Part shown: positions 1-40,628 of the stretch, in pieces
How positions within the stretch are numbered: position 1 is the first letter of the stretch
Layout of the letters: the number at the start of each line of letters is the position of its first letter
DNA from: Alcaligenaceae bacterium
GTDB taxonomy: Bacteria > Pseudomonadota > Gammaproteobacteria > Burkholderiales > Burkholderiaceae_B
Direction of reading: 5' to 3'
Length of the DNA stretch: 40,628 bases
Assembly (NCBI GenBank): GCA_947378965.1
Contig: CANCMG010000033.1
Span: forward strand, 1-40,628
Program-made: the position numbers and the translations under genes
Notes under the pieces: generated by a model
Told to the model about the DNA's origin: nothing
Database searches by the model: none
What the model saw: only the letters and a program-made list of their open reading frames with translations

Positions 1-161
1 ATTATTTGCAGGCCACTGACGCTCGTCTTTTTGCTAAAGCTCTTGCTGTCAGTGATTTACAACGCATCGCTGAGGATGCGTTGCTTGCAAGTCTTGAGGC
101 GATTAGCCCCCAAGCCTTTTTTGTTGAGAAAGAAACCCTACACACCCCAGTTCAGACTTAA
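1..161 (+). pseudogene. Truncated HepT-like toxin relic (left edge)
   Basis: An open frame enters from the left edge and stops at 159-161. Its first 90 bases align without gaps to 9207-9296 of the intact HepT-like gene downstream and encode nearly the same peptide (DARLFAKALAVSDLQRIA). After base 90 the homology stops and the tail is unrelated, so the 3' half with the RX4HXY active motif is missing. This is seen directly. I infer a broken second copy of the toxin; whether an antitoxin lies to the left cannot be seen. Confidence 0.8.
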
Positions 162-192
162 TCCTTTGTCTAAGACTTGGGGTAATTCCACT

Positions 193-894
193 TCACGCTT
201 GCTCCATGAGGCGCAGCATCAGGTGCGCCATGCGTACACCATCGTGGCCAGAGTGCAAGCCCGACAAGGCCTCCTGATAGACCACCTCGCCATACTGGGC
301 CCGGCGTTTTTCTAGCAAAAACGCGCTGTACTGGGGATCAAACTCTGGATGGGGCTGTAAGCACAGCACCTGCTGACCTATGGCATAAGCCGCAATCGGA
401 CAGTGCGAATTGCTGGCCAGCAAACGCGCGCCTGCGGGCAGCTCCAGCACCTGGTCCTGATGACTGGCCAATAGACTGACTTGCTCTGTGTATTCTTCAA
501 AATACTGCGGCTGATGCCAAGTGTAGGTATGACGTCCTAGGCACCAGCCATTAGGGGCGCGATCGACTTTGGCACCCAGGCAATGCGCGATGAGTTGATG
601 CCCAAAACAAACACCAATGAGACGCTTTTTTTGCTTTAGCAAAGCGCTCACGCGCGAGCACAAGTCCACCACCCAAGGCTCTTTTGAAAACGCATCTGCA
701 CGGCTGCCCGTCAGCAGCACGACATCGTAAGCATCAAACGAACCGGGGTACTGCGCGTGGCGTGCACTGAAGGCTTCGACATCGCCCCGAAAGCCTGCAT
801 CCCGCAACAAGCGCTCAAACATGTTGGCATAACTGCCCCAAATCGGTACGGCAGCTGGGTCTAAGTCATCGTTATCGAGAATGCACAGTTTCAT
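193..894 (-). CDS. Class I glutamine amidotransferase (GATase1) domain protein
   Basis: A 233-residue stand-alone glutamine amidotransferase. The nucleophile elbow GVCFGHQ puts the catalytic Cys near residue 96, and LQPHPEF supplies His182 and Glu184, so the triad is complete. Family members of this size release ammonia from glutamine or hydrolyse gamma-glutamyl bonds on small substrates, such as PuuD-like and GMP-synthase-like proteins. There is no fused synthetase domain. The gene stands alone, pointing left, with no operon partner in view. Its acceptor is unknown. A gamma-glutamyl hydrolase role is possible, but nothing nearby specifies it. Confidence 0.85.
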   Translation of the reverse strand: MKLCILDNDDLDPAAVPIWGSYANMFERLLRDAGFRGDVEAFSARHAQYPGSFDAYDVVLLTGSRADAFSKEPWVVDLCSRVSALLKQKKRLIGVCFGHQLIAHCLGAKVDRAPNGWCLGRHTYTWHQPQYFEEYTEQVSLLASHQDQVLELPAGARLLASNSHCPIAAYAIGQQVLCLQPHPEFDPQYSAFLLEKRRAQYGEVVYQEALSGLHSGHDGVRMAHLMLRLMEQA

Positions 895-1076
895 TTAGGT
901 GATTTTATATATGAAAAAATTATAGGCCGCGTCCCTGAGGGCACGAAGCCAGAACTGAAAAAAAACATTCAGCTGTTCAATTTCGCGTTAGTCCTTTTAC
1001 CCAAAACAACAACGGTGAGCAATACTACTCAAAAAATCGATCTCTACCTAGCAATAAAAGTTGAACATTTATAATT

Positions 1077-1123
1077 AACCTATTAGGTCATCATTTGTTA
1101 AGTAACTACTCACTAATTAGGTT
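1077..1123. promoter_or_regulatory. mqsRA-type operator region
   Basis: AACCTATTAGGT at 1077-1088 matches the palindromic AACCT-N(3-4)-AGGTT type of site bound by the MqsA antitoxin, except for the final T. A second AGGTT half-site lies at 1119-1123. Both sit just upstream of the mqsR start relic at 1135. The motif is visible; its identity rests on what is known of the E. coli mqsRA promoter. It supports this locus having kept the ancestral promoter although both genes are wrecked. Confidence 0.6.
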
Positions 1124-1134
1124 AGTGCTGTTGC

Positions 1135-1194
1135 ATGGAAAAACGAACTCCTCACCGAAAGCTTTCTTTAATTAAAGATCTTCAGGAGCTTTGA
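1135..1194 (+). pseudogene. mqsR: mqsR toxin relic, N-terminus joined to C-terminal end
   Basis: The frame from ATG 1135 reads MEKRTPHRKLSLIKDLQEL and stops at 1192-1194. The first 14 or so residues match the N-terminus of MqsR (MEKRTPH...LSxVK), while the last two codons and the stop match the very end of the toxin gene, as in the second copy at 6309-6425. About 80 codons between them are deleted. The stop lies two bases before the mqsA start, the normal mqsRA spacing. It cannot encode a functional mRNA interferase. Confidence 0.8.
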
Positions 1195-1196
1195 TC

Positions 1197-1424
1197 ATGA
1201 AGTGCCCATGCTGTGGTGCCGCTGAACTGATCCACGACACGCGCGACGTAGGCGTAGATGAGAACCAGGTAATCCATAGTGCGCTGCATGATCTCGCGGT
1301 CAAGCTGTTGCCTCAGTACGAGGCCGACGATGGCCACTTAACAAATGTGCAGCTTCGCCAAATCAAAAAGAGTGTGCTGCAAGGTGGCCTGTGCTCCGTA
1401 CGCTCGCGCCTTGGCTGCGGATGA
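1197..1424 (+). pseudogene. mqsA: mqsA antitoxin relic, zinc-finger N-terminus with foreign tail
   Basis: The frame starts MKCPCCGAAELIHDTRDV, the first CxxC zinc-finger motif of MqsA/YgiT-type antitoxins. After about residue 18, at base 1252, it departs from the family into a tail (VDENQVIHSALHDLAVKL...) that I do not recognise. The second CxxC and the HTH_XRE domain are absent. Bases 1185-1252 match 6417-6484 with a single difference, so the two loci were one sequence recently. A TTG at 1191 would also open the frame, but ATG 1197 is the family start. The tail may be a piece of another gene. A working repressor is unlikely. Confidence 0.7.
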
Positions 1425-1428
1425 ACAG

Positions 1429-2553
1429 TTACCGAGACTCATGATCCCAAATATAGCGAACCTTCAAGCGGTTGAAGTGTTGCCAATTGATATGGCGATC
1501 ATATTGCAGCCGCCCCAAAACGATGCCAGAGGCAACGCCTATTTGCTTCGCAAAGTCTTTGATCGTTCTTTCGCCGAACGGTGATTGAGTGAGCAATCGA
1601 CGATACGCCGCCGGAGGAATCAACCAATTACAGGCGAACGCATCCGCCTCCTTCTCTTCCTGTGGGTTCAGTCCATCCTCACCAAGAATGTCAAGAAATG
1701 TCAGTCGCTTGCCATGCTTCAACAAGTGTCCGGCCTCGTGAAAGAACGAAAACCAGAGCTTGTCGTCGGTCTGACTTCGAAAGCTCAACATAATAAGTGC
1801 CTTGGTCGTACCAAGCCATTTTGTGGCGCCACTCACCGGACACCCTTTGGGCGCTGGTTCGAGCACAACGGCAACGCCAGCATGCGCGCATAGTTCAATA
1901 AGCTTGGGCAAAAATACCGTCGGATTGCTCTCGGTCGTCAGCGATCGAATTTGCTTCAAAACAGTCTCGAACGCGTCACTGTCAAAGTCCCCAAGCCTCA
2001 TGTCCTCGGCTTTGCGCTCGCCTTGCCGCAGCCATGCCGAAACCGCTGCTGGTGTTCGGGTTAGTTTCTCCGTTGCCCTATATGCCGCTACCGGTTTTTC
2101 ATAGTGCTCGCGCCACGCCGATACCTCGGCAACTCCGAAGTACCTCAGGCACTCGTATACTTGTTGAGCCTTATCAGTAGCTTTTTTGACCCACCCGAAC
2201 TTGATCATGTCGCTCAGAGGAAGCTCTTTCAGCCAAGCTGTGTGTTCGGACAAGCCTTTGATGGATTTTTTTCGGGCCAAGTGTTCACGGAATTGCGCTT
2301 CGAGATTGAGCCAAAATCGGGCAGTGCTACCGAGTACTCTTTCTAATTTGAGAGCAGTCTCTTCGGTAATTGGGGCGTTACCCTTCAATAACAAATTGAC
2401 ATGCTTGGCCGTGAAACCTGTTCGCGTTGCCAAGTCGACCTGCGTCCAGCCTCTTTCTTCCAATAAATCACTGATCGACTCGCCTGGCACCGCAACCCAA
2501 TCGGGCGCGAAATCGGCGAGAGATTCGTACGTTCGCAACACTGTGTCAGTCAT
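1429..2553 (-). CDS. HigA-type HTH antitoxin fused to ImmA/IrrE metallopeptidase domain
   Basis: About 374 residues from ATG 2553. That start follows a strong GGAGG and overlaps the stop of the upstream toxin gene by 8 bases, which decides it over the longer frame from 2571. Residues 22-80 form an XRE helix-turn-helix (WTQVDLATRTGFTAKHVNLLLKG), as in HigA antitoxins. The C-terminal half is a COG2856-type zinc peptidase with HEAGH at about 272-276 and a downstream ExEAD motif. Fusions of this kind pair with HigB/RelE toxins. I infer DNA binding to its own promoter and possibly proteolytic control of the pair. The fold looks intact although the toxin partner is damaged. Confidence 0.85.
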   Translation of the reverse strand: MTDTVLRTYESLADFAPDWVAVPGESISDLLEERGWTQVDLATRTGFTAKHVNLLLKGNAPITEETALKLERVLGSTARFWLNLEAQFREHLARKKSIKGLSEHTAWLKELPLSDMIKFGWVKKATDKAQQVYECLRYFGVAEVSAWREHYEKPVAAYRATEKLTRTPAAVSAWLRQGERKAEDMRLGDFDSDAFETVLKQIRSLTTESNPTVFLPKLIELCAHAGVAVVLEPAPKGCPVSGATKWLGTTKALIMLSFRSQTDDKLWFSFFHEAGHLLKHGKRLTFLDILGEDGLNPQEEKEADAFACNWLIPPAAYRRLLTQSPFGERTIKDFAKQIGVASGIVLGRLQYDRHINWQHFNRLKVRYIWDHESR

Positions 2554-2779
2554 GGTAATCCTCCGCCTCAATAATCGTTATCTCAGACACCTTCGACCAG
2601 TCAATCGAGCCGTCTGCCTTCGCGGGCGGCGGTATTTTGGTCGGTTTGAAAACCAATCGTTTCCCCTTGTGCAAATCAACTGCAAATTGCCCCAGGCGGT
2701 CATATTCCAACGGGTGGGGATGACCAATGGCTAGCTTGCACAAAGTCTCGATGCCTTCATCTTCATAAGAGACTTTCAT
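2546..2779 (-). CDS. HigB/RelE-type toxin with internal deletion
   Basis: A 77-residue frame. The first 14 residues (MKVSYEDEGIETLC) and the last 60 (GHPHPLEYDRLGQFAVDL, KRLVFKPT, DWSKVSEITIIEAEDYHD) match the two ends of HigB-like plasmid-maintenance toxins. From memory these usually run to about 105-110 residues. The helical segment between them, roughly 30 residues, is missing without breaking the frame. It overlaps the HTH-peptidase gene by 8 bases, the usual toxin-antitoxin order. The ends are clear; the deletion is inferred from family length. Catalysis is probably lost, while antitoxin binding may persist. Confidence 0.75.
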   Translation of the reverse strand: MKVSYEDEGIETLCKLAIGHPHPLEYDRLGQFAVDLHKGKRLVFKPTKIPPPAKADGSIDWSKVSEITIIEAEDYHD

Positions 2780-2788
2780 CCGTTTAAT

Positions 2789-2804
2789 TTACCATAATGG
2801 TTAA
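2789..2804. promoter_or_regulatory. Near-palindromic operator upstream of HigB
   Basis: TTACCATAATGGTTAA is an almost perfect dyad lying about 10 bases upstream of the toxin start, where HigA-type proteins usually bind to autoregulate. The dyad is seen; its use is inferred. The rest of 2805-3019 shows no gene. Confidence 0.5.
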
Positions 2805-3019
2805 TTATTTGTAGAAGTCATTTGCTATACCTGCATGATTTTTGATGCCCATTTGGATGCGCGGGCTGTGCTGTAGCTGAGGATAGCTGTGGCCAAAACC
2901 GCACCACAAATGCTGAAATAAGTACTCAAAAGGGCATAAAAAAAAGGAACGAATTGGCCATGCTTGTTCGCATTTGACTCAATTTAAAAAGTGATGACTC
3001 CGCAATCTAGCAGCCCGAC

Positions 3020-3991
3020 TCAGTCGAGCTTGATGTTGGATGCTTCGATTAGTTTGCCAAAGCGCGTCATGTCGGTCTTGATTAACTCAGCAAAATCCGC
3101 TGGTGGCAAGTAAGACGGCGTCAGCCCGAGACCTACCAACTTTTCCCTGAATTCAGGTTTGGCGATCATGCGGTTAAGTTCGTCCGCGATCTTGTCGACG
3201 ATGAGCTTGGGGGTGCCCACGGGCGCGACAATGCCGAACCAAGTTCCGGGATTGAAACCGATCAGGCCTGCTTCAGTGAAGGTAGGCACTTGCGGCACCG
3301 ACACCAAACGGGTATCGCCTGAAACTGCTAGTGCGCGCAGGGCCCCAGACTTGATGTAGGGAATAGCGACGATAGGCGTCTGAAAAGAGGCCTGCACTTG
3401 CCCGCCCAGCAGGTCGGTCACTGCGGGGCCGGAACCCTTATAGGGAATGTGCTGGATTTTTGCACTAGTCATGCTGACAAACAGCTCGCCCGCCAGATGG
3501 TTGGCCGAACCACTACCGGCCGAAGCATAATTAAATTGTCCGGGCTTGGCTTTGGCAAACGAGGTAAATTCTTGCAGCGTGTTGGCCGGAACGCCGGGGT
3601 GGACCACCAGTACGTATTCAGTGGTGGCGATCATTGAGATCGGTACAAAGTCCTTGATCGGGTCGAAGGGTACTTTGACGAGATGAGGAACTACCGAGTG
3701 TGCGTTCGTGGTGAGCAGCAACGTATAGCCATCAGGCAGCGACTTGGCCACATTTTCGGTACCTACTACTGTATTGCCGCCGCCGCGCGCATCGACTATT
3801 ACCTGCTGGCCCCAAGCCTCACGCAGTTGCTCGCTTACCAGTCGCGCCAGCACAGTGGTGCTACCGCCTGGGGGATAGGGCACAACCAAGCGGATCGACC
3901 TCGACGGCCACTCTTGGGCAAAAATACTAAAGCCCGAGCAGGCAAACCCAATCGCCAAGCCGAGCGAAATCAACGCTTTCATAGGTCGCAT
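3020..3991 (-). CDS. Bug-family (TctC) periplasmic solute-binding protein
   Basis: A 323-residue Bug protein with an N-terminal signal peptide ending near FSIFAQEWP. It shows the family landmarks in order: VVPYPPGGSTTVLARL (ligand-pocket loop), PDGYTLLL, HIPYKGSGPAVTDLLGGQV and VPTFTEAG. Such proteins bind small carboxylates in the periplasm, classically for TctAB-type transporters, and no TctA or TctB gene is in the window. The SDR gene upstream on the same strand ends 69 bases before it, so the two probably form an operon. Start alternatives are ATG 3991 or ATG 3982. The ligand cannot be told from sequence. Confidence 0.92.
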   Translation of the reverse strand: MRPMKALISLGLAIGFACSGFSIFAQEWPSRSIRLVVPYPPGGSTTVLARLVSEQLREAWGQQVIVDARGGGNTVVGTENVAKSLPDGYTLLLTTNAHSVVPHLVKVPFDPIKDFVPISMIATTEYVLVVHPGVPANTLQEFTSFAKAKPGQFNYASAGSGSANHLAGELFVSMTSAKIQHIPYKGSGPAVTDLLGGQVQASFQTPIVAIPYIKSGALRALAVSGDTRLVSVPQVPTFTEAGLIGFNPGTWFGIVAPVGTPKLIVDKIADELNRMIAKPEFREKLVGLGLTPSYLPPADFAELIKTDMTRFGKLIEASNIKLD

Positions 3992-4060
3992 TATTATGTC
4001 TCTTAGTTGTTATTGTTATTTACCATAAACTGGTTGCCAAACGCTTCTATTATGCCGAGG

Positions 4061-4855
4061 TCAGGCCGTCGCACCGCCATCTACAGCCAGTGCCACGCCG
4101 GTTACATATGAAGCGTCATCGGACACGAGGAAAAGAGCGGCGCGCGCGATTTCCACCGGTTCGGCCGCGCGGCCCATAGGCGAAAGTGACGAGCGCTGCG
4201 TCACCAGCTTTTCAATATCGCCCGGTAGGTCCCCTTCTTGGCCGGGGCGGCGAACAAAAGTCCGGAGCATCGGCGTGTTGGTCGCGCCGGGGCAGATGAC
4301 GTTGACGCGAATATTCTCTGCGGCGTGCGCCTTGGCCAGCGAACGAGCCATGCCGATCACACCGAACTTGGCGGCTGAGTAGACTGGGCTGTACTTGGAA
4401 CCTTCCAAGCCAGAGGTTGACGCAGTGAACAAGATGTTGCCGCCGCCGCCTTTGCGCAGCACCGGCAGGGCGGCGGCCGTGGTGAACAACACCGAGCGCA
4501 AGTTGAGGTTAAGCGCCAGGTCCAGGTCGCTGGTCGAGACTTCTTCAAGGCCGGCGGGGCCGGGATGGCCAACGTGATTCCACACGAAATCGAGTCGGCC
4601 AAAATGTTTCACCGCTTCTTCGACAATGTCGCGCGAATAGGCTTCGTCGCACAAATCGCCAGCGGAAACCTGCGCTTGGCCACCGGACGCACGGATCATC
4701 TCAACGGTTTTGTCAGCGGCATCCTTGTTAGCATCAACCACCAGCACGCGTGCGCCTTCGCTGGCGAAAAGAATAGCGCCGGCGCGCCCCATCCCCGAAC
4801 CGGACGCCGTGATGATGCCGACTTTGTTGGCTAAACGGTGCGTCAAGGAAGTCAT
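4061..4855 (-). CDS. SDR-family NAD(P)-dependent oxidoreductase
   Basis: A 264-residue classical short-chain dehydrogenase. The cofactor loop is TASGSGMGRA at 16-25, with an acidic residue after the second strand (VVDAN), favouring NAD(H). The active site shows a Ser in FTASTSG (146-149) and Y159-x3-K163 in YSAAK. PGATNTPM and the C-terminal SYVTGVALAVDGG are standard. The usual NNAG motif reads NHVG here. It is followed closely by a Bug gene, suggesting oxidation or reduction of a hydroxy or keto acid taken up by that system. Substrate unknown. Confidence 0.92.
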   Translation of the reverse strand: MTSLTHRLANKVGIITASGSGMGRAGAILFASEGARVLVVDANKDAADKTVEMIRASGGQAQVSAGDLCDEAYSRDIVEEAVKHFGRLDFVWNHVGHPGPAGLEEVSTSDLDLALNLNLRSVLFTTAAALPVLRKGGGGNILFTASTSGLEGSKYSPVYSAAKFGVIGMARSLAKAHAAENIRVNVICPGATNTPMLRTFVRRPGQEGDLPGDIEKLVTQRSSLSPMGRAAEPVEIARAALFLVSDDASYVTGVALAVDGGATA

Positions 4856-5023
4856 GATTTTTGCAGTCCGAGCTGAGTGATAAAAGCCATCATTTTTTGT
4901 AACCCTTAATTTTTTTTATAAAAATACAGTTTTGATGAGTTCTTTTGACAAGTTACCATCATTTTCTGCGGGGGACCCGACCTTTATAGGGCAGGGTAGT
5001 TGACCTTCGCGTTAATTTTTGTT

Positions 5024-5146
5024 TTAAGTTCTCGAAAAAACCATTCGCGGCCGTGCGCCAGCGAAGAGCGAGATCGCCGCGCGTGCGAGCGGGTCTGTGC
5101 CATGGGTCTCGAGCGCCACAACGGGCACTTCATCGAAGATTGCTAG
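5024..5146 (-). pseudogene. Short coding relic resembling a Ser/Thr dehydratase segment
   Basis: Within the 417-base gap 4856-5272, a stop-to-stop frame on the minus strand contains DEVPVVALETHGTDPLARA, with GC-rich third positions unlike the AT-rich flanks. The VPVVAxETHG pattern recalls a segment of PLP-dependent serine/threonine dehydratases, though the match is from memory and short. No start or flanking domain exists, so it would be a leftover piece of a lost gene. The rest of the gap is AT-rich and presumably holds the divergent promoters of the SDR and Bug genes. Confidence 0.35.
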
Positions 5147-5272
5147 TTACCTAGAGTTTTCTTAGGCATACTAAACTCTCAGTGGTTGGCACAGGTCGCG
5201 TTTAGCGCATTTTATAAAAACCGTATAAAGAGATTCTCTTAACGAATCCATGACATTGCAGAGACAAAAAAT

Positions 5273-6253
5273 ATGTTTTTAATGAGCCGAAACACTAGTA
5301 TTTGTATACTTGTCAGCCTGATCGGTACTTTATTTCTAAGCGTGGCACAGGCGCAGCCCTACCCCAACCGCGACATCACTTTTATTGTTCCCTACGGCCC
5401 CGGCGGCTCAACTGACCCGGTTTCACGCCAGTTTGCGAGCCAACTCGAACAAGCGCTCAAGGTCAGCGTTAACGTTGAAAACAAACCTGGGGGGTCAGCC
5501 ACCATCGGCACTGCAGCAGTCATTCGGGCTAACCCCGATGGCTATACGCTTGGGCTCACTTCAAACAGTGTTCTGGCCTATCAACCGCTAGTGAACAAAG
5601 CGCTTACGTGGAAAGGCCCAGAAGATTATCAATCAATCATCAAGCTGGTTGACCTACCCACCATTCTTGCCGTGCGCGCTGATTCACCTTGGCAGACCTT
5701 TGAAGACTTTATGGATGCCGTGCGCAAGAATCCCGGGAAAATCCGTGCAGCAGTCTCGGGCTATCGCACGACACCAGATTTGGCGGTTCAAGAATTAAAC
5801 AAAATCGCCCAAGTGAAAATTGCCACCATTCCGTTCACTGGTGGTGGTGGCGAAGCACTTGTTGCGCTGCTTGGCGGCCGAGTTGAGGCGAGTACAGGAT
5901 CTGCTCCAACCATGGCGCCGCATGTGCAAGCCGGAAAAATCCGAGTGATTGCTACGTTTACGAAAGACATATATTTTGCGTTTCCACAAGCAACGTCAGT
6001 GGTGCAGGCTGGTTACAACGTTACCCTGCCTGCCTCGTATGGCATCGTCGCACCCAAAGGGATGCCCAGCGAGATCAAAGACAAAATCATTGCTACATCC
6101 CTTGCTATCGGAAACAGCCCAGAGTTTGCACAATTCGCGCAAAAGCATGGTCTGATCCTGGATGTGAAAGGCCCGAAACAGATGGACGAAGAGATGGATG
6201 AATACACCAGAACTTTTCGCGAGCTAATTGTATTTATGGATCAAAAGAAATAG
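5273..6253 (+). CDS. Bug-family (TctC) periplasmic solute-binding protein
   Basis: A 326-residue Bug protein. The signal peptide runs to about residue 27 (VAQAQPYP), then FIVPYGPGGSTDPVSRQFA, NPDGYTLGLTS, IPFTGGGGEALVALLGGRV and a C-terminal helical end. It is transcribed alone, divergent from the SDR-Bug pair at 3020-4855. ATG 5273 and ATG 5285 are both possible starts and leave the signal peptide intact. It is one of seven intact paralogues here and diverges from the others: the pocket loop has TDPV and the PYKG motif reads PFTG. The ligand is unknown. Confidence 0.9.
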   Translation: MFLMSRNTSICILVSLIGTLFLSVAQAQPYPNRDITFIVPYGPGGSTDPVSRQFASQLEQALKVSVNVENKPGGSATIGTAAVIRANPDGYTLGLTSNSVLAYQPLVNKALTWKGPEDYQSIIKLVDLPTILAVRADSPWQTFEDFMDAVRKNPGKIRAAVSGYRTTPDLAVQELNKIAQVKIATIPFTGGGGEALVALLGGRVEASTGSAPTMAPHVQAGKIRVIATFTKDIYFAFPQATSVVQAGYNVTLPASYGIVAPKGMPSEIKDKIIATSLAIGNSPEFAQFAQKHGLILDVKGPKQMDEEMDEYTRTFRELIVFMDQKK

Positions 6254-6280
6254 ATCTAAAAGAGCCACTCTTACTATTCT

Positions 6281-6301
6281 CCCCGTTCCTTAAGGGCGGG
6301 G
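6281..6301. repeat. GC hairpin with CCTTAAGG core
   Basis: CCCCG at 6281-6285 pairs with CGGGG at 6297-6301 around a CCTTAAGG core, just after the Bug stop at 6253. There is no U-tract on either side, so it is a poor terminator. Such hairpins are also typical of REP-like elements and IS200/IS605 ends. The origin is undecided. It abuts the broken left end of the second mqsR copy. Confidence 0.4.
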
Positions 6302-6308
6302 TGGTGTT

Positions 6309-6425
6309 GACGTCGATCGAATTTGGCAAGATGTGTATAAGGTGGTGAATCAGAATGGATCTGATATCTACCCAAAACTGACCGTTGTTGACGATGTTTT
6401 AATTGTTTCTTTCAAGGAGCTTTGA
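6309..6425 (+). pseudogene. mqsR: mqsR toxin relic, C-terminal third
   Basis: An in-frame stretch reads IWQDVYKVVN, then YPKLTVVDDVLIVSFKEL and a stop at 6423-6425. These match the C-terminal third of MqsR (IWQDVYRP..., LKITVIHDVLIVSFKE). No start codon or N-terminal part exists; the sequence to the left is the GC hairpin. It is the exact complement of the relic at 1135, which keeps the N-terminus and loses this part. The mqsA relic starts 2 bases after the stop. Confidence 0.85.
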
Positions 6426-6427
6426 TC

Positions 6428-6809
6428 ATGAAGTGCCCGTGCTGTGGTGCCGCTGAACTGATCCACGACACGCGCGACGTACCCTATATTTACAAAGGTG
6501 ATGCGACGACAATTCTCGCGGTGAAGGGGGGGGTCTCCTGCATGCGACGAAGTTGTGTTGAATAAAGAGCAGGGTGATCGTTATGGTGAATCGATCAGGC
6601 AGTTTCAACGTCAGGTCAACGCGACTTATGTTGATCCGTCTTTTATCTCTACGATTCGCAAAAAATTAAAGCTAGATCAGCGAGAAGCAGCAGAAATTTT
6701 TGGTGGCGGCGTGAATGCTTTTTCGCGTTACGAGAAAGGTAGAGCTAAACCGCCGTTGGCGTTAGTGAAATTATTCTGATTGCTTAATCGACATCCCAAT
6801 CTATTGTAA
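6428..6809 (+). pseudogene. mqsA: mqsA antitoxin with frameshift and internal stop
   Basis: ATG 6428 opens MKCPCCGAAELIHDTRDVPYIYKG, the MqsA zinc-binding domain. At a run of eight Gs (6526-6533) the frame slips; removing one G restores SPACDEVVLNKEQGDRYG, followed by the C-terminal HTH (LDQREAAEIFGGGVNAFSRYE). A TGA at 6777-6779 interrupts VKL[F]*LLNRHPNLL before the natural end at 6807-6809. The second zinc CxxC keeps only one Cys. The gene as given is dead, though the fragment from TTG 6555 could still make a 74-residue HTH protein able to bind mqs-type operators. Confidence 0.88.
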
Positions 6810-6854
6810 GAACTAAAGAGTATCGATGGTTTAGGTATGGGGACTTCTGCAGGC

Positions 6855-8543
6855 TCAGGCTTTGCGTGTTTCCGGCAAGAAGCGAACACCTTTGCGAGCC
6901 AATCCACCACCTATACCGACAGGCGTGCCGTCTGCCCGCCAGCAGGCGGCGCCCTCGAGGGATCTATCGTCATGGAATTCAATCGCGTTCATGCCGCCGC
7001 CCACATTGGGCACGTGCACAACGCGGTGACCGCTTGTTTGAAGTGAGGTGTGCAGTGCCTGAGAAAAAGCGGGCTCTAGCTCTAGCTCGAACCCTTGAGT
7101 CCAGATGCGGGGTGCTTCAACCGCCTCTTGCAAGCTCATGCCATGATCGATCAGGTTGATCACGGCTTGAAGCGCAGAAGTAAAGATCCGCAAGCCGCCA
7201 GGCAAACCGAGCGCGTAGCGGGGCTTACCGTTCTTGATCACCATTAAAGGTGCCATAGATGAAGTCACTCGTTTGCCGGGGGCCATTGAGTTGGCGCGGT
7301 CAGGCCTCGGATCGAGAACGTACAGATAATTATTAGGAATCATGCCGGTGCCCGGCACCATGTAGCGCGCACCAAACACCGAATTGATGGTCTGCGTCGC
7401 ACTGACGATGCGCCCTTCACTGTCAGCCACGGTGATGTGGGTGGTGTTGGCGCTTTCAGCAGGCGCCAGGCCCGGGGACCACGTTTGTGCTTGATGCAGG
7501 TTTATTTGCTTGCGGCGTTCGGCAGCGTATTCGGCAGACAACAGTTTTTCGATAGGGACATTTACAAAGTCTGGATCTGCTGTGACCGCAGAGCGATCTG
7601 CAAAAGCCATTTTCATGACCTCCGCGAGCAAGTGGACGCCTTGTTCGGTTCCGAAGCCGATGGCTTTTAGATCAAAACCTTCGAGCACGTTCAGCATTTG
7701 CCCGATGTGCAAAGGTCCTGCGCACGGTGGGGGCGGGCCGATGATTTCAAAACCGCGGTAGTGGCTACGCAATGCAGCGGGATGACGGGTGTTGTAGAGG
7801 CGTAAATCTTCTAGGCTTAAAAAGCCCTGTTGACTTGCAATGTCGCTACACAAGGCTCGGCCGAGTGCCCCGTTGTACAAAGCGTTGGCACCTTCTTGAG
7901 CGATCAGTTTCAGGGTGTCGGCATAGGCGCCTTGCAACAGCAAATCGCCCTTTTGAAGCGCTTGACCTTGGGGCAAGAAAAATCGGGAAATTTCGGGGTC
8001 CAGCGACAAATCAGCCGCGTTTTCGGAAATGCAGTCACTCAAGTATTGCGTGACCCTGAATCCACTAGAGGCGTGTTTGATGGCCGGCGCAATCACCTCC
8101 GCCAAAGACATGGAACCATGTTGCGAAAGCATTTGGCACCAGGCCATCAGGTTGCCGGGTGTGGCCACCGCCTTTCTGCCCAAGCTGTGCTGGCGACCTA
8201 CGCTTTCAAGCGAACCGGCAGGGGCCAACGCGTCATGCGTGAAGGTGTGTGGGCCAACCGCTTGCGGACACGTGCCTTGGCCTTCCAATATGGTGTGCGT
8301 GCCATCGGGATGACGAAGGTGTGCAAACCCGCCGCCGAGCAGGCCCACCATCATGGGTTCGACCACACTTAAAGTGAATAGCGCTGCTACGGCCGCGTCT
8401 ACTGCGTTGCCACCGGCGCACAGCATTTCTGAGCCAGCAGCAGAGGCCAGCGGATGGTTGGTGACGACCATGCCACGCGATGCGCGAGCCGGTTGTTTTT
8501 CGGTGACAAAAGAGGTCCCGCAGTGATCTGTCCAATGGTGCAT
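6855..8543 (-). CDS. Gamma-glutamyltransferase-family enzyme
   Basis: A 562-residue member of the Ntn-hydrolase GGT family. The N-terminal GMVVTNHPLASAAG and GGNAVDAAVA are typical of the large subunit. NTTHITVAD at 366-374 holds the autoprocessing and catalytic Thr (about T367). NSMAPGKRVTSSMAP and GLPGGLRIF follow in the small subunit. There is no signal peptide, so it is probably cytoplasmic, unlike E. coli Ggt. This subgroup includes glutathione or gamma-glutamyl amide hydrolases and cephalosporin-acylase-like enzymes. It stands alone. Its relation to the ergothioneine genes 29 kb away is unproven. Confidence 0.9.
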   Translation of the reverse strand: MHHWTDHCGTSFVTEKQPARASRGMVVTNHPLASAAGSEMLCAGGNAVDAAVAALFTLSVVEPMMVGLLGGGFAHLRHPDGTHTILEGQGTCPQAVGPHTFTHDALAPAGSLESVGRQHSLGRKAVATPGNLMAWCQMLSQHGSMSLAEVIAPAIKHASSGFRVTQYLSDCISENAADLSLDPEISRFFLPQGQALQKGDLLLQGAYADTLKLIAQEGANALYNGALGRALCSDIASQQGFLSLEDLRLYNTRHPAALRSHYRGFEIIGPPPPCAGPLHIGQMLNVLEGFDLKAIGFGTEQGVHLLAEVMKMAFADRSAVTADPDFVNVPIEKLLSAEYAAERRKQINLHQAQTWSPGLAPAESANTTHITVADSEGRIVSATQTINSVFGARYMVPGTGMIPNNYLYVLDPRPDRANSMAPGKRVTSSMAPLMVIKNGKPRYALGLPGGLRIFTSALQAVINLIDHGMSLQEAVEAPRIWTQGFELELEPAFSQALHTSLQTSGHRVVHVPNVGGGMNAIEFHDDRSLEGAACWRADGTPVGIGGGLARKGVRFLPETRKA

Positions 8544-8710
8544 ATCAATGATGGTGAGGTGGGGTCATGAAAAGTAGAGATACAACTTAGTCTGAAAATA
8601 CATTAAAAACAAGGGTGTCGGTCAATGACACGAAATATGACACGTCGGCTATTTTCGTATACAAGCATTTGATTTACATAATTTTTTGACGAGCCTGTAT
8701 TTCTGTTCAT

Positions 8711-8750
8711 ACGCAGGTCCCTGGTTCGAGTCCAGGTCAGGGAGCCAAAA
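8711..8750 (+). pseudogene. tRNA 3'-end fragment (left repeat)
   Basis: CCTGG-TTCGAGT-CCAGG forms a canonical T-arm, followed by an acceptor-like TCAGGGA, a discriminator G and CCA. The 5' half of a tRNA is not present upstream. A diverged copy follows the MntA-HepT pair at 9641-9686 and another lies at 19535-19574. tRNA 3' ends are common integration targets, so this may be an attachment-site footprint. Confidence 0.7.
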
Positions 8751-8761
8751 ATACTAACGAT

Positions 8762-8795
8762 TTAGCCCAACTTTACGGTTGGACTTTTTGTTTTT
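8762..8795 (+). terminator. Rho-independent terminator after the tRNA fragment
   Basis: GCCCAAC-TTTAC-GGTTGGAC forms a short hairpin followed by TTTTTGTTTTT. It lies 12 bases after the CCA, where a tRNA terminator would be. A 21-base exact copy (8762-8782) occurs at 16244-16264. Confidence 0.65.
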
Positions 8796-8817
8796 GACTT
8801 GTCCCATGTGTCAAAAA
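8791..8817. promoter_or_regulatory. Inverted repeat upstream of mntA
   Basis: TTTTTGAC (8791-8798) and GTCAAAAA (8810-8817) are perfect inverted repeats with an 11-base spacer, 26 bases before the mntA start. The placement suits an autoregulatory operator overlapping the promoter. The left arm shares the terminator's T-run. Confidence 0.4.
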
Positions 8818-8843
8818 TTTTGCCACTGTGATTCAATACGGTT

Positions 8844-9143
8844 ATGAGATTGAACCCAGCGCAAATTGAGATGATCCGCAACACAGCACAATTGGTGTTT
8901 GGAGATATCGTTCGCATCACCTTATTTGGCTCCAGAGTCGACGATCAGGCCAAAGGTGGTGATGTTGACCTCATGGTCGAAGTGGGGGGCATTGTCGATG
9001 AGCCTGCGCTCTCCAGCGCTAGGGTGGCCAGTCGTGTATCTCGTTCCATGAATGGACGCAGGGTTGATGTGATTCTTAAGGCTCCGAATTTAAAGAATCA
9101 GCCGATCCATGAAATTGCGACTCGCACTGGAGTCATCTTATGA
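8844..9143 (+). CDS. mntA: MntA-type nucleotidyltransferase antitoxin
   Basis: A 99-residue minimal nucleotidyltransferase. GSR at 29-31, then GGDVDLMVE with the two metal-binding Asp (40 and 42), is the GSx10DxD signature; a distal Asp lies in RVDVILK. In characterised MntA-HepT systems the antitoxin adds AMP to a Tyr of the HepT toxin and neutralises it. Its stop overlaps the next gene by 4 bases (ATGA), so the two are translationally coupled. The pair is the only structurally intact toxin-antitoxin module in the window and lies between two tRNA-end repeats. Confidence 0.88.
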   Translation: MRLNPAQIEMIRNTAQLVFGDIVRITLFGSRVDDQAKGGDVDLMVEVGGIVDEPALSSARVASRVSRSMNGRRVDVILKAPNLKNQPIHEIATRTGVIL

Positions 9144-9628
9144 AACTAGATGAAGGGCTTAAACTTCGCTTGCAGTTTCTGAGCCGCGTAGTCAAAAAAG
9201 AAGCTGATTACTTGCAAGATACTGACGCTCGTCTTTTTGCTAAAGCTCTAGATGTCAGCGATTTACAACGCATCGCTCAGGATGCGTTGCTTGCAGAACG
9301 ACTAGATGCTTTTGTCAGTCGTTTTGGGCGCTTACAGGATACATTGGCCGACAAGTTTTTGCCGACTTTGCTTGATGCAATGGCCGAGACTCGAGGGGCC
9401 GCCACTGAAAATCTAGATCGTGCCGAGAAATTAGGCTGGCTAGATTCAACCGATGACTGGCTTGTGATGCGTAAGCTACGAAATCAGATGGTGCACGAAT
9501 ACATCGAAGATCTAGTTATTTTGTGTGACTCGCTAAAAGCAGGACATGCGTTCGTGAAGACGCTTGTGAAAACTGCAGATCAGTTCGTTACTCAAGCGGA
9601 CCGTCGCATTGCTGCGTCGCTGAGTTAG
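9140..9628 (+). CDS. hepT: HepT-like HEPN ribonuclease toxin
   Basis: A 162-residue all-helical protein with R114-NQMV-H119-E-Y121, the RX4HXY motif of HEPN RNases. Tyr121 is the expected AMPylation target of MntA. It is somewhat longer than the usual HepT (about 135-145 residues), with an extended N-terminal helix. It is coupled to mntA by ATGA. Residues 23-52 are nearly identical to the broken copy at the left edge, so the gene has been duplicated locally. HepT toxins are known to cut tRNA or mRNA. Its target here is unknown. Confidence 0.85.
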   Translation: MKLDEGLKLRLQFLSRVVKKEADYLQDTDARLFAKALDVSDLQRIAQDALLAERLDAFVSRFGRLQDTLADKFLPTLLDAMAETRGAATENLDRAEKLGWLDSTDDWLVMRKLRNQMVHEYIEDLVILCDSLKAGHAFVKTLVKTADQFVTQADRRIAASLS

Positions 9629-9640
9629 TTTTAACAGATA

Positions 9641-9686
9641 GTTCATCCGCAGGTCCCCGGTTCCAGTCTAGGTCGGGGAATCAAAA
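9641..9686 (+). pseudogene. tRNA 3'-end fragment (right repeat)
   Basis: This aligns without gaps to 8705-8750 with 39 of 46 bases identical (shared CGCAGGTCC, GGTT, AGGTC, CAAAA). The T-loop reads TTCCAGT and CCA has become TCA, so it is decayed. It begins 12 bases after the hepT stop and makes a direct-repeat pair around the MntA-HepT module. Confidence 0.65.
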
Positions 9687-9746
9687 CTGTAAAGGTATGT
9701 ACCGAACACATGGTTTACATATCGTACCGACCAAGGAAGCACGTCT

Positions 9747-10889
9747 ATGCCTGATTTGTTCACGCCCTATACGCTTAAGGGTGTCACGCTACGCAATCGC
9801 ATTGCGATGTCGCCGATGACGATGTATCGGTCTGAGCCAGACGGGAAGATGAATGATTTCCACCTGATGCTGATGGGCTCGCGTGCGGCCGGCGGCTTTG
9901 GCTTGGTCTTCCCCGAACAAATCGCCATCACTCCCGACGGCCGCACCAGCACCTCGTGTGCCGGACTGTGGGAGGACGAGCAGATCGAAAGCATGGCCCG
10001 TGTGGTCAGGATGATCAAGGACATGGGTGCGGTCCCGGCCATTCAACTAGGCCATACGGGTCGCAAGGGAAGCGAGCAAAAGCCTTGGGAAGGCAAGCTG
10101 CAAATCGCCCCGGACCATCCCGATGGCTGGCAGGTGCGCGGTCCCTCGCCCATTCCATATGGCGGGCGCTTCCCCTATGCCGTGCAAGAACTCACCGTTG
10201 ACGAGATTCATGCGTTGCACCGAGCCTATGCGGCCGCCGCAAAACGGGCCATCGCGGCTGGCTTCGAGTGGCTCGAGATGCACTTCGCGCACGGTTATCT
10301 CGGCGCGAGTTTTTTCTCACCCCTGGCGAATCAACGTACGGATGCTTACGGCGGAACGCTCGAGAATCGGCTGCGATTTCATCGCGAGGCGCTGGATGCG
10401 GTGCGTGCCGTTTGGCCTGAACGCCTACCGCTCACGATGCGTCTGGTGACTGATGATTACCACGAAGACGGCGTGCAGTTTGATGAAGCGGTCTGGGCGG
10501 TCGCGCAGTTAAAGGACCACGGCCTTGATCTGGCGGACTTGAGCGTCGGTCTTAACACCGATAGCATGCGCGACCCTCCATTCTCTCGCGCGGCTTTCAT
10601 GGTAGAGCGGGGCAGTCGCGTCCGTCGTGAGGTCGGAATTCCGGTGGCGGTTAGCTGGAACCTAGGGCAGCCTGCAGTGGCGAACCAGGTGATACGCGAA
10701 GAACTCGTCGACTTGGTGTTTCTCGGGCGACCAGCACTTGCTAACCCGCATTGGCCAATCTGGGCGGCGCGTGAGCTTGCTCACGAAGACCCTTTTTCGC
10801 TGCTGCCGCGCGACTGGTCGTGGTGGCTGAAGAACCGGCCGGGCTCCGAAAATTCGCACGGCTGGCCACCGCCAGCGATCGCCCGCTGA
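9747..10889 (+). CDS. Old Yellow Enzyme family NADH:flavin oxidoreductase
   Basis: A 380-residue FMN-dependent TIM-barrel enzyme. LRNRIAMSPM near the N-terminus, QLGHTGRKG, HFAHGYLGASF and NQRTDAYGGTLENRLRF give the FMN and active-site framework, with a His pair and catalytic Tyr in HGYL. Most YqjM-like members have Cys in SPMCMY; here it is Thr (SPMTMY), which would change flavin tuning. These enzymes reduce activated C=C bonds or open cyclic terpenoid or xenobiotic substrates. It has no operon partner. A deletion relic of this same gene lies at 12345-12417. Confidence 0.9.
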   Translation: MPDLFTPYTLKGVTLRNRIAMSPMTMYRSEPDGKMNDFHLMLMGSRAAGGFGLVFPEQIAITPDGRTSTSCAGLWEDEQIESMARVVRMIKDMGAVPAIQLGHTGRKGSEQKPWEGKLQIAPDHPDGWQVRGPSPIPYGGRFPYAVQELTVDEIHALHRAYAAAAKRAIAAGFEWLEMHFAHGYLGASFFSPLANQRTDAYGGTLENRLRFHREALDAVRAVWPERLPLTMRLVTDDYHEDGVQFDEAVWAVAQLKDHGLDLADLSVGLNTDSMRDPPFSRAAFMVERGSRVRREVGIPVAVSWNLGQPAVANQVIREELVDLVFLGRPALANPHWPIWAARELAHEDPFSLLPRDWSWWLKNRPGSENSHGWPPPAIAR

Positions 10890-11023
10890 GGGCGCATGCT
10901 CAGGCGGCTATATGCGCTTAGCCTATGGGGTACGATGGGTAAAAAGTCTCAAAGTTCAAGTCCTCGAAACCACGGACTATGAGTTTGCTTAGCCATAACT
11001 TGTCTTAACGACATTGGACATCC

Positions 11024-11992
11024 ATGCGCCTTTTCATTCAAAAATATTTGATTCTGGTTGTCTTAATTTTACTACCTGCTTGTGCGTTTTCATCTCAGCG
11101 TCTTGACGCCCCCAACGTGGATGTTGGCCTCCATGTCAATCGTATTCAATCCGTGTCGCCCAGGCTGGGTACATTTACTGCCGACATCACGATTTGGTTT
11201 CGTTGGAAAGACCACTCACTCAATCCGTATGAAACTTTCAGGATTAAGAATGCAAAGGTCGACTATAAAAAAGTGTCCTATGAGTCAAAGTTACTCGATG
11301 GCGTAACAAACTACGCACACATTGACATCATCGCCACGTTTTCCACCCTTTGGGATGCGAAAAATTTTCCCTTCGACAAACAAGTCTTGAAAATGGAGTT
11401 TGAGGAGGATATTTCCGAAACGGATCAAGTTCGATACAGAAGCGACGATGTCAACATGACAGTGAATCCTAACCTAGCTATTCAAGGGTGGAGAGTTGCC
11501 GATATAAAATACGACGTGGTAGAGAATAATTACAATAGTAATTTCGGGAATACATCACATTCAAGAGACAAGAAATTTCTGACTACTCAATTCAATTACG
11601 AACTTGAAATAGAACGAAGCTCACGACTCATTGGTTTGAAAATCTTAGTTTCTCCGATTATTGCAATGCTAATTTTTTGCTTTATCTTGCGCATGCCGGC
11701 GACAGAATCACCGAGATTTTTTTTGGCATCAGGTGCTATTTTTGCCATTGTTACGTCGCACTATTTAATACTTGGTCAAATACCTGACTCTGAACAAATT
11801 TCATTCGCAGAGAAAGTTGTGATTTGTGGATTAGTTCAATCTCTTATTTATTTGATCGTGACTATCTTATCTTGGGAAGCAGCAAAAAATGGAGACATTG
11901 CTCGATCTAAAAATTATGATCAACAAGTATTGCGATTGCTAATAGTTTTCGACTTAATTATTGTTGCTTATGGAATCCTGACGTGCTTGTGA
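11024..11992 (+). CDS. Prokaryotic pentameric ligand-gated ion channel homologue
   Basis: A 322-residue protein: signal peptide (1-24), an extracellular beta-rich domain, then four membrane helices (about 203-222, 230-250, 263-284, 302-321). This is the Cys-loop receptor layout. The extracellular domain has FTADITIWFRWKD (51-63), FPFDKQ (115-120, the position equivalent to the Cys loop, without cysteines as in GLIC and ELIC) and GWRVADI. M1 keeps a Pro (LVSPIIAML). The gene is much more AT-rich than the oxidoreductase before it, hinting at transfer. It should form a cation- or anion-selective pentamer in the inner membrane. The ligand is unknown and no partner gene is co-transcribed. Confidence 0.8.
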   Translation: MRLFIQKYLILVVLILLPACAFSSQRLDAPNVDVGLHVNRIQSVSPRLGTFTADITIWFRWKDHSLNPYETFRIKNAKVDYKKVSYESKLLDGVTNYAHIDIIATFSTLWDAKNFPFDKQVLKMEFEEDISETDQVRYRSDDVNMTVNPNLAIQGWRVADIKYDVVENNYNSNFGNTSHSRDKKFLTTQFNYELEIERSSRLIGLKILVSPIIAMLIFCFILRMPATESPRFFLASGAIFAIVTSHYLILGQIPDSEQISFAEKVVICGLVQSLIYLIVTILSWEAAKNGDIARSKNYDQQVLRLLIVFDLIIVAYGILTCL

Positions 11993-12016
11993 AGACTTAT
12001 CAACTTAATTGAGCGG

Positions 12017-12070
12017 CTAGAGCATGGGCTCTGTATGTTCTTTTCTACGACCCAAGAGTTCAATGTTCAT
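12017..12070 (-). other. 17-codon small ORF, copy A of a peptide leader
   Basis: ATG 12070 opens MNIELLGRRKEHTEPML, with TGGAG 6 bases upstream as a ribosome-binding site. The start region and upstream leader repeat at 12235-12290, where another small ORF begins with the same five codons. After MNIEL the two differ. This looks like a truncated copy. Seen: the repeat and the ORF. Translation is unproven. Confidence 0.35.
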
Positions 12071-12266
12071 CGCAAACTCCAAGGTTGAGTACCCAAGCCC
12101 AAGTGGGTGTGGATTACCGGTCAGCAATGGCTAACACAGACGTCCACTAGGTATGTTCATCACTCCCCCTTGCGCACCACCCGCAGCTAGCTCCAGTGCA
12201 TCATCAGTAACATCCAGTACAACGACTTCGTCAAGTTCAATGTTTATAGCAGAATCCAAGGTTGAG
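12058..12266. repeat. Pair of direct repeats carrying a small-peptide leader
   Basis: 12058-12089 and 12235-12266 match at 28 of 32 bases, and patchy similarity runs on upstream on the minus strand (CATTGCT-AC, GTAA-CC, CTCAACCTTGGA). The unit covers the ribosome-binding site and first codons of small ORFs A and B, 177 bases apart. It lies in the 444-base gap 11993-12436. Confidence 0.6.
12131..12247 (-). CDS. 38-residue small ORF with double-glycine-like leader, copy B
   Basis: The frame reads NIELDEVVVLDVTDDALEL, then AAGGAQGGVMNIPSGRLC and a stop. An acidic amphipathic first half (LDVTDDALELAAGG) followed by Gly-Gly and a short tail ending in Cys is the look of a ribosomally made peptide precursor. 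The first codon is ATA where copy A has ATG, so the start is mutated or non-standard, and the gene may be dead. No maturation or export gene is adjacent. I do not recognise the family. Confidence 0.4.
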   Translation of the reverse strand: MNIELDEVVVLDVTDDALELAAGGAQGGVMNIPSGRLC

Positions 12267-12300
12267 GGGGTTACTCGTTAGCAATGACGAACAAGTTTTA

Positions 12301-12320
12301 AGTGCATTTTAAAATGCACT
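12301..12320. promoter_or_regulatory. Perfect 20-base palindrome
   Basis: AGTGCATTTTAAAATGCACT is fully self-complementary without a loop, which favours a dimeric-repressor operator over a terminator. It lies 54 bases upstream of the copy B peptide ORF. It is also downstream of the Bug gene that ends at 12437. Confidence 0.55.
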
Positions 12321-12344
12321 AATGTTATCAATGAGCCACTCTTG

Positions 12345-12417
12345 TATGGCGGGCGCTTCCAATATGCCGTGCATGCCGTTTGGCCTGAGCGCCTACCGCT
12401 CACGATGCGTCTGGTGA
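12345..12417 (+). pseudogene. Deletion relic of the Old Yellow Enzyme gene
   Basis: 12345-12373 matches 10158-10186 (27 of 29) and 12374-12417 matches 10406-10449 (43 of 44). The 219 bases between, exactly 73 codons, are gone at the junction CCGTGCA/TGCCGTT. Nothing else of the gene is present, so it is a fragment of a second, nearly identical copy. Confidence 0.85.
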
Positions 12418-12436
12418 ACTGCCTTGGGTGTTTGAG

Positions 12437-13423
12437 TTAGTCTAAGGAAATTTTAGCATTCTTAACGACATTTCCCACTCGGATATTTTCAGACTGTACA
12501 AAATCGGTCAGTTGTTTTTGATTCATAAAATTAGGGTCAAGACCGCCTCTCGTCAACTCTTCACGCACCTTGGGATTTTCAACGACAGTCTTTAACGCCG
12601 CAGTCAAGGTGTCGCCACGGTCAGCAGGAATATTCGCAGGTCCCAATACGCCCATCCACGAAATCCAGGATTGCACACCCTGCTCAGCCATTGTCATGAG
12701 CTGTGGTGCGGCAGCCAGTCTATTTTGACTCGAAACACCCAGGATCTTTGCTTTTCCTGCGTTGTGATGAGGCAACGCAACCACCGCAGGTACAAAGACT
12801 GAGTCAACCTGTCCTCCCAGAACCGCTGTCATAGCGGGTGCCGCGCCTTGAAAAGGAACATGCAACATCTTACTGTCGGTCTGGGCCAAGAACATTTCAG
12901 TCGCTAGGTGGCTTGAGCTGCCGATTCCCCAAGATGAGTAAGTCATCTTCGAGGCAGGATCTTTGCCCTTCTGGATAAACTGTTTTAAATCTCCTGAATT
13001 ATTTTGGGGATTCACAACTAGAACCAAAGGGAAAAACCCGACCATACCAATGTTCGTGAAGTCCTTATTCACATCATAGCGAGCTGTCTTGGGAGAAACC
13101 AGTGGACTCACAATATAGGAGTCGGCAATGAAAACAATCGTGTAACCATCCGGCGCTGCTTTGACCAGCATATCGGTACCGATCAGACCTGTTGCTCCGG
13201 CTCGATTTTCAACGACAACGGGCTGTCCCAAGACATCTGACAGGTGCTTAGCAACGATGCGCCCCAAGACATCTGAGCCACCGCCAGGGGGCCAAGGGAT
13301 AATCATTCTGATGGGTTTGTCAGGGTAGCTGGCTAAGGCAAGGCTACTCAATCCTGTTGTTAAAACGATCAAAACGGCTTGCAGTAAACGCAACGCCCAA
13401 AGTCTGAAAATTTGCAAGATCAT
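12437..13423 (-). CDS. Bug-family (TctC) periplasmic solute-binding protein
   Basis: Signal sequence (LQAVLIVLTTGLSSLALASYP), then MIIPWPPGGGSDVLGRIV, PDGYTIVF, HVPFQGAAPAMTAVLGGQV and a normal Bug C-terminus. The open frame extends to GTG 13459, but AAGGGAG at 13424-13430 sits directly before ATG 13423 and 6 bases before TTG 13417, so the real start is one of those two; TTG has the better spacing. The gene is monocistronic. On the same strand, just upstream, lies the decayed tail of another Bug gene. The ligand is unknown. Confidence 0.9.
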   Translation of the reverse strand: MILQIFRLWALRLLQAVLIVLTTGLSSLALASYPDKPIRMIIPWPPGGGSDVLGRIVAKHLSDVLGQPVVVENRAGATGLIGTDMLVKAAPDGYTIVFIADSYIVSPLVSPKTARYDVNKDFTNIGMVGFFPLVLVVNPQNNSGDLKQFIQKGKDPASKMTYSSWGIGSSSHLATEMFLAQTDSKMLHVPFQGAAPAMTAVLGGQVDSVFVPAVVALPHHNAGKAKILGVSSQNRLAAAPQLMTMAEQGVQSWISWMGVLGPANIPADRGDTLTAALKTVVENPKVREELTRGGLDPNFMNQKQLTDFVQSENIRVGNVVKNAKISLD

Positions 13424-13480
13424 CTCCCTTTTTCTTATTGATGAAATATGCGGGCCCACGTTAGCAGACCCGCTAGAACT

Positions 13481-13702
13481 TTAGTCGGCTTTAATGCCGG
13501 CGGCGTTGACTGTCGCTTCCCACCGATCATATTCTGTTGTCAAAAACTGACCGAACTGCTGTTGTCAAAAACTGACCGAACTGCGTTGGATCGAGGATTT
13601 TAATAATCAAATCACCTTTAGTGAGTGTTTCCTGAAGACTAGGCTCTTTTCCGGCCTGTATCAAGGCTTTCGCAAAAGTCGCTCTCGGGAGTCCAACTTT
13701 TC
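13481..13702 (-). pseudogene. 3' relic of a Bug-family gene
   Basis: Reading leftward, KALIQAGKEPSLQETL and KILDPTQFGQFLTT, then in another frame EYDRWEATVNAAGIKAD and a TAA at 13483-13481. Together they make a textbook Bug C-terminus. The frame break is caused by a 25-base tandem duplication at 13534-13583. Nothing of the first 240 residues remains, because the next gene's promoter begins there. Confidence 0.85.
13534..13583. repeat. 25-base perfect tandem duplication
   Basis: Two identical 25-base units (13534-13558 and 13559-13583, beginning CTGTTGTCAAAAACTGACCG). The length is not a multiple of three, so it shifts the frame of the Bug relic. Perfect identity suggests a recent event. Confidence 0.95.
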
Positions 13703-13804
13703 CGCCGCACCCCCAACTGTCAATTTTTGACTGGCGTCAACAACTTCCAAACGTGGATACACTATTGTTGTCGTATTTGGCCTAACCTTAAATGTAAAGA
13801 GAGT

Positions 13805-14776
13805 ATGAAAAAAATAACCTCAATGCTGCTTGCGGGCGTCACTCTAGCGATAGTGAGCGTATCTACGTTTGCACAGTCTTGGCCAATGCGACCGATTCGC
13901 CTGATCGTTCCATTTACTCCGGGAGGCGGCGTAGACCTCACCGGACGTGTCATCGCGCCCAAGCTCTCTGAGGCGCTCGGGCAAACGGTCATAGTAGAAA
14001 ACCGCGGGGGCGCTGGTGGCTTAATCGGCGTCGATCTTGGCGCAAAAGCGTCACCAGACGGCTATACCATCGTCATTGGCACGATTGGCAATATCGCTCT
14101 CGCGCCTCACTTGCAAAGCAAGATGCCGTATGACCCTCAGAAAGACCTTGTACCTATTAGCCAACTCGCCAACGCACTCAACGTGATGGTGATCCATCCT
14201 TCGATGAAAGCCACAACCGTCAAGGAATTTATTGCGCTAGCCAAGAAAGAAGGCAGCAATATAAGTTTCGGCTCTTCAGGATCAGGCGCTACGGATCATC
14301 TGGCGGGCGAGTTGTTCAACAATCTTGCGGGCTTGAAGATGACGCACATTCCCTACAAAGGCGGAGCCCCGGCGATGATTGATCTGGTGGGTGGCCAGGT
14401 GCAGGTCATATTTGCTACGGTGTCCACCGCAATCAGCTCAATCCAGGGAGGTAAGGTCCGGGCATTGGGCATGACCGGCAATCAGCGCTATGAAAGCCTG
14501 CCCGAAGTGCCAACGATCGCCGAAGCAGGCCTTGCTGGTTTTGACGTCAACGGCTGGTATGGGTTGTATGCTCCTGCCGGCACACCAAAAGACATCATCA
14601 CAAGACTCAACGCAGAAGTTGTCAAAGCCCTAGCGATGCCAGACGTGAAGGCTCGATTACTCGATGCGGGCATCATCGCGACCTCTAGCACACCAGAAGC
14701 CTTCGCCGCCTATGCGCAGGCCGAGACGCAGAGGTGGGCCAAGGTCGTCAAGGACGCCAATATCAAGACTGAATAA
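13805..14776 (+). CDS. Bug-family (TctC) periplasmic solute-binding protein
   Basis: A 323-residue Bug protein starting at ATG 13805 (MKKITSMLLAGVTL, signal cleaved after STFAQ), preceded by AAAGAGAG. The open frame back to 13727 adds 26 residues in front of the signal peptide and is unlikely. Landmarks: LIVPFTPGGGVDLTGRV, SPDGYTIVIG, HIPYKGGAPAMIDLVGGQV, VPTIAEAG. It is convergent with an amidase gene and ends in a hairpin terminator. An amide or its acid product is a tempting ligand, but this rests only on proximity. Confidence 0.92.
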   Translation: MKKITSMLLAGVTLAIVSVSTFAQSWPMRPIRLIVPFTPGGGVDLTGRVIAPKLSEALGQTVIVENRGGAGGLIGVDLGAKASPDGYTIVIGTIGNIALAPHLQSKMPYDPQKDLVPISQLANALNVMVIHPSMKATTVKEFIALAKKEGSNISFGSSGSGATDHLAGELFNNLAGLKMTHIPYKGGAPAMIDLVGGQVQVIFATVSTAISSIQGGKVRALGMTGNQRYESLPEVPTIAEAGLAGFDVNGWYGLYAPAGTPKDIITRLNAEVVKALAMPDVKARLLDAGIIATSSTPEAFAAYAQAETQRWAKVVKDANIKTE

Positions 14777-14809
14777 GTGCCCGCAAAAAATTGCAGTGCA
14801 CGGTAGTTT

Positions 14810-14837
14810 GGAGGGAAACCTAGGGCATCCCTCCTTT
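14810..14837 (+). terminator. Hairpin terminator between convergent genes
   Basis: GGAGGG (14810-14815) pairs with CCCTCC (14829-14834), followed by TTTCATTT. It serves the plus-strand Bug gene ending at 14776. The minus strand lacks a T-run there. Confidence 0.5.
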
Positions 14838-14846
14838 CATTTGCAA

Positions 14847-16142
14847 TCAGAGTCGTCCAGAGCCTACAGCGCGACTCACCCAGCGCGCCACCTTGAACAT
14901 CTGACGATCAGCGCCGCGCTTCGCAATGAGCTGCACACCAACCGGCAGTCCGTTGGGTCCGGTAAATAGCGGTAAGCTTATCGTCGGCACGTGAAGAGTC
15001 GTCCAGAGCAGACTGAACGAAGGGTCGCCGGTCGCCTCTAGACCAATTGGCGCCTCGCCTGCCACTGCGGGAGTGAGCAGCACGTCGTAGTCTCTAAAGA
15101 GATCGTCCATCTGCAGGCGGCTGCGCTCGGCAAACTCGCGCGAACTTTTGTACTGCTCGAAGCTGCATGTGAGTCCGTCATGGATGCGTCCATGACGCAG
15201 ACGCTCGCTAATCAGGTCAACATGGTGATCGATCTCCCAAGCGCGGTTACGCGCGAACTCGAAACTCGATATCCAACGATGTGCATCCGGAATGCGATCG
15301 AATGACTGCGGCAACGTCACATCCTCCAAGCGAGCTCCGGCTTTCGAGAGCATTGTTGCGCAATGCTGGAGTAAAGTCTTTGTTGAGTCATCGCATTTAT
15401 CCCAGAAAATTGAGCGGCAAAAACCGACACGCGGTGCAGCGTTCACTTGACTGGGCAACGGCTCTGGTTTGACGCATAAGAGTACGTCACGGTAAAGCGC
15501 GACGTCGTCGATCGAGCGAGCGATCAGACCGAGTGTGTCAAGCGACTCTGCAACTTCCATGACACCGGCAAGCGGTAGGTCGCCCCACGTTGGGCGGTAA
15601 CCCACGCATCCGTTGAACGACGCAGGCCTGATCGTCGAAGCAGTCGTCTGCGTGCCGATCGCGAGTGGCACCATATGGTCACCCACCGCAGCGCCTGAGC
15701 CGCTCGATGATCCGCCCGGCGTACGTGTTGGATCCTGTGGATGCTTCGTCTTTCCTGGCGTTAAGTTGGCGAACTCGGTGGTCACAGTCTTGCCCATGAT
15801 GAGACCGCCCGCGCGGCGCGTGAGCGCAACACATGCGGCATCTATACGTGGCTGATACCTCGCATGAATGACCGTGCCGTACTCTGTGGGCATGTCGAAC
15901 GTATCGATGAGATCCTTGATACCCACTGGAACGCCCTGTAGCGGTCCACGCCGACCAGACTGATCGAGAACGCGCGACTGTGCGATTGCGAGATCCGGGT
16001 CTAGGTACTGCCAGGCCTGCACATCGGGCTCACGCTCTTCGATATGGGCCAGGCATGCGCGAGTGACGGCCTCACACGTCGACTTACCCTCTTGGATCGC
16101 TTGAACGATCTCTGTGGCTGTTAGGCGATGCAGGTCCCTCAT
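14847..16142 (-). CDS. Amidase signature family hydrolase
   Basis: A 431-residue amidase. The Ser-cisSer-Lys triad is visible: Lys76 in VPVGIKD, the cis-Ser in TPGGSSSGSGAAV (145-147), and the nucleophile Ser169 in GTQTTASTIRPASF. The usual Gly-Gly before the nucleophile is replaced by Thr-Ala. Such enzymes hydrolyse small amides, and related proteins include allophanate hydrolase, GatA and mandelamide hydrolase. No GatB/GatC or ureases are nearby, so a catabolic amidase is likely. It is convergent with a Bug gene. Confidence 0.92.
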   Translation of the reverse strand: MRDLHRLTATEIVQAIQEGKSTCEAVTRACLAHIEEREPDVQAWQYLDPDLAIAQSRVLDQSGRRGPLQGVPVGIKDLIDTFDMPTEYGTVIHARYQPRIDAACVALTRRAGGLIMGKTVTTEFANLTPGKTKHPQDPTRTPGGSSSGSGAAVGDHMVPLAIGTQTTASTIRPASFNGCVGYRPTWGDLPLAGVMEVAESLDTLGLIARSIDDVALYRDVLLCVKPEPLPSQVNAAPRVGFCRSIFWDKCDDSTKTLLQHCATMLSKAGARLEDVTLPQSFDRIPDAHRWISSFEFARNRAWEIDHHVDLISERLRHGRIHDGLTCSFEQYKSSREFAERSRLQMDDLFRDYDVLLTPAVAGEAPIGLEATGDPSFSLLWTTLHVPTISLPLFTGPNGLPVGVQLIAKRGADRQMFKVARWVSRAVGSGRL

Positions 16143-16243
16143 GATTTCACTCGAAGCATTGTGCGCGATATAAAAATGGATCGCCTGTCGATCCGCAAGC
16201 TCTTGGTGCGAGTCGAGGCCGAAGAGAAAATAATATGAATGAC

Positions 16244-16275
16244 TTAGCCCAACTTTACGGTTGGGATTTTTATTC
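16244..16275 (+). terminator. Orphan plus-strand hairpin terminator
   Basis: CCCAAC-TTTACG-GTTGGG followed by ATTTTTATT. The first 21 bases are identical to the terminator after the tRNA fragment at 8762. Genes on both sides run leftward and no plus-strand gene precedes it, so it probably marks a lost tRNA. Confidence 0.55.
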
Positions 16276-17259
16276 GAACTTCAGTCCAGTCCGTTCGATC
16301 AGTCGCCCGTACATATCGCGATCGTGCTTAAAAATCTGCACGGTTTCTCGGGGATCGCTACCCGACAGCATCGTACCGTGCTGTCCATACCGATCTACCA
16401 TCGCCTTGTCCGACAACGCGTATTGCACGGCTGTGTTGAGCTTGTCGATGACGGGCTGAGGCGTTCCCTTTGGAACGAACATAGCCGTCTTGAAGTCAGC
16501 GACCATTTCTGGATAGCCAGACTCAACAAAAGTGGGCACATTTGGAGCCGCCGACAGGCGCTCAGACGAAGTCACACCAATCAACTTGATGCGTCCAGCC
16601 TTAACCAGAGGCAAAGACGCCACCGTTCCGTCCACGAGAAGCGGTATTTGCCCACCTGACAGGTCCACCAAACCCGGAGTGGATCCTTTGTAGGAAATAT
16701 CCGTCATCTTGATGCCGAGTGCGGCTGCAATCATTTCGCCAACGAAGTGAGCGGTCGCGCCTCTGCCCTGGGTGCCGTATGACAACTTACCGGGATTCGC
16801 TTTTGCATACTCGACCAAATCTTTCGGCGTGTTGTACAGCGCAGAGGCTGGAGCGGCCAGGACCAGTGGGTTTTGCGCCAACAACGACACCCCTTCAAAA
16901 TCGTCGATCGAGAAAGGCATGGACTTAAGCGTGTGCGGATTTGTCGCAAACGTGGTGGTCGTTGTGATCAGGATCGAGTATCCGTCGGGCGGTGACTTTG
17001 CTACCTTATCGGCACCGATTACGGTGCTGGCTCCCGCAAGGTTCTCTACGACGACGGGCACACCGAGGTGTTGGGCCATCTTCTGCCCAACCTCCCGTCC
17101 CAGCACATCTGTTCCTCCCCCCGCAGAGAATGGCACGATGATTCTGATCGACTTGGACGGGTAGGCATCTTGAGCCACCGCCGACGTTATTGCCGTCGTA
17201 CCTATAAGCCCGACCCATAATAGGGACGCTACCACCGACACTCTTGATTTCATCAACAT
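16270..17259 (-). CDS. Bug-family (TctC) periplasmic solute-binding protein
   Basis: About 329 residues. GGAGG lies 4 bases before ATG 17259 and 10 before ATG 17253, so the start is one of these rather than the open-frame limit at 17310. The signal peptide runs to ITSAVAQDAYP; then IIVPFSAGGGTDVLGREV, PPDGYSILI, DISYKGSTPGLVDLSGGQI and VPTFVESG. Downstream of another Bug gene on the same strand (gap 107 bases), so the two may be co-transcribed, an unusual tandem of binding proteins. The last bases overlap the orphan plus-strand terminator. Confidence 0.9.
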   Translation of the reverse strand: MLMKSRVSVVASLLWVGLIGTTAITSAVAQDAYPSKSIRIIVPFSAGGGTDVLGREVGQKMAQHLGVPVVVENLAGASTVIGADKVAKSPPDGYSILITTTTTFATNPHTLKSMPFSIDDFEGVSLLAQNPLVLAAPASALYNTPKDLVEYAKANPGKLSYGTQGRGATAHFVGEMIAAALGIKMTDISYKGSTPGLVDLSGGQIPLLVDGTVASLPLVKAGRIKLIGVTSSERLSAAPNVPTFVESGYPEMVADFKTAMFVPKGTPQPVIDKLNTAVQYALSDKAMVDRYGQHGTMLSGSDPRETVQIFKHDRDMYGRLIERTGLKFE

Positions 17260-17366
17260 CGCTCCTCCGCTAGGTTTCTTTTTAAAATTATTTTTGCGTG
17301 ATGCCCGCATTCGTTCTTTGTTTGAGTATACGAACTAGCCCCAAGTCGTCAAAAGGCCAGTGAAGT

Positions 17367-18350
17367 CTAATTCGCTTTAAGCTTTAGTTCGCGGATGATG
17401 TTTCCCCAGCGCTGATATTCGCTCTGTACGAATTTCGTGGCGGCGTCCGGCGGGCCGTTGACGATTTCAGTGATGCCGGCGTCACGCAGGCGGTCTTGCA
17501 CCTCTTGTACCTTGAGGGCTTTGTCGAATTCTTCATGCAAGCGTTGCACAATCGCGGCCGGTGTTTTTGCCGGTGCAAACACCACATACCAGGTCATGAC
17601 GGTATAGCCCTTTAACCCCGACTCATCGAGCGTCGGGATGTCTGGTGCAATCGGCGAACGCTTAATGCCGGTCTGGCCGACCGCGCGCACGCGGCCAGCG
17701 CGCACCTGTGCCAGCGCTTCTGGCATCGCGATCGTAGCGAATTCAACCTGGCCGCCGATCACGTCTTGTAACGCCTGAGGCCCGCCCCGATAGGGCACAT
17801 GCAGCATTTCAACGCCGGCCATCATCCGCATCATTTCGCTGGCGAGATGCGATGAGCTGCCGATGGCCGAGCTCGAGAAACGCACCTCACCAGGGCGCGC
17901 TTTGGCGAGATTGATCAGGTCAGTGATGCTACGCACCGGTAGTGCATTATTCACGACCAGCAGCAGCGGCGCGTCGCCGACGTACGAGATGCCGACGAAA
18001 TCCTCTATCCGGTAATTGATCTTTTCAAACAGGGTCGGATTAATGGCGATAGCAACCGGACTATAGAGCAACGTGTGGCCATCAGGATCAGCTTTGGCGA
18101 CGAAATCGAAAGCGATGTTGCCGCCAGCCCCCGGTCGGTTCTCGACCATAAAACTCTGGCCGGTGTTCTCAGATAATTTCTGCGCGAGGATGCGGGCTGT
18201 GGTGTCTGCGCCACCGCCCGCCGTGAGCGGGATCACCAACCGAACGGGGCGCACCGACGATTTCTGAGCGTAGGCACTCGAAGCACCAAACGCCAGCGCG
18301 ACGCAGGCCGCAAGTAATGAGGTGACGGTCATACGGCGAAAGCAATTCAT
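17367..18350 (-). CDS. Bug-family (TctC) periplasmic solute-binding protein
   Basis: 327 residues from ATG 18350, which follows AGAGGGG by 5 bases. The signal peptide ends around SSAYAQK. Landmarks: LVIPLTAGGGADTTARIL, DPDGHTLLYSP, HVPYRGGPQALQDVIGGQV, IPTLDESG. The gene starts 60 bases after the quinone oxidoreductase stop on the same strand, so they likely form an operon. The ligand is unknown. Confidence 0.92.
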   Translation of the reverse strand: MNCFRRMTVTSLLAACVALAFGASSAYAQKSSVRPVRLVIPLTAGGGADTTARILAQKLSENTGQSFMVENRPGAGGNIAFDFVAKADPDGHTLLYSPVAIAINPTLFEKINYRIEDFVGISYVGDAPLLLVVNNALPVRSITDLINLAKARPGEVRFSSSAIGSSSHLASEMMRMMAGVEMLHVPYRGGPQALQDVIGGQVEFATIAMPEALAQVRAGRVRAVGQTGIKRSPIAPDIPTLDESGLKGYTVMTWYVVFAPAKTPAAIVQRLHEEFDKALKVQEVQDRLRDAGITEIVNGPPDAATKFVQSEYQRWGNIIRELKLKAN

Positions 18351-18410
18351 CAGCACCCCTCTGCAGTCTGCGCGACTGTGATTCGTCAATAATATGACGT
18401 CAGAAAAAAA

Positions 18411-19385
18411 TCAGTCAAACCGGATGGCGACTTTACCCAGCAAGGTGTTTTGTTCGACGTATTGCTTGGCAGCTGGCAATTCATCAAACGAAAACGTGCG
18501 GTCGATCACTGGCACGATGCGACCATCGGTAATGGCGGGCATGACCTCGCGCTCGAAGCCACGTTGCGCAACCGCCCGCATCGCCGTCGAGAGGGGTGCA
18601 TTCGACAGCCCAAAAATCTGTAGGCGTTTGCCATGCACCGGCTCAATATCGAGCCCAGTCAGCATCTGCCCATCAACATAGCCGACAACCGCCAGGCGGC
18701 CGAAATCAGTGAGTGCCTCAAGACATCCTGCAAACGCGCTGCCGCCCACCAGATTCACAGCGAGCCCGACACCGGCGCCGCCTGTGATCTGCCGCGCTTG
18801 CTCAGCAAAGTTTTCGCCACGCGTGACTATGCCGGCGTCGAGGCCGAGCTCCTTCAAGCGCGCAAGCTTTTCTGCGGAACCGGAGGTACCGATGACCTTA
18901 GCGCCGCAAATCTTTGCGATCTGTAACGCGGCGACACCAACGCCAGAAGATGCTCCGGCAATCACCACCCACTCACCGGCTTGCACACGACCGAATTGCA
19001 GGATGGCCTCGTAGGCGGTGATATAGGCGATCGGAATCACGGCGGCCTGTTCCCAATTCAGACAAGCCGGAACCGGCGTGAGCAAGGTCGCTTCGACAGC
19101 CACGTATTCAGAAAAACAGCCTTTGGCGCGAAACATGACGCGGTCGCCGACCGCAACCCCGCGTACATTGGCACCGATTGCTTCGACCTCACCGGCGCCA
19201 TCGACGCCGGCGGGACGCCCGCCCTTGGCGCTATGCAGTTTAATGGCGCCCATAATGTCGCCGCGATTAATGCTGGTGGCACGCACCCGCACCAGCACCT
19301 GGTCAGGGCCGGGAGTGGGTATTGGCAGCTCGCGCAGTTCAAGCTCGGTACCGGTCGCGGTTTTGTTGATCCAGTAAGATTTCAT
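18411..19385 (-). CDS. Zinc-independent quinone oxidoreductase (MDR superfamily)
   Basis: A 324-residue NADPH:quinone reductase-like enzyme. The N-terminal GroES-like domain lacks the zinc-binding cysteines of alcohol dehydrogenases. The Rossmann domain has VVIAGASSGVGVAALQIAK (about 140-158), the AxxGxxG nucleotide loop. The C-terminal PVIDRTFSFDELPAAKQYVE is typical of QOR and crotonyl-CoA-reductase-like members. Substrates are quinones or alpha,beta-unsaturated carbonyls. It is first in a probable operon with the Bug gene at 17367, suggesting a role in breaking down the imported acid. Confidence 0.92.
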   Translation of the reverse strand: MKSYWINKTATGTELELRELPIPTPGPDQVLVRVRATSINRGDIMGAIKLHSAKGGRPAGVDGAGEVEAIGANVRGVAVGDRVMFRAKGCFSEYVAVEATLLTPVPACLNWEQAAVIPIAYITAYEAILQFGRVQAGEWVVIAGASSGVGVAALQIAKICGAKVIGTSGSAEKLARLKELGLDAGIVTRGENFAEQARQITGGAGVGLAVNLVGGSAFAGCLEALTDFGRLAVVGYVDGQMLTGLDIEPVHGKRLQIFGLSNAPLSTAMRAVAQRGFEREVMPAITDGRIVPVIDRTFSFDELPAAKQYVEQNTLLGKVAIRFD

Positions 19386-19534
19386 TAGAAGGCTCTCTAA
19401 ATATTCGACCTAGGTCGTGATTTCAATGTCAATGTCGGGCCCTTAGGGCACGGTGTTAGATGTTCTGCTTGACCAATTACCCCATGGGAAAACAAGAGTC
19501 CCAGGAGAAAAAAATACAGTCCCGAAAGGTTAAC

Positions 19535-19574
19535 ACGCAGGTCTCTGATTCGTGTCAAGGTCGGGAAGCCAAAA
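19535..19574 (+). pseudogene. tRNA 3'-end fragment (third copy)
   Basis: 34 of 40 bases match 8711-8750 (ACGCAGGTC, TTCG, AGGTC, AGCCAAAA), keeping the terminal GCCA but with the T-stem disrupted. The following GAACATATGGTTTGCAG also resembles the sequence after the second copy (9706-9722). It lies in the 277-base gap between the quinone oxidoreductase and the FGE-fold gene; nothing else is seen there. Confidence 0.6.
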
Positions 19575-19662
19575 ATATCAGATCCGTTCTGAACATATGG
19601 TTTGCAGGCTTGCTCTGGTCCCGTCGTTAGCACTTCGCTCAACGGGCGCGTTGGGTCATCTC

Positions 19663-20490
19663 TCAATTTTCTTTTGACGAACGCGCGCAGCGAAACCCAA
19701 TATTGTGATGACCCGCTTTGGGATTGCGAGATAAGTTTCTGCCTCGTTGGGTTGTCGTGAGCTCGTCTTCGCTTGAATCATGGCCGCCACCGCGAGTCGA
19801 GCGAACTGGGCCAGGATTTTGCTGTTCTCTTTCGTCGTCAGCGCTGTAGGGGTAGGGTCGATAGGCGCTAGCGACCCATTCCCATTGATTGCCAGATAGG
19901 TCTAAAACTCCGTACGGGCTTGCTCCTTCAGGAAACGCATCAACCGGTGCCGACGAGTTATAAGGTGCGCCGTACAGTGCCCGCTTGTTGTTCGGCCTTG
20001 AATTGCCCCACGGATATTTTCTGCCATCTGTTCCGCGTGCGGCTTTCTCCCATTCTGCCTCGGTCGGTAAGCGCTTGTTCAACCAAGTGCAGTAATCACG
20101 AGCACCTACCCAACTCACTTCATTGACTGGGTGCGATGCGTAACCCACGTCTGCTTGCCATAGCGAGTTATGCTGATGAATTCTGGCATCGCGATCATCG
20201 TCGTCGTAAAACGATTCACCGAGATGATTTTTTAAGCCGCGCGTATTTAGAAATTTCGCAAAATCAGCATTGCTGACCGGAAGCACATCCATCAAAAATG
20301 ATTTCACAAAAACCCGATGCTCTGGTTTTTCATCATCGGGACCATTATTAGAGCCCATCATGAAATGGCTCTCTGGAACATAGACCATCTTGTTGAATGA
20401 GCTGGCATCGATGGTAGTTGTTTGGGCTTGGCTGATTGCGGTGAGCACAAACAACGTCAGCAAAAAGAATAGCGTTCTAGTGCTAGTCAT
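19663..20490 (-). CDS. Secreted SUMF1/FGE-sulfatase-fold protein
   Basis: 275 residues from ATG 20490 (MTSTRTLFFLLTLFVLTAIS, signal peptide ending at SQAQ). The longer frame to 20556 adds residues in front of the signal. The FGE-sulfatase fold is clear: YVPESHFMMGSNNGPDDEKPEHRVFV, VNEVSWVGARDYCTWLNKRLPTEAEWEKAARG, YGVLDLSGNQWEWV, and IGFRCARS at the end. The fold occurs in formylglycine-generating enzyme, EgtB C-termini and many lipoprotein or ligand-binding proteins. The paired active-site cysteines of true FGE are not evident, so sulfatase activation is doubtful. Periplasmic role unknown. Confidence 0.85.
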   Translation of the reverse strand: MTSTRTLFFLLTLFVLTAISQAQTTTIDASSFNKMVYVPESHFMMGSNNGPDDEKPEHRVFVKSFLMDVLPVSNADFAKFLNTRGLKNHLGESFYDDDDRDARIHQHNSLWQADVGYASHPVNEVSWVGARDYCTWLNKRLPTEAEWEKAARGTDGRKYPWGNSRPNNKRALYGAPYNSSAPVDAFPEGASPYGVLDLSGNQWEWVASAYRPYPYSADDEREQQNPGPVRSTRGGGHDSSEDELTTTQRGRNLSRNPKAGHHNIGFRCARSSKEN

Positions 20491-20568
20491 ATTTTTGAAC
20501 CTGCAGACGACAGAGTGATAGGCTTGGTGAATGGAAGGGAACTTAAGACTCAGCAAAATATCATAAGT

Positions 20569-20608
20569 TAACCCAAAGACCTCGGTCGAAGTCTTTGATT
20601 TTGGGTTA
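20569..20608. promoter_or_regulatory. Nested inverted repeat in a divergent promoter
   Basis: TAACCCAAAGAC (20569-20580) can pair with GTCTTT (20591-20596) or with TTTGGGTTA (20600-20608), giving two alternative stems around CTCGGTCGAA. It lies 36 bases before the VOC gene and 78 bases before the FGE-fold gene. An operator or leader attenuator is possible. Confidence 0.4.
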
Positions 20609-20644
20609 CGCTGCTTATTCTCAACAACAATTTTCGGAGTCGAA

Positions 20645-21028
20645 ATGTTTAGTCACGTAATGGTAGGTGCAAACGATTTAGAAGCGTCGCGAAAATTCTA
20701 TGACGCAGTTTTTGGTACCTTGGGTATTGCGCCAGGTGTCATCAACCGAGATGTTCGTTACTTCTATCGCACGCCCACCGGTGTTTTTTCGTTTACGCTG
20801 CCTATTGATAACAAGGCTGCGACTCCAGCAAACGGCGGTACGATCGGATTTTCGGCACAATCTTCAGAACAAGTTGATGCGTTTCACGCCGCTGCACTTG
20901 CAAATGGCGGCACAACCTGCGAAGACCCACCTGGCTACCGCGAAGGCCCCGCTGGTAAGTTGTATCTGGCGTATGTGCGTGATCCAATCGGCAACAAGAT
21001 TTGCGCGATGTTGAGAGTGCCGAAGTAA
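20645..21028 (+). CDS. VOC (glyoxalase/dioxygenase) superfamily protein
   Basis: A 127-residue single-domain vicinal oxygen chelate protein. HVMVGANDLEASRKFYDAVF opens the first beta-alpha-beta-beta-beta module with a metal-ligand His at residue 4, and YLAYVRDPIGNKICAM closes the second. This small subgroup includes glyoxalase I-like and antibiotic-resistance-like members, and its substrate cannot be assigned. A GST follows on the same strand after 146 bases, so a shared detoxification role is possible. Confidence 0.85.
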   Translation: MFSHVMVGANDLEASRKFYDAVFGTLGIAPGVINRDVRYFYRTPTGVFSFTLPIDNKAATPANGGTIGFSAQSSEQVDAFHAAALANGGTTCEDPPGYREGPAGKLYLAYVRDPIGNKICAMLRVPK

Positions 21029-21073
21029 GTGTTGCGTGGGCGGCAGAGAACTTTAAACATGCGCGCCCATTAA

Positions 21074-21099
21074 GCTGCTCAGTGGAGTCGTTGAGCAGC
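21074..21099 (+). terminator. Hairpin after the VOC gene
   Basis: GCTGCTCA (21074-21081) and TGAGCAGC (21092-21099) form a perfect 8-base stem with a 10-base loop, followed by ATCGTTTTC. The T-run is short, so termination may be weak. Confidence 0.45.
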
Positions 21100-21174
21100 A
21101 TCGTTTTCTGGTAACTGAGAATTCAATCCGAAGCAGTACGATCAGGCAAAAATACCTTCAAGAGGAAACCATCT

Positions 21175-21786
21175 ATGCAGCTCTATATCAGCCCAGGTTC
21201 ACCCTATGCGCGGATCGTACGCATCGTAGTCATCGAGAAAAAATTATCCGAAAAAGTCGAAGTGATTGCGGCTAAGACTCGCACGACCGACAGCCCCTAC
21301 TATCAGATTAATCCTTCGGGTAGAGTGCCACATTTAGTCTGCGCTGATGGCCTTGCGCTCGAAGATTCTGGCTTGATCAGTTCTTACCTTGATCACCTGG
21401 ATGGTCATCCCAGTTTTGCGTTACCTGCTGGTGCGCCCGGACTCGAGGCCAGGCGCGTTGAAGCGTTGGTGCGAAGCACGCTTGATGGCTTGGCGGTGCT
21501 GGGACGCGAAAAATGGCGACCCATAAACGAGCAATCTCCTAAGATTGTTCTTCACGAAACTGATCGCGCTAAGCGCTTGCTGAATCTGTGGGAACAACAA
21601 ATCAGTCACCCCTTGTTTCATGGTCAACTGAACATGGTGCAGATCGTGTTGGGCTGTACCTTAGGGTTTGCTGATTTGATACCCGATTTTTCATGGCGGC
21701 CGAATCATCCCAAATTAAATGTTTGGTTTGAATCCATATCAGCAAGGCCGTCATTTTTAGCGACAAGACCTCCCATGCCTAAGTAA
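21175..21786 (+). CDS. Glutathione S-transferase family protein
   Basis: 203 residues, the usual GST length. The thioredoxin-like N-domain shows MQLYISPGSPYARIVRI, cis-Pro in GRVPHLV, and LEDSGLISSYL (the ES/DS glutathione-binding motif). A helical C-domain follows. AGAGGAAACC precedes the ATG. GSTs of this kind conjugate or dehalogenate electrophiles. The DehI-like gene 650 bases downstream makes halogenated or electrophilic substrates a thinkable link, but they are on opposite strands. Confidence 0.9.
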   Translation: MQLYISPGSPYARIVRIVVIEKKLSEKVEVIAAKTRTTDSPYYQINPSGRVPHLVCADGLALEDSGLISSYLDHLDGHPSFALPAGAPGLEARRVEALVRSTLDGLAVLGREKWRPINEQSPKIVLHETDRAKRLLNLWEQQISHPLFHGQLNMVQIVLGCTLGFADLIPDFSWRPNHPKLNVWFESISARPSFLATRPPMPK

Positions 21787-21997
21787 AGGCTGCAAGCTCG
21801 CCGTAAATTGTAAAAGAGGAGGACTGCACATCAATCCATTGTCTCTATTGGAGGCGGCGTTGCAACCCCATATGTGAGGTTCAGCGCTGTGAACATTTCG
21901 CTGCTGATGTCTCCCACAAAATATGGTGCGATTTCTCTTGGCACAGAATTTGCTTGATCGGCCTATCATAGGATATTGATTTTTTGAGAACGCAACC

Positions 21998-22351
21998 ATG
22001 TCAACGTCTCGTATTTTCGCCCTCGCCAACTACTTACAACCTTCTGACCAAGAGCCTGTCCGATCAGTTGTATCACGCACAGAAGATACCGCGATCGTTG
22101 CGTGGTACGTGAAGCCCGGGCAACATTTACCCGCGCACTCACATCCAACCGGCCAAGACACTTGGATCATCGTGTCGGGCACTGGCACGTATCAGTTAGA
22201 TAAAGAGGGCAACACCAAGATCATCAAGGCGGGCGATATTGTTATCGCCCCAACCGGCGCTGTGCATGGCGTTTACAACCATGGCACAGAACCGTTGATA
22301 TTTGCTGGTGTCGTTGCTCCTGCTGAATCAGGTTTTGAACTGCTCGGATGA
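21998..22351 (+). CDS. Small single-domain cupin
   Basis: A 117-residue cupin. Motif 1 is PAHSHPTGQDTWIIVSGTGTY (two His and a Gln or Asp as metal ligands), and motif 2 is GDIVIAPTGAVHGVYN with the last His. The barrel is complete, and no second domain is present, so it is a sensor or small-molecule-binding cupin or a minor dioxygenase or isomerase. It is convergent with the DehI-like gene. Function unknown. Confidence 0.85.
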   Translation: MSTSRIFALANYLQPSDQEPVRSVVSRTEDTAIVAWYVKPGQHLPAHSHPTGQDTWIIVSGTGTYQLDKEGNTKIIKAGDIVIAPTGAVHGVYNHGTEPLIFAGVVAPAESGFELLG

Positions 22352-22431
22352 AAAGGGTAATCTTCTGGTTTTTTATCGCGTAGTTTTTTAGGTTAAGGTC
22401 AGTCTTGCCGGCTGCTTCAATACGGCTATTT

Positions 22432-23241
22432 TCAATGTCTGGGCAGCAGTTGTTGCACGGCGACGCAAACCGGTGTGAGGTCAGGGATAATCAAGCGCGT
22501 AAAGCGCTCAAGCGCAGGCCGCATCTCTGCGACGTTGGGTGGCGCTGGGTCAAACGCGGGCAACAACTGCAAGGCTTCGCGCTCAGCCGCGCGACAGGTG
22601 CTTTCACGCGCCTTACGCATTGCTGAGGGTTCGTAAAGCGCCTCAAGCCAATTCGGGAAGGAATCCGTTAAGGCTGGCCAACGGGCAATTTCGAGATAGA
22701 GGCTAGGGATAATGCCCCCTTGTGCACCCTCGTGGTACTGTGCAAGCGCGCGAATGGCGCTAGCAAGCTTTGGGTCTAACGTATCGATGCGAGGCAAGGG
22801 TGCGGCTGGCGTCATTGCTATGGGAGCCGGCGTCGCTGAAAAAGCTGGTGTGGCGTAGTCGATCCCTTCGAGGCGTAAGCGCAGCGCGGTCAAGACGATA
22901 ATGTTGGTGCTATTGCCGCGCACATAGTCCGCCATCATGTCACGAAACGCGGTTAACTCAGCGCCACAGACGCCAGCAGCCTGCCAAGCCTCAGCGGTGA
23001 CGGGCGGCAGTGTGGGTAGTTCGATGGCGTCAATCAGTCGTTGACGGGCATCCACCAGCTCTTGTGAGGCCACAAGTGGGCGCACGCCTTTCCAGGCCCA
23101 GTCGATGATGCCCGGCAACGCCGCAAAGTGTCGCCAGATCAGATTGACCATCGACAAGCCCGACACAGCGCGAATATCGGCATAGGTCGCTGCGATCTCG
23201 GGTGACGCGTTGAGTGGATGGACTTCAGGAAAGTTTGTCAT
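22432..23241 (-). CDS. DehI-like (group I) haloacid dehalogenase family protein
   Basis: A 269-residue all-alpha protein. ATYADIRAVSG, VNLIWRHFAALPGIIDWAW and YVRGNSTNIIVLTALRL align in order with the N-terminal repeat of Pseudomonas DehI (TYEDIR, LATFPGYLPLAW, NYGNPKYLLLITAL). The Asn of that motif, Asn110 here, is at the DehI active site. The second catalytic Asp region is weaker, so dehalogenation of 2-haloacids is not certain. It is last in a three-gene operon (Bug, MmgE/PrpD, this), starting 4 bases after the previous stop, so it probably acts on the same imported acid. Confidence 0.6.
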   Translation of the reverse strand: MTNFPEVHPLNASPEIAATYADIRAVSGLSMVNLIWRHFAALPGIIDWAWKGVRPLVASQELVDARQRLIDAIELPTLPPVTAEAWQAAGVCGAELTAFRDMMADYVRGNSTNIIVLTALRLRLEGIDYATPAFSATPAPIAMTPAAPLPRIDTLDPKLASAIRALAQYHEGAQGGIIPSLYLEIARWPALTDSFPNWLEALYEPSAMRKARESTCRAAEREALQLLPAFDPAPPNVAEMRPALERFTRLIIPDLTPVCVAVQQLLPRH

Positions 23242-23245
23242 AGAC

Positions 23246-24643
23246 TCAGTATTTCTCTTTTGTTGACGTTAAGTCAGTCATGCCATCGCACAGCTGCTCG
23301 GTCGCACCAAACAAGTCACTTGCATTGTCTAATTGATCAAGAGCAAGACAACCAGCCCAAAGGTGTTCAAGTGTAGACCTTGACCAAACTTTGCGACCAA
23401 GCGCAACGAATTTTTCATGAATTTGCTCAAGCGTGTTGGGAAACTCAGGCTCACCTTTCATCACTCGGCAATGGCCAGAGAGCCTCGTGCCATCTGTCAA
23501 ATCAATCTCGACATCGCAGCACTGTTCAGCAGGATAGCGTTCACTGTAAGCCAACTCTTCAGAAACAGTCACTAAGCGGGCAACTCTTTGTATGCCTGGG
23601 TTAGCGACTGCCACATCATCAAAGCAATCCAAACTGCTATGTCCGTGATACAAAATCGACGCTAGGGCAAAGGGAATCGAAAATTTAGCCCCAAAACTAT
23701 TGACGACGAATTGATTGTTTTTTGCGGCAGCTAGGCGATAGGTTCGCACGGTAATGTTTGCAATCAGATCGAACTGCAAACGTTGTTCTGGTAGTTTGTT
23801 TAGAGCATCTTCGAGCGCATCGATGGCACTGTGTAAGGAACGTGCAGTTGGATGCAACTTAAAATAATTTTGTGCAAGCAACCATTGCAACCCTAACTTA
23901 GCGCTCGCCTTTTCGGGATCAAACTGCTCGGATAGCACCTTGCCATAGATCGAAGCAACGCCATCGTGTTCGCCCGTAAAACCACATTCGACCAGACGCA
24001 CCGCCAACAAGCCCATGTGGGCGCTATGACCCGTGTATATATTACGCACTGTAGCGCCATCGTTGAGCGTTTCGTAACTAGTCGCGAGCCCCATCGTCGC
24101 AGCCACATTGATCAGGCAGCGCATGGCAGCGACATCAAAGCTCTTGAGCACGCCGAGTGCAACGGCAGCACCAATGACACCAAAGGTGCCGTGTGGGTGC
24201 ACGATTGGTCGAATTTGTGCCGCATAATTAATGCGAGCTGAGACCTCATAGCCAATTGCAATCGCTCGGATTACATCCCTGCCAGACACTGCAGAGTCTT
24301 GAGCGTAAGCCAACACGATAGGCAAAATTTGAATGCCAGGATGCCCTTTGGCTAAGGTGCTTCCTTCATCAAGCTCGACCCAGGTGCCGGCACAGCCGTT
24401 TAGCATTCCGGCATCTGCAACAGATGCTTTTAAGCCAGTTCCAATGATCCATGAGTTGCCGTGTGACTGTGCCGTGATGTGAGCGCGCACAAGTTTTTTC
24501 ATTTCTGGGGCTTGCATCCCCACCGCAATCACTGCAAGCGAGTCAGCGACAATCCATTTGGTTCGGTCTTTCACCTCAATAGGTAAGGCATCCCACAGCG
24601 TCAAGCAAGCAAACTCAGACAAATCATCTAAATAGTCTTTCAT
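23246..24643 (-). CDS. MmgE/PrpD family protein (2-methylcitrate dehydratase-like)
   Basis: 465 residues with the PrpD all-helical domain and C-terminal alpha/beta domain. AGTWVELDEGSTLAKGHPGIQILP, VHPHGTFGVIGAA and QNYFKLHPTARSLHSAIDALEDAL are family landmarks, including the conserved D/E-x-D...GHP and KxHP...H residues. The family includes 2-methylcitrate dehydratase and cis-aconitate decarboxylase; the acid here is unknown. It is 4 bases after the Bug gene and 4 before the DehI-like gene. A divergent paralogue lies at 25792. Confidence 0.9.
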   Translation of the reverse strand: MKDYLDDLSEFACLTLWDALPIEVKDRTKWIVADSLAVIAVGMQAPEMKKLVRAHITAQSHGNSWIIGTGLKASVADAGMLNGCAGTWVELDEGSTLAKGHPGIQILPIVLAYAQDSAVSGRDVIRAIAIGYEVSARINYAAQIRPIVHPHGTFGVIGAAVALGVLKSFDVAAMRCLINVAATMGLATSYETLNDGATVRNIYTGHSAHMGLLAVRLVECGFTGEHDGVASIYGKVLSEQFDPEKASAKLGLQWLLAQNYFKLHPTARSLHSAIDALEDALNKLPEQRLQFDLIANITVRTYRLAAAKNNQFVVNSFGAKFSIPFALASILYHGHSSLDCFDDVAVANPGIQRVARLVTVSEELAYSERYPAEQCCDVEIDLTDGTRLSGHCRVMKGEPEFPNTLEQIHEKFVALGRKVWSRSTLEHLWAGCLALDQLDNASDLFGATEQLCDGMTDLTSTKEKY

Positions 24644-24647
24644 TTTT

Positions 24648-25628
24648 TTAATCGACCTGAGCGCCCGATTTCTTCACGACTTCAGCCCACTTCGCAATAT
24701 CTTTTTTTAGAAACTGCGCAAACTCGTTTGGTTGATTACCAAATAATTCAATATTCATGGCGGCCAAACGTTCTGTCACGCTAGGTGTCTTGAGTGCACT
24801 AATAAATTGTTGATTCAGTAAGGTAATCACGTCTGCGGGCGTCTCTGCAGGCGCCAGAACACCTTGCCAAACCATGACTTCAAACCCAGGCAGACCAGAC
24901 TCAGCAATAGTGGGTATCGTTGGGAGGTTAGACGTACGCAGTGCTGCGCTCGAGGCGATGGCTCGTAGCTGGTTTGCCGAGATATAAGGCAGTGCGGATA
25001 AGACGTTATCAAACCCCACCAATACACGCCCTCCGATCAGATCCGTCAGCATGGGCGAGCTTCCTTTATACGGGACATGCAGCATCTCAATGCCTGTCAG
25101 GTTTTTTAGTAGCTCCATCGCCAAATGACCCGCCGTACCGTTGCCGGCAGAGCCATACGCGATCGGTTTGTTTGCGGTGCGTGCAAAGGCGATCAGCTCA
25201 GTCAGATTCTTGACGGGAAGAGAGGAGTTCACCACTAACAGATACGGAGCGCCGGTTAAGAGCGCAATCGGTGCAAAATCTTCGATCGGATCATATGTCA
25301 AATGACGAAACAAGCTCACGTTCGTCGTATGATTTGGGCCCGTCAGTAGCAGCGTATAGCCATCGGGTTTGCTTTTTGCAACATATGAAGCGCCAATGTT
25401 GCCAGCGGCCCCAGCTCGGTTTTCAACAATCATTTGCTGGCCGATGTTTTCGCTGACTTTTTGGGCAAGTAGGCGCCCGACAATGTCGGCGCCACCTCCG
25501 GCGGCAAACGGCACGACAAGAGTAATCGCCCGATTTGGAAATGTTTGAGCGGCGACAATGCTGCTGAGCAGGCTAACTAAGCTGAGCAGGCCACTGAAAA
25601 AAATTTTATAAATCGAGTGCTTTTTCAT
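24648..25628 (-). CDS. Bug-family (TctC) periplasmic solute-binding protein
   Basis: 326 residues: signal peptide to SSIVAAQTFP, then LVVPFAAGGGADIVGRLL, KPDGYTLLLTGP, HVPYKGSSPMLTDLIGGRV and IPTIAESG. It is the first gene of the Bug - PrpD - DehI operon, with 4-base gaps. That context points to a branched or substituted carboxylic acid as ligand, handled by the two enzymes behind it. Transcription would start from the region of 38-base repeats at 25663-25772. Confidence 0.92.
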   Translation of the reverse strand: MKKHSIYKIFFSGLLSLVSLLSSIVAAQTFPNRAITLVVPFAAGGGADIVGRLLAQKVSENIGQQMIVENRAGAAGNIGASYVAKSKPDGYTLLLTGPNHTTNVSLFRHLTYDPIEDFAPIALLTGAPYLLVVNSSLPVKNLTELIAFARTANKPIAYGSAGNGTAGHLAMELLKNLTGIEMLHVPYKGSSPMLTDLIGGRVLVGFDNVLSALPYISANQLRAIASSAALRTSNLPTIPTIAESGLPGFEVMVWQGVLAPAETPADVITLLNQQFISALKTPSVTERLAAMNIELFGNQPNEFAQFLKKDIAKWAEVVKKSGAQVD

Positions 25629-25662
25629 TATTCAAGATTTCAAAATGTTAGACAGACAAACC

Positions 25663-25772
25663 GATATTACGTATAGGCCAACGCGTTGGACATAGGAGAT
25701 GATATTACGTATATGCTAATGCGTTAGACATAGGAGCTGATATTGCGTATATGCTAACGCCAATGTTAACCA
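25663..25772. repeat. Tandem 38-base repeats with palindromic cores in a divergent promoter
   Basis: Units 25663-25700 and 25701-25738 begin GATATTACGTATA and end GACATAGGAG; a third, partial unit starts at 25739. Each has a dyad at the same offset: CCAACGCGTTGG (25678-25689, perfect), CTAATGCGTTAG (25716-25727) and a degraded CTAACG. They fill the gap between the divergent Bug operon and the second MmgE/PrpD gene. I infer an operator array controlling both. Confidence 0.75.
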
Positions 25773-25791
25773 AAGCGATCGAAGTCACGCC

Positions 25792-27159
25792 ATGACAAGC
25801 CAAAATCGTCCAATTTATCTGGATCAAGCGAGTGAATTTCTTTACGCAACGACACTTGACAGCATCAATGCAGACGCTCGTGCTCGCGCCACTTCAATCT
25901 TTGCTGACTGTATTGCGGTCATTGCAGCGGGAATGCAAGTCAAAGAGATGCAATCTTTTTATCGGGCTCATAGCCGCACAGCAGCTAAAGGTGGCGCGTC
26001 AATCATCGGAACGGGCTCAAGTGCTGCAGCCCTTGAGGCGGCCTTGCTCAACGGTACTGCTGGCACTTGGTTAGAACTAGACGAAGGTAATTTGTTTGCG
26101 ATGGGACACCCTGGCATACAAATCGTGCCCGCGGCCCTCGCGGTTGCACAAGAAATCGGGTCCTCGGGCGCCGAGCTGTTACGTGCCGTGACCTTGGGCT
26201 ATGAGTTATCAGCTCGCATTGCGCGCTCTGCTACTCTTCGCATTCAAGTACACCCTCACGGAACCTATGGCGTGATTGGTGCCGCGATCGCCGTTGGGCT
26301 ACTTAAAAAATTTAATGCAACACAGCTGCGTGAGTTGCTGAACGTTTCGGCGACGATGGGTTTAGCCACTAGTCGAAACACCTTGCTTGAAGGGTCGACT
26401 GTGCGCAATATCTACACCGGCCACTCGGCTTATATGGGGCAAATGGCCGTCAAGTTGGTCGAGACTGGGTTTACTGGTGAAAAAGACGGAGTCGGTACGA
26501 CGTTTGGAAAAGTCTTGTCGGATACCTTTGACTCGCAGCGTGTTGTCGCAGCGCTTGGCAGTGAGTGGCTGATTGCACAAAACTATTTCAAATTACATTG
26601 CACAGGGCGCTATGTTCATTCAGCGATTGATGCGCTAGAAGACGCGCTCACACACACCGACGTGCAAGCATTAAATATTGCAGCGATTGAACGCATTGAG
26701 GTTAAGGCCTATAAATTCGCGGCAATGCTGTCCGGAAAAAATATCACAACCAGCTTTGGTGCGCGCTTCTCAATTCCGTTTGCACTTGCCACCATTCTTT
26801 ATCACAAAAAATCTGATCTCAAAGCCTTTGATGAAGAAGCCGTCGCCAATCCTGACATTCAAAAATTAATGCAACGTATCGACGTCGTTGAAGAACCGAC
26901 TTTTAATCTTTCATACCCGGCCGAACAACGGTGCAGTGTAGACATCATTTTACAAAACGGTACACGCGTTGTTGGAAATTGTTTTGTCACCAAGGGTGAA
27001 TCGGCTAAGCCTCACACTGCGGCTGAACTTAAAAATAAATTTATGAATCTTGGTGCTCCGATCTGGGGGCAAGATCAGACCATTGAACTTTTTAAGACGC
27101 TCTCAAGCCTTGAGACGATTCAGAACATGTCTGACCTTTCAAAGCGTTTTACCCTTTGA
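25792..27159 (+). CDS. MmgE/PrpD family protein (second paralogue)
   Basis: 455 residues, clearly paralogous to 23246-24643: AGTWLELDEGNLFAMGHPGIQIVP, VHPHGTYGVIGAA and QNYFKLHCTGRYVHSAIDALEDAL match block by block. The conserved His-Pro in KLHP reads KLHC here, a change next to the substrate pocket. It is transcribed alone, divergent from the Bug operon across the shared repeats. A different stereoisomer or a next step in the same route is a reasonable guess. The ribosome-binding site is weak. Confidence 0.9.
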   Translation: MTSQNRPIYLDQASEFLYATTLDSINADARARATSIFADCIAVIAAGMQVKEMQSFYRAHSRTAAKGGASIIGTGSSAAALEAALLNGTAGTWLELDEGNLFAMGHPGIQIVPAALAVAQEIGSSGAELLRAVTLGYELSARIARSATLRIQVHPHGTYGVIGAAIAVGLLKKFNATQLRELLNVSATMGLATSRNTLLEGSTVRNIYTGHSAYMGQMAVKLVETGFTGEKDGVGTTFGKVLSDTFDSQRVVAALGSEWLIAQNYFKLHCTGRYVHSAIDALEDALTHTDVQALNIAAIERIEVKAYKFAAMLSGKNITTSFGARFSIPFALATILYHKKSDLKAFDEEAVANPDIQKLMQRIDVVEEPTFNLSYPAEQRCSVDIILQNGTRVVGNCFVTKGESAKPHTAAELKNKFMNLGAPIWGQDQTIELFKTLSSLETIQNMSDLSKRFTL

Positions 27160-27360
27160 TGTTCTATTCACTACTAAAGAATATTCGACTGCACAACGTG
27201 GAGTTTGTGCAATCTTCCTTCCAGTTGCTGAGGCGGCTATAGGGTAATCCTGTGTTTAAAAGTGAAGCCTTGCATTGACCTGACTGAAGTGAGAACATAG
27301 AATCCAAGAGGCAAGACGCGTTTCGCTGCCCAATACCAATGTCGCTGTTTCGAAATAATC

Positions 27361-27400
27361 AATAATCAATAAGCAATAGAAATAATCAATAAGCACTAAG
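27361..27400. repeat. 20-base direct repeat
   Basis: 27361-27380 and 27381-27400 both begin AATAATCAATAAGCA and differ only in their last five bases. It lies in the 399-base gap 27160-27558 upstream of the ABC transporter. The rest of that gap is AT-rich and shows no gene apart from the dyad at 27467-27493. Confidence 0.7.
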
Positions 27401-27466
27401 CAGCGACGAATAAAAAGAATATTTAGAGTTTTCCCACCGCAATACGTTTTAAGATTTTTGCCAAGT

Positions 27467-27493
27467 ATTTCATATTGCACCGCAATATGAAAT
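27467..27493. promoter_or_regulatory. 12-base perfect inverted repeat upstream of the Liv-type operon
   Basis: ATTTCATATTGC (27467-27478) and GCAATATGAAAT (27482-27493) with a 3-base centre, 65 bases before the ATG of the binding-protein gene. Perfect symmetry with a short centre suggests a dimeric-regulator operator. No regulator gene is linked. Confidence 0.6.
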
Positions 27494-27558
27494 GCTATCC
27501 ATACGAGCAGGGACTTCAGTACGTATTGTTTAACTTTTGCATGAGGATAGAGACATTC

Positions 27559-28740
27559 ATGAAAATCAATACTTTGAAAACAATCGCGGGCGTAGCGTTT
27601 GCGGGCATGGCGTTTACAGGCCAGGCCGTCCTTGCACAAGACTGTGAAATCAAAATTGGCGCGGTTGCTGTGCTTTCAGGACCCGCAGCGAACTGGGGTC
27701 AGTCTTTGCGTGCTGCAGTGGCGATGAACGTCAGAGAAGTCAATGACGCTGGTGGGCTGAAGGTGGGCAATAAGACGTGCAAAGTGAGTTTCGTCGCACT
27801 TGACAGCAAGTACACCGCTGAGGGTGCTGCGGCTGCGCTCAACGAGTTGGCAAGTCAGGGGATTAAGTTGATTGTCGGGCCGCTTGGCTCGCCAGAAGTC
27901 ACCGGCGGCAAGCCAGTCGCTTTGCGCAATAGCATGCTCATGATGTCAAACAGTTACGCGAAAGACGCCATTGGGCCGAAATGGCCGCTTGTATTTCACG
28001 TAGGCCCTGGTGCTAGCGGCTGGGCAGATCCAATCATTGCCGAAGCGAAGGCGCGTTTTAAGATCACGCGTGCGGTTGTGGTGGCTCCCAATGATCAGGG
28101 CGGGACAGACATCGCTTCAGTCGATGCCGCAATGTACAAAAAGAACGGTATCGAGGTCAGCGAAGAATACTACCAACGCGGCACAACAAACTTTGCACCG
28201 ATCGTCTTACGCATTTTGAGTAAGAACCCTGATGCGATTGACTTGGCGTCGTCTCCAGGAGGTGATGCGGGGACCTTTGTTAAGCAATTACGCCAAGCTG
28301 GGTTTAAAGGAGTGTTCGGTCGTCTGGGCGGCCCAAGCACCGACGAAATCGTTCGTATTGCCGGCGGCCTGGATGTCGTCCAAAACATGTACTGGTATGA
28401 GCCCATTCTTCGCACTCCTGCGATTGATAAGGTCGATGCCAAATACAAGCAAATGTTTAACCAAGACCCACCAGCTATCACCTTTTTCTATCAATGGTTA
28501 GCGGGCTCGCGGATGGTGATGAAGGCGATTGAAGCTGCCGGTACCGCTGACGATACCGCTAAGGTGGCTGAGGCTTTGCGAAAGCTGCCTGTCGATGATC
28601 CAGATTTGGGTAGCGGTCACTGGATTGGTCAGGATTTCTTTGGCATTAACCAAGAGATGTCACATCCCTTTGGTGTAGGTTTGATTGCTGATGGTAAGTA
28701 TTTGCCTGTCGTCGCTAAGCCGGCAGCGGCAGGAAAATAA
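27559..28740 (+). CDS. Liv-type ABC transporter substrate-binding protein
   Basis: 393 residues from ATG 27559 (MKINTLKTIAGVAFAGMAFT, cleavage after AVLAQ), with AGAGA 5 bases before. The open frame back to 27475 crosses the promoter dyad and is not the start. IKIGAVAVLSGPAANWGQSL is the Peripla_BP_6 N-terminus, and the two lobes follow normally. It heads a five-gene operon whose remaining genes supply permeases and ATPases. Family ligands are branched amino acids, amides or aromatic acids; the setting suggests a catabolic acid. Confidence 0.92.
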   Translation: MKINTLKTIAGVAFAGMAFTGQAVLAQDCEIKIGAVAVLSGPAANWGQSLRAAVAMNVREVNDAGGLKVGNKTCKVSFVALDSKYTAEGAAAALNELASQGIKLIVGPLGSPEVTGGKPVALRNSMLMMSNSYAKDAIGPKWPLVFHVGPGASGWADPIIAEAKARFKITRAVVVAPNDQGGTDIASVDAAMYKKNGIEVSEEYYQRGTTNFAPIVLRILSKNPDAIDLASSPGGDAGTFVKQLRQAGFKGVFGRLGGPSTDEIVRIAGGLDVVQNMYWYEPILRTPAIDKVDAKYKQMFNQDPPAITFFYQWLAGSRMVMKAIEAAGTADDTAKVAEALRKLPVDDPDLGSGHWIGQDFFGINQEMSHPFGVGLIADGKYLPVVAKPAAAGK

Positions 28741-28814
28741 GTCAAGCGCACTAGAGGCTGGGACGCCACAAGCACGAGCTAAGCATCAAACAAGAATAGG
28801 TAGAGGGGCGAGCC

Positions 28815-29681
28815 ATGAGTATGTTTTTTGCTACGGGATTGATCGGTATGACGCTTGGGGGCCAATATGCATTGCTGGCCTTGGGTTTCACACTGATTTT
28901 TGGAATCATCGGAGTGATGAACTTTGCTCATGGCGCCTTTTTTGTCTTTGGTGGCTATATTGCTTTTGCCGCTGTGCAGTTTTTGCAGTTTCCGTATCCG
29001 ATTGCCGTTCTGGCAGCGGGGGCTACGTCTGCAGCCCTTGGCTATCTATTCGAAAGATTTTTTATAGAACGTACGATCGATGATGAGTTGAGCACACTTA
29101 TGCTAACGCTGGGCCTTGCGCTGATTATGATCACTTTCCTCGTGGTCATTTTTGGTGTTGAGGGGGCGAGATTCGAGTTTCCGATTAGCGACGTCCTTGT
29201 CTTTCAAGGGATGTTTTTGCCGGTTGCCAACATCATTTTGGTGCTGTGCTGTACGGTCATCATCTTGGGCGTGTATTACCTGCTTTACCGCACAAGTTTC
29301 GGTCGTTCTTTGCGCGCAATCTCGTGTGACCGCGAAATTGCAGCGACCTTGGGTTTACGCGCCAATTTGTTGTTTCCCTTGGCGTTCGCCCTTGCGACGG
29401 CTCTGGCGGGTGTGACGGGCGCCCTGGTCACGCCGATACTGGCGTTACATCCCCATGTGGGGGATCATGTCTTGGCGATGTCCTTTATCGTCGTCATTCT
29501 TGGCGGTCTAGGCAGTTTATGGGGAGCCGTAGCGGCAGCCTTTTTTGTCGGGCTGACTGAAGCGTATTCCAGCGTCTACCTTGGGGGCACCAAAGGCGCG
29601 CTAGCTTTATTTGTTTTGGTGATGATCTTGTTGGTCGTTAAACCCTCCGGTCTGTTTGGCCGTGAGACGAGAGGGGCGTGA
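28815..29681 (+). CDS. Liv-type ABC transporter permease (LivH family)
   Basis: 288 residues with about eight membrane helices. FGIIGVMNFAHGAFFVFGGY is the LivH N-terminal signature, and the EAA-like loop LRAISCDREIAATLGLRAN (cytoplasmic, ATPase contact) is present. The C-terminus is VKPSGLFGR. The start is overlapped by no other gene; the stop overlaps the next start by 4 bases, so the permeases are coupled. Confidence 0.92.
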   Translation: MSMFFATGLIGMTLGGQYALLALGFTLIFGIIGVMNFAHGAFFVFGGYIAFAAVQFLQFPYPIAVLAAGATSAALGYLFERFFIERTIDDELSTLMLTLGLALIMITFLVVIFGVEGARFEFPISDVLVFQGMFLPVANIILVLCCTVIILGVYYLLYRTSFGRSLRAISCDREIAATLGLRANLLFPLAFALATALAGVTGALVTPILALHPHVGDHVLAMSFIVVILGGLGSLWGAVAAAFFVGLTEAYSSVYLGGTKGALALFVLVMILLVVKPSGLFGRETRGA

Positions 29682-30694
29682 TCATGACTCAGCAAAAAGT
29701 GAATCAAAAAATTCATTTTGACAACACGTGCATCATTTCTTTATTAATGATTGCGGCTTCGCTGTACATCCCTTTGTTCAGCACAAACTTATTGGCCTAC
29801 TCTGTCCTCAACCAAATCATGATGGTTCTTCCGGCCGCGCTGAGTGTGTTCTTGATGCTCAGAATGGATCTGCTGAGCTTTGCTGTTCCGGCCTTTATGT
29901 GCCTAGGCGGCTATGCGGCTGCACTGTGTGCAAAGAATGTCTCTACCAATGTCTTTGTATTAATTGCAATCAGTTTTATCGTCCCAATGCTCGCTGCGAT
30001 CCCAATAGGTGCAATGATTCTAAAGTTGCGTGGGGTCTATTTTGTGCTCGTGACATACGTCATGGCTGAAATTCTGCAACTCGTGTTGGTTGAGTTTCCT
30101 GAGTTAACCGGTGGCACGAATGGTCTGACAGACCTGCCTGCGTCAACTATTTTTGGTGCAGAGATCATCAGTAACCAGGCTATTCTGATTGTGGCGATTT
30201 TGACGGCTTTACTCGCAGCACTTGTCGCATTTGTTGCAATTTTAAAATATCACAAACAGTTTGATGCTATTCGCGAAAATGAACTTCTAGCGCGCAGTCT
30301 GGGTTTAGTGGTGTGGCATTACAAGGCGATTGGCTTCGCCCTAGCTGCCGGCTTGGCTGGGCTGTCGGGCTATTCGGTGGTCAACATGTTGCTGACAGCG
30401 CATCCCTCTTCGTTTACTTCAATTAGCGGCGTCAATTACATCGCCTATGCCTACATTGGCGGACAGGCTGTGATGCTCGGATCTCTCATTGGCTCAACGT
30501 TACTGGTCTGGGCCACCAACTACTTTAGGGTTGGTGGAGAATATTCACCTGGCATGCTCGGATTGCTGATCATCGTTGTGGTGCTTGTTTCACGTGGCGG
30601 CATTTACGCCACGCTGATGAATCTGTATTACCGCTTTCGTAAAAATAAAATAAAAGAGTCAGATCCTTTGCAAACCGCAGAGCGGAGGGGCTGA
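29678..30694 (+). CDS. Liv-type ABC transporter permease (LivM family)
   Basis: 338 residues, eight to ten membrane helices. The ATPase-coupling loop is FDAIRENELLARSLGLVVWHYK, and the C-terminus is a basic cytoplasmic tail (YRFRKNKIKESD). LRGVYFVLVTYVMAEILQLV and GGTNGLTDLP are LivM hallmarks. It overlaps livH at the start and the ATPase gene at the stop (TGATG). It pairs with LivH to form the membrane channel. Confidence 0.92.
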   Translation: MIMTQQKVNQKIHFDNTCIISLLMIAASLYIPLFSTNLLAYSVLNQIMMVLPAALSVFLMLRMDLLSFAVPAFMCLGGYAAALCAKNVSTNVFVLIAISFIVPMLAAIPIGAMILKLRGVYFVLVTYVMAEILQLVLVEFPELTGGTNGLTDLPASTIFGAEIISNQAILIVAILTALLAALVAFVAILKYHKQFDAIRENELLARSLGLVVWHYKAIGFALAAGLAGLSGYSVVNMLLTAHPSSFTSISGVNYIAYAYIGGQAVMLGSLIGSTLLVWATNYFRVGGEYSPGMLGLLIIVVVLVSRGGIYATLMNLYYRFRKNKIKESDPLQTAERRG

Positions 30695-31428
30695 TGATGC
30701 AACCGACGATGAAAGTCATTGGCTTGACCAAGCATTTTGGAGGGGTCAAGGTTTTCGAGAATTTGAGTTTTGATTTAAATAAGAATGAGATTCTGGGTGT
30801 TGTGGGGCCTAATGGCGCGGGCAAAACGACGCTGATTAATGTTTTGTGTGGGGCAATTGCCGCTAACTCAGGAGAAATCTGGCTTGAGGGCAAACAAGTC
30901 AACGGTAGTCTGCTTCACGAAATGAGCAAACTTGGTGTGTTGAGATCCTTTCAGCAGGCTAATACGTTTGGCGTTAAAACGGTTAGAGAAAACCTGCTCT
31001 ACGCACTGACCTTTAGTGGCCAGGATTTGAACCCTGACCAGACTGCCATAGATTTGCTTGCTCAATTTGATTTGTTGCCAAGACTCGATGAGCAAAGTAA
31101 TAAGTTGGCGTACGGTTTGCAAAAAGTGTTAGGCATGATGATGATTTTTTTGGCACGACCTCGCGTGCTTCTTCTCGATGAGCCTGCGGCGGGCTTAGAG
31201 GTCAGCGAACGCCCTAGGATTGATGCTTTTATCGCAGCCGCACAGCGCGCTTATTCAACTAGTGTTCTGATCGTTGAACACGATATGACGCTGATCAGAC
31301 GCCTTTGTTCTAGGATGATCGTGCTCGATGCCGGGCAGTTAATCGCGATCGGCGAACCGCAAGACGTCTTAAGTAGAAAAGAGGTTCTGAACGCTTATAT
31401 CGGCGAAACAGAGGACCAAGGATGCTAA
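30694..31428 (+). CDS. Liv-type ABC transporter ATP-binding protein (LivG family)
   Basis: 244 residues. Walker A GPNGAGKTT at 38-46, the Liv-type signature KLAYGLQKVLG in place of a classic LSGGQ, Walker B VLLLDEPAAGL, and the His switch in IVEHDM. The ATG at 30694 or 30697 overlaps the livM stop, and the gene's end overlaps the next ATPase by 7 bases. It energises the transporter from the cytoplasmic side. Confidence 0.93.
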   Translation: MMQPTMKVIGLTKHFGGVKVFENLSFDLNKNEILGVVGPNGAGKTTLINVLCGAIAANSGEIWLEGKQVNGSLLHEMSKLGVLRSFQQANTFGVKTVRENLLYALTFSGQDLNPDQTAIDLLAQFDLLPRLDEQSNKLAYGLQKVLGMMMIFLARPRVLLLDEPAAGLEVSERPRIDAFIAAAQRAYSTSVLIVEHDMTLIRRLCSRMIVLDAGQLIAIGEPQDVLSRKEVLNAYIGETEDQGC

Positions 31429-32114
31429 GCGTAAATAATATCGATGTACGTTACGGTGGCATTCGCGCTTTGCAGGGTGTGTCGATCAAGATTGAGCGAG
31501 GCGAGACGGTGCTGCTTCTTGGGGCCAATGGTGCCGGTAAATCGAGTTTGCTGAAGTCAGTGATTGGCACGGTCAAGCCCTTAGCGGGTGAAATTGTCTT
31601 TGCCGGAAACTCTATTTCGTCTTTGCGCTCGGATCAACGCGCACGACTGGGCATGGGCTATTCGCCAGAAGGCCGTAGAGTGTTTGCCACGATGTCAGTC
31701 TATGACAACGTCTTGTCGGGTGCACCCGGCATTTCTGAAACGGCCAGAAAAGATGCCTACAAACGCTTGTCAGGGTTGTTTCCATTGTTGTCTGAGCGTG
31801 CCATGCAGCCAGCGGGCCAGTTAAGCGGTGGACAACAGCAGTTGGTCGCGTTTGCCCGAGCGATGTGTTCATCTCCGACGTTGCTATTGCTTGATGAACC
31901 CTTTCTAGGCTTGGCACCCATCTGGATTAAACAGGTTAGCGATGCCATCCGTGAAATGAAAAAGTCAGGCACCACAATCCTGATGAGTGAACAAATGGCG
32001 GTACCCGCCTTAAAAGTTGCCGATCGTGGCTATGTCTTACGCAGTGGAGAAGTTCGCCACAGCGGCACGACAGCAGAGCTCAAAGAGCTTTCATTAAATG
32101 AAGAGTATCTGTAG
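31422..32114 (+). CDS. Liv-type ABC transporter ATP-binding protein (LivF family)
   Basis: 230 residues. Walker A GANGAGKSS at 34-42, MGYSPEGRRVFATMSVYDN (the LivF Q-loop region), signature LSGGQQQLVAFARAM, Walker B LLLLDEPFLGLAP. The H-loop position reads MSEQM, with Gln in place of the usual His (EQN/EQH in many LivF), as is normal for LivF. Last gene of the operon. No clear hairpin terminator follows; instead a set of 43-base repeats fills the gap to the convergent gene. Confidence 0.93.
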   Translation: MLSVNNIDVRYGGIRALQGVSIKIERGETVLLLGANGAGKSSLLKSVIGTVKPLAGEIVFAGNSISSLRSDQRARLGMGYSPEGRRVFATMSVYDNVLSGAPGISETARKDAYKRLSGLFPLLSERAMQPAGQLSGGQQQLVAFARAMCSSPTLLLLDEPFLGLAPIWIKQVSDAIREMKKSGTTILMSEQMAVPALKVADRGYVLRSGEVRHSGTTAELKELSLNEEYL

Positions 32115-32134
32115 CACTGTCTGACGAATATTAG

Positions 32135-32252
32135 GATGAGAAATAATTTTCTTATCGTAACAACGCGGCTCATGATTCGACGAAAAATAATTGTCTTATC
32201 GTAACAACGTGACGCAAATTAGACGAAAAATAATTGTCTTAGCAGATCAACA
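32135..32252. repeat. Three tandem repeats of about 43 bases
   Basis: Units begin near 32135, 32179 and 32222. The second and third share GACGAAAAATAATTGTCTTA exactly, and the first reads GATGAGAAATAATTTTCTTA. All have a following segment of the ATCGTAACAACG type, degraded in the third. They lie between convergent genes (livF end 32114, CMD-like end 32281). Confidence 0.75.
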
Positions 32253-32280
32253 TGACGGCGTAAGCAGTACGCTCATTGAG

Positions 32281-32694
32281 CTAAGCTGCCCGTTGATCGA
32301 GCACCTCTTTAGCAACCCGAGAGGCTTCGAGCGCCGCAGGCCAGCCGCAATAGCAAGACGAGTGAATCAAAATTTCTTGCAATTCAGCTTTCGTCCACCC
32401 ATTGTTCAGCGCGCCATTGATGTGCACAGCTAACTCATGGGTTCTGCCTAGCGCGATGAGAATACTGATGGTCACTAAGCTGCGCGATTTGACATCTAAG
32501 CCTGGACGCCCCCAGATTGCCCCCCATCCGATCCCCATGACGGCTTCTTGCAGGGGTTGAAGAAACTCATCCTCTTTTGCTTTTTGCAATGAGCGGTCAA
32601 CGTGCGCGTCACCTAGCGTGGCGCGACGCATGCGTTCGCCTAAGGCTAGAGTTTCGGGTGAAATGAGTGCAACAGGCTTTGAAGCGTTTGTCAT
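32281..32694 (-). CDS. Carboxymuconolactone decarboxylase family protein
   Basis: 137 residues, all helical, matching 4-carboxymuconolactone decarboxylase-like proteins: KSRSLVTISILIALGRTHELAVHINGAL, WTKAELQEILIHSSCYCGWPAALEA. The CxCGxP pattern resembles the CxxC active site of AhpD-like relatives but has one residue between the cysteines. It is the last gene of the three-gene operon starting at 34635, where a ring-derived lactone or a peroxide-reducing role would fit. Substrate unknown. Confidence 0.88.
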   Translation of the reverse strand: MTNASKPVALISPETLALGERMRRATLGDAHVDRSLQKAKEDEFLQPLQEAVMGIGWGAIWGRPGLDVKSRSLVTISILIALGRTHELAVHINGALNNGWTKAELQEILIHSSCYCGWPAALEASRVAKEVLDQRAA

Positions 32695-32700
32695 GTGTAA

Positions 32701-32820
32701 TCCTATAAAAATGTGTAAGGTGAACGATAAATGTTTAGCGGAGAAGCTAAGTGTTTAAGGGGAGAACTAAATCTTTATCGAGGAACATAAATGTTTAAGG
32801 TGAAAACTAAATCTTTAGCG
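32701..32820. repeat. Six tandem 20-base units
   Basis: Starting at 32701, the sequence has an exact 20-base period for six units, all of the form ...ATAAATGTTTAAGG or ...CTAAATCTTTAGCG. Units alternate between the two variants (GTTTAAGG, GTTTAGCG, CTTTATCG, CTTTAGCG). The array fills the gap between the CMD-like start and the SDR stop at 32815, and so forms the leader of the CMD-like message. Period 20 is two DNA turns. Confidence 0.85.
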
Positions 32821-33624
32821 AGGAAGATTGACCAAGCCGCCGCCATCTACCGGCAACTCGACGCCAGTAATAAATTGCGCCTCATCAGACGCTAAAAATA
32901 AGGCGGCATTGGCAACGTCCCAGCCTGAGCCCATGCGGTTGCGTAGCGGGACTCTGACGTTGCGTTCAGCAACGACCTGCTCGCGCGTCTTGTTAAAAAC
33001 GGTCGCTCGCGTATCGACTGACATTGGGGTGTCCATCAGGCCTGGCAAAATAGTGTTCGCGCGAATGCCGTACTCAGCGTTTTCGATCGCTATTTGTTTG
33101 GTGTAAACAATCAAGGCGGCTTTGGTGGCTTTGTAAGCGACCCAAGGGTAGCGCTGATAGGCCGAGATCGACGAAATCGTCAGGATGACGCCAGACTGCT
33201 GCTCACGCATGATCGGCAACACGTGCTTGCAAGCCATCACGCAACCCCGCAGGTTGACGTTGGTAATCAGATCAAAGGCCTCTTCCGTAATCTCGGTTGG
33301 GCTGCCGTCGTTGCCGGCAACGCTGATGCCAACGTTGTAATGCAAGATATCGATGCGACCCCACTTCTGTTTAGCAAAGGCCATGACCGCAGCCAAATCA
33401 CTTTCTTTACACACATCCGCCTCAAACGGGATGATTTCTAAAGCGCCGTATTCGTCGGTCGCAATCTTGCAGGTCTCTGTGACTGAGGCAAGGCTGCGAT
33501 CGACCGCCAAAATGCGCGCGCCTTCTTGCGCAAAACGTAAAACGGTTGCCCGACCATTACCAGTTGTCATGCCCGGACTTTGTCCGGCGCCAATGATGAC
33601 GGCAATCTTGTCCTTGAGTCTCAT
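32815..33624 (-). CDS. SDR-family NAD(P)-dependent oxidoreductase
   Basis: 269 residues. The cofactor loop is unusual and long: GAGQSPGMTTGNGRA (12-26), with an Asp at the end of strand 2 (AVDRS), so NAD(H) is likely. Ser in TISSIS (151-152), Tyr164-x3-Lys168 in VAYKATK. The NNAG position reads YNVG. It is the middle gene of an operon. Its ATG at 33624 overlaps the stop of a mini-ORF created by 47-base repeats, and AAGGATGAAAC provides the ribosome-binding site. The C-terminal FITGVELPVDGG is standard. Confidence 0.92.
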   Translation of the reverse strand: MRLKDKIAVIIGAGQSPGMTTGNGRATVLRFAQEGARILAVDRSLASVTETCKIATDEYGALEIIPFEADVCKESDLAAVMAFAKQKWGRIDILHYNVGISVAGNDGSPTEITEEAFDLITNVNLRGCVMACKHVLPIMREQQSGVILTISSISAYQRYPWVAYKATKAALIVYTKQIAIENAEYGIRANTILPGLMDTPMSVDTRATVFNKTREQVVAERNVRVPLRNRMGSGWDVANAALFLASDEAQFITGVELPVDGGGLVNLPR

Positions 33625-33671
33625 GTTTCATCCTTGTTTTTGCTGTGAACTAGCTGCTCTTTCAGTCTCAT
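33621..33671 (-). other. Mini-ORF 2 (16 residues) generated by the 47-base repeat
   Basis: ATG 33671 encodes MRLKEQLVHSKNKDET and stops at 33623-33621, overlapping the SDR start (ATGA). It has its own AAGGATGAAAG upstream. Its first codons mimic the SDR start (MRLKD) and its end mimics the dehydrogenase C-terminus (VRSKKKDEA). Translation is likely given coupling, but the peptide may have no role. Confidence 0.5.
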
Positions 33672-33718
33672 CTTTCATCCTTATTTTTGCCGCGAACTTC
33701 CTGCTCTTTCAGTTTCAC
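33668..33718 (-). other. Mini-ORF 1 (16 residues) generated by the 47-base repeat
   Basis: GTG 33718 overlaps the dehydrogenase stop (GTGA) and encodes a peptide ending KEQEVRGKNKDER. It stops at 33670-33668, overlapping the start of mini-ORF 2. It relays termination-reinitiation from one gene to the next. Confidence 0.4.
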
Positions 33719-34635
33719 GCTTCATCCTTTTTCTTGCTGCGCACCTCAACGCCAGCCCATTTTTCGTAATACTGAATGAGCGTGGTGAAATCAAGATCGG
33801 TCCCGCCTTGGGTCATCGCAAATTCCCATACTTGGCGGGTATTGTTCGCCACCCACATTGGTACTTTGAGCTCTTCGGCTTCGATCAGACCCAGACTGAT
33901 ATCTTTATGCAAGGTGTGCGTCGAGGCGCCATAATCAAAGGTGCCGGGTAAAACAGATTTTGGAACTTTGTCTGTTGTGGCGCTATTGCGCCCAGTGCTG
34001 GCATTGATCACCTTGACCATCAGGTCGGCATCTAGGCCTGCCTTAGCACCCAGCACTAGCGCTTCGAAGGCCGAGGCCATATTGCTTGCAGAGATGATGT
34101 TGTTGACCAGCTTCATCATTTGCGCCATGCCCGGTTCAGGTCCAATCTCAAAGACATTTTTACCGATGATGTTCAAAATCTTTCGAACGCTTTCAATCAC
34201 GGTCGCTTCACCCGATACCATGATTGCGAGGGTATCGTCGTCTGCGCCGCGCGGTCCTCCGCTGACTGGGCAATCCAACACCTTGATATTTTTAGCTGCA
34301 AGGGTGTTTGCGATCTCGATTACAGGGCGACGACCGATGGTCGAGGTCTCGAGATAGAGCTTGATTTTTTTGCCATGGATCACACCCTCGGTACCGTAAG
34401 CAACAGCTTTGCTCACCTCGCCATCGGGCAGACAGGCAAACACCATCTCGACCGCGTCTGCGATTGAGGTTGGATTGGAATGAACCACTACATTCCAATT
34501 GGCAAAAGCGGCGATCTTAGAGGGATCAACATCATAGACGTGCAGTTTGATACCCGCCTGGGCCAGCCGACGTGCAATACCACCCCCCATTGCGCCGAGC
34601 CCAATAAAGCCAATTGCAGTTTGTTCGAGCGACAT
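33715..34635 (-). CDS. Beta-hydroxyacid dehydrogenase (3-hydroxyisobutyrate dehydrogenase / tartronate semialdehyde reductase family)
   Basis: 306 residues. The NAD-binding IGFIGLGAMGGGIARRL lies at 8-24, with DVDPSK after strand 2. The substrate-binding signature is DCPVSGGPRGADDDTLAIMVSGE (about 121-143), and the catalytic Lys175 is in MMKLVNN. It is the first gene of the operon with an SDR and a CMD-like protein, indicating oxidation of a hydroxy acid early in a degradation route. A 20-base direct repeat lies in its leader. The usual C-terminus is extended by the KKKDEA tail that was copied by the 47-base repeats. Confidence 0.93.
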   Translation of the reverse strand: MSLEQTAIGFIGLGAMGGGIARRLAQAGIKLHVYDVDPSKIAAFANWNVVVHSNPTSIADAVEMVFACLPDGEVSKAVAYGTEGVIHGKKIKLYLETSTIGRRPVIEIANTLAAKNIKVLDCPVSGGPRGADDDTLAIMVSGEATVIESVRKILNIIGKNVFEIGPEPGMAQMMKLVNNIISASNMASAFEALVLGAKAGLDADLMVKVINASTGRNSATTDKVPKSVLPGTFDYGASTHTLHKDISLGLIEAEELKVPMWVANNTRQVWEFAMTQGGTDLDFTTLIQYYEKWAGVEVRSKKKDEA

Positions 34636-34679
34636 CTAGTTCTCCGATCAGTCTGTTTTTATCAAGGATGACTTGTTAG

Positions 34680-34719
34680 TTTGTAGTGGTTGGTAGTCTT
34701 TTGTAGTGGTCTGTAGTGT
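34680..34719. repeat. 20-base direct repeat upstream of the dehydrogenase
   Basis: 34680-34699 and 34700-34719 both begin TTTGTAGTGG and share a GTAGT near the end. Same period as the arrays at 32701 and 27361. It lies 45 bases upstream of the start at 34635. Confidence 0.6.
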
Positions 34720-34795
34720 CACGGTGCACGTAGGCGCCCGCTCGTTGTATCTTAACTAATATTTAAGCTAACAGTTGGTAAACGCTTGGGCCAGA

Positions 34796-35606
34796 TCACT
34801 CTAAGGCCTGATGTAAGCCGCGCATTTTAGACAAGAGAGCTTGAGCCATAGGTACCTTGGCGAGATTTTGCGCCTCACCTTCTGGCGAATCTAAATCAAA
34901 AAGCTGCTCAACGTTGTCGTTGCGCCCACGAAGGTATTTGTATCTTGTGCCTTCTATGATGGCGATGACACCAAAGGTGTCGCCCGAAGCAATCGATATT
35001 GACGATCGTGGCGTCGTGACTTGTAAAGGAACTCCCTGCCAACTTGACGGCCTTGAGTACTGCAAAGTCGTCATTGAGATCCTTTCCAGAATCGGCTGAG
35101 CCGTCTTGAAAAAACGCTATATTTTTGCCGTAAAACGTCTTGAGATGACCAAAGTTCGTATGGTCACCACCTAAAAGAAAAATTGACTGATAACCAAAAT
35201 GGCTCAAGGCTTCATTGATGGTGGGCGATGGTTTCTTTAGCCCTGACCAATCATTTGAACGTAAGATTCCGAGTAAGCCACAAAACGAAAGCGTGCAGAT
35301 TGAATGTGCAACTTCGATTTTTTGTAGTTGTTTCTTTTCAAGTAACGAGGATAAAAAAGGTGTGTTGTCCGGGCTTGCGCCATATACGCCCATCTGATCT
35401 CTACGCAAGGCATCAATCGTGATCAGTACGAGGGGGCGAGGTTGGATAGTTGAGCTCGATGCTTTCAGATTGAATGCAGATTTTCTAAGTTCAAGTTCAG
35501 TCAGAAAAATTTCATTCGAAGCGAAAGAATTTAAAAGCTCACTGGGCGCGGCAGAGATAAATAGTTCGGATGGCGCCAAAGAACTCAGCCGCCAGTTGCA
35601 CGCCAA
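34796..35606 (-). pseudogene. Sulfatase-family relic with central deletion and frameshift
   Basis: From the right, one frame holds RPLVLITIDALRRDQMGVYG and TPFLSSLLE, the N-terminal core of sulfatase/phosphoesterase proteins. In another frame, near 34796-34990, lie FGVIAIIEGTRYKYLRG, EQLFDLDSPEGEAQNLA and a helical tail, the sulfatase C-terminus. The frames differ by one and switch near 35040-35060. The remainder is far shorter than a sulfatase of about 500 residues, so the middle is missing. Dead gene, distinct from the intact arylsulfatase next to it. Confidence 0.75.
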
Positions 35607-35709
35607 GGGCTTCGCGCCCGTTTTGTAAGGTTTGTCCGTAAATCAGATCATAGATTGAGGCTAAAAACTTATAGGTTTGTTTCACTGAGCCGATGGATGA
35701 TGTTTTCAT
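35539..35709 (-). pseudogene. N-terminal stub of a SAM-dependent methyltransferase
   Basis: ATG 35709 opens MKTSSIGSVKQTYKFLASIY, DLIYGQTLQNGREAL. The KxTYxFLAxIYDLxYGxxLQxGR pattern is the N-terminus of phosphatidylethanolamine N-methyltransferase-like (PmtA/UbiE) proteins. After about 41 codons it runs into sulfatase-relic sequence in the wrong frame and stops at 35541-35539. The SAM-binding domain is gone. I infer a deletion fused two neighbouring genes. Confidence 0.6.
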
Positions 35710-35721
35710 CGATTTTGATTG

Positions 35722-37332
35722 CTATTGATGGCCGCCTCTGGCTTTTTGGATTTGCGTTCGGATGGTCTCTAAGCCAATATTTCCTGCTTTTTGCATTGGT
35801 GGATAATCCACCAATGTTTGCGCAAGTTGGTCGATCGCTTGGTCTACAAACTGGAAGCGCCAAATCTCATACCAAAACCAATTATAGAAAGCTAAAGAAC
35901 CGTTTGCACCCGCTGGCATACCCATGCGTTCGAAGGGATCAAGGCGCAGATTCGTTAAGATCGGCCAATCGACTTTTACCGTCGCGCCTAGCCAGCCGTT
36001 AGGTTGATCGGTAAAGCGGTACTTGTAGTCGTCGATTCGTATGGCTGACAGCGTGTTTTCGGTGAAATAATAGATTTCATGACGCGTCGAAGGGCCGGCC
36101 CCGGTAAGCAGTGGTGTCTGATCGTAGCCATCCAAATGTACTTTAAAACTTTGGTCGCCGATTTGTTTACCCTTGAGTAGCTCGTTGGTGATACTTGGGT
36201 TGCCTGCAGCCGTCACCAAGGTCGGAAACCAGTCAAGACCAGAGATCAGACCATTTTCGACTTTTCCTGGCTGAACTTTTCCTGGCCAACGCAAGATTGC
36301 CGGAACTCGGAAACCGCCTTCGAGTGCCGAGCCTTTACCGCCAGCAAAAGGCGTGTTGCCCCCATCTGGCCAGGTGTAGTTCATGGCACCATTGTCAGTC
36401 GTAAACAGAACGATGGTGTTGTCTTCGACACCTAAATCTTTAAGTTTTTGCATGACTAAGCCGACGTCATCGTCGAGTTGAGCCATTCCTGCTTCTTGCT
36501 CCGTCCAGCCGTTCTCTGCATTGCGCATCGACTCATATTTTTCTGAAAGATGCGTGATCTTGTGCATTCGAGTTGGATTGAGCCAAACAAAAAAAGGTTT
36601 GCTATCGCTCTTAGACTTCTCAATGAAGGCGAGGGCTTTATCGCGAATTTCATCGTCAACAGTTTCCATTCTTTTTGGATACAACTCGCCAGCATCTTCA
36701 ATTTTTTGTTTGCCGACTTTGCCCCAACGCGGCATGATCGTCTGGTCATCGGTCGTGGTTGCCCAACTGTGCAACATGTTGCGAGGACCGATTTTATCTT
36801 TTAGCTGTTGCGGGTAGGTACGGTGAGAGGGATCCTCCATCGCATTTAGGTGGTAGAGGTAGCCATAAAACTCGTCAAAGCCATGAACAGTTGGTAGAAA
36901 TTCATTACGGTCGCCAAAGTGATTTTTGCCAAACTGACCTGTCGCATAACCCATCGATTTCAGCACCTGCGCTAACGTGGGCGCTTGCGCAGGTAGCCCA
37001 ATCGGAGAGCCTGCCTGCCCGACCGTCGTCAGGCCTGTGCGAATCGGAAGTTGACCGGTAATAAAGTTGGCGCGCCCGGCTGTGGAGCTTGCCTCGGCGT
37101 AATAATCGGTAAAACGCATCCCTTGGCTTGCAAGCTTATCGAGGTTGGGTGTTTTGCCTGCCATCATCCCTTGGTGATAGGCTCCAAGGTTGAACCAACC
37201 TATGTCATCACCCATGATAACGATGATGTTTGGCTGCTTGGTTTGAGCCTGCGCCTCGAGGGGCAAGGCGCCCAAGGGCCCAAGTCCCAAAGAACTGATT
37301 AAGGCACAAGCGAGTCGTTTTTTAAACTGCAT
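35722..37332 (-). CDS. Arylsulfatase-family enzyme, Ser-type active-site motif
   Basis: 536 residues with signal peptide (to LEAQAQ), so periplasmic. PNIIVIMGDDIGWFNLGAYH gives the metal-binding Asp pair at 42-43, and FTTDNGAMNYTWPDGG the distal metal ligands. The residue normally converted to formylglycine is Ser83 in S-T-A-G-R87, not Cys. Ser-type sulfatases depend on a radical SAM maturase (anSME), and none is in view. The C-terminal domain is full length. It cleaves sulfate esters if matured. It sits alone between egtB and the decayed sulfatase. Confidence 0.88.
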   Translation of the reverse strand: MQFKKRLACALISSLGLGPLGALPLEAQAQTKQPNIIVIMGDDIGWFNLGAYHQGMMAGKTPNLDKLASQGMRFTDYYAEASSTAGRANFITGQLPIRTGLTTVGQAGSPIGLPAQAPTLAQVLKSMGYATGQFGKNHFGDRNEFLPTVHGFDEFYGYLYHLNAMEDPSHRTYPQQLKDKIGPRNMLHSWATTTDDQTIMPRWGKVGKQKIEDAGELYPKRMETVDDEIRDKALAFIEKSKSDSKPFFVWLNPTRMHKITHLSEKYESMRNAENGWTEQEAGMAQLDDDVGLVMQKLKDLGVEDNTIVLFTTDNGAMNYTWPDGGNTPFAGGKGSALEGGFRVPAILRWPGKVQPGKVENGLISGLDWFPTLVTAAGNPSITNELLKGKQIGDQSFKVHLDGYDQTPLLTGAGPSTRHEIYYFTENTLSAIRIDDYKYRFTDQPNGWLGATVKVDWPILTNLRLDPFERMGMPAGANGSLAFYNWFWYEIWRFQFVDQAIDQLAQTLVDYPPMQKAGNIGLETIRTQIQKARGGHQ

Positions 37333-37462
37333 CGTAGCATCTCTAAAATTTGGGTGATGAATACATAGTAAGCCCGTATCCTTAGCACGACCAAGCTATC
37401 AAAAGTTAGATTGATACTGGCCTAGAAACATCTCTGTATTTAGGTAGTGCGCTAATTTTGCT

Positions 37463-38701
37463 TCAGTCTCTTGCAAGCCGCAAGCCCGTCAGTTGCCAAC
37501 GCGCGTACGTTGGGAAAAAATTGCGATACGTGTTTCGCGAATGTCCGGCGGATGTATAAGCCGAGCTGCCTCGTAGCACCATTTGGTTGACCATGAACTT
37601 GCCGTTGTACTCGCCAGCGATACCGCCCCAAGGCTTGTAGCCGGGGTAGGGGCTGTAGTGACTGCTCGTCCATTGCCATACTTTGCCAAATAAATCTGTT
37701 GCGGCGTGTTCTGCGGCAAACGCTTCCCATTCGAACTCGGTCGGCAGGCGAGCGCCGGCATATTTTTTTATATTTTCAGAGGCCCAGCGCGCAAAGGCAT
37801 CGGCTTCGAAGTAGCTGATATGGGCGACTGCTTCTTGCGGAGCAAGAGGATTTTGACCATAAAGGGAAAATTGGTCATATGAGCCGTCTGGTTTAGATAC
37901 CCAATACATCGGCGCCGAAATATTTTGTGTTTTTACCCAGGCCCAGCCCGCATCCAGCCACCAGCGCGCGTCTTGGTAGCCCTTGCCCTTTATAAACAGT
38001 AGCCAGTCAGCATTTGTGACTAATGTACTGCCCAGAGCATGTGCAGAGTTCAAGGCAGTGTGCCTTGGGCCTTCGTTGTCAAAATGAAATTCACCGCCTT
38101 GGTTTCCGATCTCAACCGAGCCAGATTTGCCCTCGATCCATTTAAACTTTTCAGGCGAAGAGGATGATGGCTTGTCACGTAAAAAATAACGTGGCAGTAA
38201 AGAATTGTGAGAAAAAAGATGTTGGATGTCGGTTAATAAAAGCTCTTGGTGTTGTTGTTCGTGATGGATGCCAAGTGTAATCAGCCACCGCAGCTCGGCT
38301 GTATGGTTGTCTTTGAGTAGGGCGTTGATTCGTGCATCAATATTGGCGCGCCACTCAAGCACTTCGACGAATGTTGGTCGGGTGAGTAAGCCGCGCTGAT
38401 TACGGGGATGCTTGTCCCCGACACCGTTGTAATAACTATTGAACAAAACAGCAAACTGCGGATTCCAGAACTTAAAATTATTTTCGTAAGGCTTTAGCAC
38501 CATGACTTCGTAAAACCAAGTCACGTGGGCCAGATGCCACTTGGCCGGGCTTGCATCATCCATTGATTGCGCCTGACAATCTTCGGGGCTCAGCGGTTCG
38601 GCTAAACGCGTTGAATAAAGTCTTGACGCGTTAAATTCAGTCAAAAGACTTTCAACTGAGGCTTCGATTGGCTGGCGATTACTGGGCATAAATGAGTGCA
38701 T
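37463..38701 (-). CDS. egtB: Ergothioneine biosynthesis protein EgtB (sulfoxide synthase)
   Basis: 412 residues. The N-terminal DinB-like domain carries the iron-binding histidines: HLAHVTWF (His56/59) and IHHEQQHQE (His147, His151). The C-terminal FGE-sulfatase domain has ISYFEADAFARWA, ARLPTEFEWEAFA, GKVWQWTSSHYSPYPG and GQ/RGSSAYT. EgtB joins trimethylhistidine to a cysteine-type thiol using O2. It follows egtD with a 23-base overlap, so they are co-expressed. ATG 38701 or ATG 38689 may be used. No egtA, egtC or egtE is nearby. Confidence 0.93.
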   Translation of the reverse strand: MHSFMPSNRQPIEASVESLLTEFNASRLYSTRLAEPLSPEDCQAQSMDDASPAKWHLAHVTWFYEVMVLKPYENNFKFWNPQFAVLFNSYYNGVGDKHPRNQRGLLTRPTFVEVLEWRANIDARINALLKDNHTAELRWLITLGIHHEQQHQELLLTDIQHLFSHNSLLPRYFLRDKPSSSSPEKFKWIEGKSGSVEIGNQGGEFHFDNEGPRHTALNSAHALGSTLVTNADWLLFIKGKGYQDARWWLDAGWAWVKTQNISAPMYWVSKPDGSYDQFSLYGQNPLAPQEAVAHISYFEADAFARWASENIKKYAGARLPTEFEWEAFAAEHAATDLFGKVWQWTSSHYSPYPGYKPWGGIAGEYNGKFMVNQMVLRGSSAYTSAGHSRNTYRNFFPTYARWQLTGLRLARD

Positions 38702-39629
38702 AGTATTGTCGTGGATCTGTCCAAATTTTTAGCGCCTGAAAGCCAGATTGGTTCAACAAGTGTTGAATAGAGGCGATCGTATATTTGTGCGAATTTTCAG
38801 TGTGTATTAATTCGCCTTTCTTGAAAACGCGTTGCTTGCCGTGCCATGCAACGGTGGTGTCACGCAGTGCTTCAAGATAAAGTTCGACGCGTTCTTTTGA
38901 CTGATTGACTAGCACTTTATGGCAAAAATGGCTGACGTCAAAATTCGAATCGATGATGGCGTTGACAGAGCGAAGAATATTCAAATTGAAGGCAGCAGTG
39001 ACTTTCAGGGGATCATCGTAGGCGACCTGCAATACGTGGTCTGCCTTCATGAGATCAACCCCGATCAGCAAACCGCCACCAAGTGCTTCACGTTTGATTT
39101 GTGTCAGCAAGGCTTCGGCCTCAGTCGGTAAAAAATTACCAATGCTTGAGCCTGGGTAAAAAAACGTTCGAGGTGCTTGCGTGATGGTGTCAGGTAATTC
39201 GAGCGTTTGTGAAAAATCCATGCCGATCCCGTACATGGGGATCTGGGCATACTGACTTTGCAATTTTTCTAAGGATTCTTTCAGGTAGTCAACTGAAATG
39301 TCGATGGCAACATACGCTGACGGCGTAATCGATTCAAAGAGGTGGGCAGCCTTCTTACAATCGCCGGCGCCTAAATCAATCAAAACAGGATTTTTGCCGA
39401 TTGCAGCAGCAATTTCGCTTTTGTATTGTTTCAGCAAACTCGTTTCAACCGCGGTTGGGTAGTACTCTGGTACGAGTGTGATGGCGGTAAAGAGATGAGC
39501 ACCTAGAGCATCGTATAAAAACTTAGGCGAGATCGATGCCTTTTCGGCCAATAACCCCGCTTCAATCTCAGAATACAGAGCAGACGGTTGTATGACTTGG
39601 TGGTTTTCAAGAAAAACAGGTTTTTGCAT
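38679..39629 (-). CDS. egtD: L-histidine N-alpha-methyltransferase EgtD
   Basis: 316 residues of the DUF2260/EgtD family. ALGAHLFTAITLVPEYYPTAVE is the conserved N-terminal segment; the SAM loop is IDLGAGDCKKA (84-94). FFYPGSSIGNFLPTEA and YDDPLKVTAAFNLNIL are EgtD signatures. It trimethylates histidine to hercynine, the first step of ergothioneine synthesis, and is first in the egtDB operon. It is divergent from a DUF427 gene across 118 bases that hold their promoters. Confidence 0.94.
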   Translation of the reverse strand: MQKPVFLENHQVIQPSALYSEIEAGLLAEKASISPKFLYDALGAHLFTAITLVPEYYPTAVETSLLKQYKSEIAAAIGKNPVLIDLGAGDCKKAAHLFESITPSAYVAIDISVDYLKESLEKLQSQYAQIPMYGIGMDFSQTLELPDTITQAPRTFFYPGSSIGNFLPTEAEALLTQIKREALGGGLLIGVDLMKADHVLQVAYDDPLKVTAAFNLNILRSVNAIIDSNFDVSHFCHKVLVNQSKERVELYLEALRDTTVAWHGKQRVFKKGELIHTENSHKYTIASIQHLLNQSGFQALKIWTDPRQYYALIYAQ

Positions 39630-39747
39630 GACGAACAGGTGACCTTGGCGAGACTAAGCGGACTGTATAACATGAGATAACATCGAATCACACGCAGCGG
39701 ATGTCAATCACACTAGGCCTATTCTTAGGCCATCTTCGGAGAAGTAC

Positions 39748-40029
39748 ATGAAAGCGATTTGGAATGGTGAAGTTCTAGCCGAGTCTAATGACACGGTGGT
39801 TGTTGAAGGCAATCACTATTTTCCCAGTTCTGCCTTAAAGACAGAGTTTTTTAAACCATCCTCCAAGCAAACAATCTGTTCCTGGAAGGGCACTGCGCAT
39901 TACTATGACGTCTTAGTCAAGGGCGAGTTGAACAAAGAAGCGGCGTGGTTCTATCCCCATCCTAAGGTCGAGGCCAATCAGATTTTGGGCTACGTCGCGT
40001 TTTGGAAGGGCGTTGACGTTCGCGCTTGA
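39748..40029 (+). CDS. DUF427 domain protein
   Basis: 93 residues, a single DUF427 domain: MKAIWNGEVLAESNDTVVVEGNHYFP, then CSWKGTAHYYDVLV and AWFYPHPKVEANQILGYVAFWKGV. The small beta-tent fold has no established activity. It is divergent from egtD and followed 73 bases later by a YgiQ-family gene. Function unknown. Confidence 0.9.
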   Translation: MKAIWNGEVLAESNDTVVVEGNHYFPSSALKTEFFKPSSKQTICSWKGTAHYYDVLVKGELNKEAAWFYPHPKVEANQILGYVAFWKGVDVRA

Positions 40030-40102
40030 CCGTAAGACTTGCAGGGGCTAGCTGCCTAAGATAGCTGACATTGCGTACAATCGGACTGATTAAGCGACCG
40101 AT

Positions 40103-40628
40103 ATGACCACCTACGCAGACGTTTCTCTCTTTCCACGTAATGCCAAGCCCCTGAGCAGCTATCGCAAGTTCTGGGCGGCGCGTTTTGGCGTGGCTCCCTT
40201 TTTGCCGATGAGTCGCGCCGAGATGACTCAGCTCGGCTGGGATAGCTGTGACATCATCATTGTCACGGGCGACGCCTATGTTGATCACCCCAGCTTTGGC
40301 ATGGCGGTGATTGGGCGGATGCTTGAAAATCAAGGTTTTCGTGTCGGCATCATCGCGCAACCCGACTGGCAAAGTGCTGAACCGTTTAAAGCTCTAGGTA
40401 AGCCTAATCTGTTTTTTGGCGTGACCGCGGGCAACATGGATTCGATGATCAATCGCTACACCGCTGATCGCAAAATGCGCAGCGATGATGCGTACACTGC
40501 AGGTGACGTTGGGGGCAAGCGCCCCGACCGTGCTGCCATTGTGTACACGCAACGGTGCAAAGAAGCGTACAAAGAGACACCAGTGATTTTGGGTGGCATC
40601 GAGGGCTCCTTGCGCCGTATTGCCCACT
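40103..40628 (+). CDS. YgiQ-family (UPF0313) radical SAM protein, N-terminal part
   Basis: Open from ATG 40103 to the right edge, about 175 residues, with no stop. [55 protein letters not shown] and [16 protein letters not shown] are the conserved N-terminal blocks of Ygi[15 protein letters not shown] ends the visible part. The radical SAM CxxxCxxC lies beyond the edge. The usual motif has GGIEASLRRIAHY, here with Gly for Ala. Substrate unknown. Confidence 0.92.

Follow-up and report, generated by a model that had tools for sequence, protein, structure and literature searches.

Channel gene and genomic setting

The window, a stretch of 40,628 nucleotides from an Alcaligenaceae bacterium, carries on its plus strand an intact open reading frame with an ATG start (11024..11992, +), which encodes a protein of 322 amino acids assigned below to the pentameric ligand-gated ion channels (pLGICs). 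The hydropathy plot has an N-terminal peak at aa 3–21 and further peaks at aa 203–221, 232–250, 265–283, and 302–320. The first peak corresponds to a probable signal peptide (∼aa 1–22; 11024..11089, +) with a predicted cleavage site, followed by an extracellular, periplasmic ligand-binding domain (∼aa 23–200; 11090..11623, +) delimited by profile alignment to the ELIC extracellular domain. Hydropathy and profile alignment together place the helices M1 (∼aa 201–222; 11624..11689, +), M2 (∼aa 229–252; 11708..11779, +), M3 (∼aa 261–284; 11804..11875, +), and M4 (∼aa 299–320; 11918..11983, +). The pore helix M2 carries Phe at 2', Gly at 6', Phe at 9', Thr at 13', Tyr at 16', and Gly at 20', and the inner pore-mouth motif Glu(-3') Ser(-2') Pro(-1') Arg(0') lies at 11705..11716 (+), in a register taken from profile alignments. 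Cysteines occur only at positions 20, 219, 268, and 321, with none in aa 21–218, and the extracellular domain lacks the disulphide-closed loop of eukaryotic Cys-loop receptors. A first-pass annotation had described a signal peptide, a cysteine-free extracellular domain, and four membrane helices here, and hydropathy and the cysteine positions bear this layout out.

The upstream flank is formed by a flavin oxidoreductase gene (Oxidored_FMN, PF00724; 9747..10889, +), whose protein is 97–99% identical in six congeners (one a partial match), and the contig is therefore considered native to the genus. In congener G006, window positions 10961–13754 (2,794 bases) are replaced by 23 bases between 10960 and 13755, and the absent stretch contains the channel gene together with a gene for a TctC-type receptor (12437–13459, PF03401). 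DNA of the TctC-type receptor gene sits upstream of the oxidoreductase in G007, and the site has thus undergone more than one rearrangement. The oxidoreductase of G027 is followed instead by ∼700 bases containing two small open reading frames that resemble a toxin-antitoxin module by eye, and the same frames follow the oxidoreductase in G004. Absence of the channel gene from the same place in congeners makes acquisition likely; the position behind the oxidoreductase is thus likely a variable cargo site at which the host gained the gene, with insertion as the presumed direction.

Downstream of the channel gene are decayed copies of a dispersed small-peptide gene repeat (12057..12266, -; found in genus genomes, with the coding reading made by eye) and a decayed oxidoreductase piece (12345..12417, +), in which two internal stretches, 93–94% identical to 10158–10186 and 10396–10449, are joined by a deletion. 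The setting had earlier been given as lying between an oxidoreductase and a peptide-ORF region; the upstream part of that description holds, and the downstream frames are these decayed repeat copies and the decayed oxidoreductase piece. A scan for promoters and terminators stayed at chance level, and none of its three promoter-like sites precedes the channel gene.

Counting the host, 17 of the 32 genus genomes contain the small-peptide repeat, often in arrays (G013 and G018 match only through the oxidoreductase piece and are not counted). Read by eye, its genes share a conserved, double-glycine leader, vary at their ends, and look like a precursor-peptide family, with tandem arrays in G030:C14 (5.8–8.7 kb), G005:C22 (987–988 kb), G004:C65, G006:C42, and G031:C2 and C8. 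An integron integrase (G005:C22:973879-974823; 508.6 bits), the sole match over the family cut-off in the 32 genus genomes, lies ∼12 kb from the G005 array. An integron cassette was considered for the repeat and dropped, as the repeat reads by eye as a minus-strand small coding sequence with no attC core seen by eye; in G005, a link between array and integrase is conceivable. Elsewhere in the window, at least six genes within 3020–25628 resemble tripartite-tricarboxylate-type periplasmic receptors by eye, that at 12437–13459 being confirmed by its PF03401 match, and adjacent EgtB- and EgtD-like genes of ergothioneine biosynthesis were recognized by eye at 37463–39629.

The channel gene has a GC content of 0.392, compared with 0.526 ± 0.045 for 31 other open reading frames taken as genes (z -3.0), and shows the lowest GC and the poorest codon fit of the 32 window frames, which were picked by hand from ORF lists. 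The AT-rich composition, unlike that of the neighbours, noted in the first-pass annotation is confirmed by these values.

Family membership and distribution

Relatives were collected by scanning a genome collection of 84,980 species with two peptide patterns, which gave 72 loci in a search that was not exhaustive; the same collection scanned with the window sequence alone gave no locus. The loci include Azospirillum, Piscinibacter, Rubrivivax, Myxococcota, Planctomycetota, Acidobacteriota, Bacteroidota, Cyanobacteriota, and Nitrososphaerota. Two short matches (L129 and L130) were not extracted, and four truncated or short sequences (L085, L098, L122, and L124) were excluded from the resulting alignment (A4; 66 relatives and the window protein, 67 rows), from which the profile and all residue counts derive. 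G35, D54, W58, F59, P116, D118, and P254 are invariant in all 67 rows, two of them (P116 and D118) within the Pro-loop FPFD (F115 P116 F117 D118), which has the FPxD form expected between beta6 and beta7, and the pre-M1 Arg198 is shared by 64 rows.

The window protein matches the Pfam neurotransmitter-gated channel ligand-binding domain PF02931 (31.1 bits; cut-off 26) and scores 37.7 bits with NCBIfam NF033918 (LGIC_1), far below the curated cut-off of 500. Searched alone against PDB sequences, its best matches are 9ftg (E 0.33) and 6v4a, DeCLIC (E 0.39), so the protein is very divergent, and its link to solved structures rests on its relatives. The A4 profile gave 311 distinct PDB matches at E <= 0.001; among the best 60 of these 311, ELIC (2vl0) ranks highest with E 2.2e-37, GLIC reaches ∼1e-33, and ELIC/GLIC chimeras bearing GABA-A or glycine-receptor pore domains fall between 1e-33 and 1e-37. 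The ELIC match spans profile positions 22–318 of 322 and so takes in the beta-sandwich binding domain as well as the pore domain with its four helices. Because the profile matches ELIC and GLIC over both domains, the window protein is placed in the pLGIC family (Pro-loop receptor superfamily), a membership that is well supported by sequence and upholds the earlier proposal of a bacterial pLGIC homologue. Although very divergent, it appears to be a true relative of neurotransmitter-receptor-type channels, encoded by a foreign-looking gene, and it extends a known superfamily by one member; it is not a novel kind of channel.

The nearest relative found is L059, a protein from an uncultured Burkholderiales metagenome-assembled genome (MAG) with 34–36% identity by alignment, whose gene has a GC content of 0.36 on a contig of 0.40. 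Identity to the Azospirillum relatives is 23–29%, and a tblastn search of plasmid records gave 10 matches (8 Azospirillum, 2 Streptomyces) at 21–28%. A 109-row tree pairs the window protein with L059 at an SH-aLRT of 100 and sets the two, with a support of only 81, beside a 25-row group composed chiefly of Azospirillum and Piscinibacter, plus Rubrivivax and one Verrucomicrobia bin. The tree is a quick search under LG+G4; several branches, the window protein's included, are long, and no weight is placed on the deep forks.

The gene is sporadically distributed. A single-protein search matched 2 of 61 genomes, namely the host and, weakly (6.9e-4), G050, with none of the 31 congeners matched; in a sample of the order, the same kind of search matched 4 of 399 genomes, host included. 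With a profile built from the window protein plus L059, the host was the only match among 268 family genomes, and 21 of 369 class genomes matched at E <= 0.001, again counting the host (best other match, 6.7e-41). A broader family profile matched 45 of 398 genomes across the phylum, host included, some of them through fusion proteins. The view that bacterial members are rare is thus only partly borne out. A viral origin was rejected, as tblastn against 50,697 phage records gave no match at E 0.01 and viral contigs yielded nothing in three pattern-based scans.

Gene neighbourhoods and fusion proteins

Clustering of 518 neighbour open reading frames from 70 loci found no family common to the near relatives examined beyond Azospirillum; antisense frames from GC-rich DNA confound the largest cluster, so a partner may have been missed. 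L059 adjoins genes for a porin and a family 3 solute-binding protein, neither of which flanks the window gene. With no partner gene common to the near relatives, gene context lends no support to a function.

Several other pLGIC loci have neighbours of their own kind. In L091:2673-5909, L094:523-3828, and L098:1585-4772, a protein of 708–713 amino acids whose C-terminal half resembles pLGICs (E 4e-19 to 8e-21) is encoded directly upstream of the pLGIC gene. Pfam recognizes a chemoreceptor-type PDC sensor domain in the upstream proteins of L091 and L094 (dCache_1 reaching its cut-off in L094 but not in L091), and these three gene pairs possibly encode a two-subunit sensor channel. At L045:4415-7925 (-) of genome G476, a gene for a pLGIC fused to a periplasmic binding protein (PBP) and a plain pLGIC gene overlap by at most 23 bases, counted from the first possible start, which hints at heteromeric channels. 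Two pLGIC genes stand tail to tail in genome G565 (L044:1240-3375). A distant relative on a plasmid of Azospirillum sp. B510 (L008:3782-8750) adjoins annotated CheW, MCP four-helix-bundle, and mechanosensitive channel genes, a neighbourhood hinting at a link with chemotaxis. The pLGIC of L087, recorded as a Klebsiella pneumoniae MAG, clusters with Myxococcota in the tree, and the record is possibly mislabelled or a mixed bin.

The host genome itself encodes a second protein with a pLGIC-type domain. At G000:C7 ∼18179–21151 (L043:3180-6152, +), a 991-amino-acid protein combines Peripla_BP_6 (aa 85–424), a pLGIC-type binding domain (aa 476–665; i-E 1.6e-11 with the A4 profile), and an MscS beta-domain (aa 815–883). 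Peripla_BP_6, a pLGIC-type domain, membrane helices, and an MscS beta-domain are present in all 10 examined proteins of this type, at least two of them incomplete frames (L043, L058, L196–L200, L203, L204, and L205; chosen by their match to the pLGIC profile, with an eleventh frame, L201, excluded because it is cut by a contig end), and an MscS-like pore helix was recognized by eye. The fusion occurs in 2 of 32 genus genomes. Profile-profile comparison of its binding domain with A4 gave a probability of 99.4 over 116 columns; searches of PDB sequences with the fusion middle domain, by profile and by a single member, found no pLGIC. Fusion of pLGICs with periplasmic-binding-protein-like domains is known (PMC9221113), and no description of an MscS fusion of this type was found in the literature searched. 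The fusion suggests a ligand-gated MscS-type channel, and such a channel built on a receptor-type domain may be more surprising than the window channel.

Pore mouth, ligand pocket, and interpretation

Arg231 of the window protein is aligned opposite the arginine of the ELIC stretch SER and that of VPAR in the GABA-A alpha1 pore domain of a chimera, and it is therefore numbered 0'. Arginine stands at 0' in 66 of the 67 rows, the window protein included. An Asp or Glu at -1' or -2' is found in 56 rows; the 11 rows without one include those of the window protein and L059. PMC12637682 marks the -1' acid of ELIC as its selectivity filter, and PMC3119659 describes this acidic ring as conserved in all cation-selective members. 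The window protein has no ring of the ELIC/GLIC cation-pore type, with Ser at -2' and Pro at -1'; with respect to the A[R/K] motif of anion-selective pLGICs at -1'/0', it has Pro-Arg and not Ala-Arg. As the usual acidic ring is missing and Pro-Arg is present, selectivity cannot be carried over from ELIC, and equally the missing acid does not show that the pore is not cation-selective.

The ligand pocket deviates in the same pair of proteins. ELIC residues Y38, I79, E131, and F133 contact ligands (PMC9674596), and in the A4-profile alignment window positions 56, Glu127, and Asp129 lie opposite Tyr38, Glu131, and Phe133, so that one of the three mapped amine contacts (T56, E127, D129) is kept. 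Position 56 in loop D (Thr56; 11189..11191, +) is Tyr in 65 of the 67 rows, and the two exceptions, both Thr, are the window protein and L059. Similarly, loop-C position 187 (Thr187; 11582..11584, +) is Tyr or Phe in 64 rows but Thr in the window protein and Ser in L059. The loop-B acid Glu127 (11402..11404, +) and Tyr170 are kept (Glu in 66 and Tyr in 63 of the 67 rows), and the pocket thus retains the loop-B acid and one loop-C tyrosine and has lost two aromatics. Owing to this loss in both proteins, the ligand cannot be inferred from ELIC; it is probably a different one, an ELIC-like amine being less likely.

The observed basis for an overall reading consists of the open reading frame, the homology of both domains, the conserved coupling residues, the sporadic distribution, the odd composition, and the absence of the gene in congeners. 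With high confidence, we read the gene as encoding a periplasm-facing pLGIC subunit that would couple a ligand to an M2-lined pore and that was probably acquired as cargo. The protein is most likely a homopentameric ligand-gated channel, with pentamer, gating, ligand, and function all predicted from sequence. Its binding domain would face the periplasm, where a small molecule may bind between subunits, and binding would be transmitted via the FPFD loop, the pre-M1 arginine, and the M2-M3 loop to open the pore; the host lineage would have taken in the gene at the variable site behind the flavin oxidoreductase gene.

The nature of the pore can be read in different ways. An ordinary cation-selective channel like ELIC and GLIC, with the pore-guarding acid shifted to -3' (Glu228) and everything else in the pLGIC reading kept, is rated slightly above even. 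In its favour, Glu occupies -3' in the window protein and in L059, and -4' in six of the nine remaining rows that lack the -1'/-2' acid. Most of the alignment (56 of 67 rows) carries such an acid, and the two prokaryotic channels discussed in PMC3119659, ELIC and GLIC, are cation-selective; against this, the filter position E-1' of ELIC (PMC12637682) holds no acid, nor does -2', the filter position of GLIC, and Arg at 0' directly follows Pro. A more tentative reading, to which we give roughly one chance in five, is that the window protein and L059 form a bacterial sublineage with an anion-passing or charge-indiscriminate pore and a pocket for a ligand that differs from ELIC's primary amines. 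If this were true, an anion-type pore mouth, with Pro-Arg and no acidic ring, would exist in bacteria independently of the animal glycine and GABA-A receptors; no bacterial anion-selective pLGIC was found in the literature searched, although one may be in print.

The bulky residues at 2' (Phe), 9' (Phe), and 16' (Tyr) might make for a narrow or silent pore, and together with the presence of the gene in one of 268 family genomes, the decayed pieces in the downstream DNA, and promoter-like sites at chance level, they speak for a receptor-like protein that no longer conducts or for an unexpressed passing acquisition that will decay. This is judged improbable, as an intact frame with conserved structural and coupling residues speaks against long neutrality. 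The weak single-sequence link to the PDB could be taken to mean a chance open frame or an unrelated membrane protein with four helices, but the profile match over both domains refutes this reading, PF02931 lies above its cut-off, 66 relatives align, and the tree pairs the protein with L059; its probability is negligible. Sporadic in occurrence, encoded by a single gene, unusual in both pore mouth and pocket, and with no partner in evidence, the window subunit is a simple test object for the residues that determine charge selectivity and ligand class. A 2016 survey (PMC4795631) states that no pLGIC from a unicellular organism had a known biological role, and the window protein by itself does not settle that natural role.

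Among known systems, ELIC (the Erwinia/Dickeya ligand-gated ion channel, 2vl0) is the best profile match, yet it is no close relative. The two share the two-domain plan, the Cys-less Pro-loop, the pre-M1 arginine, the loop-B acid equivalent to Glu131, the arginine at 0', and the proline closing the M2-M3 loop; the window protein differs in lacking the equivalents of Tyr38 and of Glu at -1', in placing Asp129 opposite the ligand-contacting Phe133, and in having Phe where ELIC has Leu at 9'. GLIC, the proton-gated channel of Gloeobacter, which has Glu at -2' and Asn at 0', shares both domains by profile (E ∼1e-33) but differs in the pore mouth, where the window protein has Ser and Arg, respectively. 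DeCLIC (6v4a) and 9ftg, the best single-sequence PDB matches, share an ASG stretch in M2, but their chains of 609 and 642 amino acids carry an N-terminal domain (PMC9897478) that is absent from the window protein. The animal anion channels (GlyR and GABA-A) are alike in having Arg at 0' without an acid at -1' or -2', and differ in that the window protein has no Cys-loop and has Ser-Pro-Arg instead of the metazoan A[R/K] motif (PMC4795631). Among the bacterial relatives, the aligned Azospirillum protein differs by its Tyr at position 56, a loop-C Tyr, and an Asp at -2', whereas L059 shares Thr56, the missing -1'/-2' acid, and the loop-C loss with the window protein.
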